Below are positions 1 to 64,000 of a stretch of DNA of 64,000 nt, in pieces (position 1 is the stretch's first letter; each line of letters opens with the position of its first letter). The DNA comes from an uncultured Opitutia bacterium. Lineage in GTDB: Bacteria; Verrucomicrobiota; Verrucomicrobiia; Opitutales; Coraliomargaritaceae. The DNA lies in contig CAKZOI010000039.1 of assembly GCA_937136395.1 (NCBI GenBank), positions 1 to 64,000 of the forward strand, given 5' to 3'. Made by a program: the position numbers and the translations under genes. Under the pieces are notes generated by a model, which was not told the origin of the DNA, ran no database searches, and was given only the letters and a program-made list of their open reading frames with translations.

Positions 1-102
1 AAATTTATCGATTTCCTCGAATCCAAGGTAAAAGCATGGCAAGCGGGCGAACTTGAATGCGCCAAAGCGACACCGCCAGCCTATGTGCAGCGCTCAACCT
101 AA
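1..102 (+). CDS. C-terminal end of an unidentified protein (partial)
   Basis: An open frame runs in from the window edge and stops at TAA 100-102, giving 33 residues that end in PAYVQRST. The tail begins with a short, probably helical stretch (FIDFLESKVKAWQAGEL). It is too short to name. It precedes the cytochrome assembly gene by about 190 bp and looks like a separate transcription unit. The reading frame is seen directly; that it is a real gene end is inferred from codon use like that of the neighbours and from the absence of any competing frame. Confidence 0.5.
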   Translation, partial: KFIDFLESKVKAWQAGELECAKATPPAYVQRST

Positions 103-294
103 CAGCCTTGAAGGCTAAGATCGGGAACGCAGGATTCCCAAGCGTAGCCCTTAGCACCAGTGCCGCACAGAACCGACACTCCCAATTCTCGAACGGGATC
201 TATTCAACCATACAGACTGTGTCGTAACCACGACCAAGAGCGCTTTACAGTCGAAAGCATCCCATAACCAAAATCCAGCATTCCAGAATCCAGT

Positions 295-1155
295 ATGCTT
301 CAAGAAATCGCCATGACCGACCGCACCGCTTTTGGCATCGGTGCAGCCATCTATCTGATGGCCTTCATCCTTGGCGGCATTATGCTTCTTTTTAAGAAGC
401 GCTACCCTAGAGCTGCAATGTTTGCGCTACTCACTGGCGGCTTTCTCATGCAGACCTTGGGGCTAAATTTACGAGGGGCTGAAATCAAAGCCTGCCCACT
501 CGGCAATGGTTTCGAAATCGCCCAATTCATCGCATGGTCCTTGGTCCTACTCTATTTCATTGTAGGTCCCATCTTTCGCTTACGACTCCTCGGTTTTTTT
601 GCGGCAGGACTCACTACCCTACTCGCTGGCGGTACATGGCTCGTGCCCGCTTGGGATAAGCCTTATCCCCCTGGAATCTTTGGCGGCAACCCATGGATTG
701 AGCTTCATGCCGCATTGGCTATTTTCAGCTACGGGGTCTTCGCCATCGTCGCACTGGTTTCGACGATGTTTTTGATCCAGCAGCACGGGCTCAAAAAGAA
801 GCAATTCAGTGGCGTCTATGCATACCTGCCATCGGTGCAACAACTCGACTTAATGGCGAAACGTTTGATGATCACAGGTGGCACAGTGCTCACTGCAGCC
901 TTGATATTTGGAGCCGTTTTTTGGATCAACAACCCGGACTTAGTACCACTATTTAAACTGGGAGTCACTTGCTTCATCTGGGGCGGCTATCTGACCGTCG
1001 TCATCCTACGCATCCAAAAGAAGCTCGTCACACGCCGCCACGCCATCGCAGCCATCGTCTTGTTCTTACTCGCCCTTGCCTCCCTCTGGCCTGTGCAGTC
1101 CGCACGTCACTCTGAACTCGACACGCCCCCTAGTGTCGAATCACTCAGCAAGTAA
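295..1155 (+). CDS. HemX/CcsA-like cytochrome c assembly membrane protein
   Basis: A 286-residue polytopic inner-membrane protein with about eight hydrophobic helices. The central part ([18 protein letters not shown], then a long helix ending in [10 protein letters not shown]) is typical of the CcsA/HemX/ResC family, which handles haem in cytochrome c maturation; HemX proteins often sit beside hemA. That is the case here: hemA starts 13 bp after this stop, so the two are probably co-transcribed. ATG 313 (MTDRTAF) is an equally plausible start to ATG 295. The family is clear from topology and context. The exact role (haem delivery, or control of GluTR level as reported for Bacillus HemX) cannot be decided from sequence. 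Confidence 0.8.
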
Positions 1156-1168
1156 GCCGTATTTGTTA

Positions 1169-2221
1169 ATGAGTGACGTATTACAGTCGTTATTTGTCTT
1201 AGGGAGCTCGCACCATCAAGCGCCGCTTGAAGTGCGCGAACGCTTTGCGCTCACACAGAACGAAGCCAACGCACTACAGAAGCAACTACATGCGAATGGG
1301 TGTATCCGCGAATGCCTGATTGTGAATACCTGCAATCGTATTGAGATCTACGGCCTCGCAACGACTGCTGACATAGAATCGGACATACGGAACGAACTCT
1401 GCGCAGCACATGGGATGAGCCGCGAGTTGTTTGATGCCCACTCTTTTTGGCACACGAACCTCGACGTGCTCCAGCACGCGCTTGAAGTGTCTACGGGACT
1501 AGACTCACAAATGGTCGGCGAAACCGACATTCTTGGGCAAATGAAAGGCGCCTACGCCACTGCACGCGAATTAGGCTGCACAGGAACAGTCCTCAATAGA
1601 CTCTTTGAAAAAAGCTTTCAGGCCGCCAAGGCTGCGCGTTCCCAAACTGCGATCACACGCGGACAAATCAGTATTGGTAACGTGGCGGTGGATCTCGCCA
1701 GCCGTATATTTGGAAAACTCTCTAGTAGCCGTGTACTCTTATTAGGCAGCGGAGATGTCGCCGAGAAGACCGCACAAGCACTCCAGAGCCGTGGCGTTGC
1801 CGACATCACCGTCAGCAGCCGTACCTACGAGAATGCCCATGCCCTCGCCAGCCAACTCGGTGGTGCAGCGATTGACTTTAGCGATTACGAGCAACAGCTC
1901 TCACGTTTCGACATCATCATTTGCTCCACCTCAGCACCTGACACCATCCTGAATGCCCAGAATTTAAAACCTGCACTCAAGCAACAACCAGAACGCCCCT
2001 GCTTTCTCATCGATCTAGCGATGCCTCGCGATATTTCCTCCGACGTAGAGAAGCTCGACAGTGTCTATCTCTACAATCTGGACGACCTCTCCGCCATCGC
2101 AAATGAGAATTTAGAGCAGCGTCGCGCAGAAATCGAGAATGCTCGATCGATCTTAAAGCGCCACGCATGGACTCTATGGCTACAGCTACGCCGCAGAGAG
2201 ATGCAGCCGCAGAAAGTGTAG
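1169..2221 (+). CDS. hemA: Glutamyl-tRNA reductase, short form
   Basis: Reduces glutamyl-tRNA(Glu) to glutamate-1-semialdehyde with NADPH, the first step of C5 tetrapyrrole synthesis in the cytoplasm. The catalytic Cys lies in [10 protein letters not shown] (Cys55), followed by the family signature [20 protein letters not shown] and a Rossmann-type motif [14 protein letters not shown] 1169 is chosen because a frame extending upstream to 1076 would overlap the previous gene. The protein is 350 residues, against about 415 for the E. coli enzyme: it ends inside the spinal helix ([12 protein letters not shown]...) and lacks nearly all of the C-terminal dimerisation domain. It is second in an apparent operon with the HemX-like gene. 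Confidence 0.95.
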
Positions 2222-2406
2222 CTGTTGATTCTTCGTTGCACAACTCACGGTGAATCAATAAAGTGGACTTGCCGTAGCGTAACTAGGAACCCGTTTAGGC
2301 AGTAATCTTCTATTTGCTGAGGGGTTCATCTGCAATGGCCACACTACGTTGGCCTAAAGCGCTTCGCGCTTGCGCTACTGATTGCCCGAAAGTTAGCAGA
2401 CACAAA

Positions 2407-2435
2407 AAAGCCCTCCAGCGAACCGGAGGGCTTTT
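2407..2435. terminator. Bidirectional rho-independent terminator between convergent hemA and porin gene
   Basis: The stem AAAGCCCTCC / GGAGGGCTTT (2407-2416 with 2425-2434) has an 8-nt loop. It carries T-rich sequence on the plus strand and a run of T on the minus strand, and lies 42 bp beyond the end of the minus-strand porin gene. It can serve both convergent units. Confidence 0.8.
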
Positions 2436-2476
2436 GAAATGTAATTTTCTTTACGCTCTAATTAGGCAGGGCCCAA

Positions 2477-3523
2477 TTAGAAAGTGAAGAGCAACTCAAC
2501 AGCTACTTCAGACCTCTCGATGTCTATGTTATTGATTTCTGCATCTACATAGCTGATTTCAACAATCAGAGCGAGGTTGTCCGCAAGGGCTTTGTTGTGC
2601 GCCAGTGTGTATTTAGTGGCTTCACTTTCATCTGAGTTCTCGTTCTCTACTTCTTCGTAGCTAAGGCGAGCTGTGACAGAAGAGTCATCGCTGTACGCGT
2701 AGTTGGCCATGACCAAACCGCTCATGACGTCTACATCATCACCTGTAAGATCAGCAGCACCAGAAGTGATACCGTATGCATTTACAACGTTGAAAGCTTC
2801 GTTTTCGCTGTTGCCGAAGTTTACTTCAGCAGCGAACAACCAAGCGCCTGTTTCGTAAGTTACGTATGAGTTAACGATGTAAGTATCGCCCGCATCCGCA
2901 TCCTCGAAAGCAGCACCAAGGAATACTGCGACCCCGTTGCCGAGATCTTGCGCGTATGCGACTTCAATTGCATAGCTGCTAGAGCTCAGATTTTGGTTAT
3001 CACCGCCAAAGTCGAATGCTTCGTCTTGGATCGAGACACCGAAGAAAGAAGTGTCAGACTCACGTGTGTATTTCACACCCTGCGCGTAAAGTGGCAGACC
3101 AGACGCATCATAAGCTGTCGAGTACTGGTAAAGACCAGTCGGCTCAAACGCTTCGAAGCCAAGCATGGACGCATAGCGACCTGCGGTCACGACATCGCCA
3201 TTAGCAAGTGCGTAGTTCACGAACGCTTGCTCGACGGCTTCACCATCCTCTTGGTCTTTGCCTTCAGCGTCACCTTCATACTGAAGATCGAGTTGGGCAG
3301 TGACAGTGTCGAAGCTGAACAACCAGCTGATCTCAACTTGATCAACGCCAAACTCGTTGGAATTTTCAGAAGAATCACCTGATGTACCTTGATCAGTATC
3401 AGTGTGCGAGTAAGAGGAATCAACGAAGCCTTCGAAAGAAAGGAAATCGTTCACAACGATTTCACCCATCGAAAAGCTGGAAGCTGCAAGAAATGCAGAT
3501 GCGATAGCTATTTTGTTTTTCAT
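2477..3523 (-). CDS. Porin-like outer-membrane beta-barrel protein
   Basis: A 348-residue protein with a signal peptide (MKNKIAIASAFLAASSFSMG), then alternating amphipathic strands rich in Asp, Glu, Tyr and Gly, ending in LLFTF. The C-terminal Phe is the usual barrel-assembly signal of outer-membrane proteins. The acidic, strand-rich sequence resembles the putative porins seen in marine Verrucomicrobiota; substrate is unknown. The start at MKNK is preferred over a longer frame because the signal peptide then begins properly. The 5' leader just before the ATG is an unusual A/C repeat with no Shine-Dalgarno. It follows the BamE-like gene by 45 bp and probably shares its promoter. Confidence 0.75.
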   Translation of the reverse strand: MKNKIAIASAFLAASSFSMGEIVVNDFLSFEGFVDSSYSHTDTDQGTSGDSSENSNEFGVDQVEISWLFSFDTVTAQLDLQYEGDAEGKDQEDGEAVEQAFVNYALANGDVVTAGRYASMLGFEAFEPTGLYQYSTAYDASGLPLYAQGVKYTRESDTSFFGVSIQDEAFDFGGDNQNLSSSSYAIEVAYAQDLGNGVAVFLGAAFEDADAGDTYIVNSYVTYETGAWLFAAEVNFGNSENEAFNVVNAYGITSGAADLTGDDVDVMSGLVMANYAYSDDSSVTARLSYEEVENENSDESEATKYTLAHNKALADNLALIVEISYVDAEINNIDIERSEVAVELLFTF

Positions 3524-3553
3524 AGTTTTGTTTTGTTTTTGTTTGTTTGTTTC
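3524..3553 (-). promoter_or_regulatory. AAAC/AAAAC-repeat leader in front of the porin start codon
   Basis: On the minus strand the 30 nt before the porin ATG consist only of A and C, apart from a final T, in AAAC and AAAAC steps. There is no GGAG-like element. It is seen directly; a role as an unstructured ribosome-loading leader, or as a length-variable tract, is inference. Confidence 0.4.
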
Positions 3554-3568
3554 ATGCACAAGCACCTA

Positions 3569-4090
3569 CTACTGGGCAGATTTTTGCACATTGAAAGCTG
3601 GTTTCTGAACATCGATTACGATGCCCTTTTTGAAAGATATTTTTCCGCGCATACTGCTGGAACGGTCACGAATACTGGTCTCGTAGTAGAAAACTTTGTC
3701 CACGCGGGGTTTCATCGACTTCACCGAACGTGGCGGATGCCCTAAAAACTCAACGACTTGCTCTTCAGTAATACCTGGGCGGATACCTGCCCATTGCTCC
3801 TCCTGAGTCCAACGAAGATTGCGCCAAGCACTGTTTGCTAAGATGTCAAAGGTCGCCTGGTTCCCGAGAATAGAAGCATTACCACCAGTTGCGGCTGCAC
3901 TGGATGCCAACACTTTCACCTCTTTGGTTTCCTGCTCAGTCTCAGAAAGACGGGCTTCCAACTGTAATAAACGTGCTTCCAAGCGTGCAATACGCTCAGC
4001 ATCGGTCGATGATTCGGCAGCAGACAGCGAGCCGATAGAAGCAGTCGCGAGAAGCGCAACAGTGCAGACATTAGTTAAAGTAATACGCAT
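3569..4090 (-). CDS. Secreted coiled-coil protein with a BamE/SmpA-like C-terminal domain
   Basis: 173 residues: a signal peptide (1-25, ending SLSAA), a heptad-patterned coiled coil (about 32-60, RIARLEARLLQLEARLSE) and a small C-terminal domain (about 98-160) with GIRPGITEEQVVEFLGHPP. That last stretch resembles the BamE/SmpA-type fold, where a 'G.t..ev...lG.P' motif recurs. It has no lipobox Cys, so it is probably periplasmic rather than a lipoprotein. Start 4090 is supported by AAAGGGAG 7 nt upstream. It precedes the porin-like gene, so a role in barrel assembly or spacing at the outer membrane is plausible but inferred. Confidence 0.65.
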   Translation of the reverse strand: MRITLTNVCTVALLATASIGSLSAAESSTDAERIARLEARLLQLEARLSETEQETKEVKVLASSAAATGGNASILGNQATFDILANSAWRNLRWTQEEQWAGIRPGITEEQVVEFLGHPPRSVKSMKPRVDKVFYYETSIRDRSSSMRGKISFKKGIVIDVQKPAFNVQKSAQ

Positions 4091-4111
4091 GTTTGACTCC
4101 CTTTGATGCGA

Positions 4112-4117
4112 ATTATA
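4112..4117 (-). promoter_or_regulatory. Probable -10 box of the BamE-like/porin operon
   Basis: A perfect TATAAT on the minus strand lies 21 nt before the start codon at 4090 and just before the AAAGGGAG ribosome site. No good -35 box is visible at the usual spacing, so the call rests on the -10 box alone. Confidence 0.4.
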
Positions 4118-4290
4118 GTTAGAAAAGCAAGCATAAAAATTTGAACGCGCAGTGCTTCTTTTGCGACCAATATTAGCATTCGCACAATATCCAATCAGGC
4201 TAAATTGCCGCATACGGTGACAATTCCGCTAAAATTAGGTCGAGAAATCGGTCGCCTTTGCTGGAAATCGTATATGTCCCTGTTCGTAAT

Positions 4291-4686
4291 ATGCAGACTT
4301 CTCGCAAATACATCTTCTCTGGGGGCATCTTTGCCCTTATCTCTGTCGCCCTAGGAGCCTTTGGCGCACATGCACTAAAAGATCGCCTCATTACCAGTGA
4401 AACGCTCGATGTGTGGAAAACAGCCGTCAATTATCAGATGTGGCATGCCATGGCACTCATTCTGTGCGGGATCCTGCACAATAAAACACAATCCTACCTA
4501 CAAAGTGCATTCCTTTTCGGCGTAGGAATCTTACTCTTCTCAGGCTCACTATATTGGCTCGCTCTTGATGGCCCTAGATGGCTAGGTCCCATTACACCTC
4601 TCGGGGGCCTTTGCTTTATCGCAGGCTGGTCCCTATTAATCATCACTCAACTAAAATACTCGAAGCATAGCTGCGATGAATATTAG
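4291..4686 (+). CDS. DUF423 family small membrane protein
   Basis: 131 residues with four hydrophobic helices. The N-terminus carries the family signature ALGAFGAHALKDRL, followed by WKTAVNYQMWHAMALIL, which identifies the DUF423 (YgdD) family of inner-membrane proteins of unknown function. The upstream TTG start that would add 11 residues is rejected in favour of ATG 4291 (MQTSRKY). It is divergent from the BamE-like operon and 51 bp ahead of transaldolase. Confidence 0.85.
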   Translation: MQTSRKYIFSGGIFALISVALGAFGAHALKDRLITSETLDVWKTAVNYQMWHAMALILCGILHNKTQSYLQSAFLFGVGILLFSGSLYWLALDGPRWLGPITPLGGLCFIAGWSLLIITQLKYSKHSCDEY

Positions 4687-4737
4687 TCATATAAAAGAAG
4701 TTTGATCGCCGGAACCTTTCCCCACAGCTCTTAATTA

Positions 4738-5694
4738 ATGAACACACTCGAATCCCTCAAAAAACTCACAACAGTGGTTGCCGACACGGGCGACTTTGAA
4801 ACTCTGGCGGCTTACGCGCCACAAGACGCGACGACAAATCCGTCACTGATTCTGAAGGCGCTACAAAAAGAAGAATACGCCTCCGTCCTCGACGAAGCAA
4901 TTGAGTCAGCCAAAGGCGCGAATCTTACTGGCGAAGCCCAAATTGATCTAGTTATTGACCACCTGCTTGTCGGTTTCGGCTGCAAAATTCTAGAAATCGT
5001 GCCTGGCCGCGTCTCAACGGAAGTCGACGCCTGCCTCTCATTTGATATCGACGCAACGGTCGCCAAGGCGAGGGAGTTGATTGCCCTCTATGAAGCGAAC
5101 GGCATCTCGCGCGAGCGCATCCTCATCAAGATGGCATCGACCTGGGAGGGCATTCGTGCCGCAGAAATTCTGGAAAAAGAAGGAATCCGCTGCAACATGA
5201 CCCTCCTCTTCTCACTGGTTCAAGCAGCTGCATGTGCAGAAGTGGGCGCTCAACTCATTTCACCCTTCGTCGGACGAATCTTAGACTGGTTTAAAGCAAA
5301 CACAGACACTGAATACACCGCCGACAACGACCCTGGCGTCGAGAGCGTTCAAGAAATCTACACATATTATAAGAAATTCGGCTATAAAACGGAAGTCATG
5401 GGAGCCAGCTTCCGTAATATTGGTGAAATCCTTGGTCTGGCTGGATGCGATTTACTCACGATCAGTCCGAACCTCCTTGAAGAACTACAAGGGATGGATG
5501 CCGAAGTCGCACGTAAACTAGATCCAGAAGCGGCGAAAGATGCTGCCATCGAGAAGCTTGACGTCTCCGAAAAAGCATTTCGCTGGCAAATGAATGAAGA
5601 CGCCATGGCTACCGAGAAACTCTCACAAGGCATCCGTGTTTTCGGTCAGGACATGGTCAAAGTGCGCGAAATCGTCAAAGCCAAGCTTGCATAA
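4738..5694 (+). CDS. tal: Transaldolase
   Basis: A 318-residue class I transaldolase of the non-oxidative pentose phosphate pathway, transferring a dihydroxyacetone unit from sedoheptulose-7-phosphate to glyceraldehyde-3-phosphate. The N-terminal signature [13 protein letters not shown] and the Schiff-base lysine in [13 protein letters not shown] (Lys131) match the TalB type, and the length equals that of the E. coli enzyme (317). Cytoplasmic, apparently single-gene, and closed by a strong terminator 25 bp downstream. Confidence 0.97.
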
Positions 5695-5718
5695 GGATTT
5701 CGCAAAAAACCTTAAACT

Positions 5719-5759
5719 AAGGCCAGAATACGCAAATCGCGTTTCTGGCCTTTAATTTT
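5719..5759 (+). terminator. Rho-independent terminator after tal
   Basis: AAGGCCAGAA (5719-5728) pairs with TTCTGGCCTT (5743-5752), followed by the T-rich TTAATTTT. Confidence 0.85.
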
Positions 5760-5815
5760 GCATATTACTGCAAGCTACATTTGCCAAACGTCAACGCAGC
5801 CACATATATCTTGAA

Positions 5816-6277
5816 ATGCTTTTCGAACACACTTCCACGCGACGAATCGAATTTTCCGAAACAGATATGGCTGGTTTGGTTCATTTCTCTAATTTTTTCA
5901 AATATATGGAAACTGCCGAACGTGACTTTTTTGAAGCCGCAGGCGTAGATCTCATCAATACCAAGCCTGGCGACATCGTAGGCTGGCCACGCGCCCGAGC
6001 CGAATGTAAATTCTCCGCCCCGTTGCGCTTCGGCGAAACAATCGACATACACCTCGCGATAAAATCGATGAAGGATCGCTCTATAGATTACCAATTTCGC
6101 ATCTTTAGACGCAATTCGGACGGCACACGTACTCAAGCAGGTAAAGGTCACATGACAACCATACTTACCGAGCTCACAGCATCGGGCGCACTACGCTCCA
6201 TCGAACTTACGGATTCGGTGCGTGAGCGCATCACTGTAGCACCGGCAGAAGTGCTGGCACGTCCATCGGGAGTCTAG
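5816..6277 (+). CDS. YbgC-like acyl-CoA thioesterase (4HBT hotdog fold)
   Basis: A 153-residue single hotdog domain. The motif [21 protein letters not shown] matches the 4-hydroxybenzoyl-CoA thioesterase/YbgC group; the aspartate in 'D.aG.v.f' is the catalytic residue of the family. It should hydrolyse a short- or medium-chain acyl-CoA, but the substrate cannot be read from sequence. It is followed by surE after 17 bp, so the two are probably one transcript. Confidence 0.85.
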
Positions 6278-6294
6278 ACCAAGCCCCCTGGAAA

Positions 6295-7083
6295 ATGACT
6301 CAACAGCCACATATACTCGTCACCAACGATGATGGAATCGAATCAGCATTTCTACATCGGCTCGTAAACGCCCTAGCACCTAGCTGCAAAGTGTCGGTTG
6401 CCGCCCCAGCAACGGAACAAAGCTGGATCGGTAGAGCGGTCAGTCGCCATCGTGCAGTAACCGTCAGCGCAGACACATCGACATTTCCATCATCTGTCCA
6501 GGCATGGTCAATTAGTGGCACTCCCACCGACTGCGTGAACATTGCGCTCGGCAATCTCTTAAGTCAGCTTCCTGACATTGTCGTCTCAGGAATCAACATA
6601 GGCTACAATACCACAGAAACCCTAATCCTAAGTTCTGGCACGGTTGCGGGTGCTATCGAAGGGGCCCTTTGGAACCTTCCAGCAATAGCTTTTAGCCAAT
6701 GCGTGCCAGGGCCTATTTTTGAGCAAATCCAAAAAAGCAAAGGGCTTGCCGACGGCCCGTTCGAAAAAGCACTATTAGCCGCCGCGGAACAAGCTGCCAA
6801 AATCACCGCCCAGACCTTGAAACATCCACCAGCTAAAGGCACCTTGCTCAACGTCAATTTCCCTGCTGACACTTCACCGGAAACCCCCGTCAAAGAAACA
6901 TTTCCAGCAAAAATCCAGCTTGGTAGTCTGTACCAAGCGACTAGCCCAGGTGTTTACCAGTTCAAATATACCGAAGGCACCCTACTCGATGAGGATATAA
7001 ATTCCGACCGTCGGGCACTCGAACAAGGCTTCATCAGCCAAAGCCATCTAGATTTTTCGAAAATAGGCAGCCGAACTCGATAA
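6295..7083 (+). CDS. surE: 5'/3'-nucleotidase SurE
   Basis: 262 residues. The metal-binding N-terminus ILVTNDDGI, the [11 protein letters not shown] motif and [20 protein letters not shown] are the SurE hallmarks (two Asp plus Ser/Asn bind the divalent metal). The enzyme dephosphorylates nucleoside 5'- and 3'-monophosphates and is linked to stationary-phase survival in other bacteria. The usual 'GxNxGxN' segment reads GINIGYN. Cytoplasmic, 17 bp after the thioesterase gene. Confidence 0.93.
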
Positions 7084-7158
7084 GTAGCGACGATCTTAAT
7101 TGCGACCACATTGCGAATAATCCTTGCGTGACTCAGCGCGGAAAAATATTCACCACAC

Positions 7159-8709
7159 ATGAACACATTCTCTAAGCAGAGATACTTTAACTATTTCCAA
7201 CGCAATAAGTGCATTTTTTGGGCTGCACTGACTCTGATTGCTAGTGGGACGAGCACATTCGCGCAAAGCAGCAGCGACTTATTTCGCGGCACCTGGCAAA
7301 TCGATACTCCAGATGAGGGCGCCCTAATTCTAATTGTTAAACGCAGCGGACTCGCATCCTACTTTTGGGGCGATAATTCAGATCGCACCGTCTATCAAGG
7401 CTCATGGACCGCAACTGACGAAGTCGCCACATTAAGCTGGCCAGACGGCACCAAACACCAAATCACCCGAGATGCACTGGGCTTTGGCATCTCCTATATC
7501 GGCTCTGACCAACAAGTTCGCTATACGGCACCAGCCCAACAAGTGCCCAAAGAGGTACTTGGACAATGGGCGAAACCACCCACAAAAAGCAGTCAAATTG
7601 CGTCGGCTCAAGACCAGGCAAAGGGCTTCTTCGGTATTTGGCAAATCGGCGACAAAGGCGACAATCACTACATCTTTGTCGAGTCCGATCGTTCGGCAGC
7701 AAGCAACATTGGAGGTAATCGTGGCACCCGCGGGTCTTGGGCAAAGCAAGGAAGCGAACTCCATATCGTCTGGGATAGTGGACAATACTCCATCCTACGC
7801 GAAAACGAACGCGCATTTGCCTTCAAGATGATCGATTCGGGAGTGGTCATCGAAAATGATGAGACTGAATTCACAACTGCAACACGCACCATCGAAGATC
7901 AAGTGCCCAGCACGTGGCTTTCAAGCTACAAAGCCGAACGTGAAGTGCATACGGGCGGCATTGCTTTCTCCAGTCGCAAAAATGCACGGGCATTTTATCG
8001 TGGGGCATGGCTCATACGCCTCTCTGAAAAATCCTACGAGCGTATTGAAATTGGTCGCTTCGGGGGAATCACCTCTTCAACAGATAATAAGCTCGAAGGA
8101 TCTTGGCGCATGGATGGCCAAGACATTTTCATGCGCTGGGACAATGGCCTACGCCGTATCCTTAGCCCAGTGGGCGATGGTTTCATACTCTATGACTTCA
8201 AACCTGGACGCCCGCTTGACGGCGTGCCAACGCGCACCCTCCCAGCAGCACCAGCAGATGCGTCAAAACTTGAGCAACACTTAAAAGGTCGCGAAGATGT
8301 CGCACGACAAATGCTCGTGCTTGCCGAGGCAGCGGGAATCAACCCTGCCGCACAAGATGCTGGCTGGGGCCGCACATTCGCGCGCTGGGCATGGCCTTTT
8401 GCAAGCGACCAAGAAGCCACAACCGACGCCCTCCTTTTACAAGGCTACGAAGAGACCACAAACAGTGACCCTTGGTGGTGGCCTTTCTGGAGCGAATCAC
8501 TCGATCAAACAACCACTTCAGAAACTGTCAGCCCTGAGACTCCAGAGCCCGAGGTCACCCCAGAGCTAGAAGCTCCCACAGGGAATGAAATCGACGCAGA
8601 CGAGACCGAAGAAAACCTGCAAGACGAGTCAATGCCCAAGCCAGCTGAAGAATCCAAGAATGCAACAAAGAAGCAGGGCTCCTCAAAAAATTGGGTCTGG
8701 CCGTTCTAA
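7159..8709 (+). CDS. Secreted three-repeat protein with terminal WxWPF motifs, function unknown
   Basis: 516 residues, not recognised as a named family. A signal peptide-like segment ends near residue 36 (STFAQ). Three copies of a ~72-residue beta-rich repeat follow (about 41-114, 157-229, 278-350). Each opens with F-[RF]-G-x-W-x-I, has a central GSW and a W-[DP]-[DNS]-G, and is probably a small barrel or sandwich. A helical linker (365-400) leads to a Trp-rich tail with WAWPF (410), WWWPF (439) and a final WVWPF that is the exact C-terminus, separated by an acidic Pro/Glu-rich stretch. It sits between surE and glyA as its own unit. The repeat and motif structure is seen directly; localisation is inferred. 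Confidence 0.8.
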   Translation: MNTFSKQRYFNYFQRNKCIFWAALTLIASGTSTFAQSSSDLFRGTWQIDTPDEGALILIVKRSGLASYFWGDNSDRTVYQGSWTATDEVATLSWPDGTKHQITRDALGFGISYIGSDQQVRYTAPAQQVPKEVLGQWAKPPTKSSQIASAQDQAKGFFGIWQIGDKGDNHYIFVESDRSAASNIGGNRGTRGSWAKQGSELHIVWDSGQYSILRENERAFAFKMIDSGVVIENDETEFTTATRTIEDQVPSTWLSSYKAEREVHTGGIAFSSRKNARAFYRGAWLIRLSEKSYERIEIGRFGGITSSTDNKLEGSWRMDGQDIFMRWDNGLRRILSPVGDGFILYDFKPGRPLDGVPTRTLPAAPADASKLEQHLKGREDVARQMLVLAEAAGINPAAQDAGWGRTFARWAWPFASDQEATTDALLLQGYEETTNSDPWWWPFWSESLDQTTTSETVSPETPEPEVTPELEAPTGNEIDADETEENLQDESMPKPAEESKNATKKQGSSKNWVWPF

Positions 8710-8766
8710 AAATTTCAACCAACCACTCCATTCATCCAGACAAAGAATCGTAGAAAAGACATAGTC

Positions 8767-10047
8767 ATGACATCTGCCACAAACGCATCACTCTTAAACC
8801 CAGCAAAACTCGCTGAGATAGACCCTGCCGTCGCCGCGGCGATCGCCGCCGAGCGTAAACGCCAGGAAAGCCACCTCGAACTAATTGCTTCGGAAAACTT
8901 CACTTACCCCTCAGTTATCGAAGCCCAAGGGAGTGTATTGACCAATAAATACGCCGAAGGTTATCCAGGCAAACGCTACTACGGCGGTTGCGAACATGTC
9001 GATGTGATCGAAGAGCTAGCCATCGAGCGAGCGAAGTCACTCTTTGGCGCTGACCATGCAAATGTGCAACCGCACTCCGGCAGCCAAGCAAACGCGGCCG
9101 TTTACCTGTCCGTCTTAAAGCCAGGCGACAAAATACTGACAATGAACTTATCCGACGGAGGGCACCTCACTCATGGTCACCCCATGAATTTCAGTGGTAT
9201 GCACTACGAAGTGGTCAACTATGGCGTTGGCGCAGAAGACGGGTTGATCAATTACGATGAGATCGCTGAAACCGCTCGCGCAGAAAAACCAAAAATGATC
9301 ACGGTAGGGGCGTCGGCATACTCGCGTATCATCGATTTCGAGCGTATGGGCGAGATCGCACGCGAAGTCGGCGCTTATCTTATGGCTGACATCGCGCACA
9401 TCGCAGGTCTCGTAGCCACAGGCGTGCATCCATCTCCAGTTCAACATGCTGACTTTGTCACCACTACTACGCACAAAACACTTCGAGGCCCCCGCGGAGG
9501 CCTCATTCTCTGCAAAGAGGAACATGCTAAAAAGATTAATTCGGCCGTTTTTCCGGGTATTCAAGGTGGACCACTCATGCATGTTATCGCCGCAAAGGCC
9601 GTATGCTTTAAAGAAGCCGCGACAGAAAGCTTCAAAGCCTATCAACAACAAGTTGCCGCGAATGCAAAAGCACTGGCGACTGCACTCATGGAGCGCGGAC
9701 ACCACATCATTAGCGGCGGCACCGACAACCACTTAATGATGATCGACCTGCGCGTTAAGGACCCTGAATTAACAGGCAAAGTCGCCCAAATCGCACTCGA
9801 CAAGGCAAATATCACCACCAACAAGAACACAGTTCCTGGTGAAACACGCAGCCCCTTCAAAACAAGTGGCATCCGTTTAGGCACCCCAGCAGTCACGAGT
9901 CGTGGGCTCGTAGAAGCCGACATGCTGAAAATCGCCGAAGCAATCGATCTTGTCCTAGGCGCACCAGAGGACGAAGCAACAATCGCACAAGCTAAAGCAA
10001 TCGCACTCGAGCTTTGTGAAAAATATCCACTCCCTTACGCATCATAA
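8767..10047 (+). CDS. glyA: Serine hydroxymethyltransferase
   Basis: 426 residues. Interconverts serine and glycine with tetrahydrofolate, supplying one-carbon units. The N-terminal ELIASENF, the substrate-site [11 protein letters not shown] and the PLP lysine in [14 protein letters not shown] (Lys237) are all intact, and the length is normal. Cytoplasmic homodimer or tetramer. Apparently monocistronic, with a hairpin about 40 bp after the stop. Confidence 0.97.
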
Positions 10048-10085
10048 ACACTAATTTAAGGCTATAAAGCAAACAGCATTTAATC

Positions 10086-10117
10086 GAGGGGCCAGACTTA
10101 ACAAGGTCTAGCCCCTC
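10086..10117 (+). terminator. Possible hairpin terminator after glyA
   Basis: GAGGGGC (10086-10092) pairs with GCCCCTC (10111-10117), and an inner AGAC/GTCT extends the stem. The T-run after it is poor (ACTATCTCT), so termination strength is uncertain. Confidence 0.5.
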
Positions 10118-10242
10118 ACTATCTCTGCAGATGTGTAAAAATGATTGGACTTCATGGAACAAATAGCCTACCTTTATACTTAACGCATAGCATCCCAATG
10201 CATACTTCGCGTAATTCACTCCAAACTTATTTATAACTTATT

Positions 10243-10959
<717 letters not shown>

Positions 10960-10980
10960 GTCTTAGTTCTCTATTTCCAA

Positions 10981-11011
10981 AAACCCGATCTCATTTGAGG
11001 TCGGGTTTTTT
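10981..11011 (+). terminator. Rho-independent terminator after the prepilin gene
   Basis: AACCCGATCTC (10982-10992) pairs with GAGGTCGGGTT (10997-11007) with one G-T wobble, followed by a run of T. Confidence 0.9.
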
Positions 11012-11074
11012 CTTTGGTCTAATAGGGCACTTTGACATTGTTCAAGCACACAACTACACCTTAGCTAATGAACA

Positions 11075-12745
11075 ATGCCTGATCCGATTTATATTCTCGG
11101 CCACAAAAATCCGGATGCAGATGCCATCTGCTCTGCCCTGGCTTACGAGGCATACAAACATGCCATCGGCGAAACGCATTACAAGGCAGCTCGTTGCGGC
11201 AATTCAAACGCACGTATCGATGCAATCTTAGAACAATGCGACGCACACTTACCGATGTTCATAGGCGATGTCACACCGCGAGTTGAGGATATCATGCACA
11301 GCCGCGTTCTGACCGTAACCAAAGATAGCACATGCGCGGAAGCACTTGAGCTAATCGACAAGTATGACGTCCGAGCACTCCCAGTCGTCAGCGAAGACAA
11401 TAAAGTGCAAGGAATGATCTCCATTTTCCAACTCGGGGAATTCTTCATCCCAAAGCCAAGCGAACCTAGGTCGATGCGGCGTGTAAAAACCAGCATCGAC
11501 TCCATTATTCGTTCATTAAATGCCAAAGTCCTCGTCTCAAATAATAACGACGAGCTACAAGAACTCTACGTGCGTATCGGCGCCATGGACATACGCTCAT
11601 TCGACAGTCACAAGCGAGAGGGGGATATCCCCAACGATAAAAGTATCATTATCGTTGGCGATCGCTGGGACATACAAGAACGCTGCCTGCAACTAGGCAT
11701 TAGGCTACTCGTCATCACTGGAGGACTTGATGTCGATGAAGAAGTCGTCGCACGTGCCAGAGAGAAAGGCGTCTCCTTAATTGTCAGCCCTTACGATTCT
11801 GCCACCACATCTTGGATCATCCGCACAGCGACACATATTGAGGGCCTTATTGAGCCTAAAGTCACCTGCTTTACAAAGGAAGACCGCATTTCTTCCGTAA
11901 AACGGCGTATCGCTCACTTGAACGACTCTCTTTACGCAGTCGTCGACGAAGACAAGCAACTCGCAGGTGTGTTCTCAAAAAGTGACATCCTACGCCCAAG
12001 TCATACACGCATTGCCCTCGTCGACCACAATGAGCTAGGACAGGCAGTCAATGGCGCAAATGAAGTTCAAATCACCGAAATTATCGACCACCACCGCTTA
12101 GGCAATATTCCAACCGAACAGCCAATCCTGTTTATTAATCGCCCCGTTGGATCGACCTGTTCGATTGTAGCTGATCTTTTTCGCGAACAGTCATTAATAC
12201 CGAGCAAAACCATAGCAGGAGTAATGATGTCAGGGATCATTTCAGATACGCTTCTACTCAACAGCCCTACAACGACAGCACTTGAAAGCGAATTACTCGA
12301 TTGGCTCGCCCCTATCGCAGAAATCCAACCGAAGGAGCTGGCAGGTTTAATATTTAGCGCGGGTTCAGTTATTATAAACAACTCCCCAGATAAGGTAATT
12401 AGCTCCGACTGCAAAATATACGATGAGGGCGAAGTGCGCTACTCCGTTTCCCAAATCGAAGAACTGGGCTATGATAATTTCTGGAAAAAAGAAGATGAGC
12501 TAGACAAAGCACTGGAGGCTTACCGCACTGAAGAGAACCTCCTATTCAGTCTACTACTTGTAACCGATATCAACAGTCAAGATTCGCTCTTAGTCGTTGC
12601 TGGCAATGAAGAGCTCAAGAGCCACATTAACTACCCACAGCGCGGACAGAGCAACATCTATGAGCTCGCCAGCATTGTCAGCCGTAAGAAACAGTTAATC
12701 CCATATGTCTCCACATTGCTAAAGACCATGGGGGTGCTCAACTGA
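11075..12745 (+). CDS. ppaC: Family II (Mn-dependent) inorganic pyrophosphatase with CBS-DRTGG regulatory insert
   Basis: 556 residues. The DHH-type core is split by a regulatory insert. The N-terminal part has GHKNPDADAICSA (His10, Asp14, Asp16); a first CBS domain spans roughly 65-125, a DRTGG domain about 135-250 and a second CBS about 258-308. The DHH core resumes with LVDHNE (317) and IIDHHRLGN (338), and a DHHA2 domain closes the protein. This is the CBS-PPase layout in which adenine nucleotides control the enzyme. It hydrolyses pyrophosphate to phosphate in the cytoplasm. Start ATG 11075 matches the family N-terminus. Confidence 0.9.
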   Translation: MPDPIYILGHKNPDADAICSALAYEAYKHAIGETHYKAARCGNSNARIDAILEQCDAHLPMFIGDVTPRVEDIMHSRVLTVTKDSTCAEALELIDKYDVRALPVVSEDNKVQGMISIFQLGEFFIPKPSEPRSMRRVKTSIDSIIRSLNAKVLVSNNNDELQELYVRIGAMDIRSFDSHKREGDIPNDKSIIIVGDRWDIQERCLQLGIRLLVITGGLDVDEEVVARAREKGVSLIVSPYDSATTSWIIRTATHIEGLIEPKVTCFTKEDRISSVKRRIAHLNDSLYAVVDEDKQLAGVFSKSDILRPSHTRIALVDHNELGQAVNGANEVQITEIIDHHRLGNIPTEQPILFINRPVGSTCSIVADLFREQSLIPSKTIAGVMMSGIISDTLLLNSPTTTALESELLDWLAPIAEIQPKELAGLIFSAGSVIINNSPDKVISSDCKIYDEGEVRYSVSQIEELGYDNFWKKEDELDKALEAYRTEENLLFSLLLVTDINSQDSLLVVAGNEELKSHINYPQRGQSNIYELASIVSRKKQLIPYVSTLLKTMGVLN

Positions 12746-12876
12746 GCTTATTAATTATACAGTGCTGTAAATCGCAGTGATTTGAGCCCTGCGATACCAT
12801 CCAAGCAATTATAACGTGCAAAGAGGCGCTTGCTTTATCCTTTCCGCTAGAGCTCATTTCCGCATATCTTATACAT

Positions 12877-13698
12877 ATGGAAGAAGAATTGCAGCAGCTA
12901 GAAGAGCTGAAGAACAAACTCATTCTCTATTTTGTTGAAAATGGAATGCGTTTGTTAATCGCCGTGTTCATTCTGATCATTGGTTTTTGGCTCGCAAAAC
13001 GAATCGCAAACCTCGTCACCAAAGTCTGCGAGAAAAAGCAACTAGATCCCACACTCGCGCGATTCTTCGCGGGCTTCAGCAAGCTAGTCATCATTGCCTT
13101 CGCGCTCATCATGGCGCTCAGCAAGGCAAACATTGAAGTCACTCCTTTCATCGCCTTACTAGGTGCGAGTGCCTTTGGCCTCAGCCTGGCAGTGCAAGGC
13201 CCCATATCAAATTACGGTGCTGGCATCGTGCTCATCGTCACGCGTCCATTTGTCGTTGGAGATACACTAACCCTCAATGGACTGTGCGGCACGGTGGACA
13301 GCGTCAACCTAGGCAATACGCAACTGATCAATGAAGATGAAGAGCGCATCACGATCCCAAACCGTAAAGTGCTGGGAGAAATCTTCACAAATTCTTACGA
13401 ATATAAAGTTGTGGAAGCAGTCGTTGGCATCGACTATGGGGCCGACCCTCAACAAGCAATTGACTGCATCTCTGACGCGATCAAAACAGTCGATGCAATC
13501 GCGACCGACCGCAGCCCCGATGTCGGCATCGAAGACTTTGGAGATTCATCGATAAACATCGGCTACCGGGTATGGGTGCCCACCAAAACTTACCATCGCA
13601 CACGTTATCAAATTAATATGGTGGTTTACCGCGCCCTTGAAGATGCCAAAATCACGATCCCCTTCCCGCAGCGCGACGTGCATTTAATCGAAAAGTAA
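12877..13698 (+). CDS. Small-conductance mechanosensitive channel (MscS family)
   Basis: 273 residues, about the length of E. coli MscS (286). Three N-terminal membrane helices (about 22-42, 62-82, 88-112) end in the pore helix LLGASAFGLSLAVQGPISNYGAGI. The beta domain follows (PFVVGDTLTLNGLCGTV, ITIPNRKVLGEIFTNS), then the C-terminal alpha/beta cage. It opens under membrane tension to release solutes on osmotic downshift. Monocistronic; it converges on the LysE-like gene with a 19-bp gap. Confidence 0.92.
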   Translation: MEEELQQLEELKNKLILYFVENGMRLLIAVFILIIGFWLAKRIANLVTKVCEKKQLDPTLARFFAGFSKLVIIAFALIMALSKANIEVTPFIALLGASAFGLSLAVQGPISNYGAGIVLIVTRPFVVGDTLTLNGLCGTVDSVNLGNTQLINEDEERITIPNRKVLGEIFTNSYEYKVVEAVVGIDYGADPQQAIDCISDAIKTVDAIATDRSPDVGIEDFGDSSINIGYRVWVPTKTYHRTRYQINMVVYRALEDAKITIPFPQRDVHLIEK

Positions 13699-13717
13699 AC
13701 ACCAGCGATAAAACAAA

Positions 13718-14335
13718 TCAGACGCCCAATAGAACTGCAATCAGTGCAAGGAAGCCATTCAGGCACGCACAAAAAGGACGTATTTTATTGAGCGACTTAA
13801 TCGTAATCGACTGCGGGACACGTTTTGCAAAAAACATCGATAAAAGAGTAAACTGCCCCCACCACCATGCGGTCCCGATCAATGCACCAATGATAATTGA
13901 AGGCACAATCGCCCAACTCGGCTCGTGATTGATGTAAACGCCAGTGGCTAGCAAAATAGCCATCGCCGCGGGCAGCCGCATCGGCATCGCTAAAGCTTGA
14001 TTAAACGCCAAGCGAAAAAGGCCCCACGCGGAAGGCAGATCGTCTACATCATCCAAGGCGACAACACGCTTTGCGCGAAAAAATTTTAAGCCCATATACA
14101 TTAAAACAAAGCCAGCAAAAAGATGCATACCTGTGCGTATCAGAGTCAGGTGCGCGCACATCATCATTAAGCCAGGAATTGCTACCAGTAGCCAAAGAAA
14201 CTGGGACAGACCAAAAGCCAAACCAACAGCAAGCACCTGCCGCTTAGTGCCGACAACACCAACCTTCGCCAACCACACCGTCCCTGGAAACAATGTGAGC
14301 GATAAAATAAAACCAGCAGTAATCCCTTCGATCAT
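13718..14335 (-). CDS. LysE/RhtB-like membrane exporter
   Basis: 205 residues, about six membrane helices. The N-terminal pattern (GFILSLTLFPGTVWLAKVG, then a second helix after GTKRQVLAVGLAFG) matches LysE/RhtB translocators, whose first helix carries a conserved P-G pair. A TauE/SafE-type exporter is the main alternative, since such genes often follow ccoI. Its ATG overlaps the stop of the CcoI-like gene by 4 nt (ATGA), so the two are translationally coupled and likely act together. Substrate unknown. Confidence 0.65.
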   Translation of the reverse strand: MIEGITAGFILSLTLFPGTVWLAKVGVVGTKRQVLAVGLAFGLSQFLWLLVAIPGLMMMCAHLTLIRTGMHLFAGFVLMYMGLKFFRAKRVVALDDVDDLPSAWGLFRLAFNQALAMPMRLPAAMAILLATGVYINHEPSWAIVPSIIIGALIGTAWWWGQFTLLSMFFAKRVPQSITIKSLNKIRPFCACLNGFLALIAVLLGV

Positions 14336-15495
14336 ACAGATGGATGTTTACTACAAAAGCGCCTCAAGCAAAAGAAGAGAAAATTACAAGTTGCTCCAGC
14401 ACCTGCTAAATAAAGCAACGCTAGAGGGATACTCGCAAACATATAGCCCATAAGCACGCCGACTAGCGCGCAGATTAAAGTAGCCGAAACATATAGAACA
14501 GGTGGCGAATAACTAACACTCTGAGCAAGTGGATAGAGACTACTGGCTAGCAACACTGCAACCACGACATCCAAACCATACGTATAGAGCGAGCAGACTC
14601 CAACAATGAGAATGACGGCTGTAATAAACTGAAGTAATGAAAGCACTTTAGGCTCAACATTGTCAGCCGACAGTTTCATTCGGCCCCACTGCCAACGATG
14701 TATCCATCGAATAGTTAACAAAGCAGTAAGCATTAAAGATAGATGCCAGAATTCAGAATCACCTAAAACCGAACTGATAATAACAATGATTATGCCAACA
14801 GCGGTTAATGCATCATAATGAAGTCGGCTTCGGCGTAACGATTGGTATGCTGGCAGAATAAAAAACGTGGCTCCAACAAGCACACTCAGCCCAGCAAAAA
14901 ACCATTCAAGGAGGTTCAGAATAGCGACGTAATCAGAGGCATCACTGATATATGGAGCAACCGCCGCCAGCAAAAATCCATTCGTAGTAAACAACAAGCA
15001 CAGGCAAAGACGCCAAAGCAATGGCGAATATCTTGCACTCGACACACCTTCATACGCTGTCGCAAGGTAACCGAATCGGCCCAGGTCGACGACCAGCTCT
15101 CGCAAAGAAAATAGTTCTGGTATCCACGAAATAACTACAGTGTTTTGCTCCAAATTAACACGAGTCGACACCACTCCAGGCTGCCCTCTTGAGACTTTTT
15201 CAACTAGCCATGCGCAGCCTACACAAGTCATTCCTCGCAGAGATAAGACAAGGCGCGGTGCTTTACCACTCTCTTTCTCTGCTGCTGCCTGCGACGCATC
15301 CGCCCAAGACAACGACTCGAGTTGCTCTAGGTCAGCTGCGGGCGGCTTCCCCACACGATCTTGCAGAGCGTAATAATCACCCATGCCCTCGGCTTGTATC
15401 AGCGCATAAACTTGCGCACAACCAGAACAACAAAATCCTTCATGACCAGGAAACTCTATGTAGCGTGTGCCGCAATGTTGACAGTTTATCCCCAT
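14332..15495 (-). CDS. CcoI-like heavy-metal membrane protein lacking all ATPase domains
   Basis: 387 residues. The N-terminus has a Cys cluster (CxxC 5-8, CCxGC 22-26) like the metal-binding domain that heads FixI/CcoI copper ATPases. An HMA domain follows with GMTCVGC (Cys91, Cys94). About eight membrane helices fill residues 155-380. A real P1B-ATPase (~750-800 residues) would have an actuator TGE loop, the DKTGT phosphorylation loop and a CPC motif in helix 6; none is present. The helix that aligns with the CPC helix reads LLASSLYPLAQSV. The frame is intact and coupled to the LysE-like gene. It may bind or pass copper without ATP hydrolysis; this is inference. Confidence 0.7.
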   Translation of the reverse strand: MGINCQHCGTRYIEFPGHEGFCCSGCAQVYALIQAEGMGDYYALQDRVGKPPAADLEQLESLSWADASQAAAEKESGKAPRLVLSLRGMTCVGCAWLVEKVSRGQPGVVSTRVNLEQNTVVISWIPELFSLRELVVDLGRFGYLATAYEGVSSARYSPLLWRLCLCLLFTTNGFLLAAVAPYISDASDYVAILNLLEWFFAGLSVLVGATFFILPAYQSLRRSRLHYDALTAVGIIIVIISSVLGDSEFWHLSLMLTALLTIRWIHRWQWGRMKLSADNVEPKVLSLLQFITAVILIVGVCSLYTYGLDVVVAVLLASSLYPLAQSVSYSPPVLYVSATLICALVGVLMGYMFASIPLALLYLAGAGATCNFLFFCLRRFCSKHPSV

Positions 15496-15592
15496 GAGTG
15501 CGTATGCATAAATTTTATACCCATTATTCGATTATGTTATATTGATTTCGACCACATCTGATGGCATTATAATTAACAATTTTAATGTATCC

Positions 15593-16042
15593 ATGACCCA
15601 AGCACTTTACCAACTACTTTATATGAGTAGCGCACGGACAGAATTGACCGAAGATGCGCTTCTCGAGTTATTGGCGGAATCACAAAGCAGAAATGCACAA
15701 CGTGACATTAGCTGACTGTTACTACATTCCGATGGCAGCATTATTCAAGTCATCGAAGGGGAAAAGGCCGCCGTAGAGGCACTGTTTACAAAGATCCAAA
15801 ACGATCACCGACACTCGGGCGTGACTGTGCTCTCACGTCGACATATTAAACATCGAGATTTCCCAGAATACAAAATGGGCTTTCGACGAGCTAATACGGG
15901 AACCCTTGAGACGAATATTCCTGGTTTTTCGAACCATGTGGACCGAGGCTACATTCCAGAATCTGAGTTAAAAGGGATATCCACGCTCGTTGCTATTTTC
16001 ATCAAAACTTTTGCAAAATCCACAGGGATACGCACAGACTGA
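15593..16042 (+). pseudogene. BLUF-domain photoreceptor gene interrupted by one in-frame TGA
   Basis: Translating 15593-16042 in one frame gives a complete 149-codon BLUF (blue light using FAD) protein except for TGA at 15713-15715 (codon 41). The flavin-site residues are present: Tyr10 in LLYMSSA, Asn34 in SRNAQRD and Gln52 in IIQVIEG. In BLUF proteins the stretch reads 'GITGLLL'; here it reads DIS-stop-LLL, so the stop falls exactly on the conserved Gly, and one G-to-T change from GGA explains it. No other damage is visible. Explanations are a recent nonsense mutation, a sequencing error, or (unlikely) readthrough. chrA starts 7 bp later. Confidence 0.85.
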
Positions 16043-16049
16043 TGATATC

Positions 16050-17228
16050 ATGCCGAAATCACACGATTCGCTCATACGCATTTTTCTGATTTATCTACGC
16101 TTAGGATGTATCTCATTTGGCGGACCAATTGCGCACCTAGGCTATTTTAAAGATGAATTTGTAAATCGCCGTAAATGGCTAAGTGATGCACGCTATACTG
16201 AGCTACTAGGGCTGTGTCAATTTGTGCCAGGCCCCTCAAGCAGTCAGCTCGGCTTTGCTATCGGCTGGCACAAAGGGGGACTCCCCGGCGCCTGTCTTGC
16301 TTGGCTTGGCTTCACACTTCCTTCCGCCCTACTGATGATTGCTTTTGCTTACGGCCTGTTTGCCGTGGCTGACTCGGCGAATGCTTTCGTTGGCGGGCTC
16401 CTCACCGCCGCAGTTGCAGTCGTTGCCAACGCAGTGCTCGGGCTTGGCAAGAAGCTATGCCCAGACCTCCCACGTATCTTGATTGCACTAGCAAGCACGG
16501 CACTCATTCTAATGATCCCCAGCAGCTGGATGCAAATTTGTGTCGTCCTTTTAGGGGTCTGCATCGGCAATCTTCTCTTCCGAAAATCGGCAGCCACTCC
16601 TACTGAGCATGCGCCACAATTGAGTGTGGCACCGCTGTTAGTTTACGTATCGCTCATTGTATACTGCACTCTGCTTGGCATCTCGATTTATATCAACTCA
16701 AGCACTGCACACGCATCTATTTACGCAGCAAATTACCAAGCCGGCGCACTCGTTTTCGGCGGTGGGCACGTAGTCTTACCCCTACTGGAAAACGGGCTTG
16801 TGCCAAAATTCCTCACTGAAAGCAATTTCCTAGCTGGCTACAGTGCAGCACAGGCGTTACCTGGCCCGCTATTTACACTATCTGCATTCTTAGGCACGGC
16901 CAGCGGCACGACTCAGCCTTACTTCTTGGGAGGGCTCGGTGCTTTAATCGCAATCTTTCTCCCTGGGCTTCTCTTACTCCTCGGATTGTTACCGTATTGG
17001 AATAAACTACGTGATCGCCCTTGGGCAAAAGCGGGACTAACCGGTGCAAATGCTGCCGTCGTCGGCTTATTACTCGCAGCCTTAATCAATCCAGTTTTGC
17101 CGCATGGGATACATTCACTGGTGGACTTTACCATCGGCACAATTGCATTCATCGCGCTCTATCGCTTCAAAACAAGCGCATGGATCGTGGTGCTCAGTTG
17201 CGGTATCGCAAGCGCACTACTGAGTTAA
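16050..17228 (+). CDS. chrA: Chromate transporter family protein (ChrA, long form)
   Basis: 392 residues with two homologous halves, each about five or six membrane helices. The first half has LRLGCISFGGPIAHLGYF and QFVPGPSSSQLGFAIG; the second repeats the theme with AGALVFGGGHVVLPLLE and AAQALPGPLFTLSAFLG. This is the CHR family signature pair. It exports or exchanges chromate/sulfate in characterised members. ATG 16050 (MPKSHD) is preferred over an upstream start inside the BLUF gene. It directly follows the broken BLUF gene, possibly on the same transcript. Confidence 0.88.
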   Translation: MPKSHDSLIRIFLIYLRLGCISFGGPIAHLGYFKDEFVNRRKWLSDARYTELLGLCQFVPGPSSSQLGFAIGWHKGGLPGACLAWLGFTLPSALLMIAFAYGLFAVADSANAFVGGLLTAAVAVVANAVLGLGKKLCPDLPRILIALASTALILMIPSSWMQICVVLLGVCIGNLLFRKSAATPTEHAPQLSVAPLLVYVSLIVYCTLLGISIYINSSTAHASIYAANYQAGALVFGGGHVVLPLLENGLVPKFLTESNFLAGYSAAQALPGPLFTLSAFLGTASGTTQPYFLGGLGALIAIFLPGLLLLLGLLPYWNKLRDRPWAKAGLTGANAAVVGLLLAALINPVLPHGIHSLVDFTIGTIAFIALYRFKTSAWIVVLSCGIASALLS

Positions 17229-17233
17229 AAAAG

Positions 17234-18346
17234 TCAAAGGACCGAGCGCTGTATTGCAAAGGCCAAGGATGCAAAGTTCTTCTCCAGCCCAGCTTGATTG
17301 ACGACCTTCAAAACTGCCTCATATTCCGCATTGGCGGCTTCTGGACTTAAGTTATACTTCTCAGGTGCGCGACAAATATAGCTGACTAAGTCTGGTAGAT
17401 CTTCTATGCGCTCGATCAGCGCGGGAACTTGGAAAGTCCACAATGACAACTTGAAGTATAGCGATTCGTAGATCAATCCATCATCCAACAACGAGTCGAG
17501 ACTCGCATCAGACAACAAAATCAGATGCGTCTTCGCTGTTACGTCATCATATGACGCAGCAAGTGCTTTTTGTAGGGGCATTGGAAGGGCCTCAATATTA
17601 TGAATAATCAGGGTGCCGTTTCTGGTCGCTTGCACCATTTCACCCAGCTCACCCGACTCGCTGATCAAAGATTGCGATAGCTCTTCAGGGCTTTGCTTCG
17701 AACAATAACATTCCATGCAAATACTATCTCCATAAGTGCCCTGTTGATGCACAAAATGAGCAATCTGTAATTTGCCGCACGCAGTCGGGCCAGTAATCAA
17801 AACAGGGTCTGGAGATTGAATTAACTTAGTGATTTCTTGACGCAGTTGTTCGCATAAATCACTGCACCCGAGAAGCGGCAGGCAATCATCCATACGATTT
17901 GTCAGAGCGACATCACGTAAAACTTCTCTACGCCCCCGCTTCCGGCCCAAGCATATCGTCGCATTGTTGATTAAGGCACTTGGGGAAATCGGCTTCGTTA
18001 CAATCGGCGCGAGGTCGTTGCTCTGCACATACTCAATGACATCTGGAGATGGTGACCCGCTTACTATTATAATCTCAACACTCGGATCAATCTCACGCAA
18101 TTTTTTGGAAAGTTCTAAGCCACTCATCGGTTCCATCAAATAGTCAGTAATGACTAAACGGTGCCGCTTCTCTTTAAATAGTTCGATTGCCTCGTCGCCA
18201 TCCGCTGCCATTTCGGTCTCGGCATTTAGCTTCGAACACGCATATACAATCATCTGTCGATCGACAGAACTGTCATCAACAATCAAAACTGAAATTTGCT
18301 CGTCTGATCGTGTGGAAGAATCTAGTGTTGTCGTGAAATCAGCCAT
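17234..18346 (-). CDS. Receiver-domain regulator with degenerate NtrC-like AAA domain
   Basis: 370 residues. Residues 15-135 form a normal receiver domain (acidic pair in LIVDDSS, phospho-acceptor Asp68 in VITDYL, Lys118 in VTKP). Residues 160-370 look like the AAA+ domain of sigma-54 activators, with a Walker A-like GPTACGK. The Walker B position, normally LDEI, reads GTLIIHNIEALP, so the acidic pair is lost. No GAFTGA loop that touches sigma-54 is present, and no helix-turn-helix follows. It therefore probably neither hydrolyses ATP efficiently nor binds DNA; a phosphorylation-gated interaction protein is a reasonable guess. It is a single gene with no histidine kinase beside it. Confidence 0.75.
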   Translation of the reverse strand: MADFTTTLDSSTRSDEQISVLIVDDSSVDRQMIVYACSKLNAETEMAADGDEAIELFKEKRHRLVITDYLMEPMSGLELSKKLREIDPSVEIIIVSGSPSPDVIEYVQSNDLAPIVTKPISPSALINNATICLGRKRGRREVLRDVALTNRMDDCLPLLGCSDLCEQLRQEITKLIQSPDPVLITGPTACGKLQIAHFVHQQGTYGDSICMECYCSKQSPEELSQSLISESGELGEMVQATRNGTLIIHNIEALPMPLQKALAASYDDVTAKTHLILLSDASLDSLLDDGLIYESLYFKLSLWTFQVPALIERIEDLPDLVSYICRAPEKYNLSPEAANAEYEAVLKVVNQAGLEKNFASLAFAIQRSVL

Positions 18347-18400
18347 GCGGAATCGCGAACTAATGGTTTAAGTAAGGTAGTCCTATGATACTAAGGGCTG

Positions 18401-18529
18401 CTATGTAATAAACCAGCAAAATATCCCGATTAGAGCATAAAGGAAAGCACCCAGAAATACAAAGATCGCTGGGGGCTTGAAGACTAAGTTTCTTAAACTA
18501 CTATGCGGGGGCTCCAGCGGGCTCCTCAT
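18401..18529 (-). CDS. Possible 42-residue single-pass membrane protein overlapping the ftsH end
   Basis: The frame starts at ATG 18529 inside the last codons of ftsH and continues past its stop to TAG 18401. The part beyond ftsH encodes FKPPAIFVFLGAFLYALIGI and a short tail, a good single membrane helix. Translational coupling to ftsH would be natural, but there is no clear ribosome site and the first 10 residues are forced by overlap. It may be chance. Confidence 0.25.
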   Translation of the reverse strand: MRSPLEPPHSSLRNLVFKPPAIFVFLGAFLYALIGIFCWFIT

Positions 18530-20561
18530 TGCCAGCAAAACCATCTTTTGGACCCTCCTCCTCGACTGCTTTCTTATCAGCATCAGAACTGTCCTCATCG
18601 GCATCGGCAACCGGTTCTTCAATGATACGCTTAACGATCGGTGAACGCATCTCGCCATGTTCTATAATTTCCAAGACATGCTTCCCGTCGATCGTCTCAT
18701 GCTCAAGCAAGGCGTCTGCGATCTTGTCCAACGCTGGGCGGTGCGTATTTAAAATATCCAAAGCACGATCATATTGCTCCTTAATCAAATCGTGAACGAT
18801 ACTGTCGATTTTTTGAGCCGTTTCTTCGCTGTAATTTTTAGCAGAAACCCCACCATGGCCCAGATAGCCTCCACTCTGGCTTTCGCCGAGGGCAACCATG
18901 CCTAGTTCCGACATGCCCCAATCGCATACCATATGGCGTGCCGTGCTGGTCGCCATACGTATATCACCTGACGCACCACTGGTCACATCGCCCAATACGA
19001 TTTCTTCAGCAGCGCGCCCCCCCATGGTGCAGCAAATATCATTGATACAACGGCGCTTTGAATGGTTGAGCATATCCTTCTTCGGCATAAACATCGTCGA
19101 ACCGAGACTCTGTCCACGCGGAATAATCGTTACCTTGTGAACAGGCATATGCCCATCATCGACTACACCCTGAATCAACGCATGCCCCGCCTCATGATAG
19201 GCAGTGATCTTACGATCCTCATCATCCATCAATTTTCGACGTTCTCGACCGAAAGAAATCTTGTCGCGCGCTTCATCGAGATCGTTCATTTCGACGACCT
19301 TTTTGTTGTAACGTGCTGCAATCAACGCACCTTCATTCAACAAGTTTGCAAGATCGGCACCTGAAAAGCCAGGTGTGTTGCGTGCGACATACTCCAGATT
19401 CACCTCTTCGGAGAGCGCAATCTTCTTGGCGTGCACGAGCAAAATCTCATGGCGACCATTCAAATCTGGCAAGTCGATCGTCACTTGACGATCAAAACGG
19501 CCAGGACGTAAGAGTGCTGCGTCCAAGACGTCAGGACGGTTCGTCGCTGCGATGATGATCACTCCTTCGTGTCCGTCAAATCCATCCATCTCGACGAGCA
19601 GTGAGTTTAAGGTCTGCTCGCGCTCATCATTACCGCCTCCGACTCCTGAGCCGCGCTGCCGCCCGACGGCATCAATTTCATCAATAAATACAATACATGG
19701 CGCGTTCTTACGACCTTGCTCGAACATATCACGCACGCGTGCCGCACCGACGCCAACAAACATCTCTACGAAGTCAGAACCACTGATGGAAAAGAAAGGC
19801 ACGTCCGCTTCGCCTGCGACAGCCTTAGCGAGTAGCGTCTTACCGGTGCCCGGAGGGCCGACCATCAATACACCTTTAGGAATGCGACCACCAATACGCT
19901 GAAACTTCTTTGGATCTTTTAGGAAATCAACCACTTCGCTGACCTCTTCCTTCGCCTCATCACAGCCCGCGACGTCTTTGAAAGTAAGCGCATCTTTTTC
20001 ACGAGTCAGCATCTTTGCCTTACTTTTGCCAAAGCTCATAGCGCCACGTCCGGCACTCTTCAACTGGCGGACAAAAAGGAAGTAAAGCAGCCCGATAATC
20101 AGTAAAAATGGAAGGAAACTAATCAAAACGTCCTGCAGTGCCGTGCTCGCACGCTTCTCCTTCAAGACCTCTCTTATGAGTAAAAAGTCTTCTTCGGTAA
20201 GGCGACCGCGAGCGGTAAAGCCAACCTTTTCAGGAGCCTCTTCCGGCACCAATGCATCGTGATCCCCCTCAAGGTCTGGGTTTGTCATCTTGCCATTAAT
20301 AACATAGCCGTCCCGCCCAAAAGAAGGATCGGGCTCCATGAAACCATCGCCCTCAGCGATCTTCTCTGCCTTCACTGCTTGAACGAGCTCACTGATGGTC
20401 AATTGGCGGATGTTCCCACCCTGACCTGGGTTCGCAAACCAAATGGTCAAAATAGCCGCACCAATCAGCAGGTAAATAAACAGGATTTTAGGCTGAAAAC
20501 GCTGCGGCGGTCCGTTACGACCGGAATCGTTTTTCTGAGGAGTGTTGTTCTCTGGAGACAT
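18501..20561 (-). CDS. ftsH: ATP-dependent zinc metalloprotease FtsH
   Basis: A 686-residue membrane-anchored AAA+ protease that degrades misassembled membrane and short-lived regulatory proteins. There are two membrane helices (about 26-44 and 145-165) around a periplasmic domain of ~100 residues. Walker A is GPPGTGKT (235-242), Walker [11 protein letters not shown], second-region-of-homology arginines in [19 protein letters not shown], and zinc motif HEAGH (456-460). The tail is acidic and Ala/Glu-rich. Its ATG overlaps the tilS stop by one base (TAATG), the common tilS-ftsH arrangement, so translation is coupled. Confidence 0.97.
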
Positions 20562-22027
20562 TAGGCGAGTGAAGTTGTGTTTCTAGTGCGGTAAGTCAAT
20601 CTAAGAGCCAGTTTCGTTTTTTTGCGGATTTTTACACGCTCCGCAGGCGGAAAGCCTGGAACCCAGATGATTTCACCGAAGCCATTGATGACCACTGGCA
20701 GCTGTTTTCGTTCCGTTTTCGGAACATAGCGGTCAACAAACCAATCTTGTAGCTTTTTAGTTCCAGGAGCTCCAATTGGCATAAAGCGATCACCTGGCTG
20801 CCATCCACGCACTGCTAAACTATCGCTCTGAGCCACTGCACAATACGCCTCTTCTGCTGGATCGATTTTTCCAGCCAGAATTAACTCACGCAAGTGCACA
20901 TCAAGGGTCACTTGTGAAAGCTCCAGAACCGCTCCTGTCGGCAGCAACAAAGAGGTGCCCAGCTCTAAAGGTTGCCGCTCACCAGAAAGCTCTACCTCCA
21001 GTTTGGAGTCCATCCGTATTTCAAGACTTTCCCCAGCAATCACAATATAACAACTACCCGCACTGACTTGGTGCTTATTGGACCGTCCATAAATTTCATC
21101 TAGCAGTAAATCCATCGCAGATGCTCCGACAGAAGCCAACAACAAATGCCGGTCCAGCCAAGCCATCAACGCACGCCGGCTGATTGCTCGCGGAGCCTCA
21201 CGCAAGGCAACTCGAGACAATTTTCTCTGCGCGCTGAAGGCCTCAGGGAACTGAGCCTTTGCAATCTCATTCAGTGCCGTGGCGTCTTCCTCAAGTATGC
21301 GTCTACAGCGAGCCGCTCCCATCGCGGGGTCACGACCTAGCGCCTCGTGCAAGTCAGGTATCACCTTACACCTTAGCGCATTGCGAGCAATCGTTGTATC
21401 CCCATTGGAGTCGTCCTCTCGCCAAGGCACACTTAGTGAGTTTAGCGCCATACGGATATCACCAGCCCTAATGTTCAGTAACGGGCGCACATGCGTCGGC
21501 AAATTTGGGAAACATGCAATCGGCCGAGGTGCCGCGAGCCCCTCAGAGCCACTGCCCCGAGCAATGCGTTGCAATTGGGTCTCCAAAATATCGTCCATTT
21601 GATGCCCAAAAGCAATAAAAGAACATTCGTATTGGCGCGCTGCATGGCGAAGAAACTCTAAGCGCAGCGCACGTGCAGTCGTCTCTGTAAAAGCAGCTTC
21701 ATTCTCAGGCCGAACTTCTGAGACAAATGGTAGGTCAAACGTTTCAGCCAGCGACTGCACAAATGCCGCATCCTCATCCGAAGTCGCGCCACGCCAACGG
21801 TGATTATAGTGAGCGACCACAAGATCAATTCGCAGCTCATTGCTGCGCGCAACGAGAAGCAGCAACAAAAACACGGAATCCGCTCCACCCGAGCAAGCGA
21901 TCAAAATACGACCGTTACTCGCACGCTTTAAAAGCGCTTCCACCTCTGGCACCAAAGCATTGCCATAGCGGGCGCTTAGACCAACAACCGCTTCCGACCA
22001 AACCACACTATTATCACTAATTGACAT
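20561..22027 (-). CDS. tilS: tRNA(Ile)-lysidine synthetase
   Basis: 488 residues. Converts C34 of the CAU-anticodon tRNA-Ile to lysidine so that it reads AUA. The PP-loop SGGADS (46-51) lies in ILIACSGGADSVFLL. The C-terminal substrate domain carries GWQPGDRFMPIGAPGTKKLQ and a strand-rich end, as in full-length TilS. It heads a two-gene unit with ftsH and is divergent from queA, with about 100 bp of shared upstream sequence. Confidence 0.95.
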   Translation of the reverse strand: MSISDNSVVWSEAVVGLSARYGNALVPEVEALLKRASNGRILIACSGGADSVFLLLLLVARSNELRIDLVVAHYNHRWRGATSDEDAAFVQSLAETFDLPFVSEVRPENEAAFTETTARALRLEFLRHAARQYECSFIAFGHQMDDILETQLQRIARGSGSEGLAAPRPIACFPNLPTHVRPLLNIRAGDIRMALNSLSVPWREDDSNGDTTIARNALRCKVIPDLHEALGRDPAMGAARCRRILEEDATALNEIAKAQFPEAFSAQRKLSRVALREAPRAISRRALMAWLDRHLLLASVGASAMDLLLDEIYGRSNKHQVSAGSCYIVIAGESLEIRMDSKLEVELSGERQPLELGTSLLLPTGAVLELSQVTLDVHLRELILAGKIDPAEEAYCAVAQSDSLAVRGWQPGDRFMPIGAPGTKKLQDWFVDRYVPKTERKQLPVVINGFGEIIWVPGFPPAERVKIRKKTKLALRLTYRTRNTTSLA

Positions 22028-22129
22028 TCAGGCATTACTATCGCGCATATCTTAAAACCAGCGCAAGCGGTAAGCTACACATAAAAAAGAGTTTACCCGT
22101 AGCCATTCTATATAAATACAAAAGTGCAT

Positions 22130-23218
22130 ATGGATAGCGCCCTCTTTGATTACCACCTGCCGATAGAATGCATCGCTCAAGAGCCTGCAGCCACTCGCGA
22201 TGCTTCCAAGTTAATGATCGTCAACCGTGCAACGCGCACAGTCACACACGCGCACTTTGCAGATATCGGGCACTATCTACCTAAGCATCCGCGCTTTTTT
22301 CGCAACAATGCAGCCGTCCTCAAAGCTCGGCTTTTTGGCAATCGCCCTACCGGCGGTAAAGTCGAATGCCTCCTACTTCAACCCGCAGAGGACGCCGTCA
22401 CATGGTGGTGCTTACTCAAGCCAGGCAAAAAGACCTTAAACGCAGGCAGTTTCGGTATCGAAGGCGAATACTCCGCCCAAGTCCTCGAAATCGGCAGCAA
22501 TGGCAACTACAAGGTGCGTTTCCGTCCAGTCCGCGACGAATCTGTAACCGACCTCTCCGAGCGCCTCGGAATCATGCCACTACCACCGTATATCGAACGC
22601 AGCGACGACGATCCACGCCGCGCAGACGACAACGAACGCTACCAGACCGTATATGCGGACTACGATAAGCGCGTGGCAGTCGCTGCCCCGACGGCAGGGC
22701 TTCACTTTACCTCCGATTTAATCGATGAACTGCGAGCACAAGGCGCGCGCTTCCACGATCTCACACTTCAAGTCGGCATTGGCACCTTCCACCCCATTCA
22801 AGTCGATCAGATCGAAGCGCACAACATACACCGCGAATGGTATGAAATTCCAGCAGGTGCTTTCAGAGAGCTAAAAGATGCCAATGCAGGTCCACGTATC
22901 GCCATTGGCACCACCTCCGTCCGCTCCATCGAAGATGCCATGCGTCGTAGTCAAACAGCCCCCGACACCTGCATCACACCATCTGGCTCCGTTCAAGCAG
23001 AAGCCGACATCTACATCTACCCACCCGCTACGTTTGCCGCAATTGACGGCATGATCACGAATTTCCACCTACCAAAATCCACACTGCTTTGCCTCGTTTC
23101 CGCCTTCCTCACTCCTGGCTCTGAAGATGGAATTGCCTGGCTAAAGGAACTTTACGCCGAGGCCATTGCCCACAAGTATCGCTTTTACAGCTACGGAGAC
23201 GCCATGCTCATCCTCTAA
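22130..23218 (+). CDS. queA: tRNA preQ1(34) S-adenosylmethionine ribosyltransferase-isomerase
   Basis: 362 residues. Transfers the ribosyl part of SAM to preQ1 in tRNA to form epoxyqueuosine. The family motifs are present: FDYHLPIECIAQEPA at the start, VAAPTAGLHFTSDLID in the middle and MITNFHLPKSTLLCLVSAF near the end. ATG 22130 is used; a GTG two codons upstream is in frame. The sequence before the start is AT-rich with no Shine-Dalgarno. It is divergent from tilS. Confidence 0.96.
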   Translation: MDSALFDYHLPIECIAQEPAATRDASKLMIVNRATRTVTHAHFADIGHYLPKHPRFFRNNAAVLKARLFGNRPTGGKVECLLLQPAEDAVTWWCLLKPGKKTLNAGSFGIEGEYSAQVLEIGSNGNYKVRFRPVRDESVTDLSERLGIMPLPPYIERSDDDPRRADDNERYQTVYADYDKRVAVAAPTAGLHFTSDLIDELRAQGARFHDLTLQVGIGTFHPIQVDQIEAHNIHREWYEIPAGAFRELKDANAGPRIAIGTTSVRSIEDAMRRSQTAPDTCITPSGSVQAEADIYIYPPATFAAIDGMITNFHLPKSTLLCLVSAFLTPGSEDGIAWLKELYAEAIAHKYRFYSYGDAMLIL

Positions 23219-23268
23219 CAGGATAAAACAAAAAAAATTGGAATAAGCACCACTGATACCACTCACAC

Positions 23269-23793
23269 ATGAACACAGATACAGACTTGAATTTCGAATC
23301 TATAGTGAATGCTTATTATCAACCACTCTATCGTTTCGGCTACAGCCTAGCCAAAAACGAGCATGAGGCGGGCGATTTAGCCCAACAAACCTTCTTCATT
23401 TATGCAGAAAAAGGCAGTTCCTTGCGCGATAAATCGAAGGTTAAGTCTTGGCTCTTTACGACGCTCTATCGCGAATTTTTACGACGCCGTCGCAAAGAGG
23501 GCCGCATGGACAACTATGAGCCAGAGATGCTCGAAGCAGCAGGCGGCTCGGTCGAACCACATATACGCCGCTCAATGGATGCAAACCTAGCCGTCGAAGC
23601 ACTCGACGAGGTCGATGCTATTTACCGCGAGCCCCTCAACTTATTCTACCTCAAAGACCTTTCCTACAAAGAAATCGCCAAAGTGCTGGATGTGCCGATC
23701 GGCACAATTATGTCCCGCCTCTCACGTGGAAAAGCTCAACTCCGCGACATTTTTAAACGCAAAGAAGCCGAAACTTCTGAAAACGCCCTCTAA
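23269..23793 (+). CDS. ECF-type RNA polymerase sigma factor
   Basis: 174 residues with the two helical parts of an extracytoplasmic-function sigma factor: region 2 (about 10-90, with AGDLAQQTFFIYAEK and VKSWLFTTLYREFLRRRR) and region 4 (about 115-165, with LKDLSYKEIAKVLDVPIGTIMSRLSRGKA as the -35-binding helix-turn-helix; only part quoted here in one motif sense). It directs core polymerase to a small regulon. It is followed after 5 bp by a single-span protein that is its likely anti-sigma factor, and then by a YceI-family gene, so the three form one operon. Confidence 0.9.
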   Translation: MNTDTDLNFESIVNAYYQPLYRFGYSLAKNEHEAGDLAQQTFFIYAEKGSSLRDKSKVKSWLFTTLYREFLRRRRKEGRMDNYEPEMLEAAGGSVEPHIRRSMDANLAVEALDEVDAIYREPLNLFYLKDLSYKEIAKVLDVPIGTIMSRLSRGKAQLRDIFKRKEAETSENAL

Positions 23794-23798
23794 TTACC

Positions 23799-24659
23799 AT
23801 GGACCGCGAAGAAGCAAAAAATATTCTCCAACTCTGCCGCCCGGGCGTAGAGTCAGATCTGAACGACCCTCTCATCGCCGAAGCGTTTGAATTCCTCGAA
23901 CGCGACTCCGAGCTGCAAATCTGGTTCGAAGATCAGCAAGCATTCGACGCACAAATCTGCGAACAACTCGAATCCATCAAGCCACCTTCAGATCTCAAGG
24001 CCTCGATCCTCGCTGGCATGCGCGCTCATCAGAAAATTGCAACCGCCCCTGAGCCCGATCCGGATGTAGCACCAGAACCGTTCCTGCACGCTACCGGCCC
24101 AAGCACTCCAAAGGAAGACAAGGTCATTTCCAAAACCAATAAAGCTTGGTGGCGCAACCCATGGGTCGGCATTGCCGCACTCTTTGTCTTCATGATGATC
24201 ATCATCAATGCCCCTTCACGCAACGACACGCAACTCGCACAAAATGACCCCTCGCTAGCGAGTCTTCCAGCCATCCTTCCCTTTCTTTCCGATCAAATCG
24301 ATGACATGACCATTTTCGGTTTCGATAAGAAAGATGAACAAGCTCATCAGCTCCAAACCTTCTTAGCTAACTCAGGTGCCCCCTCACCACGCAAACTCTG
24401 CGATAAATTGGCAAGCGTGCCTACTATCGGCTGTGTCACGTTTGAATTCAACGATGCCAAACTCAGTATGATTTGCTTCAAGGAAGGTGAAGTTTTTCAC
24501 CTCATCACCGCGGACGCAGCTGATTTCCCTGAAGCCTGCCCGAAGCAGCCGCAAATTTACGAAATCCGCGACAAAGCATTCAAGGTATGGGTCGAAGGTG
24601 ACCAACTGAATATCTTAACCATTCACGGCACCAAAAACGACATCCCAGAATATATCTAA
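23799..24659 (+). CDS. Probable membrane-anchored anti-sigma factor
   Basis: 286 residues. The N-terminal cytoplasmic part (1-115) includes DLNDPLIAEAFEFLERD and a Pro-rich linker; one membrane helix (122-138, VGIAALFVFMMIIINA) is followed by a ~145-residue periplasmic domain with several Cys. There is no HxxxCxxC zinc anti-sigma motif. Assignment rests on position immediately after the ECF gene and on topology; the N-terminus resembles the unclassified anti-sigma-like proteins that follow ECF genes in Verrucomicrobiota. The periplasmic domain could sense redox or metal because of its cysteines, but that is inference. Confidence 0.65.
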   Translation: MDREEAKNILQLCRPGVESDLNDPLIAEAFEFLERDSELQIWFEDQQAFDAQICEQLESIKPPSDLKASILAGMRAHQKIATAPEPDPDVAPEPFLHATGPSTPKEDKVISKTNKAWWRNPWVGIAALFVFMMIIINAPSRNDTQLAQNDPSLASLPAILPFLSDQIDDMTIFGFDKKDEQAHQLQTFLANSGAPSPRKLCDKLASVPTIGCVTFEFNDAKLSMICFKEGEVFHLITADAADFPEACPKQPQIYEIRDKAFKVWVEGDQLNILTIHGTKNDIPEYI

Positions 24660-25247
24660 ATGAGTGTAAAACGATCGATCCTCTCACGACTCACCATCGC
24701 CAGCCTAGTCCTGCTCAGCTCCAGCCTTCGTGCCAGCGAGGTCGAGACCTACGAAATCGATACCAGCCACTCATCCGTTAAGTTCAGCATTCGTCACTTT
24801 GTCGCTAAAACTACCGGCAACTTTAGCCAATTCAAAGGCACACTCACAGTCGACCGAAAGGATCTCACCAAAAGCTCCGTAAAAGCGAGTATTCAAATTC
24901 CATCCGTCGATACCGATAGCATCAAGCGCGACAAGCACCTCCAAGAAAATGACTACTTCAATGCAAGCACGCATCCACTGATGACTTTTCAGTCGACCAA
25001 ATGGGAAGCTACCGACAAAGAAAACGAATTTAAAGTCACTGGAAACCTTAGTATCCGCGGAATCACCAAGCCAGTCACACTCGACGTCGAGTTACTCGGA
25101 TTCGGCGAAGGCCGCAAAGGCGCCTACCTTTCAGGATGGGAAGCCACCACCACAATCGACCGCACCGACTGGGGTGTCGACGGAGGCCAACCTGCAGTCG
25201 GCAAGGAAGTCGATATTACGATCAACGTCGAAGCCGTCCGCAAATAA
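24660..25247 (+). CDS. YceI-family periplasmic protein
   Basis: 195 residues: a signal peptide (1-25, ending LRAS), then a YceI lipocalin-like barrel with [17 protein letters not shown] at the start, [17 protein letters not shown] in the middle and [17 protein letters not shown] near the end. YceI proteins bind isoprenoid-type lipids in characterised cases and are often stress-induced. It starts one base after the anti-sigma stop (TAA-ATG), so it is co-translated with the sigma/anti-sigma pair and is a likely target of the same sigma factor. Confidence 0.92.
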
Positions 25248-25397
25248 TTTAAAGCGTTCGCGACTTTCCTCGAAGCAGGAAGAGGAAACAGTTCTAAGCA
25301 ACGCGATTCATGCGTCCTCAAAAATCGATTCAAAATATTTGATAAAACGGGAACTCTGCATGCACTCAGATTTCAAACCATTTTTAACGCACACACA

Positions 25398-26057
25398 ATG
25401 AACATCCTCCTCTTAATCCTAATCCCAATGGCAGTTGGCCTATGGGCGCAAATGAAAGTCAAGAGCGCCTACGGTAAATACATTCGAGTGCCCTCACGCG
25501 GTCGTATCACTGGACGAGAAGCCGCCCGCGCGGTCATGGAGAGCGCAGGCATCTACGATGTCGAGATTGTCCAGTGCCACGGCGAACTCACCGATCACTA
25601 CGATCCCACCAACAAGCGCCTGGCATTGAGCGAAGCCAACTATCGCGGCAGCAGCCTTGCCGCGCTCGGAGTCGCGGCCCACGAAGCAGGGCATGCCATC
25701 CAGCACAAGCAAGAGTATGCACCGCTCAACCTACGCATGCAGCTCGTGCCCATCACCGGCTTTGCCTCACAATTTCTACCGATCATCATGTTTGGTGGAT
25801 TCTTCTTTGGCTACGGTCCGATCACGATCAACCTCGGCATTATGGTTTACCTTGTGTTGACCGTCTTCCAGCTCGTCACCCTCCCCGTTGAATTCGACGC
25901 CAGCAAGCGCGCTAAGGCCCAGCTCGTCGGCCTCGGCATCATCGACCAAGACGAACTCGTCGGCGTCAACAAGACCCTCGACGCCGCCGCATATACCTAC
26001 GTAGCCGCGTTCGTCAGCAGCCTCGGTTGGCTGCTCTATTTTCTGTCGAAACGATAG
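25398..26057 (+). CDS. YugP-type neutral zinc metallopeptidase, membrane-bound
   Basis: 219 residues. The zinc site HEAGH (95-99) lies in GVAAHEAGHAIQHKQ, and the third ligand region is the FDASKRA segment near residue 160. An N-terminal helix and two or three later helices anchor it in the membrane. This is the YugP family (annotated zinc metallopeptidase), of unknown substrate. Single gene closed by a terminator. Confidence 0.9.
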   Translation: MNILLLILIPMAVGLWAQMKVKSAYGKYIRVPSRGRITGREAARAVMESAGIYDVEIVQCHGELTDHYDPTNKRLALSEANYRGSSLAALGVAAHEAGHAIQHKQEYAPLNLRMQLVPITGFASQFLPIIMFGGFFFGYGPITINLGIMVYLVLTVFQLVTLPVEFDASKRAKAQLVGLGIIDQDELVGVNKTLDAAAYTYVAAFVSSLGWLLYFLSKR

Positions 26058-26080
26058 AGCAAGTGACTCAAACCTTTTCA

Positions 26081-26111
26081 CAGTCCGATTCGCAAGGGTC
26101 GGGCTGTTTTT
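26081..26111 (+). terminator. Rho-independent terminator after the YugP-type gene
   Basis: CAGTCCGA (26081-26088) pairs with TCGGGCTG (26099-26106) with one G-T wobble, followed by five T. Confidence 0.85.
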
Positions 26112-26184
26112 GTCTTCACGGACATTTGCTCCCTTTTCATTGATAAAATAAGAAGCTTAGATAGCTTTCTCTACGCCCCTAGCT

Positions 26185-28575
26185 ATGAAAACACACCTCT
26201 TAATATGCCTTGTTATATCTATGACAAAGCTGAATGCCATCACGATCACTGGTTATGATGCCACCGTGCACGATAGATTTAACTCAGGGTTCCCACTCGC
26301 TCCTATCGCTAATAGCAACCCCAATTTTATCGGCAGTGGACTTGACTTTTCCGGCATTGGCTGGAGCACCACCATTCCTGGCGGCATCACCAACAATAGC
26401 TACAAAGGGCTCGGAATGCTAAGTCCCATCCACTTCCTTACAGCACAGCACTACGAATACCCACAGGTCGCCAACCAAGATACTCGTGGTATTCGCATAC
26501 GACAGCAGAATGGCACCACGGTCACCTCTGAGGGTGTCACTTCAATCGACAACTTGGCACTCGGTGTTATCCTACCCAATGGTGGCATTGCCGACTATGA
26601 CCTCGCAGTCGGCACTCTAGATAGCCCTATAGCCCCAAACGCAAATTTCTCCCGACTGGCGGTGCTCGACCTCTATGACAGTAGCACCGATGACAGTAGA
26701 AGTAATGCACTCTCAAAATACGACGGGCTAACCATCCTGCTCTATGGCAGGGCTCCTAGCGAAAACGGGAGTCCCAGGGTCATACAAACGACTGTCTTCG
26801 ACATCTTCGATAACACCAATGACACCGATCAGAGAACCTTACAGATGACTCAGAATGAGGCCGCATTTGTGCTAGGCGATTCAGCATCCCCGCTCCTAAA
26901 AGCCTGGAGTAATCCAAACGGAACAGACGAGCTCACCATCCTAGGAGTCAACAGCCTCACCGCAAACATCGGCGGAACCAACTACAATTTTTCCAGCTTC
27001 TTCGCTCGTCCCGGTGCTATTACTGGTGCTAACAACGCCATGAATCCAGCCGGCTTTGCCTTACGGTGTGTCGGCGATCCCGATTACACTTGGGTCGGTA
27101 GTTCCTCGACACGTATCGATCGGAATTCAGCCTGGGGTATCGGCGGGAACCCAAATGCCAGCGGTGCAACTTCCGACAGATACGTCCTCTTCGATCCGGC
27201 GACCGCGAGTTCTTCCAACCCGACCGTCCAAACCAACTACAACCTCAGAGGGCTCTATTTCAAAAGCACCGTCTCTACTGGAGATGGTTTCACATTCAGC
27301 GGCGGCTCCACCCTTACAATAGGGCGCGGCGGCATCACCAACTACGACAACAGCCCGCAGACCTTTGCCAATAACCTCACACTTGGAGCATCACAATTCT
27401 GGGCAATCGAAGACGGCAGCGTGAGTCTCGCCGCGCTTAACACCAATGCGAACTTTCTTGAAGTCGGGGGCGGCGGAGACGTCACCGTTACTGGAGCCAT
27501 CTCAGGCAGCGGCGGCCTGGCAATAAGCGAAGGCACACTCACCCTTTCCGGCAACTCGTCCTATACTGGATCGACTTGGGCACATGGCGGCACACTATTG
27601 GTCAGCGGCGATATCGCCAATTCGGCGGCACTCATCATTCAAGTCGGCGCGACACTCACTGGTAGCGGTTCTGTTCCACTCATACAAGGCGATGGCAGAG
27701 TATCCCCGGGTAACAGCCCTGGCATACTCACAGCAAAATCCATCAACCCAACAGATGGACTGGACTTTGATTTCGAGTTCACCGCGGCTGCACCGCTCTT
27801 CAACAATGCCGCTGCAAGTGTGAACGATCTAATACGCATAACGGATGCCACGCCCTTCACAAATCCACTCGATTCAAGCAACACCGTTCGAGTCTTCCTC
27901 GACACAGGAACCGCCATGAATGGACAGACCTTCACCGGCGGCTTTTTCTCAGACACATCCGCTGATTTTATTGATTCAATCAGTGAGGCAACTTTGGAAG
28001 TTTACGTTCTGGATGGCGGCGGTAGCGTGCAATTCGGCGGGCAGACCTATTCACCCCATACTGGGCTTTTAATTTTCACCCTATCCACAGTGACGCAGAA
28101 TGCTGATTTTGGGCAAGGCCCCGTTGCAGGCAGAATCATGCAACTAACCGTGGAGCCCGATCAAACTCAATACGCTGGCTGGAAGGTCTTCCATAATCTA
28201 ACTGGTAATGACGCACTCAACGATGCTGATACCGACTTTGACGGCATCGAGCAGTTGAAAGAATTCGCTTTCGGAGGCGATCCAAACGAAAACGATCTAA
28301 GTATACTCCCCACATTTGAACTTATTGAAGATACCGGCAGCACCTATCTCGAAATCAGCCTGACACGTCCCATCGGCATACAAGGGATCATTTACACTCC
28401 GCAGACCACCACCGACCTCGCCAACTGGCCAACAAACTCAAACGGCATCTTCAGCGCCACCCCCACTCCAGTCGACAATGGCGACGGCACCGAGACCCTC
28501 ACCTACCGCAGGAGCCAAAGCGTTGAAACCATCGACGAAGCCTTCATCCGCATTCAAATAAGCGAAACACCATAA
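26185..28575 (+). CDS. Surface protein: trypsin-like protease domain plus passenger-associated beta repeats
   Basis: 796 residues with a signal peptide (1-18). Residues 25-290 read like a trypsin-fold serine protease: LSPIHFLTAQHY (His89), ADYDLAVG (Asp139) and GDSASPLL (Ser233) line up with the TAAHC, DIAL and GDSGSPL triad motifs. Residues 330-520 form beta-helix-like repeats with GSGGLAISEGTLTLSG and GSGSVPLIQGDGRVSPGNSPG, the autotransporter-associated beta-strand pattern. The C-terminus (about 660-796) carries FDGIEQLKEFAFGGDPN, a calcium-like loop common at the ends of verrucomicrobial exported proteins. There is no beta-barrel, so it is not a classical autotransporter. The triad is inferred from motif order. 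Confidence 0.75.
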   Translation: MKTHLLICLVISMTKLNAITITGYDATVHDRFNSGFPLAPIANSNPNFIGSGLDFSGIGWSTTIPGGITNNSYKGLGMLSPIHFLTAQHYEYPQVANQDTRGIRIRQQNGTTVTSEGVTSIDNLALGVILPNGGIADYDLAVGTLDSPIAPNANFSRLAVLDLYDSSTDDSRSNALSKYDGLTILLYGRAPSENGSPRVIQTTVFDIFDNTNDTDQRTLQMTQNEAAFVLGDSASPLLKAWSNPNGTDELTILGVNSLTANIGGTNYNFSSFFARPGAITGANNAMNPAGFALRCVGDPDYTWVGSSSTRIDRNSAWGIGGNPNASGATSDRYVLFDPATASSSNPTVQTNYNLRGLYFKSTVSTGDGFTFSGGSTLTIGRGGITNYDNSPQTFANNLTLGASQFWAIEDGSVSLAALNTNANFLEVGGGGDVTVTGAISGSGGLAISEGTLTLSGNSSYTGSTWAHGGTLLVSGDIANSAALIIQVGATLTGSGSVPLIQGDGRVSPGNSPGILTAKSINPTDGLDFDFEFTAAAPLFNNAAASVNDLIRITDATPFTNPLDSSNTVRVFLDTGTAMNGQTFTGGFFSDTSADFIDSISEATLEVYVLDGGGSVQFGGQTYSPHTGLLIFTLSTVTQNADFGQGPVAGRIMQLTVEPDQTQYAGWKVFHNLTGNDALNDADTDFDGIEQLKEFAFGGDPNENDLSILPTFELIEDTGSTYLEISLTRPIGIQGIIYTPQTTTDLANWPTNSNGIFSATPTPVDNGDGTETLTYRRSQSVETIDEAFIRIQISETP

Positions 28576-28624
28576 AGGCTTGACCCTCCAAACTCCACAG
28601 GCACATTCCAACATCTTTCTGAGT

Positions 28625-28701
<77 letters not shown>

Positions 28702-28710
28702 GAAAACAAT

Positions 28711-28734
28711 CCGCCACTTGTTGGCGGTTTTTTT
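28711..28734 (+). terminator. Rho-independent terminator after tRNA-Pro
   Basis: CCGCCA (28711-28716) pairs with TGGCGG (28722-28727), followed by seven T. Confidence 0.9.
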
Positions 28735-28768
28735 ATGGGCGCTGGCAGGCAAAGATTTGGGTGATTTC

Positions 28769-29078
28769 TTATAGCCTGGCGGCGAGCTCGCCCACGAAAA
28801 ACGGATCCAAATTATCATGATCGGGATGATAAATATGAACGAAGGGATTATCCGAATCCGTGTGCAGCACCTCAACCCTCGCTTGGAGCGTGCCGCCCGC
28901 AGCGAAATCGGTGCCAAGCGATAATCGTCGTCCCCGCTTTGAACACCACTGTTGCTTGTGCGCTCGAGTAAATCGCATTGCCAAAACTGTCACGTGCCGT
29001 GCCGAAATACCTTACAGGTGGTGCAGGTGGGAATACATTTAAAACGCTGCCACAAGCCAAAAGCACCAGCGTGTGCAT
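28769..29078 (-). pseudogene. Frameshifted remnant of a secreted verrucomicrobial surface-protein gene
   Basis: On the minus strand a frame starts at ATG 29078 with a signal-peptide-like MHTLVLLACGSVLNVFPP, then YFGTARDSFGNAIY and AGTTIIA. It then drifts into nonsense, while the continuation (LGTDFAAGGTLQARVEVLH...) is in another frame from about 28920 to the stop at 28769. Joined, the two give about 100 residues of the N-terminal module found at the start of some large exported proteins in this phylum. One indel breaks it and the rest of the gene is gone. It fills most of the 506-bp gap between tRNA-Pro and the GH20 gene; I see no other gene there. Confidence 0.6.
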
Positions 29079-29207
29079 TCCCCACTTATGAACCTATTTC
29101 AAAACATCGTTATTCGAGATGCCCCATATTAGTAATTTTTTCTAGTAAAACCCTCAAAGACTCAAACAGGACTAGACTTTATCAATTCAGCCAAAGACCT
29201 TTACACC

Positions 29208-30593
29208 ATGCAGTTCGATACGCCTCCTCTTTTTAAACGCCGCGGGCTGATGCTCGACATCAGCCGTAACCGCGTGCCGACGTTGGATTGCTTAAAACAG
29301 CTTATTAATGCACTGGAGGAGCTGCACTATAACGAACTGCAACTCTATACGGAGCATACCTTTGCCTATACGGGACATGAGACCGTATGGAAAGAGGCAT
29401 CACCGATGACAGCGGAGGAAATCCGTGAAATCGACACCTACTGTGCAGAGCGCGGGATTGAACTGGTTGCGAACCAAAACTCTTTCGGGCATATGGAACG
29501 TTGGCTCCGGCATGAAGACTATCGTCACCTGGCAGAATGCCCGGACGGGTTCATTCATCCGATCTCAGGCGAGCAGAAATTTCCCAGCACCTTATTTCCT
29601 TGCCCGGAGAGCTTGGATTTTATCGATGGCCTCTACACTGAGCTACTGCCTAATTTTCAATCGCAGCATCTCCATGTCGGTGGCGATGAGCCGTGGGAGC
29701 TGGGTAGAGGGCGTAGCGAACAGCGAGTCGCCGCGGTCGGCAAACACCGAGTCTATCTGGAGCACATGCGAGCGGTCTTCGCGCTAGCTGAAAAACATGA
29801 TCGGCAGGCACAGTTCTGGGCGGACATCATCCTTGAGCGCCCCGATCTGGTGCCGGAACTGCCGAAATCTGTGACTCCGGTGATCTGGGGTTATGACGCC
29901 GATTCGCCTTACGCGGAACACTGTCAGACAGTGGCTGGAGCAGGGTTCAAAGATAATTACTACGTAGCGCCTGGCGCGGGAAATTGGAATTCATTTAGCG
30001 GACGCTTGGATGTGGCGCGGGCCAATATCGAGCTTGCCGCGAGTGAGGGGCGTGCCAATCAGGCAAAAGGCCTCTTACTCACTGCATGGGGCGACAATGG
30101 GCATCATCAACCATGGACAACACTTTTCCCCTCATTGATTCTTGCTGCGTATGCGTGCCACGGAAGGTGCATTGACGAGGCAGAGCTTGCCGCTCAGATC
30201 GACACACTCTTCTACCCAGAGGACACAGCTGGCAACGGCGCTGCGCTCTGCGAACTCGGTAAAATAGACGGACTCCTCCCTCAGCCACTGCCTCCAATGA
30301 GCTTTCTACATGCGGCCTTGTTTGCCAATGAAGCAAAACTTGCGAGCTTAGTCGCCTCGACGACATCCGAGGCGCTCGAGTCGGCACTCGAACAGCTTCA
30401 AGGGATCACGACGACGGCTCTAGATCCCGAAACTGAACTGGGAATCGACTTAAACCGATACGCGCTAGAGCGCTGCCTAAATCAAGCACATCGACATTCG
30501 CTCGAATCACTTAAACTACGCTTTGCCCAACAGTGGTGCCAGAACAGCCGTAAGGGCGGGCTGGCAGAGAGCTTAATGGCCTTTGATCGGTAA
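29208..30593 (+). CDS. Glycoside hydrolase family 20 (beta-N-acetylhexosaminidase-like)
   Basis: 461 residues. The TIM-barrel features of GH20 are visible: RRGLMLDISRNRVPTL at the first strand, NELQLYTEHTFAY at the second, NSFGHMERWL, and the catalytic Asp-Glu pair in HLHVGGDEPWELG (Asp160-Glu161). Such enzymes release terminal N-acetylhexosamine by substrate-assisted catalysis. It has no signal peptide and lacks the usual N-terminal GH20b domain, so it probably acts in the cytoplasm on imported oligosaccharides. It is followed 82 bp later by a sugar-binding-protein gene, which fits amino-sugar use. Confidence 0.85.
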   Translation: MQFDTPPLFKRRGLMLDISRNRVPTLDCLKQLINALEELHYNELQLYTEHTFAYTGHETVWKEASPMTAEEIREIDTYCAERGIELVANQNSFGHMERWLRHEDYRHLAECPDGFIHPISGEQKFPSTLFPCPESLDFIDGLYTELLPNFQSQHLHVGGDEPWELGRGRSEQRVAAVGKHRVYLEHMRAVFALAEKHDRQAQFWADIILERPDLVPELPKSVTPVIWGYDADSPYAEHCQTVAGAGFKDNYYVAPGAGNWNSFSGRLDVARANIELAASEGRANQAKGLLLTAWGDNGHHQPWTTLFPSLILAAYACHGRCIDEAELAAQIDTLFYPEDTAGNGAALCELGKIDGLLPQPLPPMSFLHAALFANEAKLASLVASTTSEALESALEQLQGITTTALDPETELGIDLNRYALERCLNQAHRHSLESLKLRFAQQWCQNSRKGGLAESLMAFDR

Positions 30594-30675
30594 GGCGTGA
30601 ACTCACGCGTTTATTAAACGTGCAACAAAGCCGATTGCCAGCGGTCGTAAATTGGTTCAAAACCGTCGCTTTCTC

Positions 30676-31647
30676 ATGATAAGCATGTTATTCAGAATCT
30701 CACTTTTCAGCTTGGTGGCTTTATGCCTGGGCGCATCACTACACGGTCAAAACCGTGAAATTCTCGCTGAATACAAAATCGGCATCATCGGGCGTGACCA
30801 AGAGGATGCCATCTACCAAGCCACTCACCTAGGAGCCCAAACTGCGGCACGTGAGCTTAGCGCTAAATACTCAATCGATGTCGAGTTGTTGGTCCTCACG
30901 CCCAACAAAGAACAGGGAGGCAATCAAGAGACCTCAATGGCAGAGCTCTTTATTGAAGATGCTGACGGCTTTATCATCAGTCCTGCAAATCCAAATGTTA
31001 TTCGCCCTTCGGTCTTGTTTGCAATGGAGCAAGGACAAGAGATCGTCTATTTCGAGCGCGAGCTCAATGGCACCAAGCCTCTGGCTGCCATCTTGGCAGA
31101 CGAAAATAAGGCGGGTAAACTCGCGGGCGAAGCCATCCTGAAAGAATTACCAACAAAGGGGCGGGTCGCTATCCTGACAAGTAAGACTTCGGATGTCGCA
31201 CTGACTCAACGATTGGAGGGTCTACGCAGTGCACTCGGCTTCCGCCGTATTGAAAGCGTCATCACCTGTGAGCCAGATTACATGTCCGCGATCCAAGCCA
31301 TCCGCGCTGCGGAAGAGGGCGACCGTAATGATTTGATTAAGGGTTGGGTCTTTCTCGACGACTGGCCCCTACTCGGGCTTCCCGCATTTCCATGGAAGCC
31401 AAACGAACTACCCGCCGTTGCGATTCAGTCCTCACCCTCGGCATTCATCTATATCGATCAAGAATACGTCGATACCTTAGTCGTTCACCCCTATTACGAT
31501 TGGGGCTACCTCACAGTCGAAACACTGATTAATAAACTCCACCTAGAGAAGGTTCCAGAAAGCCCAGTGATCATCACCGAGCCTCGAGTCGTGGATTGGC
31601 GCAACATCGACAGCTATAGAGAGAGCTGGAAAGAGTGGCTTAAATAA
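30676..31647 (+). CDS. Periplasmic sugar-binding protein (type 1, ribose-binding-like), orphan
   Basis: 323 residues: a signal peptide (about 1-24), then a two-lobed periplasmic binding protein of the ribose/LacI fold (YKIGIIGRDQEDAIYQATHLG at the first strand; DGFIISPANPNVIRP; GRVAILTSKTSDVALTQRLEG). ATG 30676 is preferred to the TTG at 30652. No ABC permease or ATPase gene is nearby, so it may feed a distant transporter or a sensor. It lies downstream of the GH20 gene in the same direction. Confidence 0.8.
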   Translation: MISMLFRISLFSLVALCLGASLHGQNREILAEYKIGIIGRDQEDAIYQATHLGAQTAARELSAKYSIDVELLVLTPNKEQGGNQETSMAELFIEDADGFIISPANPNVIRPSVLFAMEQGQEIVYFERELNGTKPLAAILADENKAGKLAGEAILKELPTKGRVAILTSKTSDVALTQRLEGLRSALGFRRIESVITCEPDYMSAIQAIRAAEEGDRNDLIKGWVFLDDWPLLGLPAFPWKPNELPAVAIQSSPSAFIYIDQEYVDTLVVHPYYDWGYLTVETLINKLHLEKVPESPVIITEPRVVDWRNIDSYRESWKEWLK

Positions 31648-31860
31648 GATCGAAAGGGCTTCAAGTATCGGCGACCTCCTGCCGCTGATAAGATTAGCGT
31701 TTTTAGCGGGCGTAAAAGACGCAAGTTAACCACAGCTTGATGCTGATGTGAATTTAAAGAAGCTCTGCGGGCTTCACCAGTGAAGACCCTACGAAGTAAA
31801 ATTTCATTCTAAATCGTTTATGCTTGTTGCCTCATCGCGAGACAGGATTAAATTGTAAGT

Positions 31861-32721
31861 ATGAAATTCCACAAATACCACGCGCTCGGAAATGACTACC
31901 TCGTTCTCGATCCAGAAGAAGCCCCCGCACTACCAGCTACCGACGATACGGTTCGTATTTGCCACCGTAATTTCGGTCTTGGCTCTGACGGTATTCTCTA
32001 TGGTCCAATTCCGACAGAGAAAGCCGATTTCGGTCTACGCATCATCAATCCAGATGGCTCTGAAGCGGAAAAGAGTGGCAATGGTCTACGCATTTTTGCT
32101 CGCTATCTTTACGATATTGGCAAGGTCGCCAATGAAGCCTTCACAGTGGATACCCTTGGCGGCATCGTGACTTGCGAAATCGGCGAGAATGCAGAATTGA
32201 TCACTGTCGACATGGGCAAAGTCAACTTTGCGATGGACCATATCCCAGTAGATGGGCCCGAACAGGCCGACCACAACATCGGTCAAGAAATCGAAGTGAA
32301 TGGAACTGAGTATACTTGCTATATCGCCGACATCGGCAACCCACACTGCGTGGTTCCACTCCCTGAAATTTCAGAAGCGCTCGCCTGCAAGGATGGGGCT
32401 GCACTCGAAGTGCATGAACGTTTCCCAAACCGCACCAATGTTCAGTTTTTAAAAGCTCTGGACCGTAATAACATACAAATCGAGATTTGGGAGCGCGGTG
32501 CTGGCTATACACTCGCTTCTGGATCGAGTAGTAGTGCCGCGGCTGCAGTCGCTCACCGAATCGGTCTGTGCGATCACAATATCACGGTGCATATGCCAGG
32601 GGGTAAGATTGCGATCACAATAGGCGACGACTATGCGGTGCGTATGGCTGGCCCCGCAACGCGTGTTGCAACAATGGAGTTTGATTCTGAAGCACTCGGC
32701 TTCGTGGTGGATAACGCGTAG
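31861..32721 (+). CDS. dapF: Diaminopimelate epimerase homologue with both catalytic cysteines replaced by serine
   Basis: 286 residues, normal DapF length and fold. DapF interconverts LL- and meso-diaminopimelate for lysine and peptidoglycan, using two cysteines as acid and base. GNDYLVLD, NPDGSEAE and ERGAG are conserved, but the first active-site Cys (usual CGNG) is Ser72 (AGT, 32074-32076) in EKSGNGLR. The second (usual CGTGAC or CGSGAC) is Ser220 (TCT, 32518-32520) in LASGSSSSAAAA; the Glu of GETxACG is Tyr. Both codons are clean and the frame is open, so this is not damage. It may be a serine-based epimerase, a different isomerase, or inactive. No neighbouring lysine gene; copy A of the repeat begins 24 bp after the stop. 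Confidence 0.85.
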   Translation: MKFHKYHALGNDYLVLDPEEAPALPATDDTVRICHRNFGLGSDGILYGPIPTEKADFGLRIINPDGSEAEKSGNGLRIFARYLYDIGKVANEAFTVDTLGGIVTCEIGENAELITVDMGKVNFAMDHIPVDGPEQADHNIGQEIEVNGTEYTCYIADIGNPHCVVPLPEISEALACKDGAALEVHERFPNRTNVQFLKALDRNNIQIEIWERGAGYTLASGSSSSAAAAVAHRIGLCDHNITVHMPGGKIAITIGDDYAVRMAGPATRVATMEFDSEALGFVVDNA

Positions 32722-32745
32722 CGGCGCAGGCACGACCTCGTCATC

Positions 32746-32831
32746 TGGAGGCGGTGCTCTGTCACCGCCTCCGATACACCCTTCACGCTCAGCTTACACG
32801 ACGCGGTTGCGACGGAGCGCAACCCTCCAGA
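32746..32831 (+). repeat. Dispersed two-hairpin repeat, copy A
   Basis: An 86-bp element: outer TGGAG...CTCCAGA ends, left hairpin GGCGGTG-CTCTGT-CACCGCC, spacer with ATACACCCTTCACGCTCAGC, right hairpin GGTTGCG-ACGGAG-CGCAACC. It lies in the gap between the converging ends of dapF and aguA (24 bp from dapF stop, 23 bp from aguA stop). Confidence 0.9.
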
Positions 32832-32854
32832 AATTACAGGACAGCATGCGCCCT

Positions 32855-33901
32855 TCACACTTTAAGTGCAGGTTGATGCTGGCTCATACAATGGAGCGCA
32901 CCGCCTTCGCGAATGATATCCTGACAGTCAAAACCGACAACTTCTCGCTCGGGGAAGCAGGATCCGATAATTTCCATCGCTTCTGCATCACGATCAGCTT
33001 GCCCAAAAGTAGGCACAATGACCGCTCCATTGAGAACCATATAATTCAGGTAACTCGCGGCCAAAGGCTCGCCATCGTCAACAATTGGTTTCGGCAAAGG
33101 CACTGTTACCGACGCATAACCTTGCCTGCGTGGTGTCCTAAAATTTTGAATACGCTGTGTATTTTCGCAGAGTGCTTCATAATTAGGATCGGATGGTGAA
33201 GGCGTTTCAAGATACACGATGCCGTCTTTTCTAAAAAAGCGCGCCAAGTTATCAATATGGCCATCCGTATCGTCACCCACAAGGCCTTCATCGAGCCAAA
33301 GCACTTCATCAATACCTAAGCCCCAGTGCAAACGATCCCCGATCAAATGTGTGGTCGTGGCACCATTACGGTTGGGATTTAACAGCACCGCTTTCGTCGA
33401 AAGCACTTGCCCTGCACCATTACTGTCAATGGCTCCACCTTCAAGCACCTCGTCAAAAGCAAATCGCTCGAGACCCAACTCTTTCGCAATCCACTCAGAT
33501 GCCGCGTTGTCCTTCTGCTGCTGTGGAAATTTATTACCCCACGCATTGTATTGCCAATCTGAGATAGCAATAGAGCTACCATCTTCACTCAGTAAAAATA
33601 GTGGTCCAAAATCGCGACACCAAACGTCGTCTGTTTCATAGTCAAACAGCTCCACCTGAGCAGAGTCGCCTGCGGCATCCATGAGTGCTCTCAATTCTGC
33701 CTCAGCCGAAACCGGACACAAAACGCGGACAGTCTGAAAGCGCGCGGCGAGCACATAGAGTGCCGCCAACTGCGCTTTGACCACTTCATTACGCCCCCCC
33801 CAAAGGTCGGTGCGAGTGGGCCAAGCAAACCATACAGCCTCTTGTGGTTCCCATTCTGCGGGAAAGCGATAGCCGAGTTCTTTGGGTGTCAATGTCTGCA
33901 T
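32855..33901 (-). CDS. aguA: Agmatine deiminase
   Basis: 348 residues of the peptidyl-arginine-deiminase fold. Hydrolyses agmatine to N-carbamoylputrescine and ammonia. Active-site motifs are present: WCRDFGPLFLL, VLEGGAIDSNG, DGHIDNLARF and the nucleophile Cys338 in GGALHCMSQHQP. ATG 33901 (MQTLTPKELG) fits the family start; a longer frame to 33994 is rejected. The next pathway enzyme, aguB, is 450 bp upstream in the same direction. The gene is flanked by repeat copies A and B in inverted orientation. Confidence 0.93.
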   Translation of the reverse strand: MQTLTPKELGYRFPAEWEPQEAVWFAWPTRTDLWGGRNEVVKAQLAALYVLAARFQTVRVLCPVSAEAELRALMDAAGDSAQVELFDYETDDVWCRDFGPLFLLSEDGSSIAISDWQYNAWGNKFPQQQKDNAASEWIAKELGLERFAFDEVLEGGAIDSNGAGQVLSTKAVLLNPNRNGATTTHLIGDRLHWGLGIDEVLWLDEGLVGDDTDGHIDNLARFFRKDGIVYLETPSPSDPNYEALCENTQRIQNFRTPRRQGYASVTVPLPKPIVDDGEPLAASYLNYMVLNGAVIVPTFGQADRDAEAMEIIGSCFPEREVVGFDCQDIIREGGALHCMSQHQPALKV

Positions 33902-34353
33902 AATATTCGATTCAGAAAGGTGTGGCGATGAGGTGGATGTTAGATTATAACCAGTAAAAGACTTCAGTGTCGTGGCCATTCGGCAAATTAACAAGCACTT
34001 GCGGATTTGTAAATCACTCGCTCAGATGATTCAAACTCGTTCGATCCCATTCTTCGTATGAATAAAACAAGTTCGGGAACGACTCTGACGTTTCCTTGGA
34101 GGGTGAGCTCCGTCGCCACCGCGTCGTGTAAGCTGAGCGTGAAGGGTGTATCGGCGGCGGTGACGGAGCGCCGCCCTCCATTTACGTTTATTCGAAGGTT
34201 TGTCACTAGAATCGCTGCCCGCACTTGATCAAATTCGTATTGTATTTGTGTCAACTGGTTGAAAAATACGCCAGGATGCCTCCTCTGAATCCTCAACAAC
34301 AGACCCCGCGCAAGCTCGGACGCCACTGTCTCCTGCCCACTCCCTACGGTTTA
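33902..34353. other. 452-bp gap between aguB and aguA
   Basis: This stretch holds repeat copy B (34097-34180). A minus-strand frame (33988-34326) opens across it but has the repeat in its middle and no ribosome site or recognisable domain, so I do not call it. The parts on either side of the repeat show no RNA gene or clear promoter. Confidence 0.6.
34097..34180 (-). repeat. Dispersed two-hairpin repeat, copy B (inverted)
   Basis: The same element read on the minus strand: TGGAGGGCGGCGCTCCGTC at one end and GACGGAGCTCACCCTCCA at the other, with the inner ATACACCCTTCACGCTCAGC shared exactly with copy A. The hairpin stems have more mismatches than in the other copies. It lies 173 bp after the aguB stop and in opposite orientation to copy A across aguA. 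Confidence 0.85.
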
Positions 34354-35241
34354 CTATACTTCGTCGTCGACCATTCGACGAGTGATCTCCGGATAACTAT
34401 CGATACGGCGATCCCTAAAAAAGGGCCAAATACGACGCATATCTTCGAGCGCCTTTAAATCACAATCAGCCATAATGACTGCTTCTTTATCCACGGGTCC
34501 ACGCTCGATAATCTGACCATAAAAATCAGCTACGAAGGACTGCCCCCAAAATTCAGTATCACCTTCCTGTCCCGTGCGATTTACCGCGGCCACATAGCAA
34601 CCGTTTGCCACCGCGTGGCCGCGCTGCACCGTTTCCCATGCGGTATGTTGAGCTTCGCCAAGTTCTGCTTTCTCTTCAGGCAGCCACCCGATCGCGGTCG
34701 GATAAAAGATAATCTCCGCCCCCGCCAAAGCAGCAAGACGAGCTGCCTCTGGATACCATTGATCCCAGCAGATCAACACGCTGATTTTACCAAATTTCGT
34801 ATCCCATACCTTATAGCCAAGGTCTCCAGGGGTGAAATAAAACTTTTCCTCAAAGCCAGGGTCTTGAGGGATATGCATCTTGCGATACTTGCCCAAATAA
34901 GTGCCATCCGCATCAATCACTGCCGCGGTATTGTGATACACACCTGCGGCACGTCGCTCAAACAGTGCAACAATCAAAACGACACCTAGTTCAGCCGCAA
35001 CCATAGCCAGCGCATCGGTCGTGGGCCCCGGAACTGACTCAGCAAGATCGAATAGATCGGTGTCTTGCGTGCGACAAAAATAAGGCGTGTTAAACAATTC
35101 TTGCGTGCAGATTACTTGTGCGCCACCTGCAGCAGCTTCGCGGATGCGTGCAATCGTATACGAAAGATCCGCCTCTTGCGAACCTTGTTCACGCCCTTGA
35201 ATCAGGCCGATCCGGACCTTACGTAGATTTCGTGCACTCAT
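34354..35241 (-). CDS. aguB: N-carbamoylputrescine amidase
   Basis: 295 residues of the nitrilase superfamily. Hydrolyses N-carbamoylputrescine to putrescine, CO2 and ammonia, the step after AguA. The Glu-Lys-Cys triad is visible: Glu48 in CTQELFNTPYF, Lys121 in KYRKMHIP and Cys158 in VLICWDQWYPE; the substrate-pocket segment AIGWLPEEK is typical of AguB. ATG 35241 (MSARNLRK) is chosen over an upstream start inside the hisG terminator. With aguA this gives the arginine-decarboxylase route to putrescine. Confidence 0.93.
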   Translation of the reverse strand: MSARNLRKVRIGLIQGREQGSQEADLSYTIARIREAAAGGAQVICTQELFNTPYFCRTQDTDLFDLAESVPGPTTDALAMVAAELGVVLIVALFERRAAGVYHNTAAVIDADGTYLGKYRKMHIPQDPGFEEKFYFTPGDLGYKVWDTKFGKISVLICWDQWYPEAARLAALAGAEIIFYPTAIGWLPEEKAELGEAQHTAWETVQRGHAVANGCYVAAVNRTGQEGDTEFWGQSFVADFYGQIIERGPVDKEAVIMADCDLKALEDMRRIWPFFRDRRIDSYPEITRRMVDDEV

Positions 35242-35242
35242 C

Positions 35243-35272
35243 AAAAAAACGGCGACTTCAGCTGAAGTCGCC
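35243..35272 (-). terminator. Rho-independent terminator after hisG
   Basis: A perfect 22-base palindrome (35251-35272, GGCGACTTCAG and its complement) is followed on the minus strand by G and seven T. It separates hisG from aguB; the aguB start codon is at its foot. Confidence 0.9.
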
Positions 35273-35283
35273 ATCGAAAGGGA

Positions 35284-36165
35284 TTAATAAACGACCTTAT
35301 TCAACGGATACTCAATAATGCCCTCGGCGCCACGAGTTTTTAGTTCCGGAATAATCTCACGAACAACCTTCTCATCGAGAATGGTATCGATCGCGACCCA
35401 ATTTTCGTCAGTAAGACGATTGATCGTCGGATTACGCAGTGCTGGTAATTCTTGTAAGATACCGTCCAGCTTAGACTTTTCGATATTGAGCTTAAGCCCC
35501 ACCTTACTGTTTGCTTCGAGAGCAGACTTCAGCAAGAGCGCGATATTTTCAATCTTCTTACGCTTTACCGGATCTTCCCATGACTTCTTGTTCGCGATCA
35601 AAACCGTATTTGTGTAAAGGAGCGTATCGACTATGCGTAGCTTGTTTGCACGAATTGAGTTTCCTGTCTCGGTAAGGTCCACAATCGCATCGACGAGATC
35701 TGGGACCTTCACTTCGGTCGCGCCCCAAGAGAACTCAACTTCAGCATTCACTCCATTATCCTTGAGGTATTGCTTGGTAATGTTCACCACCTCAGTCGCG
35801 ATACGTTTTCCTTCGAGATCCTTTACGGACTGAACCGTAGATGCCTCTGGCACTGCAATGATCCACTTTGAGCGCTTATTTGATGCGCGGCTATAAACCA
35901 AATCGCAGACTTCCACAACATCAGAATCGTTCTCACGCACCCAGTCTTGCCCAGTTAAGCCACAATCAAAATAGCCATGCTCGACATAGCGGCTCACTTC
36001 TTGTGCGCGCACGAAGCGGCCGTCCAGCTCAGTATCGTCAATCGATGGACGATAGGAGCGAGAACTCACTGATATATTAAAGCCAGCCTTACCAAAGAGC
36101 TTAATTGTCGCATCTTGGAGACTTCCCTTGGGCAGGCCTAACATGAGTAATGGTGTGCTTTCCAT
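35284..36165 (-). CDS. hisG: ATP phosphoribosyltransferase, long form
   Basis: 293 residues, the HisG-long length with a C-terminal ACT-like regulatory domain (about 215-293). Catalyses the first step of histidine synthesis (ATP + PRPP). Motifs: [20 protein letters not shown] at the start, [12 protein letters not shown], and the PRPP loop [16 protein letters not shown] (written [20 protein letters not shown] in sequence order). ATG 36165 (MESTPL) is the best start; ATG 36213 in frame is possible and no Shine-Dalgarno decides. Monocistronic, no other his genes nearby. Confidence 0.93.
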
Positions 36166-36303
36166 CCTCGCAAACCAGCGACAGGAAGCACTTGGGACAA
36201 GTTTAATCTTCATCAAACCGCCCAGAATCGTCAAAAATATGTATTTGTAAAAATCATCCTAATAACTAGCTTAAGGCTTCTTACTTAAACGGACGACCCT
36301 AGC

Positions 36304-36780
36304 ATGCCCACGATACAACCACTTGAAGCAGGTCAAACAGCCCCTAGCTTCACCTTTCAAGAGGATGGAAAAACCATCTCCAGCGATGATCTGAGCGTCC
36401 CCTGCCTGCTCTATTTCTACCCGAAAGATGACACACCAGGCTGCACAAAGGAGGCCTGTGGCATACGCGACGCTTGGGCGCAATTCCACGATTCTCAGCT
36501 CAAGGTAATTGGTGTCAGCAAGGACTCCGAGGCCTCACACGAGAAATTTCGCCAGAAATATTCCTTACCCTTCCCTTTGATCGCAGATAAGGACCTCCAG
36601 TTAACGCAAGCATATGGGGTGTATGGCGAAAAGAAGTTCATGGGCAAAGTCTATGACGGCATCCACCGTATTTCTTTTCTTATTTCTAAAGACGGAAAAA
36701 TCCTTAAAACCTACCTAAAAGTTAAACCCGACCAGCATGCCGCAGAAGTCCTCAACGACTTAGCTACGTTAAATCTATGA
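36304..36780 (+). CDS. bcp: Thiol peroxidase of the Bcp/PrxQ family
   Basis: 158 residues. A thioredoxin-fold peroxiredoxin that reduces hydrogen and organic peroxides. The peroxidatic Cys47 is in DDTPGCTKEACGIRD with the resolving Cys52 four residues on, the Bcp/PrxQ pattern. The C-terminal HRISFLISKDGKI strand is normal. Its TGA overlaps the ATG of the following response-regulator gene (ATGA), so the two were translationally coupled when that gene was intact. Confidence 0.95.
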   Translation: MPTIQPLEAGQTAPSFTFQEDGKTISSDDLSVPCLLYFYPKDDTPGCTKEACGIRDAWAQFHDSQLKVIGVSKDSEASHEKFRQKYSLPFPLIADKDLQLTQAYGVYGEKKFMGKVYDGIHRISFLISKDGKILKTYLKVKPDQHAAEVLNDLATLNL

Positions 36781-37520
36781 ATACGCCTCCTGCCCTAAGC
36801 CACTGATCGTCATTGCTGAAGATGACAAAGATCTCGCAACCCTCATTGCAACTCACCTCGACCTCGCTGGCATGCAAAGCCAGGTGTGCTATGAGGCGGC
36901 ACATGTCGAACGATTCCTGAAAAACAAATTTTGCCAACCTACTGCTCTTAGATCTTCACCTGCCAGACTCCTCGGGTCTAACATTGATGAAAGATCTACG
37001 CCAAAACGGCATCGAAACACCAGTCATCTTTCTAACTGGCGAAAACAGTGAAGTGCATAAAGTTAAAGCACTAGAGATGGGCGGCGATGATTATATTACT
37101 AAGCCATTTGGCTTTCCAGAACTCGTTGCACGTATCCATGCGGTATTACGCCGGGCCGAAACCGCACACGATGGCAACATAACGAACAATGTAACAACGC
37201 ACGACGATCCGTTCGATTTCTGCGGCGCTCAAGTGAACCCGCAACGCCTAGAAGTCACCTTTCCAAATGGCAATATCGAGAGTATCGGCCGTAAAGAGCT
37301 CGGCATTTTTGTCTACTTAGCTTCACATCCGAATTCAGTGCTGACCCGCAAGAACTTGATCCATGCCGTAGGGGGCATCCACGCAGATGTGCGCAGCCGA
37401 TCACTCGACCAATATATCGTCAAAATACGCGACCTGTATAAACGCCATGACTTAAGTCTAGATGCTTTTCGAACGGTTCACGGTGTGGGCTATATTTACG
37501 ACGTCAAAGAGCCTGAGTGA
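36777..37520 (+). pseudogene. OmpR/PhoB-type response regulator with two compensating frameshifts
   Basis: From ATG 36777 the frame reads MNTPPALSH and hits TGA at 36804. Dropping back one base near 36801 gives PLIVIAEDDKDLATL..., a receiver N-terminus. At a TTTT run (36929-36932) one T too many returns the reading to the original frame, giving LLLLDLHLPDSSGLTL, the phosphorylation-site region, and then an intact winged-helix output domain (GRKELGIFVYLASHPNSVLT ... VHGVGYIYDV) to TGA 37518-37520. One missing C and one extra T, both in short homopolymer runs, explain everything. It may be a young pseudogene or two sequencing errors. Confidence 0.8.
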
Positions 37521-38420
37521 GCTCACCCAATCAAAAGAGGCGTGTTTTTCTAGCTCCTCAGTAGTCGTATACCCCAAGAGCACCTTCTTCAGCCCATCAT
37601 ATCGAAGTGGGCGATAACCCGATTTGGCTGCTGCAATAGCCAGCTCGGAATCAGAGGATCCATTGTTTATCAATGCGCGCATCTCATTGGTAATGAGAGC
37701 CATTTCATGAAAAGCAACACGCCCATAGTAACCAGTATTTCGGCAATGTGAACACCCACGGCCATCATAAAACACCGGTTTAATCTCGGCATTGTCTACA
37801 TCATTGAAATAGCGATTCAATATCTCGTGATCGGGCGTGTAAGCACGCTTACAATTGTCGCAGATCTTCGCAGCCAGTCGCTGCCCAATCACTGCAAGTA
37901 AAGATGGCGCTACCATATATGGCTCGATCCCGATTTCGACTAAACGAACAACCGCCTGAATCGCATTATTGGTGTGCAATGTCGAAAACACGAGATGACC
38001 TGTCAAAGCTGCCTCCGTGGCAATTTTCGCTGTCTCTAAATCACGAATCTCACCCACTAGAATCACATCTGGATCTTGGCGCAGTAAAGACCGCAGCATT
38101 GTTGAAAACTTCAAATCGATCTTATTGTTCACTTGCGACTGGATGATACCGTCCATTCGAGTTTCAACTGGATCTTCAATTGTAGAGATATTCACTTCCG
38201 GTGTATTAATCTCATGCAGAGCCGCATACAAAGTCGTCGACTTCCCTGAACCGGTAGGGCCTGTCACAAATATCATACCATTCGCGCTTTGGATCACGCG
38301 CTTGAATGGTTGCAAAATGGTCTGCGAAACCAGCATCTGATCCAGCGTCCTGAAATCACGTTTACCCGTCAGCGCAAGAATACGTAGCACCAGCGTCTCT
38401 CCCGTCACAGTCGGAATCAA
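37458..38420 (-). pseudogene. Fragment of a GspE/PilB-type secretion ATPase gene (core domain only)
   Basis: The frame encodes the ATPase core of a type II secretion/type IV pilus motor: Walker A GPTGSGKST (54-62), Asp box around ISTIEDPVE, Walker B DPDVILVGEIRD, and the zinc-binding CDNC...CSHC pair. Full GspE/PilB proteins have about 560 residues; here everything before IPTVTGETLVLRIL is missing, cut by TAA at 38424-38426, and no N-terminal half lies upstream. The only start is TTG. The last ~20 residues run antisense through the end of the response-regulator gene, so the natural C-terminus is probably lost as well. Confidence 0.75.
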
Positions 38421-38506
38421 CGATTAAGGCTCTTTGCGGGCGACTCATGCGCTACATTATTTTTGTGCACTCTAGGGATGTCGAGCAGAAAGGGGCACAT
38501 AGGTAA

Positions 38507-40051
38507 TTGCCCTGCTTGACCTTCAGCAAGGTCGCTAGCAATTTGCACGATGTGTTTGCTAACTTAACATGGATCGACGGCCTTATCGTGCTGCTCTACT
38601 TTGGAGCGGTCTTAAGTATCGGCTTCTATCAATCACGTAAAAGCGGCGACTCGGAGGACTTCATCACGGGCAGTCGACAAATGCCATGGCTCGCCGTGCT
38701 GGGCTCGCTAGTCGCTACCGAGGTGAGTGCGGCGACTTTCTTGGGCACTCCTGGCGCAGGCTTCTCGGAAAACATGAATTATCTACAGATGGGCGTCGGA
38801 TCCTTCCTCGCTCGTATCTTTATCGCCTTTTTCTTCATCGGAGCCTTCTACGCTGCCGAAAGCTTAACCATCTACGACTTCTTGGCGAAGCGCTTTGGCA
38901 ATCAGACGCGCTACGCCGCTTCCGCCTTTTTCATCATCACTCGCCTACTCGCATCGGCGGCTCGCTTGATGATCGCCGCGACAGGGCTCAGTCTCATTCT
39001 TGGCCTGCCATTTATCTGGTGCCTTGCTGCGTTCACCATTATCGCCATCGCCTATACGGGCAGCGGCGGCATACGTGGTGTTATTTGGACGGATGTGCTG
39101 CAAGCCTTCGTCTTTATTGGCTCTGGCCTAGTGCTCATCGCCTTCATCGTGCACAGTATCGGCTGGCAAACGATCGTCGATATCGGCAACGCCAAGGATC
39201 GATTTGAAATCTTCCGCTTCACACCAGAAGGTGAAGGAGTCGGTAGCTGGCTAAATGACCCCAAACTATTTTACATCGCCGTATTGTTTGGCTTCATCAG
39301 CACCACCGCGGCCTTCGGAACCGATCAAGATTTAACTCAACGTATGCTGACCTGTAAGGACGTCAAATCCTCACGACGCAGTGTCATTCTCAGTGGAGTC
39401 ATTTCAATCCCGATTGCAGCACTCTTCCTCTTTGTTGGCATTGCCCTCTTTGCCTATTATCAGGTAAATGTTGATCCTACGCTCCCTCAGCAAGTCGTAG
39501 ACGGCGTGAGCACCATTAAGGCTGACAAAGTCTTTCCTTGGTTTATCGCGAATGAACTTCCAGCTGGGCTACGCGGACTCCTGCTCGTAGGCGTGCTCGC
39601 AGCTGCCATGTCCAGCCTCGACTCTGCGATGGGAGCCCTTAGCTCATCAGCACTGGTCGACCTCTATCGCCCACTCGTGCCGAAAAGCGCACAGACGATT
39701 CCCGATATTTGGATCTCACGTGGATTTGTGGTTCTCTTCGGGCTGATTCTCTCATCAGTTGCCTGGGCGCTCAAAGATGCCAGCGGCTTTTTGTGGCTTA
39801 GTTTCCAAATCGTGAGTGTCACCTATGGAGCGCTTTTAGGCATCTTCTTACTTGGCTTGCTCACGAAGCGCGGTAGTGACGAAGGTAACTGGATCGCCAT
39901 GCTCAGCGGGGCTCTACTCTCCGCTACATTACTGACCTTAATCAAAATAGATATTATTCCACTTGGTTGGACTTGGCTCATCGTGATCGGCACCGCCTGG
40001 ACCTTCTGCTTTGGCTACTGCTACAAAGCAGGCGTCAAAAATACCTACTAA
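38507..40051 (+). CDS. Sodium:solute symporter (SSS family)
   Basis: About 514 residues with some 13 membrane helices. SSS family features include LVATEVSAATFLGTPGAGF in the second helix region, the conserved GGIRGVIWTDVLQAFVF and AAAMSSLDSAMGALSSSALVD in the later sodium-site helix. It probably imports a sugar, sialic acid or similar solute with sodium; the substrate cannot be read. The start is uncertain: the frame opens with TTG 38507 after AGGTAA, and a GTG (about 38549, before FANLTWIDGLI) would also give a complete first helix. Confidence 0.88.
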   Translation: MPCLTFSKVASNLHDVFANLTWIDGLIVLLYFGAVLSIGFYQSRKSGDSEDFITGSRQMPWLAVLGSLVATEVSAATFLGTPGAGFSENMNYLQMGVGSFLARIFIAFFFIGAFYAAESLTIYDFLAKRFGNQTRYAASAFFIITRLLASAARLMIAATGLSLILGLPFIWCLAAFTIIAIAYTGSGGIRGVIWTDVLQAFVFIGSGLVLIAFIVHSIGWQTIVDIGNAKDRFEIFRFTPEGEGVGSWLNDPKLFYIAVLFGFISTTAAFGTDQDLTQRMLTCKDVKSSRRSVILSGVISIPIAALFLFVGIALFAYYQVNVDPTLPQQVVDGVSTIKADKVFPWFIANELPAGLRGLLLVGVLAAAMSSLDSAMGALSSSALVDLYRPLVPKSAQTIPDIWISRGFVVLFGLILSSVAWALKDASGFLWLSFQIVSVTYGALLGIFLLGLLTKRGSDEGNWIAMLSGALLSATLLTLIKIDIIPLGWTWLIVIGTAWTFCFGYCYKAGVKNTY

Positions 40052-40200
40052 TGGACAGCTAGGAGGTCTGCAAAATCATTATGATCGTCGTCGAGCACTG
40101 GAGGAAAACGCTTGATCGCTGACATCATTAGCCAGCCCTTTGCGAACAGCAATGCACCGGCATTGCCCTCAAAATAAGCCATTTAATGGCGATGAACCAT

Positions 40201-40232
40201 AAAAAAAGCTCTGTGGTAAAAACCACAGAGCT
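40201..40232 (-). terminator. Rho-independent terminator after the Cys-repeat gene
   Basis: A perfect 11-bp stem AGCTCTGTGGT / ACCACAGAGCT (40207-40217 with 40222-40232) has a 4-nt loop, followed on the minus strand by a run of T. Confidence 0.92.
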
Positions 40233-40255
40233 CGAAAAATAGTAAGTGCTCAGAA

Positions 40256-40558
40256 CTACTTCTTAGCGCAGCAAGGCATCAATGGAGTAGATGCGACTGT
40301 CGTCGCAGGAACAGCTGCAGCGGCAGTTGCTTTTGGCTTATCGCACTCAGCTTTGTCCTTGGAGCACTCAGCTTTGTCCTTGGAGCACTCAACTTTGTCC
40401 TTGGAGCACTCAGCCTTGTCCTTGGAGCACTCAGCTTTGTCCTTAGAGCACTCAGCTTTTGGTTTAGCGTGTGCTTCGCCAGTGCCACAAGTGCCACAAT
40501 GTGCGTTTGCAGTCAAAGCCGCCGCGAACATAAGGAACGGAATAAGTAGTAATTTCAT
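40256..40558 (-). CDS. Small secreted protein with AECSKDK tandem repeats
   Basis: 100 residues: a signal peptide (1-19, ending LTANA), a CGTCGTGEAHAKPK segment, five copies of the 7-residue repeat [AV]ECSKDK plus a sixth variant AECDKPK (residues 35-76), an Ala/Thr-rich stretch and a CCAKK end. Each repeat adds one Cys, and the 21-bp DNA units are nearly identical, so copy number can change by slippage. It is probably periplasmic and may bind metal through its thiols; no family is recognised. It has its own terminator and is divergent from the tRNA-dihydrouridine synthase gene. Confidence 0.75.
   Translation of the reverse strand: MKLLLIPFLMFAAALTANAHCGTCGTGEAHAKPKAECSKDKAECSKDKAECSKDKVECSKDKAECSKDKAECDKPKATAAAAVPATTVASTPLMPCCAKK
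40331..40456 (-). repeat. 21-bp coding tandem repeat (six units)
   Basis: Six 21-bp units encode five [AV]ECSKDK copies and one AECDKPK. Units differ by single bases (for example the GTT/GCT change giving VECSKDK), which points to recent expansion. Confidence 0.9.
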
Positions 40559-40683
40559 AATATAATGATGATGTTAGGTTGAAGAATGTTATTGTTTCAA
40601 ACGCTAGATTTAGGTTTGAACAAGGGTTAGAACGATCGAGTGTCGACATTATTCCCAAAATTACAAGCTTCACTCAATATATT

Positions 40684-41685
40684 ATGCTTCCTTGGTTCGA
40701 TAACGGGAATTTCCCGCTCTACTTGGCGCCGATGGCTCGGTTTACCGACATCGTCTTTCGTCAAATGTGCAAAGAACAAGGCGCGGATGTCATGGTGACC
40801 GAATTTGTGCAAGCAGACGCATTGAACCGCAACGACCCCAAACTCTGGGAAACCGTCGACTTCACCGAAGAGCAGCGCCCGATGGGGGTCCAGATATTCG
40901 GCTCAAACCCAGCTTCAATGGGGCAGGCGGCCCGCTTACTCACCGACCGCCTACGCCCAGACTTTATCGATATCAACTTCGGCTGTCCAGCGGATCGAGT
41001 GATCTGCATGGATGCGGGTTCTTCCATGCTTCGAAATCCAAAAAAGCTAGGTCAAGTCACCGCAGCAGTCGTCCAAGCAGTCCCCGAAACTCCAGTCACA
41101 GTCAAAATACGCACAGGCTGGGATGACGATACCATTGTCGCCAAAGAGGTCGGCCATATCGTCGAAGGCGAAGGCGCACAAGCACTAGCGATCCACGGAC
41201 GCACCAAAGTTCAAGGCTATAGTGGAGAGGCCAATTGGCCCATCATCGCCGAGGTGGCTGAAGAACTCACCATCCCAGTCATTGGCAACGGCAACATACG
41301 TGCCGCGGAAGATGTGATCCGGATACGCGAGCAAACAAAGTGCGCTGGCCTCATGATTGGCCGCGCGGCACTGGGCTACCCATGGATTTTTCGCGACATC
41401 AAGCACTACCTCGCACATGGAGTCGTTCCCGATCCACCTAGTATACCAGAACGTTGGGAAACGATTATTCAATACACGCGTCGTATGATGGCTCGCCCCT
41501 TTCGCGAACAAAAACACAGCGACCTCCGTTGGATGCGCCCAAAGTTGATAGCGCTGACTAAATCAATGACTGGTTCGCGCAAAATACGCGGCGCACTAGG
41601 CACCGTCCATCAAATCGAAGATCTTGAGCGCATCGCCGCCGAACACACCCAACTCTACCACGACGCCCCATTATCCGAAAGCTAG
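40684..41685 (+). CDS. tRNA-dihydrouridine synthase (DusB-like)
   Basis: 333 residues. A flavin enzyme that reduces a uridine in tRNA to dihydrouridine. Motifs: [21 protein letters not shown] at the FMN site, VQIFGSNP, the catalytic Cys in [27 protein letters not shown] and [15 protein letters not shown] 40684 ([11 protein letters not shown]) is used; the frame continues 35 codons upstream without similarity to the family. The usual 'GAGAALL' after the Cys is AGSSMLRNP. It heads a same-strand run with the phosphatase and PHP genes. Confidence 0.9.
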
Positions 41686-41707
41686 CCAACGCATCCTCAA
41701 TAGCTAA

Positions 41708-42169
41708 ATGAACAAAATACTCTTTTTATGCATGGGCAATATCTGCCGATCACCAGCAGGGCATTGCGTGCTGCAACATCTCGTCAATGAAGCAGGCTTG
41801 AGTGATCAGTTTGAAATCGAGTCTGCTGGAACGATTGGCTTTCATGTGGGCAGTCCTCCCGATCAGCGCATGCAGCAAACGATGCGAGCACGTGGAATCC
41901 CTGTCATCGGACACTCAAAGCAACTCAGCAGTCAAGACCTCAAATACTACGACTTAATCTTAGCAATGGATGAAGACAATCTCGCTGGGGCACGTGGCCT
42001 AGATCCAGATCAAAACTATCAGAGTAAGATCAAGCTGTTCTGTGAGTATTGCACCGAGCATACCGAAACGGAAGTGCCAGACCCATATTATGGAGGGGAT
42101 CGCGGCTTTGAGCACGTGATGGATCTCATCGAAGACGGCTGCCGCAATTTGCTAAAATCGCTGACTTAA
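41708..42169 (+). CDS. Low-molecular-weight protein-tyrosine phosphatase
   Basis: 153 residues. The P-loop CMGNICRS (Cys8 to Arg14) and the general acid in [16 protein letters not shown] define the family; the length is normal. Substrate (phosphotyrosine proteins, or possibly arginine phosphate) is unknown. It starts 22 bp after the dihydrouridine synthase and ends 15 bp before the PHP gene, so the three are probably one operon. Confidence 0.93.
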
Positions 42170-42184
42170 TTTTATATAAACAAG

Positions 42185-43006
42185 ATGCACATCGACTGCC
42201 ACATGCACACACCTCTTTGCGGACACGCCATCGGCGCGCCCATTGAGTATGCACGGTTTGCCAGAGGCAAGGGCTTCGATATGATCACCTTCACCTGCCA
42301 CATCCCAATGGATTGGGATGCCTTCGGCCAAACAGGGATTCGCATGCGCCTCGATCAACTCGATCAATACCGCGACCTGATCCACGAGACCGCCGAGCAA
42401 ATGAAACCCGAAGGCCTCGAAGTGCTCTGTGGGATCGAGGCCGAAGTCTATCCCGACGAGGCACACATGGAGCCCATGGATAAAATCCTTACTGGCTACC
42501 AATGGGACTTCGTGCTCGGCTCACTACACGCACATTGTAGAAGCTACATTGAGTGGCTTAAAAAGCACAAAGTCAAAGACGACAAAATGATCGCAGACTG
42601 TTACTTTCGCCACCTTATCGACGGCGTGTATTCTGGGCGCTACGACAGCATGTCGCACCCCGATGTGATTCGCACTTATGGGGTCGTCGACCACTTCATC
42701 CCTGAAGAGCACGAAGACGTTATCCGCGACTTTTTAGCCGCGATTGTCGAGCAGGGCATCTGCATGGAAGTCAATACGAGTGGGCTCAACAAAGGTGCAT
42801 ACGAAGTTCACCCAGACCCGCTCATCTTAGACTGGGCCAGTAAGCTTGGAGTCAAACTCACGATGGGCTCCGACTCGCACCGCCCCGACTCGATCGGTCA
42901 ACATTTTGATTGGATTCAGCCCCTCCTTCGGAAGAAAGGCTTTACCGAGCTCTACTACTTCCGTGATCGAAAAAGGCACGAAATCGACATGCCTGATGCA
43001 ATGTAA
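42185..43006 (+). CDS. PHP-family phosphatase (histidinol-phosphatase HisJ/K-like)
   Basis: 273 residues. A metal-dependent PHP fold: the HxH motif in [51 protein letters not shown] and a final [12 protein letters not shown] provide the metal ligands. The closest known function is histidinol-phosphatase of the HisK/HisJ type, but PHP enzymes have other phosphoesters as substrates too. It ends 18 bp before repeat copy C. Confidence 0.8.
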
Positions 43007-43024
43007 GCGCGCTAGTGGTTCGTA

Positions 43025-43110
43025 TGGAGGGCGGTGCTCCGTCACCGCCGCCGAGATACCCTGAAGATGCGCTTGCACGACGCGCTTGCGACAGAGCGCA
43101 ACCCTCCAGA
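43025..43110 (+). repeat. Dispersed two-hairpin repeat, copy C
   Basis: 86 bp: TGGAGGG ... CCCTCCAGA ends, left hairpin GGCGGTG-CTCCGT-CACCGCC, right part CGCTTGCG-ACAGAG-CGCAACC. It fills the gap between the converging PHP gene (18 bp) and the GNAT gene (4 bp after its end). Confidence 0.9.
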
Positions 43111-43114
43111 GTGC

Positions 43115-43621
43115 TTACTTCGCCGCCTTCGGAATTCTAAGGATGGCAATCACCAACCCTCGCTTCGTGCCGTGAACATCTGCAATGTCAGTAAGATGCC
43201 CCGCTGGCTTGAAACCAAAGCGCTGATTCAAGCGCTTCGTCGCTTCATTGTGATCGAAATACATGCTAAGCAAATTCTCGACTCCCAAGCTCGGGCAAGC
43301 GGCGATCATCTTTTGTTTTAACAAAGTTCCGATCCCCTTCCTCTGCGCCGACAAGCGAATATAAGTGCTGATTTCAGCGGTTTTATCATAGGCTGGTCGC
43401 CCACCATAAAACGACGACAAGTAAACACAGCCGACAACACACCCAGACTCTTCGGCAACCCATATAGGACGCTTCGCTGGATCAAATCGGCGAAACCATT
43501 CGATCCGATCTTCAACAGTAATCGGCACTGTATCCGCTGTCGATTTACCAGACGGTATCGATTCGTTATAGATTTCGATTATGGCAGAAAGATCTGCTTC
43601 CACTGCATCGCGTATGATCAT
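43115..43621 (-). CDS. GNAT family N-acetyltransferase (PAT/Bar-like)
   Basis: 168 residues. The acetyl-CoA site AQRKGIGTLLKQKMIAA and the N-terminal IRDAVEADLSAIIEIYNESI mark a GNAT of the phosphinothricin acetyltransferase-like group (WVAEESGCVVGCVYLSSF, SVYFDHNEATKRLNQRFGF-type end; here SMYFDHN). Substrate unknown. It lies 6 bp downstream of the cytidine deaminase gene and is probably in its transcript. Confidence 0.88.
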   Translation of the reverse strand: MIIRDAVEADLSAIIEIYNESIPSGKSTADTVPITVEDRIEWFRRFDPAKRPIWVAEESGCVVGCVYLSSFYGGRPAYDKTAEISTYIRLSAQRKGIGTLLKQKMIAACPSLGVENLLSMYFDHNEATKRLNQRFGFKPAGHLTDIADVHGTKRGLVIAILRIPKAAK

Positions 43622-43627
43622 GTAGCT

Positions 43628-44515
43628 TCAAAGTGCCTCCATGAGGATGGTCTCCATCGAGAGATGACTCATTCGACTCAATAACGACTTAGAAAAGGAC
43701 TCTTGCGAGCTCAAACTCGTCACCAACTTAGCATGCACACAGCGACTAATCGCATCCTCACGGCTACTCGAAAAGTTGCGTTGATTCAAAGCGCACACAA
43801 GTGCGGACACCGTCGGATTAAACGCGACGCTCTCAGCAGTGCGCCCGGAAAAAGTAGTGCCATTGATACATTGCAAAGCGACTCCCTCGGGCGCAGCCGT
43901 GTATGGAGTATAACTCGCCTTCGCCGCTCCCACTGCAATCGCTTCCAAGTCGTTACGAATCAGACCAACCGGTTCAAGCGCGCATTCTGGGCTATCCATC
44001 AAACTAGCGCCTTTGCGACGAGATTCACCGAACGCAGCAGGCAACAAACTTGAGAGATCAAGGCGCTTTCCTTCAAAGTGAATCGATAACTGGTCCGCAT
44101 TCGGCAACTCCCACAAAAATTGACGACAATGCCCACAAGGTGCCGCCGAAACGACGAGATGATGGAGCGCCGCCTCCCCATGCATCCATGCGTTCAATAC
44201 TGCCGACTGCTCCGCATGTAAACTCGCGCTCAACGGCACGCCAATAAACTCAAGGTTCGCCCCTAAATAGAGTCGCTTTGAAGCACCCACAGCAATCGCT
44301 CCAACAGAGAAGCCCGAAACTGGAGCCATGGAAAACGCCCTTGCAAGCGGCAAAAGTTGCTCAGCTAAGTCCAAGGGAGCACCGGTAAAATCTTTCAAAC
44401 AGCCATCAAAATCGGACGAACCGAGTTGCTGCAGTATCGACGCTCGATCGATCAGAGACACATCGCGCAGCAAATCATCTTCATTTAAAAATTCGAATGG
44501 CATCATTGTAGCCAA
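43628..44515 (-). CDS. cdd: Cytidine deaminase, two-domain type
   Basis: 295 residues, the E. coli Cdd length (294), with an N-terminal catalytic domain and a C-terminal pseudo-catalytic domain. Zinc and catalytic motif HAEQ (100-103, Glu102) and PCGHCRQF (Cys127, Cys130) are intact. The second domain (YTPYTAAPEGVALQC onward) has no zinc motif, as in E. coli. Deaminates cytidine and deoxycytidine for pyrimidine salvage. The start could be MATMM (44515) or the Met five codons on. Confidence 0.93.
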   Translation of the reverse strand: MATMMPFEFLNEDDLLRDVSLIDRASILQQLGSSDFDGCLKDFTGAPLDLAEQLLPLARAFSMAPVSGFSVGAIAVGASKRLYLGANLEFIGVPLSASLHAEQSAVLNAWMHGEAALHHLVVSAAPCGHCRQFLWELPNADQLSIHFEGKRLDLSSLLPAAFGESRRKGASLMDSPECALEPVGLIRNDLEAIAVGAAKASYTPYTAAPEGVALQCINGTTFSGRTAESVAFNPTVSALVCALNQRNFSSSREDAISRCVHAKLVTSLSSQESFSKSLLSRMSHLSMETILMEAL

Positions 44516-44610
44516 TCTTCAAAAGCCTACCCCGCGTGAGCAATGCCGAAATACACAGAACCCTCGATGTAACTGAAACGTTACCCACGAATCACAGTCT
44601 AGCCCCGAAA

Positions 44611-45030
44611 TTATTTAATAAAGCGTATCGTAAACGGATACGTGTAGCTCGTGCCCTCACTCGCCTTAATCGCTGCAATAATCGAATAAACAATATTCAC
44701 GACCACAAGCACCATGAGCATAAAAATCCCGACAACCAACAATACCAATATCCCTGAGATAATCATATAAATCGTCATCGAAATCTGAAAATTCAACGAC
44801 TCCTTGCCACATTCATCAACAAACGGATCCTCCTCCTTCTTCATCAACCAGATAACCAGCGGCCCTAAAATATTACCAGCAGGCACTCCTAAGAGCTGCA
44901 CCAAACTGAGTAAGTGACATAACATGCCCATTGTATTGTCGCGTTTTTCTTCAACAGGAGACTCGGCTTCCTGGGCGCCTACAGCAACCTCCTCCGCTAC
45001 TGGATCATTATTTTCACGCTGATTTTCCAT
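44611..45030 (-). CDS. DUF4870 family membrane protein
   Basis: 139 residues. A charged N-terminal part (MENQRENNDPVAEE) is followed by three or four helices with MGMLCHLLSLVQLLGVPAG, NILGPLVIWLMKKEEDPFVD and ESLNFQISMTIYMIISGIL, which define DUF4870. Function unknown. ATG 45030 is chosen over a longer frame because the N-terminal extension would be unrelated to the family and reaches the lysA promoter region. Divergent from lysA by about 120 bp. Confidence 0.85.
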   Translation of the reverse strand: MENQRENNDPVAEEVAVGAQEAESPVEEKRDNTMGMLCHLLSLVQLLGVPAGNILGPLVIWLMKKEEDPFVDECGKESLNFQISMTIYMIISGILVLLVVGIFMLMVLVVVNIVYSIIAAIKASEGTSYTYPFTIRFIK

Positions 45031-45151
45031 AATGCCACGATAATTTAAGCAAGCGACCGAAGCGTGCAATCTACAAAACCGCGATACGACATTTAACTTC
45101 AATCTCACATCGCGCTTGCCAGCGATGGCGAAGCGCATTTCCTCTCACCGC

Positions 45152-46420
45152 ATGGCAAATAGCACACAGCCCCGCTTTCTCGACTACACCACGGCCCGCA
45201 CGGTCGCCGATCAGTTCGGCACACCCGTCTATGTTTACGACGAAGCCACATTAAAAACAAACGCCGCCGCCGTACTCGCATTCCCCAATGCATTTGGGCT
45301 CACCGCGCGCTATGCCATGAAGGCATCGCCAAATGCGGCGATCCTACAGATCTTCCGTAAAGCAGGTCTCCAAATCGACGCCAGCTCGGGCTACGAAGTG
45401 CGCCGAGCCATCGCAGCAGGCTACGAGCCCTCGCAAATTAGCCTCAGCACGCAAGAACTCCCCGAAGATTTCGCGGAGCTCTATGAAGCTGGCCTCGAAA
45501 TCAACGCCTGCTCACTCAACCAACTCGAACGCTTCGGAAAGGCTTTCCCTGGCCGCACTATCGGCGTGCGTTTCAATCCTGGCTCAGGCTCTGGAGGCAA
45601 CAATCGCACCAACGTCGGCGGGCCCGCATCCAGCTTCGGCATCTGGCACGAGTGGATCGATAAAGTGCAAGCCATCGTCGCTCAATATGATTTAAAGGTC
45701 ATCCGTATCCACACGCATATCGGTTCTGGCAGCGATCCCGCAGTCTGGCAAAAAGTCTCAGGCATGAGCCTCGACCTCGTGCGCCAATTCCCCGATGTTG
45801 TCGCGCTCAACCTAGGCGGCGGCTATAAAGTTGCCCGCATGGCCAACGAAGTCGGCACTGATCTGCAAGAATGTGGTGCACCTGTTGCTGAAAAATTCCG
45901 CGAATTTGCCACAGAGACCGGTCGTAAAATTCGACTCGAGATTGAACCCGGCACCTTCCTGCTCGCCAACGCCTGCTCCATCCTATCCAAAGTGCAGGAC
46001 ACCGTTTCCACAGGTGCCGACGGCTACGAGTTCCTAAAGCTTGATACCGGCATGACCGAAGTGCTTCGCCCATCGATTTACGGCGCACAACACCCGATCT
46101 ACATCCTTCAGCCCGAAGCGGCGACTACGACGCAAGCCTACATGATCGCAGGTCACTGCTGCGAGTCTGGCGACATCCTTACCCCCGCACCAGGCGACCC
46201 CGAACTCCTTGCGACACGCGAACTCCCTGTTGCTCAAATTGGTGATCTTTGCGTGATTGATGGTGCCGGTGCCTATTGCGCCGCCATGTCGACCAAGCAC
46301 TACAACTCCTATCCAGAAGCCGCTGAGATCATGCTCGCCGCCAACCAGAAGCCACACCTCATCCGCAAGCGCCAAGCACCCGCAGACTTGTGGGCGAATG
46401 AAGTGAGCTACGAAGGGTAA
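45152..46420 (+). CDS. lysA: Diaminopimelate decarboxylase-like PLP enzyme
   Basis: 422 residues of the alanine-racemase-fold group IV decarboxylases. PLP lysine in YAMKASPNA (Lys57), [27 protein letters not shown] for the phosphate and [11 protein letters not shown] for the substrate carboxylate; the CESGD motif is diagnostic for diaminopimelate decarboxylase. It should make lysine from meso-diaminopimelate. Some segments ([21 protein letters not shown]) look like a divergent LysA subgroup, so a related diamine substrate is not excluded. Repeat copy D begins 4 bp after the stop. Confidence 0.85.
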
Positions 46421-46424
46421 TTGC

Positions 46425-46511
46425 TGGAGGGCGGTGCTCCGTCACCGCCGCCGATACACCTTTGACGATCCGCTTACACGACGCGGTTGCGACAGAGCGC
46501 AACACTCCAGA
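46425..46511 (+). repeat. Dispersed two-hairpin repeat, copy D
   Basis: 87 bp: TGGAGGG ... CTCCAGA ends, left hairpin GGCGGTG-CTCCGT-CACCGCC, right hairpin GGTTGCG-ACAGAG-CGCAAC (outer pair partly mismatched, CACTCCA). It fills the whole gap between the converging ends of lysA (4 bp) and mutS (1 bp). Confidence 0.9.
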
Positions 46512-46512
46512 A

Positions 46513-49086
46513 TTAAAACAAGGCCAACTGATCGTCTTCGTCCTTTGTATCGCTGCCGGACTTTTCTTTCTTCAAGCGCTTGCGTAACAAATTATGCGAC
46601 GAGTCGTCCGCTTCGAGGCGCTCAAGAATGGTTTTCGCGCGATCAATTACCGTTGTCGGCAAGCCTGCGAGACGTGCGACTTGAATACCGTAGGAACGAT
46701 CCGCTGCACCTTTAATCACCTGGCGCACAAAAATGATTTCATCGTTCCACTCTTTCACGGCGACGGAATAGTTCTCCAAACGATCCAAGGTCTTCGCGAG
46801 TTGCGTGAGCTCGTGGTAATGCGTCGCAAATAAGGTGCGTGCACCATCGGCATCTTTGGGGTGCAGGTGCTCGATCACGGCCCATGCGATCGACAAGCCA
46901 TCATAGGTGCTGGTGCCGCGACCAATCTCGTCGAGAATCACAAGGCTACGCGAGGTCGCGTTGTTCAAAATATTGGCGGTCTCATTCATCTCTACCATGA
47001 AAGTCGAGTTGCCTCGTGCCAGTTCATCACTCGCGCCAACGCGTGAGAAAATACGATCGACCAACCCGATCTGACAGCTTCTTGCTGGCACCCATGCGCC
47101 CGACTGTGCCATCAACACGATCAAAGCAACTTGACGGATGTAGGTCGACTTACCTGCCATATTTGGCCCGGTAATCAATGCAATCTGTGGAGAGTCATCG
47201 CCCAATCCAGAACTCGACAAGCGACAATCGTTTGGCACGAAGGCATGGGTGCCGGCAAGTCCAAGACGTTGCTCGCGCATCATTTGCTCCACGACGGGGT
47301 GACGCCCTTGATCGATCAGTAGTGTATCGGAATTATTCAGCTCTGGCTTGCAATAATCCCACTCACGGGCGAGCACACCCCAGCCAATAAACACATCGAT
47401 CTCTGAAAGTGCGGCGGCGGTTTCTTTGAGTGCGTCCGCATATTCGAGGATTTTTGCAATCAACCCATTGAACAAGGCATCTTCCCTACCGAGTGCTTTT
47501 TCATCAGCGCTCAGAATCTCACGTTCGCGCTCCTTGAGAATATCCGTCGTGTAGCGCTCGGCATTTTTCATCGTTTGCTTGCGCACGTAATCTTCAGGCA
47601 CCAAGGCGATGTTGCTCTTGGTCACTTCGATGAAGTAACCAAAGGCTCCGTTAAAACGAATCCGTAGATTCTTGATCCCCGTGCGCTCTTGCTCTGCGAG
47701 TTCGAATTCGGCGAGCCACTTCTGACTGTCACGAGTCAGGCTACGAAAATGATCGAGTTCCTCATCATAGCCATCGCGTATCGTGCCACCATCATCAATC
47801 TTACCCGGCAATTCGTCGGCAAGCCCTACGGCAAGTTCATCGGTTAACGTATCAAAATCATGAATACGTTCGGCAATCTCCGCCACGGGGGTATCTGGAA
47901 ACTCCAACAAGGTGCCTGCAATCGCCGGCAGCGCGGTCAAAGTATCACGCACCCCACCAAGCTCGCGTGGATTGCGCATGCGGTTTTGCAGGCGACCGAG
48001 GATGCGCTCGATATCACGAATACCACGCAGTAGTTGCTGAAGCTCGGTGGACAAGCCGGGAGCATTCACAAATTCCTGCACACAACTTTGGCGCCGTTGA
48101 ATCTCCGCAAGGTCCAGCTCAGGCGAGCAAAGCCAACGCTCTAATAAGCGCGCGCCAGCGGGTGTGCTGGTGCGATCCATCGCGGCGAGTAGAGAGCCTT
48201 GTCGCGTGTTTGCAGCGGACTTAAAGATTTCCAAATTACGTAAGGTCGCAGGATCGAGCAGGAGTGTTTTCTCCGTCGAATACTCGCAGATCTTGCGCAA
48301 ATTCTCTGGCTTCGCACAAAGCGTCTCAGTCGCATAGTGCACCAAAGCACCCGCAACGCCGAGTGCTGCATGATCTTGACTCAGACCAAAGCCCTCCAAA
48401 TTCAAAACTCCGAGCGCTTCCATCACTGATTGAGCACCCGATGTGGCATCGAAATGATAATCGGGTATCGCCGTCACTGCACGACCATCACAAAGATGCG
48501 TGTAGAGCTCACCAAAGCCTGCGTGCGCGTGTGGCAAATTCCATTGCTCAGCAGCATTTTCCGGAACCAATATTTCGCGCGGATCGAGACTCTCTAATGC
48601 AGCAAACAAATTTTCCGGTCGCGCTTCGGAGGCGATAAAGAATTCGCCCGTAGTCAAATCCAGCCACGCGGCTTGCAGGCCTTTCCTCTCCATCGATAGT
48701 GCGAGCAGGAAATGATTTCGTGAAGCATCAATCTGCGTGTCGGCGAGTCGCGTGCCTGGAGTGATAATTCGAGTCAGCGCCCGCTTGACCAACTTCCCGG
48801 GCTGTGGCGTTTCGACCTGATCGCAGATCGCGATTTTCACGCCTTGATCCAGCAGCTTTTGGATATAGCCGTCTGCCGCATGAAACGGAATGCCCGCCAT
48901 CGGCATGCCGTGACGATGCGTGAGTGTGATGCCGAGAAGCTTCGCGCCCCACTCTGCGTCCTGTAGAAAAATCTCATAGAAATCTCCCAATCGAAACATC
49001 AACAAGGTATCATCCGAGAGCTGTGCACGAATTTCGTGCCACTGCTGCATCATCGGGGTCAGTTTCTTGGGTTTTTCGGCGGACAT
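46513..49086 (-). CDS. mutS: DNA mismatch repair protein MutS
   Basis: 857 residues, the length of E. coli MutS (853). The N-terminal mismatch-binding domain has FRLGDFYEIFLQDA (Phe-x-Glu, here FYEIF), and the C-terminal ATPase has Walker A TGPNMAGKSTYIRQ, the DEIGRGTSTYDG switch and FATHYHELTQ. It recognises mismatches with MutL. Monocistronic, reading toward lysA. Confidence 0.97.
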   Translation of the reverse strand: MSAEKPKKLTPMMQQWHEIRAQLSDDTLLMFRLGDFYEIFLQDAEWGAKLLGITLTHRHGMPMAGIPFHAADGYIQKLLDQGVKIAICDQVETPQPGKLVKRALTRIITPGTRLADTQIDASRNHFLLALSMERKGLQAAWLDLTTGEFFIASEARPENLFAALESLDPREILVPENAAEQWNLPHAHAGFGELYTHLCDGRAVTAIPDYHFDATSGAQSVMEALGVLNLEGFGLSQDHAALGVAGALVHYATETLCAKPENLRKICEYSTEKTLLLDPATLRNLEIFKSAANTRQGSLLAAMDRTSTPAGARLLERWLCSPELDLAEIQRRQSCVQEFVNAPGLSTELQQLLRGIRDIERILGRLQNRMRNPRELGGVRDTLTALPAIAGTLLEFPDTPVAEIAERIHDFDTLTDELAVGLADELPGKIDDGGTIRDGYDEELDHFRSLTRDSQKWLAEFELAEQERTGIKNLRIRFNGAFGYFIEVTKSNIALVPEDYVRKQTMKNAERYTTDILKEREREILSADEKALGREDALFNGLIAKILEYADALKETAAALSEIDVFIGWGVLAREWDYCKPELNNSDTLLIDQGRHPVVEQMMREQRLGLAGTHAFVPNDCRLSSSGLGDDSPQIALITGPNMAGKSTYIRQVALIVLMAQSGAWVPARSCQIGLVDRIFSRVGASDELARGNSTFMVEMNETANILNNATSRSLVILDEIGRGTSTYDGLSIAWAVIEHLHPKDADGARTLFATHYHELTQLAKTLDRLENYSVAVKEWNDEIIFVRQVIKGAADRSYGIQVARLAGLPTTVIDRAKTILERLEADDSSHNLLRKRLKKEKSGSDTKDEDDQLALF

Positions 49087-49215
49087 GGAAAATTAAATGG
49101 TAGCCCACGAATGAATACGAATTAGCGCGAATCAAAAGCGTATATTTTCGTTTCTTTGAGATCTACGAAAAGTTTCATGGTAATTTGTGAGATTCATGGG
49201 CAAAAAGACAAATCC

Positions 49216-49986
49216 ATGCCAGTCAAACTACATTCACTTCGTTTCGAGAATCCATCTAAGCCGACGCTGGTCATTTTACACGGACTACTCGGTGCCTCAC
49301 GCAACTGGAGCACAATCGGTAAAGCCCTCAAGGAGCGTTTCGATGTGCATGCGCTCGATCTGCGCAACCATGGAGCCTCGCCACATGCCGATACGATGCG
49401 CTGGTCGGAGCTTGTGGGTGACTTAACGCTCTATTTGAGAACCCACAACATCGAGACTTGCTTCCTCATGGGGCATAGCCTCGGCGGAAAGATCGCAATG
49501 AAATTTGCCTGCGAAAAGCCAGATGTCGTCAAAAAGCTAGTCATCGTCGATATTGCGACAAAGGCCTACCCTCCCTACCACGATAATGAATTTCGTGCGA
49601 TGAAGCGCGTGCCTTCGGGTGCCATCACTAGTCGCAGGGAAGCTGAAGAGCTGCTCAAACCGATGGTGCCAGACTGGGCGATGCGCCAATTCCTGATGAC
49701 AAATCTCGTGAGCGGCGAGTTCGGCTACAAGTGGCAAATCAACCTCGAAGTGCTGCATGCGAGCCTACAAGTCTTGCGCCAAAACTCATTGAAAGGGGAA
49801 CAATCTTTTAATGGTCAAACCATGCTGATCGTTGGCGGAAAATCCGACTTTGTGAAAGACGGCGACCTGAAAGAAATGCGTGAACACTTCCCGCAGCTCA
49901 AGATCGCTAAACTACCTACCGCAGGCCACAACGTGCACGTGGAGGATCGCAAAGGCTTCCTTCAAACGCTCAATGCTTGGCTATAA
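49216..49986 (+). CDS. Alpha/beta hydrolase (YbfF/BioH-like esterase)
   Basis: 256 residues. The oxyanion loop ILHGLLGASRNW, nucleophile elbow GHSLGG (Ser88), acid near GGKSDFV and His in AGHNVHVED form a complete triad in the YbfF-like esterase pattern. Substrate unknown. ATG 49216 (MPVKLHSL) is preferred over a start 60 bp upstream. It starts 51 bp before the polyprenyl synthase gene's upstream gap and reads the same way. Confidence 0.85.
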   Translation: MPVKLHSLRFENPSKPTLVILHGLLGASRNWSTIGKALKERFDVHALDLRNHGASPHADTMRWSELVGDLTLYLRTHNIETCFLMGHSLGGKIAMKFACEKPDVVKKLVIVDIATKAYPPYHDNEFRAMKRVPSGAITSRREAEELLKPMVPDWAMRQFLMTNLVSGEFGYKWQINLEVLHASLQVLRQNSLKGEQSFNGQTMLIVGGKSDFVKDGDLKEMREHFPQLKIAKLPTAGHNVHVEDRKGFLQTLNAWL

Positions 49987-50037
49987 TCGGTCGTTTAACT
50001 TTGCACATTCACGTCTTCCAACTTTCATTTCATAGGT

Positions 50038-51063
50038 ATGACCACACGCTCACAGTCAGAAGCCGATAAAGTAGCCGCCGCAGGGTTTTCCGAAGTTTAC
50101 GAACCGGTAAAGCCCTACCTTGATGACCTCGATGTGTTCTTACAGTCGCAAGTCACTGAGCTGGAGCCAGAGATACAAGAGCATGTGCGCTACGTCTTTG
50201 GACACAGTGGTAAACGCTTACGCCCGATGCTCGTCGCCTATAGTGGCTGGGATGGCCCAGGTAGCGACAGCAAGGAAAACCTGATCAAACTCGGCTCCGT
50301 TATCGAGCTAGTGCACTTGGCGACACTTGTGCACGACGACATCCTCGACGAAGCCGATACCCGCCACCGCCAGGAAACCGCAGCCAAGAAATTTGGCCCT
50401 GCCGCAGCAGTGCTGATTGGAGACGTGCTCTTTTCGCATGCGCTCAAACTCGCCGCCGAGTTCGACACTAACGAAGTGTGTCGCTCCGTTGCGCAAGCAA
50501 CTGCACGCGTCTGCGCGGGCGAGATCGCTCAGACCTACCAGCGCGGCGAAGTGAACTACAGTCGCGAATTTTACTTCCGAGTGATCCAGCTTAAGACCGC
50601 CGAGCTCTTTGAAGTGGCCTGCCGACTCGGCGCGAAAGTTGCCGGTTATTCAGAGGATTTCAGCGAGGCCGCGGGTCTCTTTGGGCGCCACGTCGGTATC
50701 GCCTATCAAATCTTTGACGATCTCGTCGACCTCTACGCGGATGAGTCCATGATTGGCAAAACGCTCGGCACAGACATCGATAAAGGGAAGTTCACTCTGC
50801 CGCTGCTACTCCTGTTAGAAAAACTCCCAGAAAACGAAAGCGACAGCCTCATGACACGCTTCAAAGCAGGCGACAAATCCGTCGCAGCCGACTTCACTTC
50901 TCGCCTGCACGACTTCCCTATTTTCGAAGAAGTCGTTGGTGAATTTGAAAGCCAATTAGCAAAAGCCACTGACGCGGTTGCACCGTTTGAAAATCTACCA
51001 CCAGTCGCTGCCATGCAAAAGATTGCGGAACTCGTGCGCGCACAGCTAGGCCGTATTGCATAA
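50038..51063 (+). CDS. ispB: Polyprenyl diphosphate synthase (octaprenyl-type)
   Basis: 341 residues. The two Asp-rich motifs DDILDEAD (100-107) and DDLVD (227-231) bind Mg-diphosphate; GKRLRPML is the IPP site. It elongates allylic diphosphate to a long all-trans chain, probably the quinone side chain. Chain length cannot be read exactly. A trans-prenyl synthase of other length is the alternative. Confidence 0.9.
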   Translation: MTTRSQSEADKVAAAGFSEVYEPVKPYLDDLDVFLQSQVTELEPEIQEHVRYVFGHSGKRLRPMLVAYSGWDGPGSDSKENLIKLGSVIELVHLATLVHDDILDEADTRHRQETAAKKFGPAAAVLIGDVLFSHALKLAAEFDTNEVCRSVAQATARVCAGEIAQTYQRGEVNYSREFYFRVIQLKTAELFEVACRLGAKVAGYSEDFSEAAGLFGRHVGIAYQIFDDLVDLYADESMIGKTLGTDIDKGKFTLPLLLLLEKLPENESDSLMTRFKAGDKSVAADFTSRLHDFPIFEEVVGEFESQLAKATDAVAPFENLPPVAAMQKIAELVRAQLGRIA

Positions 51064-51119
51064 TCATCGAGTGATTTGACCACTTGATATATATGTATTA
51101 ACTAGTTATTATTCATTCG

Positions 51120-51512
51120 ATGCGCGCAATTCTATCCATCTTTCTCAGTCTGCTGTTTGTCCTTCAAGGACACGCCTTCGACTGTGTCGCAGATGCCTGC
51201 CAGAAAGCCATTGAGAATACCCACCAAGCGCAGACTTGCTGTGAAAATGAATCGCCTGCTCAAACGCAGGCTTGCTGCTGTGAAGACGAGCAAACTTGTG
51301 AAGATGATTGCAACTTAGAATCGCACACGCACAGATCAGTATTGGTTTTCGAGGGCAACAAGCGCAGCCCATCGCCAACTTTTGCCGCCTTAAGTAAATT
51401 TAATAAGGCAGTCGCCCTCCGTCCATCGAAGACGGCTACCATGCCGCGGGCACACGCCCAAGCACCACCGAGCTCAGACCTGCTACTGAGTTACTGTGTC
51501 TGGCGGCTATGA
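51120..51512 (+). CDS. Small Cys-rich secreted protein of a metal-related locus
   Basis: 130 residues with a signal peptide (1-19). Nine Cys lie between residues 22 and 64 (for example CCENE, ACCCEDEQTCEDDC), followed by ESHTHR and a Ser/Ala-rich tail ending in CVWRL. No family is recognised. The cluster of Cys with Asp/Glu/His suggests metal binding or a disulfide-rich fold. It is followed by an HMA-like secreted protein and an outer-membrane barrel, so it may be the first gene of a metal-handling locus. Confidence 0.65.
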   Translation: MRAILSIFLSLLFVLQGHAFDCVADACQKAIENTHQAQTCCENESPAQTQACCCEDEQTCEDDCNLESHTHRSVLVFEGNKRSPSPTFAALSKFNKAVALRPSKTATMPRAHAQAPPSSDLLLSYCVWRL

Positions 51513-51641
51513 TCTAGGTCACCGACAGCCAATGGAAGTGAGCTTCCATAAGGCTTCAGCATGCCTGAATACCACGCCTCGTCGCTGCATGGTATTCGCT
51601 GGCAGTCCTATCTCAGCGACAGTCCAAAACAATACACTAAT

Positions 51642-52058
51642 ATGAAATTTCTATATACACTGATCGCACTCACTCTATGCAGTGCAACACTCACATTAAA
51701 CGCGCGACCACAGCATCCCGTCGCCTCTGAAGAAAACCGCCTAACGGGTGCCCAAGAGCATTTAAAAGGGCAAGCCTATCAAATTGCAGTTTACGCACGC
51801 GGCTTAGTCTGCTCTTCCTGCGGCATCGGCCTACGGATACACCTTGGTAAGCTCGACGGTATCGACAAAACCAAACTCGACAAAGGCATCCTCCTCGATT
51901 CGAAAAACCAACTTGTAATCATTGCTTACGATCCGAAAACGCCGATAGACATCGCAGCCACGCAAACCGCGATCCACAAGGCAGGCTATGAACCGACCCA
52001 CTACTACAAATGGAATGGAGACAAAGTCATCATCCATAAACTTGAGGGGAGCGAATAA
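51642..52058 (+). CDS. Secreted heavy-metal-associated (HMA) domain protein
   Basis: 138 residues: a signal peptide (1-21), then an HMA/ferredoxin-like domain (about 46-120) with ARGLVCSSCGIGLR (Cys57 and Cys60, the CxxC metal site) and NQLVIIAYDPKTPIDI, GYEPTHYYK. This is a periplasmic metallochaperone-like domain, likely for Cu(I) or a similar ion. ATG 51642 is chosen; the frame opens 81 bp upstream. The stop overlaps the next gene's ATG (TAATG), so translation is coupled. Confidence 0.8.
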   Translation: MKFLYTLIALTLCSATLTLNARPQHPVASEENRLTGAQEHLKGQAYQIAVYARGLVCSSCGIGLRIHLGKLDGIDKTKLDKGILLDSKNQLVIIAYDPKTPIDIAATQTAIHKAGYEPTHYYKWNGDKVIIHKLEGSE

Positions 52059-52885
52059 TGCAGCACCTCTTTATCCAAAAAACACTCATCCTCGCTGGAT
52101 TACTGGCACCTCTGAGCTTTCTGCAAGCCGACCAGCCCATTATGAACATGATGCCACGTTGGGATAGCGGCTATGGCTTTCAAGTGCGCGCCGAGCACAT
52201 CCACCGGAGCGATTTGAAACAAGGCAGTCGAACGGTCGGTTCAGGTTTCACTGAAGACATTTCCCAAATACACCTGGAAGGTGTTTACACGTGGGATCGA
52301 TCCATCCGCATGACCTTTAAATTGCCATACATCGCCGACGCGCGTCGTGAGGTGCTAGACGCAAACAACAACAAGGTCGTGCAGCACGATTCAGGGATCG
52401 GCGATCTCACCGTCGCCCTCCCGTTGAAACACTACTTCAATCTAGCGGCACGTAGTGGCAGTTGGACTTTGGCTCCCCAGATTCGAGTGCCTCTAGGTAA
52501 ACAGAATGAGGACTACGAAGTCGCGAATCGCGTCTGGGGCACAGGCCTTTCTTTCGGCTACGAAACCGAAACCTACAACTGGTTCTTTGCCACGGGTGCC
52601 AGTATATGGGTGTTTGAGAAGGAAGAGCCCGCCGAATGGAGCTACACACTCGATCTCGGCTGGAACGCACGCGACAACATGCAGCTACTGATCGAAACCG
52701 ACATGAAATGGGACGATGACAACGCCTTCACCCTCTCCACTGGCCCCGCACTTTATTGGCGTTGGAGCGACCATGTGCATACACGCATTGAGTGGAAACA
52801 TGATGTCGTCTCTAAAGTCAGCACGCATGAAGCCGATCATGGTAATGGCGACCGTATAAGCATCGGAATTGGATTTGTGTTCTAG
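52058..52885 (+). CDS. Outer-membrane beta-barrel protein of the metal-related locus
   Basis: 275 residues: a signal peptide (1-24, ending LQADQ), then strand-rich sequence of the MetA/'transporter' barrel type (GLSFGYETETYNWFFATGA, FKLPYIADARRE) and a C-terminal GFVF with Phe at the end, the barrel-assembly signal. The early motif MNMMPRWDSG and HIHRSD are notable for Met/His. It is translationally coupled to the HMA gene and overlaps lnt by 4 bp at the convergent end. A metal or small-molecule pore is plausible; substrate unknown. Confidence 0.75.
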   Translation: MQHLFIQKTLILAGLLAPLSFLQADQPIMNMMPRWDSGYGFQVRAEHIHRSDLKQGSRTVGSGFTEDISQIHLEGVYTWDRSIRMTFKLPYIADARREVLDANNNKVVQHDSGIGDLTVALPLKHYFNLAARSGSWTLAPQIRVPLGKQNEDYEVANRVWGTGLSFGYETETYNWFFATGASIWVFEKEEPAEWSYTLDLGWNARDNMQLLIETDMKWDDDNAFTLSTGPALYWRWSDHVHTRIEWKHDVVSKVSTHEADHGNGDRISIGIGFVF

Positions 52886-54471
52886 GAGCTCTCACCAGTC
52901 GTAGGGGCGCATTTTGATGCGTCCCTACGCAGTGAAATCAACAACAGCATCAGCCCACCACTCAGCCCCACAAACCAATCGCCATGGCGCGTGTAAAAAC
53001 TCTGCTGCCGACGCCACTCCTCAAACTGAAAGACAGTGTAGGGACCGCCTCCGCGGAAGTAGATGCTTCCCTCAGCATTGTATAGCACATCACGGACCGT
53101 GCCATAGGCGTCAATCCAACCGCTCCAACCGCCATTCCCCGCGCGCATGACTGGACGTCGATTCTCTACGGCACGCAACACAGAGTGTGCCGCATGCTGT
53201 GGAGCTCCGCCCTCTTCACCATACCACGCGTTATTCGTGGCGACAAAAAATAGATCCGCTCCCGCTTGCGCACTCTCGCGTGCAAGTGAAGGAAAGACGT
53301 CTTCATAGCATACCAGCGAGCCAACCTTATAAGCCTTTTCTCCAATCGCCAGCTCGATCAAAGCAGCATCCTCGCCCGGCACAAAAGCACCACCAACAGG
53401 CACGACTTTTTCGATAAATCCAAATGGGCGCGGCACATACTCACCAAAGGGCACGAGCTCTCGCTTCACATAATAAGCATCCGAAAGCCCACGCTCAGGC
53501 TCCACTAAGAAGGCCCCATTATACCACAGTTTTGCCTCACGATTCACCTTGAGATTCCCCATCAGTATCGGTCTATCTATTTCATTGACCAAACGCTCCA
53601 CCCGCGCCGTCATTTCCGGATAACCCATAATTGGCCACGGTGTCGCCGCCTCGGGCCAAAGCACCACATCACTATCAATCGCCGCCACAAAACGCGTCTG
53701 CGTTTCAAGAATATCTAAATTCTCTAGCTCCCGATTATTGTCCCACTTTAACTCTGGCGTGATGTAGGGCTGAACTACTGCCGCGGTAAAGAGCACCGTT
53801 GCCGAATCGCGCTGCGGAAGGGAATGAAAAAACACATAGATACAAAAGCCCAATCCAATCATGGCCACATACAGATCCGGACTAAACCAACCAGTCCACA
53901 GCTTGCGCTCTTTTTGCACCACGCGATTGCGCATTGTCTGCGCCACGCAGCAATTAAAGAAAATCAATAAGAACGAAACCCCATAAGCACCCGTCCAAGC
54001 GGCAATTTGCAAGACCACTGGCCGGCTCCATTGACTCAGAGAAAGGGGAGCCCAGGGAAAGCCCCACAAGAGCCATGTGCGTGACCACTCTAAGACCACC
54101 CATGCCCCCGCAAGACCGGCAAAACCGATCATTCGAACCAGGAAATGACGCTCCGCAACAACGGGCAAAACCCAGCGAGCGAGCGAGAGCCAAGCAACAA
54201 ATAACAAGCCTAGCAAGGCCGACAAGCCCAGCGTGCCAAACACCGTAACATGACGTAACCAAATCAAGATCACACACCAACTCACCCAGCCTGTGCCCAT
54301 ACCGATCAAGTAAAACAGGCGCGCAGATGGCCGCGTATATAGCCAGAGCAACAAAGGCACGAAAGCAATGTAAGCGCCTTCCGAGAATTCGAACGGAGGA
54401 ATCGCACACACCCATAACAGCGTCGAGAGAATGCCCGCAAGCAGCCCCCAAAATAGTGATGTCTTTCTCAT
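52882..54471 (-). CDS. lnt: Apolipoprotein N-acyltransferase
   Basis: 529 residues. An inner-membrane enzyme that N-acylates the mature lipoprotein Cys. About six N-terminal membrane helices are followed by a periplasmic nitrilase-like domain with the Glu in LWPEAATPWP, Lys in VKRELVPFGEYVP and Cys in SLVCYEDVFP, and a final membrane helix near the end. Its presence implies triacylated lipoproteins and an outer membrane. It converges on the barrel gene. Confidence 0.95.
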   Translation of the reverse strand: MRKTSLFWGLLAGILSTLLWVCAIPPFEFSEGAYIAFVPLLLWLYTRPSARLFYLIGMGTGWVSWCVILIWLRHVTVFGTLGLSALLGLLFVAWLSLARWVLPVVAERHFLVRMIGFAGLAGAWVVLEWSRTWLLWGFPWAPLSLSQWSRPVVLQIAAWTGAYGVSFLLIFFNCCVAQTMRNRVVQKERKLWTGWFSPDLYVAMIGLGFCIYVFFHSLPQRDSATVLFTAAVVQPYITPELKWDNNRELENLDILETQTRFVAAIDSDVVLWPEAATPWPIMGYPEMTARVERLVNEIDRPILMGNLKVNREAKLWYNGAFLVEPERGLSDAYYVKRELVPFGEYVPRPFGFIEKVVPVGGAFVPGEDAALIELAIGEKAYKVGSLVCYEDVFPSLARESAQAGADLFFVATNNAWYGEEGGAPQHAAHSVLRAVENRRPVMRAGNGGWSGWIDAYGTVRDVLYNAEGSIYFRGGGPYTVFQFEEWRRQQSFYTRHGDWFVGLSGGLMLLLISLRRDASKCAPTTGESS

Positions 54472-54650
54472 TTTCGTCTCTTTGTAGGAGAGCCAAGACA
54501 GATCGACCAGTATTAAAGTGCCGCGACAGAGAAATACGCCTAGGCGAAGTGAGCTATCTACAAGCGACGCGCAGCAACGGTCACGCGCCGCCGATTGACG
54601 CGTTTAGATGATCTTTACAATAATCCACATATCTTCACAGTGCGGAAACT

Positions 54651-55139
54651 ATGTCACGACTTTACTCCCTAATCTTTCTCATCATCGCTGGTATTGGTTT
54701 CTACGCGGGTTACACCGTGGGCTTTAAAAAGGGACAAATTGCCCTGATTCTAGAAAACAAGCTCGAGCGTGACGCCTCCGCTGACCAAGCAGCGGTAGCA
54801 CCTGCCACCGAGACTTCAAGCGAGCCTGCTGTTGAAGAAGAACCAATGGACGAACAAACAGAAGCAATGCTCGCCGAGCATGAATTTTCGTTACGAGCGG
54901 CGCAAAAAGAGATCACGTTTACCGACAACCAAGGCCGTGAGCTAATCGCCGAAGTCATTGAGGCAAATTCACAAACACTGAAAGTGCGTCGCATATCAGA
55001 CAACCTCGTCGTAGACCTCCCCATCATCATGCTCGTCGAGGCGGATCGCGAGTTTGCCGCCTACTTAGCCAAGCAAAGCGCCCAATCGAGCACTTCCCTA
55101 ACAGCGGAAGACAAGATCTGGGATGAGCTATTTATGTAA
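54651..55139 (+). CDS. Membrane-anchored SHD1-like protein
   Basis: 162 residues. One N-terminal membrane helix (4-24), an Ala/Glu-rich linker, then a small domain (about 88-136) with ITFTDNQGRELIAEVIEANS and VDLPIIMLVEADREFAAYL, the pattern of the SLA1-homology-1-type domain that is frequent in Verrucomicrobiota and Planctomycetota. Function unknown. It stands alone between lnt and secA. Confidence 0.65.
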   Translation: MSRLYSLIFLIIAGIGFYAGYTVGFKKGQIALILENKLERDASADQAAVAPATETSSEPAVEEEPMDEQTEAMLAEHEFSLRAAQKEITFTDNQGRELIAEVIEANSQTLKVRRISDNLVVDLPIIMLVEADREFAAYLAKQSAQSSTSLTAEDKIWDELFM

Positions 55140-55229
55140 TTTCGTAACGAGTTGGATAGTTAAGACAGCCTTCAGTGAAGCCCCCCCATGAGAAGGGCTG
55201 AAACGCTGCGGTCTCCATAAATGAAGCCA

Positions 55230-58200
55230 CTACTTTTGAACCAATTCCCAACCTTCGTTGAGGATCATTGATTCTGCTTTCTTAAACTTCACTTGCTTCG
55301 TCTCAGCACCCTTGCGCACGGTCACAGTTTCATTGCGACCGATCTTCGGCAATTCACGGCGAATGGGCTCTACCTTAGGCAACTCGACGGACTTCTTCTG
55401 TGCTGGCTGTTGCGGTTGAGCCGCAGCGGCGGCACCTGCAAGTGCCCCCGGTTGAGGCTGCCCAGTGCCAGGGCCAGCAACTTGCACTTGTTGAGAAAGC
55501 TTCGCCAACATGTTATTGAATGCCTCTGCACTCGTAGCGGAACGAAACACGGAATTACAAATCTCCAAGCGAACGTTCGCCATTAACTCCTCAAAGAACT
55601 TATACGCCTCACTCTTATATTCATTGAGCGGATCTTTCTGGCCATAACTACGCAAGTTCACACTGCGACGTAGTTCTTCCATCTCGGTTAAGTGATCTTG
55701 CCAACGGCGATCCAAGGAACGAATCACAATATAACGAGCCAAGCCGATGAGAGCTTCTTTCTCCTCGAAGTTTTCACGCTCGTCGTATGCGTGATTAATT
55801 CGCTCAAGGATGAACGCATGCTGTGCGTCCGCATCGAGCGAGACAATATCCTCCGATTTAAGGGCGACTGGGAAATATGCATTGAGCCAAGCAATAAAGC
55901 GATCGACCGCCTCTTGATCTTTATCGATCGCGAGTTCTTCAAGGCGCACCTCTAGCTCTTCTTCGATCATTTCGAACAAGATTTCACGCGGATTTTCAGA
56001 ATGGATTGCATCATTGCGGATGCCATAAACAACTTCGCGCTGCGTGTTGAGCACATCATCAAACTGGAGCAAACGCTTACGCATCGAGAAGTTTTGCTGC
56101 TCGACCTTTTTCTGCGCATTTTCAATCGACCAGTTCAAGGCGGGGTGCTCCAACTCTTCGCCTTCAGTCATTGACTTTTCAAGTATGCGCGAAATGGGGC
56201 CAGCATTCGCAAATAGACGCATCAAGTCGTCTTCCAAGGAGACAAAGAACTTCGACGCGCCGGGATCGCCTTGACGCGAGCAACGACCGCGCAACTGGCG
56301 GTCGATCCGGCGAGACTCGTGGCGTTCCGTGCCGATCACATATAAGCCTCCAAGCTCTGGCACACCTTCGCCGAGCTTAATATCGGTGCCACGACCGGCC
56401 ATATTGGTGGCAATCGTCACGGCTCCCTTGCGACCAGCATTCGAGACAATTTCCGCTTCCTGCTCGTGATACTTTGCATTCAAAACACTGTGCGTGATGT
56501 TGCTACGCTTGAGCAATCGGCTCAAGACCTCAGAAGCTTCGACCGATGCGGTGCCAACGAGAACGGGCTGCCCCTTCTTATTGGATGCTTCGATCTCATT
56601 CACCACCGCGTTGAATTTCTCACGACGTGTCTTGTAAACCACGTCATTTAAATCGATACGGATGTTTGGCTTATTGGTCGGGATCACCATCACGGAGAGC
56701 CCATAAATTTCGTTAAACTCGGACGCTTCGGTTTCCGCGGTGCCAGTCATACCAGACAACTTTTCATACATACGGAAATAGTTCTGGATCGTGACGGTCG
56801 CGTAGGTCTTAGTTTCCTTTTCGATGGTGCAATTCTCCTTAGCTTCTACGGCTTGGTGGAGACCGTCCGACCAGCGACGCCCGGGCATGACACGACCTGT
56901 ATTTTGGTCGACGATGTTCACCTTGCCCTCTTGCACGACGTATTCTTTGTCGCGCTCGTAGAGGCTGTAGGCCCGAAGCAACTGACTGATACAATGAATT
57001 CGCTCACTGATCTGCTGAAAGGCTCCTTCTGCAGCAAGCTTCGCCTGTTGCTTCTCCTCAGCGGACAATTCTTCCTGCTTATCAATTTCTATAAACTGAG
57101 TCGGCAAGTCCGGCATCATGAACGCATCAGGATCATCTGGGCTCATGAGATTGCGCCCATTTTCCGTGAGGTCTGCTTGCTGCTGCTTTTCATCGATCAC
57201 ATAGAACAGCTCTTCTTTGAGTGCGTAGCGCTGCTTCTTATTGAAATCGCTATTCATTTCGAGGTCGAACTTATCAATCGCTCGACGGATCGCCGGCACC
57301 TCATTTAAGCGGTGAAATTGCTTATTCTTCGGCATACCAAGCTTTACTTGATAGAGCTTGGCGATCGCCTCGTTCTTGTCATCCAAATCAGATTCTTCTG
57401 AGTCCAAGACCTTCTTAGCCTCCGCAGCGAGTTGATTGCAATAGGCTTGTTGCTTGGATACCAGCTGCTTGATTGTGGGCTTTACCTCATGGAAGGGCAA
57501 AGGGTTGTCGTCCTGCATCGGGCCAGAAATAATCAGCGGTGTGCGCGCCTCATCGACGAGGATCGAGTCGACTTCGTCAATAATACAGAAGAAGTGATCG
57601 CGCTGCACTTGATCTTCCTTGCTACTGGTCATGCCATTATCACGCAGATAATCGAAGCCGAACTCAGAAGCCGTACCGTATGTGATGTCGCAATTATACA
57701 TCTCGCGACGAATCTGCGGCGGCATGCTGTTTTGAATACAACCCACAGTGAGCCCGAGGAATCGGAACAAATGCCCCATCCACTCCGAGTCACGACGTGC
57801 AAGATAGTCATTCACCGTCACCAGCTGGCAATTTCGACCAGAAAGCGCATTCAAATATAACGGACAGGTGGAAACCAACGTTTTACCCTCACCTGTCGCC
57901 ATTTCAGCAATGTGCTTTTCGTGAATGGCAATGCCTCCAATAAACTGAACATCATAATGCACCATATTCCAGGGCAATTCGTGGTCGCACACGTTGTAGC
58001 TCTTACCGCTCATACGACGCGCCGCACTTTTCACCGTCGCAAAGGCTTCAGGGAGCAAATCGTCGAGTGACTCACCAGCCTGGTGGCGCTGTTTAAACTC
58101 AGCAGTCTTGGCGCGCAACTCATCGTCGCTAAGTGATTGGTATTCAACTTCGTATGCGTTAATACGCTCGATAATAGGCTCGCACTTCTTAAGGAATTTC

Positions 58201-58244
58201 TTGTAGTGACGACCGGAAAACTTTTTGAGAATTGAAGAGATCAT
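55230..58244 (-). CDS. secA: Preprotein translocase ATPase SecA
   Basis: 1004 residues, longer than E. coli SecA (901). Drives Sec-dependent export through SecYEG. Walker [10 protein letters not shown] (about 114-122), [20 protein letters not shown], the [11 protein letters not shown] switch and [10 protein letters not shown]; the mid-protein crosslink domain has a ~100-residue insert (about 240-420) seen in Bacteroidota and Verrucomicrobiota SecA. The C-terminus ends in GWELVQK and has no Cys-rich SecB/zinc motif. Monocistronic, about 240 bp after the divergent prepilin promoter. Confidence 0.96.
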
Positions 58245-58423
58245 GAGACCTAGGATGGATACTGTATTTTGAAAATAGAATGCGAACTCAGCTCAGAGAG
58301 GACACTAAGTTGACGAAAAAGCTCCGCACACTGGTGAAATACCCCACCACTGGCAAGAGTGGAAAGACAACAATCCACCCTAGAAAGCCATCAAGCAGTC
58401 ACCGGTATTTAACAGTGCAATGA

Positions 58424-58452
58424 TTGGACTTGATGCGAACTCTGTTCATATT
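58424..58452 (+). promoter_or_regulatory. Probable sigma-70 promoter of the giant prepilin gene
   Basis: TTGGAC (58424-58429) and CATATT (58447-58452) are spaced by 17 bp and lie 36 bp before the ATG at 58488. The rest of the 58245-58487 gap holds nothing else I can name. Confidence 0.35.
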
Positions 58453-58487
58453 CGCACTTTCGGCACAATTGTTTCTAATCCTTAACC

Positions 58488-61400
58488 ATGACTGACGCGC
58501 AGCACTCACCGAAAACAAGGGCAAAATCTGGCTTTGCCTTGGTGATTGCGCTGTCACTGATGGCATTCGTGCTCCTACTCGTGCTCTCCATGACGCTCCT
58601 CGTTCAAGTCGAGGCTCAGACCAGCTCCAATGGCAAGGCACGACTACTCGCGAAAGAAAACGCCCGTCTCGCACTCATGATCGCGATCGGCGAACTCCAA
58701 AAACACGCTGGGCCCGACCAACGTGTCACCGCCCGCGCAGAAATCCTAGGCGACGGCAACTACGACTCTGCCGCAAAATTTTGGACAGGAATTTGGGATA
58801 CCACCAAGTCGACAGCTGAGCCGATTTGGTTGGTTTCTGGAAAGGCACAAGATGCATCGACCGGTCCTGCCAACGGGATCACACTCCAAGCCGCATACGA
58901 CGCAAATGGCGACGGTCTCTTCAACGCAAAGAATGAGTATCCTGCCGTTGAAGTTGAACCGGTCGACATCGACTCAAATTCAGCCGAAATAGCATGGTGG
59001 ATCTCAGACGAAGGGGTTAAAGCGCCAATCAGTATAACAAAAGGTATCAAAGACGAGATAGATGCTCTACCGAATAACGCTTCTTATCTCGATTACAATG
59101 GAGAGAGCCATCGTATCATCCCTGCTACCCATGATCCTTTATTCGATTTCAAAGATTTAATCGATACCAGTCTCGCAAGTGATGAAACGATCGCTGAATT
59201 CTTAAAAATCCAATCAGAAAGCGATCTCGAAATCTTCGCAAAAAACCTTAGCCCATTGGAGCAAAGCTCCATTCTTGCAGAATTGAGTGATTCTGCGACC
59301 GCGCACAATCACTTCGTGCTCTCGAACCCAACTGAAGGTGGTCTAAAAAAAGACCTCAGCTACTTGAAGACCTTAGACACGAGCACCACGCAAGCTCAGC
59401 TAAACACATTTTATGGCGACAATGACGATTTACTGAATCCCTCCGCAATTCAGTTAGTCAAATTTAGAGGCAACCCTACTGCATACCCGTTCGACGAGAT
59501 ACTCGGCATGCAACTCGATCAAAATACGGTCAGTCTAACCGAAGCCTTCGATTCTCACTTTTCGCTCGCCCCTGTCATCACGGAGTTCCAATTCAGTGCG
59601 GGCATTGCAGCAGACGGAGCAGGTGCTAGCCTAGATACTCTCACAGACACCGAAGCCCATCTCGTCTATAAGCTCTACCTTGAACTTTGGAATCCATACA
59701 CGATTCCCTTCCGTGTCGGTGACAGCAGTATGGTTGATGCACTAGGCTACTCAGACCTCAGAATTGAGATCCGCAATCTTCCTACATATACGATCACAAA
59801 TGATGACCAACCTATCAACTCGATGAGGGGCACGCTGGATGACATCTCAATCAAATGGAGCGATTCCCCTGCCCCCAAAACACTTCGCCCAGGAATGGTT
59901 TATCTCCAAACACTTCCAACCGATTCATTTAACGGAGGCAAGGGCGCTATAGTCATACCACTAACAACGACGCCCGAAACGATCAGCGGGACCCGAAGGC
60001 AGAGTTACACAGGCTCATTCAATTGCAGTGGCCCTCTTGAAGTTACCATTTACGGCATCAACAATAGTGGCATAGAAAAAGAAATATTTACCGCTGAAAT
60101 CACCTATTCAAATTTCGAGATCGCCTACGACGGAGACAACAGCGCCACACGATTCAAGCGTAATTTAAGTATACAATCAGGAAGAACTGGAATCACCGGC
60201 CCATCTCTGGAACAACCAGGCTATGCTTTTGCTTTTCGATTCAAAATGCTAGATGAACAGGAATACCCGGGAGTAGTCACCGACCTCTCGGACTGGCTAA
60301 GCAAATATGACATTCGAAGTCGTAATATTACAGTCGATCTAACCACTTGGGACATCAACGACGCATGGTCAACCTCCCCACCTATACCCTATGATTTCGA
60401 TTCGAGTGCAACTGGCTATAGCCCCAGCGACTTCGACCCGTCGCAGAGCTTTAAGGCGGACGACTTCTTTTATTATGGGACCTCAACCGCGGGAGGTCGC
60501 CAAGATCGTATCGCTCGTTTTATCGACCTTCCCACTAGTGAACTAACGGATGTCGGCACTTTTCGATCCCTTAAATACAACGATTATAATGCAAACTCAA
60601 TGGGCAACCCATGGGGCACGACCCTCAATCGATTCTATGATCGGTATTTCTTTTCCACACTATCAGACCCCTCAGAGGCGATATGGGACGGCACGCAGCC
60701 ACTGGCCAACTCTCGCCTAAGGGCATTTGGCCAAACTCCCAGCCTAACTAGTCCATCTAGCGCAAAAGATTTAATCCTATCTAACGGTTTCAATCTCAAT
60801 TCTACTTCACAACTCGCATGGGAAAAAGTGCTTTCCGGAAAGTCTTATTCAACTGACGATTTGACGATAAAACATGAACAAAATCTCAACGACTATCTTG
60901 CCGCGCCAACATGGCTAGACTGGGCAGGCCCCCTTCAAAATGTCCTCATCAATCACCCACATACTTCGATCTACAATCTGGTAGAGAGAGAGGCCAACTC
61001 AAGATATACGCTCATCACTCGAGAAAACACTTCGGATTACCTCAGCGCTTTTAGCATTGGCAATACAACTTGGAACCTCGATCGGCAGCATCCCGCATTC
61101 TGGCAACCTCTCCGAGAGCTCTCCGATGCAAATATCGCCGATTTAGCCGAAGCAATCGTCACGCAACTACAAACATTCTACGCAACGAATAATCGCCCAC
61201 TGTATAGCATCGAAGAACTGCTTACCAACGCACTACTTAATGATTCGATCAATGCAGTTCCTGCCATCAACAATCGACTCGGAACAACCGATCTGATCCC
61301 CCCACTCACGCCAGCACATATTTCGCAAACAACACTTATGAATTCGCTTGGGTCATTAGCGTTTGTGCGCTCAGACACTTTTCGCATCAAAGCTTACGCT

Positions 61401-61547
61401 AGAACAAAGAATCCTACCACTGGAAAACCAGTTGCCGAAGCCCTCTGTGAAGCCACTGTTCAAAGAGTTCCAACACCTCATTCAACTACGTCCTTTGGTC
61501 GAAAGTTCCGAATTATACATGTCCGTTGGTTAGACCCAAATACTTAA
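58488..61547 (+). CDS. Giant PilX/Verru_Chthon-A-like prepilin-class protein
   Basis: 1019 residues. The N-terminal hydrophobic helix (16-39, GFALVIALSLMAFVLLLVLS) with a Gly-Phe junction is followed by LLAKENARLALMIAIGELQK and HAGPDQRVTARAEILG, a segment characteristic of the verrucomicrobial PilX-like/'Verru_Chthon cassette protein A' group. The remaining ~900 residues are a mostly beta ectodomain with no known enzyme motif. There is no conserved Glu5. It is probably an inner-membrane-anchored component of a minor-pilin-like system, function unknown. A small secreted-protein gene follows 20 bp later. Confidence 0.75.
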   Translation: MTDAQHSPKTRAKSGFALVIALSLMAFVLLLVLSMTLLVQVEAQTSSNGKARLLAKENARLALMIAIGELQKHAGPDQRVTARAEILGDGNYDSAAKFWTGIWDTTKSTAEPIWLVSGKAQDASTGPANGITLQAAYDANGDGLFNAKNEYPAVEVEPVDIDSNSAEIAWWISDEGVKAPISITKGIKDEIDALPNNASYLDYNGESHRIIPATHDPLFDFKDLIDTSLASDETIAEFLKIQSESDLEIFAKNLSPLEQSSILAELSDSATAHNHFVLSNPTEGGLKKDLSYLKTLDTSTTQAQLNTFYGDNDDLLNPSAIQLVKFRGNPTAYPFDEILGMQLDQNTVSLTEAFDSHFSLAPVITEFQFSAGIAADGAGASLDTLTDTEAHLVYKLYLELWNPYTIPFRVGDSSMVDALGYSDLRIEIRNLPTYTITNDDQPINSMRGTLDDISIKWSDSPAPKTLRPGMVYLQTLPTDSFNGGKGAIVIPLTTTPETISGTRRQSYTGSFNCSGPLEVTIYGINNSGIEKEIFTAEITYSNFEIAYDGDNSATRFKRNLSIQSGRTGITGPSLEQPGYAFAFRFKMLDEQEYPGVVTDLSDWLSKYDIRSRNITVDLTTWDINDAWSTSPPIPYDFDSSATGYSPSDFDPSQSFKADDFFYYGTSTAGGRQDRIARFIDLPTSELTDVGTFRSLKYNDYNANSMGNPWGTTLNRFYDRYFFSTLSDPSEAIWDGTQPLANSRLRAFGQTPSLTSPSSAKDLILSNGFNLNSTSQLAWEKVLSGKSYSTDDLTIKHEQNLNDYLAAPTWLDWAGPLQNVLINHPHTSIYNLVEREANSRYTLITRENTSDYLSAFSIGNTTWNLDRQHPAFWQPLRELSDANIADLAEAIVTQLQTFYATNNRPLYSIEELLTNALLNDSINAVPAINNRLGTTDLIPPLTPAHISQTTLMNSLGSLAFVRSDTFRIKAYARTKNPTTGKPVAEALCEATVQRVPTPHSTTSFGRKFRIIHVRWLDPNT

Positions 61548-61567
61548 CGCACTCACCGATTATCCTC

Positions 61568-62269
61568 ATGAAATTCTTCCAGTTTATTATCAGCTGCTTC
61601 ATCTGGCTAGGCACAACATCGGCGAGCATTGCGGTCGATGAATTACATCGTTTTGAATTTCGCGCATTTAGCTTAATGCCCGGGAACTATTCTAACATTC
61701 ATTTTTTAAACTCTGAAAACAACTGGGAAGAAATTACCTTTAAAGCAAAGAGTCGCTCCAAGTCATATCAGGCTCAGGTAAGCACCGACAGTCAGACGCT
61801 TTTTTTCTACGATACAGTAGTTACACCAGAAGTTACTTCTGAACGTCGACCCATTGCGAGTGTTCGTATTAATCCTGCATGGAAAAAAGTTTTACTCATC
61901 TTCTCTAAATCGGCCGACAACACTAATGAGACCTATGCCATCACTGCTATAGACGACAGCGAAAGTGCACTCCCCGTTGGGCACCTACGTGTTGTCAATT
62001 TAACTGAATGGCCTATTGTTGGGGCAATCGACAATAAGCGTATAAGTCTCGCAAATGGCTATACGAGTCGCAGTCAAAAAGTGGCGAAAAATGAAAGAAC
62101 AGAAATTACCATTGCTGCAGAAAGCTCCATTCGAGCGCACTTACTCTATAAGAACACACTCCATGTTAGCGCTTTAAGCAGATCATTATTGCTACTTCGT
62201 CCGCCAAAACGAAACGGCTCGGTCAAAATAATGGGACAATTATTGCTCGATTACGGAACTGAAGAGTAA
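61568..62269 (+). CDS. Secreted protein of unknown function, partner of the giant prepilin
   Basis: 233 residues with a signal peptide (1-24, ending TTSASIAV), then a strand-rich domain (LHRFEFRAFSLMPGNYSNIH ... LRVVNLTEWPIVGAID). No family is recognised. ATG 61568 is preferred to the TTG at 61526. It begins 20 bp after the giant prepilin stop and is probably in its transcript. In verrucomicrobial Verru_Chthon cassettes a secreted partner often follows; that is family-level inference. Confidence 0.6.
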   Translation: MKFFQFIISCFIWLGTTSASIAVDELHRFEFRAFSLMPGNYSNIHFLNSENNWEEITFKAKSRSKSYQAQVSTDSQTLFFYDTVVTPEVTSERRPIASVRINPAWKKVLLIFSKSADNTNETYAITAIDDSESALPVGHLRVVNLTEWPIVGAIDNKRISLANGYTSRSQKVAKNERTEITIAAESSIRAHLLYKNTLHVSALSRSLLLLRPPKRNGSVKIMGQLLLDYGTEE

Positions 62270-62308
62270 GGCAGACTGAAACTTCCCAGCCATTTCATGA
62301 ACGAGTTT

Positions 62309-62827
62309 CTACTTCTCCAGAGCTAGATACTTCCCCCACAGGTGAGTGAAGGACCATGCAAAATCTCTGGGCCGCTCTTTGATCCAATTATTGAGAGCTT
62401 CCAATCCGATCCACTGCCCATCACTCACTTCAGTGGGGTCGAGCGTGAAAGGTCCTTCTGCATTACAGCGATACACCCACACAAACTCATAGCCCGTTTG
62501 CTTACAGGGCGTCTCTTTAAAAACACGCACCAAGCCTACAGGGTCGTAGAGCCCAATCTCTTCGCCTAACTCACGTGAGGCTGCCTGATCATAATCTTCA
62601 CCACTGTCGACGTGTCCAGAGCAGGAACTCACCCACTTACCTGGTGCGGTGTCTTTGGTCATCGAGCGGCGCTGGAGATAGAGCTCGCCCTTTGCATTGA
62701 ACACAAAGATATGCACCGCACGATGAAACAGTTTCTCACGGTGGACTACGGCGCGTTGCTCGATGCGAAGCACTGTATCTTCAGCATCGACTACATCGAA
62801 TAGTTCTTTGGCGTTAGTGGCTGGCAT
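62309..62827 (-). CDS. NUDIX hydrolase (isopentenyl-diphosphate isomerase-like group)
   Basis: 172 residues. The Nudix box [20 protein letters not shown] (71-90) with the following IGL is complete, and the surrounding sequence ([32 protein letters not shown]) is close to the Idi/YfcD type of NUDIX protein. Substrate unknown; an IPP isomerase function would require residues I cannot confirm. Monocistronic. Confidence 0.85.
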
Positions 62828-62984
62828 CGTGTATATTGGTAGTAGGGTGATCCAAATGTGATGGAAACATAACGTACATTAGGCACTTATCATGCCCAAA
62901 ATGCTCCGCATTGAATCTTTTACATTTCTGTTGCCATTCCATGACACAAGTCCGGAGGCGCCGTTCCCGTCAAAATAGTGTAGA

Positions 62985-63965
62985 TTAACGAATTAATCCT
63001 TTGAAATCTTCAAAGTGCCCCGTGAATCCACCAGGAACACCTTTGTTAATCACTGCCACCGCATCATGAGAATGCAAAGACTCGAGGTGCGCACAGGCGA
63101 CTTGGAAATCAACAATCTTGGGCTCTGCATCGAGTTGCTCATACAGTAAGCGTGCAGCGTCCTCGACAAATTTTGTGAAGGCACCATTCATTTCAGCGAA
63201 GGCTTGCTCGTCTTCACGCTTCACCATGACTTGCGTCTCTGTTTGCAATGCCTCGAGGCAGATAGCTTGAATCGCCTCTATCGGCAAGTGATCATTTTCA
63301 GCGACCTCCACACTGACGCGAGCAGTGCTGCGTTGGGAGTGCGGGATGCCATACACTTCGCGACTTTCACGCGCGTGCTCGGACAACTCAGAAGAACACG
63401 GGCATGCGGAGGAATAAATAAAGTCGAAATGAATATACTTTCGGAAGCGATTGAGATCATCCAATTTAGCTTCGTAAGCACATTTGTAATACTGCCATCC
63501 TTCCAAACCACTGCGAAGGCTCGGCTTCATGATGGGATATTCGAAATCGAGTTTCAACTGGGCGCGGTGCGCTTGGATCTCTTTTTTATAATGCAAGAGC
63601 ACATCATGCAGAAGGTCTGGCGTGAAAATACGATCTTGGTATTCGTAGAAAACGCGCATAATACGGGACATGTTAATCCCCTTCTGATTGGCCTCCAAGG
63701 AAACTGTGCCGGTCACTGAAGTTTCCAAAGTGATCGTATCTGAAGTCGGGGTGATGTAACGCAGCGGTAAGCGAAAATTTGAGATCCCGACCTTCAAAAT
63801 AGGCACATTTGCACCAAATATTTGTTGGGCATCTGCGTTCTGCATGTCGGGCAGGGCTGCACGATATTCGTCGGTGAGGACGAAATCCTTATCGTAGACT
63901 TTACTCGGTTTGACGTATGCAGGAACGAGTGCGTCTTGCGATGAGCTGCTTTGTTTATCTTTCAT
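62985..63965 (-). CDS. folE2: GTP cyclohydrolase FolE2 (type IB)
   Basis: 326 residues. Converts GTP to dihydroneopterin triphosphate for folate and queuosine synthesis using a metal other than strictly zinc. Family motifs [30 protein letters not shown] and KGINMSRI are present. It would serve queuosine synthesis with queA in this window. The gene ends 35 bp before the window edge on the upstream side. Confidence 0.93.
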
Positions 63966-64000
63966 GTCGTTTCAGATCGGCTTATTTTGCCTATGGCCTT

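Follow-up and report, generated by a model that had tools for sequence, protein, structure and literature searches.

What does a diaminopimelate epimerase homologue do when serine stands in place of both catalytic cysteines? Textbooks present DapF, which is also a drug target, as an enzyme that works through a thiolate/thiol pair. The question arises from a gene in the window, by which we mean the whole analysed stretch of 64,000 nucleotides from an uncultured Opitutia bacterium. The gene starts with ATG and its reading frame is open over 286 amino acids. The encoded protein passes the NCBIfam profile TIGR00652 with 233 bits (curated cut-off 114.65), matches Pfam DAP_epimerase (PF01678) with 179.6 bits and has the cyanobacterial DapF 9mro as its closest solved structure by sequence (E 3e-51). 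The gene and its altered codons are located as follows:

31861..32721, plus strand: Ser/Ser DapF homologue, 286 aa (TIGR00652, PF01678, AlphaFold model)
32074..32076, plus strand: codon 72, AGT, Ser; aligns with Cys73 of E. coli DapF
32506..32508, plus strand: codon 216, TAT, Tyr; aligns with Glu213 of E. coli DapF
32518..32520, plus strand: codon 220, TCT, Ser; aligns with Cys217 of E. coli DapF

The WERGAG and GNDYLVLD motifs are intact. An intact 286-codon gene with serine at 72 (AGT) and 220 (TCT), tyrosine for the Glu of GETxACG, and ERGAG and GNDYLVLD retained had been read in the original prediction, and the open frame, the codons and the alignment to E. coli DapF all agree with that reading. 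Since the catalytic Cys/Cys pair is missing, with Ser72 and Ser220 in its place, we class the protein with a Ser/Ser sister lineage and not with canonical DapF. Two further ORFs lie near the gene, at 32855-33994 and 34354-35274 (minus strand); judging from their translations, we take them to resemble agmatine deiminase and N-carbamoylputrescine amidase.

The AlphaFold model of the protein (pLDDT 93.1, pTM 0.90) has the two-domain DapF fold, with TM values of 0.72-0.87 (query) to DapF chains, and Foldseek ranks DapF first. Among the VIA matches, O-ureidoserine racemase (7vdy) comes top at Z 35.4, with DapF at about 27-34. Like DapF, O-ureidoserine racemase, PddB and HisR/CntK are cofactor-independent racemases of this fold; they act on other substrates and use two cysteines. 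In the model, the central helices start at residues 73 and 221, directly behind Ser72 and Ser220, and the catalytic residues of HisR are likewise placed at helix starts (PMC11602996, in excerpt). For C. glutamicum DapF, alanine mutants of DAP-binding residues at both ends of the substrate are reported to be nearly dead (PMC5296763, in excerpt). The C. glutamicum residues N15, N74, N85, N159, N194, E212, R213 and T223 correspond to N11, N63, N74, N160, N193, E211, R212 and S222 of the window protein. Across the 169 distinct Ser/Ser genes that we collected (see below), N63, N160, N193, E211, R212 and G221 are present in every row, N11 in 164 rows out of the 165 that cover this site, N74 in 167 rows, and Ser or Thr at 222 in all 169. 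The sharpest differences from the Cys/Cys set are S72, S220, Y216, I78 (Cys in the Cys/Cys set) and Q195, and further ones are P64, L46, L83, F79, F123 and I209. Because contact residues and fold are conserved, it appears that the binding site of a DAP epimerase was kept and its acid/base pair swapped. Thus, the protein shares with DapF from E. coli, H. influenzae and C. glutamicum the family score, the two-domain fold, the DAP contacts and its inferred place in the pathway. It differs in that both catalytic cysteines are serine, Glu213 is tyrosine, Gly220 is mostly serine, and residue 192, which is Gly in E. coli and Glu in most others, is Gln; in trees, the two types are separate.

The same comparisons bear on the suggestion of the original prediction that the gene might encode a proline racemase superfamily member with dehydratase-like activity. 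Two members of this superfamily, the Ser/Cys 4HypE and the Ser/Thr t3HypD, carry serine for the first cysteine in a DapF-like fold, as the window protein does, and the Ser/Thr pair of t3HypD is seen in one structure (PMC4113996, in excerpt). Their second site is Cys or Thr, and the Thr of t3HypD, whose first site is Cys or Ser, is Ser220 here; moreover, they act on hydroxyproline and share only about 15% identity with the window protein, as against 27-37% for DapF. DapF ranks far above the hydroxyproline enzymes in both sequence and structure, the residues of the distal DAP site are kept, and no hydroxyproline family was reported among the scanned neighbours in other genomes. We therefore regard a dehydratase as extremely unlikely.

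We then considered the pathway into which the protein would fit. The product of DapL (LL-DAP aminotransferase) is LL-DAP, LysA needs meso-DAP to make lysine, and a DNPR motif in MurE indicates the use of meso-DAP. Whether the genome holds a second dapF or a dapL had been left open by the original prediction. A PF01678 search of the genome, which is 99.96% complete, returned the window gene as its sole DapF-family gene and found no second, canonical dapF, while DapL is present above its cut-off (NF004937, 622 bits; cut-off 585). MurE also scores above its cut-off (479 bits) and has the DNPR motif. A likely pathway partner is found in the window itself, 12 kb from the DapF homologue and outside any shared operon:

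45116..46420, plus strand: LysA-like diaminopimelate decarboxylase (TIGR01048, 256.7 bits, below the cut-off of 297.9; CESGD present)

Within the sample of relatives described below, LysA exceeded its cut-off in only one of 57 genomes, and the order seems, from these sequences, to have a divergent type of LysA. Four of the 48 relatives with a Ser/Ser gene gave no LysA match (G042, G045, G047 and G049), and G042 also lacked MurE. Diaminopimelate dehydrogenase (Ddh, TIGR01921), an unrelated NADPH enzyme that fills the same metabolic gap where DapF is missing, gave no match in a profile search of the window's own genome. As DapL and a LysA-like protein are present while Ddh and any other DapF are absent, the window gene appears to be the required epimerase. 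Homology, binding residues and pathway context together make it likely that the enzyme epimerises LL-DAP, and we consider that the gene probably encodes a functional LL-DAP epimerase, which belongs to a separate DapF lineage without catalytic thiols.

Our sample of relatives comprised 57 genomes, the window's own included, with a DapF match in 50; relatives of lower completeness that had no match were left uncounted (e.g., G007, G026, G029, G036, G041 and G052). The combination Ser72/Tyr216/Ser220 was read in 48 of the 50 matched genomes (own included; one sequence was pieced together from two contig fragments). One of the other two, G043, is Cys/Cys, and the motif of G050 was unread. We also searched 288 genomes of the phylum, with a listed completeness of about 90% or higher, using a profile of Ser/Ser proteins. 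Scores of at least 310 bits were obtained in 56 genomes (taken as Ser/Ser) and lower scores in 212, and 20 genomes had no match. Motif readings were Ser/Tyr/Ser at 20 of 20 upper-tier loci and Cys/Cys at 20 of 20 lower-tier loci; in all, motifs were read in 34 of the 56 Ser/Ser and 20 of the 212 other DapF genomes, the rest being assigned by bit score. Outside the phylum, the same profile scored Ser/Ser proteins down to about 237 bits and read Cys/Cys proteins up to 244.6 bits, and because of this overlap the unread mid-score rows might hide some Ser/Ser genes. Two large genomes with 5-9% contamination, G289 and G320, contain both DapF types.

If the Ser/Ser gene makes meso-DAP, its loss should be accompanied by a replacement. 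Within the 288 phylum genomes, Ddh scored above its cut-off in 3 of the 56 that have a Ser/Ser gene, 17 of the 20 that lack DapF and 33 of the 212 that have another DapF. The contrast between the first two groups gives a Fisher p of 3e-11, a value that treats genomes as independent although they represent few independent lineages. A second DapF model found nothing in the 20 DapF-less phylum genomes or in G051 (0 of 21). In the sample of relatives, Ddh exceeded its cut-off in none of the 48 Ser/Ser genomes, and its sole match was in G051, which has no DapF. Since genomes are not independent, we prefer a count of lineages of the order as the fair unit, and looked at five that lack the Ser/Ser gene. 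Two have Ddh instead, at 443-462 bits (f19-g43, with G195 and G221, and f16, with G051), and two have a Cys/Cys DapF instead (f13-g47, with G268 and G331, and f8, with G043). The fifth, f13-g48 (G327), showed neither DapF nor Ddh, so the expectation of replacement held in four of the five. Of 44 genomes of the order, 39 are Ser/Ser (three of them also with Ddh), two are Cys/Cys, two have only Ddh and one has neither; none has both DapF types. G327, which is of the same order and 97% complete, and likewise G149 and G199 lack Ddh as well as every type of DapF, which points to another route to meso-DAP or to incomplete bins. The LysA of G327 scores 447 bits.

These patterns also speak to the idea of a catalytically dead pseudo-enzyme that is retained for a structural role. 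Both catalytic thiols are gone, and E. coli DapF is known, from PDB titles, in complex with RppH. Set against this are the position of the window gene as the sole DapF beside DapL and a LysA-like protein, the presence of Ddh or a Cys/Cys DapF where the Ser/Ser gene is absent, and the conservation of both serines and of the substrate-binding residues across many phyla. A pseudo-enzyme is thus very unlikely, and a working epimerase remains the reading that we follow.

How far the signature extends was assessed by a pattern scan of GTDB. The pattern required Tyr216 and, at 220, a W-S-N codon, which admits Ser, Thr, Cys and several more residues; Ser72 was left out of it; Tyr216 is therefore partly built into the scanned set, and the scan counts are not frequencies. 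At least 116 stretches were found, among them at least 106 with Ser/Ser. The other stretches, among the matches listed, were three partial genes with Ser220, four Cys/Cys genes with Tyr, one partial gene with Cys220, one mixed Cys72/Ser220 gene (L215) and one stretch without a DapF match. By the labels in the record titles, the Ser/Ser loci span at least 18 named groups at phylum level, to which SAR324 and unlabelled bins are added. Among the matches listed (106 Ser/Ser), Verrucomicrobiota account for 30, Bacillota for 17 (with many titled as Lachnospiraceae), Chloroflexota for 9, Thermodesulfobacteriota, as labelled, for 8, Pseudomonadota for 7, and every other group for at most 5. Most of these records are MAGs, and single occurrences may reflect binning or culture contamination. 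Among the records not labelled as MAGs are Lacrimispora, Anaeromicropila populeti, Desulfosporosinus hippei DSM 8344, Rahnella inusitata DSM 30078, Mangrovibacter plantisponsor DSM 19579 and Glaciimonas immobilis DSM 23240. Over all sets read, we count at least 169 distinct Ser/Ser genes and one Cys/Ser gene. In the 195 distinct genes in which both sites were read, residues 72 and 220 are Ser or Cys only, never Ala, Thr or Gly. The original prediction had asked whether the serine pair marks a clade and allowed for a mere local oddity. Its presence in nearly all matched relatives and in so many phylum-level groups, together with the lack of a second dapF in the window's genome, answers in favour of a clade. 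We found no published report of a Ser/Ser DapF and no literature linking Opitutus with diaminopimelate epimerase; subscription papers were largely beyond reach, so that the absence of such a report is unproven. In a Geothrix MAG (L107:2423-3844), the Ser/Ser DapF has an N-terminal extension of ~190 aa to which no NCBIfam model matched, and in this protein and that of L164 SGNG is replaced by SGDG.

Our main tree, for which the motif columns were excluded, contained the 169 distinct Ser/Ser genes, 44 Cys/Cys genes and L215. A single branch (SH-aLRT 91) sets all 44 Cys/Cys genes apart from L215 and every Ser/Ser row. Smaller trees gave the same split with SH-aLRT of 99 (all columns) and 97 (motif columns excluded); 12 of their 109 Ser/Ser rows are second copies of one gene, which leaves 97 distinct cores. 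All trees are quick and unrooted, have long branches and carry SH-aLRT support only. The codons of the two serines differ in family. At site 72, AGY is used in 150 of the 169 genes and TCN in 19, and at site 220 TCN is used in 154 and AGY in 15. On a 152-row tree, at least three switches between AGY and TCN are required at site 72 and at least seven at site 220; the codon analysis behind these minima covered 140 loci, representing 136 distinct genes. As the two codon families lie two base changes apart and both are used, selection acts on serine itself, and clade-wide conservation together with codon-family switching rules out a sequencing error or a pseudogene.

This bears on the proposal in the original prediction that two independent substitutions, and not decay, produced the pair. 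Decay can be rejected on the grounds just given, and the two sites are separable, since a Clostridia MAG holds a natural mixed DapF (L215:186-989) with Cys72, Tyr216 and Ser220. Tyrosine accompanies both serines in 169 of 169 Ser/Ser rows, in part by design of the pattern. The mixed protein resembles the Ser/Ser rows at Tyr216, Gln195, Ser223 and Cys34 and the other type at Met71-Cys72; it forms a long branch, so that its exact position in the tree is unsure. Judging from its sequence, it could be an intermediate linking the two types or a partial reversion to cysteine. Its gene sits upstream of an adenosine deaminase gene.

Gene neighbourhoods were surveyed at the Ser/Ser or partial Ser/Ser scan loci (at least 109), as raw counts with some calls by phmmer alone. 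Among the matches listed, nine of these loci have dapA, dapB, dapL or lysA in the fetched stretch: dapA and dapB at L143, L176 and L220, dapL at L184 (642 bits), and lysA above its cut-off at L137 and L144 and below it at L146, L148 and L150. Four more, again among the matches listed, have alr or ddl (L115, L134, L145 and L216). These counts leave out weak matches to M20 (dapE-like) at L164 and L181 and to LysA at L194. In a Chloroflexi MAG, a single 498-aa frame (L172:1991-3484) joins a C-terminal LysA portion to a downstream Ser/Ser DapF, its N-terminus being lost at the contig end. Although this is a single case, such a fusion is otherwise hard to explain, and it suggests that the Ser/Ser DapF makes the substrate of LysA. 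No DAP or wall genes adjoin the Ser/Ser dapF in the window's own genome and 29 relatives (1.5 kb flanks). Another 20 genomes, in which the only DapF is Ser/Ser, were reached via named contigs of several phyla and include one Opitutaceae; Ddh exceeded its cut-off in none, and LysA was found at E 1e-30 or better in 18, above its cut-off in 13.

Some copies may nevertheless do something else. When 42 genomes were searched for a second DapF, 18 had a Cys/Cys gene as well, 20 had a single match and four were unclear; as 18 carry both types, the Ser/Ser form is no simple duplicate there. In Lacrimispora, a Cys/Cys dapF lies about 19 kb from the Ser/Ser dapF, which is adjoined by a D-Ala-D-Ala ligase-like gene (L115:4434-6310 and L145:4391-6270), and in two spirochaetes the Ser/Ser dapF is flanked on both sides by alanine racemase genes (L134:4617-7999 and L137:1-3143). 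Pseudomonas sp. LP_7_YM (L127:227-3142) and Glaciimonas immobilis (L207:3348-6438) share a row of three genes, namely a PLP enzyme weakly similar to VioD/GntC (below cut-offs), an ArgC-like reductase and the Ser/Ser DapF, which looks like a specialised-metabolite cluster. In Rahnella inusitata DSM 30078 (L201:599-4493), the Ser/Ser DapF stands beside a PcaK-like transporter and a gallate dioxygenase (843 bits) and perhaps has a role in gallate breakdown.

These loci, including those with Ddl or Alr neighbours, and the genomes with both types lend weight to a second reading. According to it, the protein would act on another substrate, such as an amino acid that resembles DAP or occurs in peptidoglycan, a specialised metabolite or a keto acid, while meso-DAP would come by another route, e.g. 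a PLP-type DapF2 or Alr-like enzyme. A PLP-dependent DapF2, an Alr homologue unrelated to the window gene, has indeed been proposed from genome context as a non-standard DAP epimerase (PMC9026213, in excerpt), so that other epimerases are possible. Yet no genome among the 44 of the order has both types, and the lysA, dapA/dapB and dapL neighbours, the LysA fusion and the retained DAP-binding residues all speak for DAP. A changed substrate had also been suggested by the original prediction. It fits poorly with the contact residues and the neighbours, with the presence of DapL, LysA-like protein and MurE, and with the replacement of the Ser/Ser gene by Ddh or Cys/Cys DapF in lineages of the order. 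For the window protein we thus consider another substrate improbable. For the Pseudomonas, Glaciimonas and Rahnella copies it is possible or even likely, and a different role may remain for genomes that also have a Cys/Cys DapF and for some Pseudomonadota copies or paralogues. For the most part, the Ser/Ser lineage appears to do the same job as DapF.

With LL-DAP as the probable substrate, a serine-based mechanism is the natural reading of the window sequence. In such a mechanism, DapL would provide LL-DAP, which would bind, as it does in canonical DapF, in the interdomain cleft. Ser72 and Ser220, at the N-termini of their helices, would stand in for the thiolate/thiol pair; one would take the α-proton and the other would return a proton on the opposite face, while the hydroxyls would be tuned by Asn74, by the helix dipoles and by Tyr216, which is invariant and replaces Glu. 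Inversion of the one α-carbon would yield meso-DAP, which MurE would then place in the wall and LysA would convert to lysine. That Ser72 and Ser220 are themselves the acid and base is, in our estimate, close to an even chance. The wider proposal, that a lineage spread over many bacterial phyla uses two hydroxyls, and no thiol, to invert the α-carbon of LL-DAP, we put forward tentatively, at slightly less than even.

As an acid, the hydroxyl of serine is much weaker than a thiol, a point that favours a different base. Engineered Cys-to-Ser variants are reported to retain less than 0.1% activity in PddB (PMC8225329, in excerpt) and greatly reduced activity in HisR (PMC11602996, in excerpt). On the other hand, the natural Ser/Cys 4HypE is functional as an epimerase, and in the Ser/Thr dehydratase an Asn three residues on holds the serine, an arrangement which its authors propose for all members with that serine (PMC4113996, in excerpt). 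In the window protein, Asn74 lies two residues past Ser72, and not three.

The enzyme could also be a DAP epimerase in which the proton is moved on at least one face by the Tyr216 phenolate, Lys71, a bound water or a thiol such as Cys34. Tyr216 is present in all 169 Ser/Ser rows, Lys71 in 154 and Cys34 in all 165 rows with a letter. However, Lys71 is replaced in 15 rows by Ile, Thr, Leu, Glu or another residue, which weakens a Ser-Lys dyad. The Cys/Cys rows have Glu at 216 in 36 of 44 and Tyr in four (L130, L154, L170 and L204), which weakens Tyr216 as the cause of the change. As to displaced catalytic cysteines, Cys163 is not invariant, and Cys34, though invariant where covered in the Ser/Ser set, is also Cys in 16 and Ser in 21 of the 44 Cys/Cys rows. 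The restriction of sites 72 and 220 to Ser or Cys likewise argues against catalysis by another residue, and we judge it somewhat unlikely, keeping the two serines as the preferred pair.

If the serines do carry out the same reaction, the chemistry of cofactor-independent racemases would need revision, and the rule that such epimerases of the DapF fold require at least one cysteine would be broken. Models of the TIGR00652 type would then give the name DapF to a mechanistically different enzyme, and the mixed L215 protein would be a step between thiol and hydroxyl chemistries. Thiol-reactive DapF inhibitors, e.g. aziridines, should fail in Ser/Ser bacteria, whose DAP epimerase would be immune to disulfide oxidation or thiol reagents. 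In C. glutamicum, DapF is inactivated when its two catalytic cysteines form a disulfide (PMC5296763, in excerpt); as this switch needs the cysteines, the Ser/Ser enzyme should be redox-blind. For the Opitutales (verrucomicrobial subdivision 4), which have been described as lacking DAP or peptidoglycan, with C. akajimensis lacking DAP (PMC3035286, in excerpt), low levels of DAP were later found in some members, nearly ten times less than in E. coli and with no DL-DAP by thin-layer chromatography (PMC5303756, in excerpt). It is on this question of DAP in the Opitutales that the Ser/Ser gene bears.
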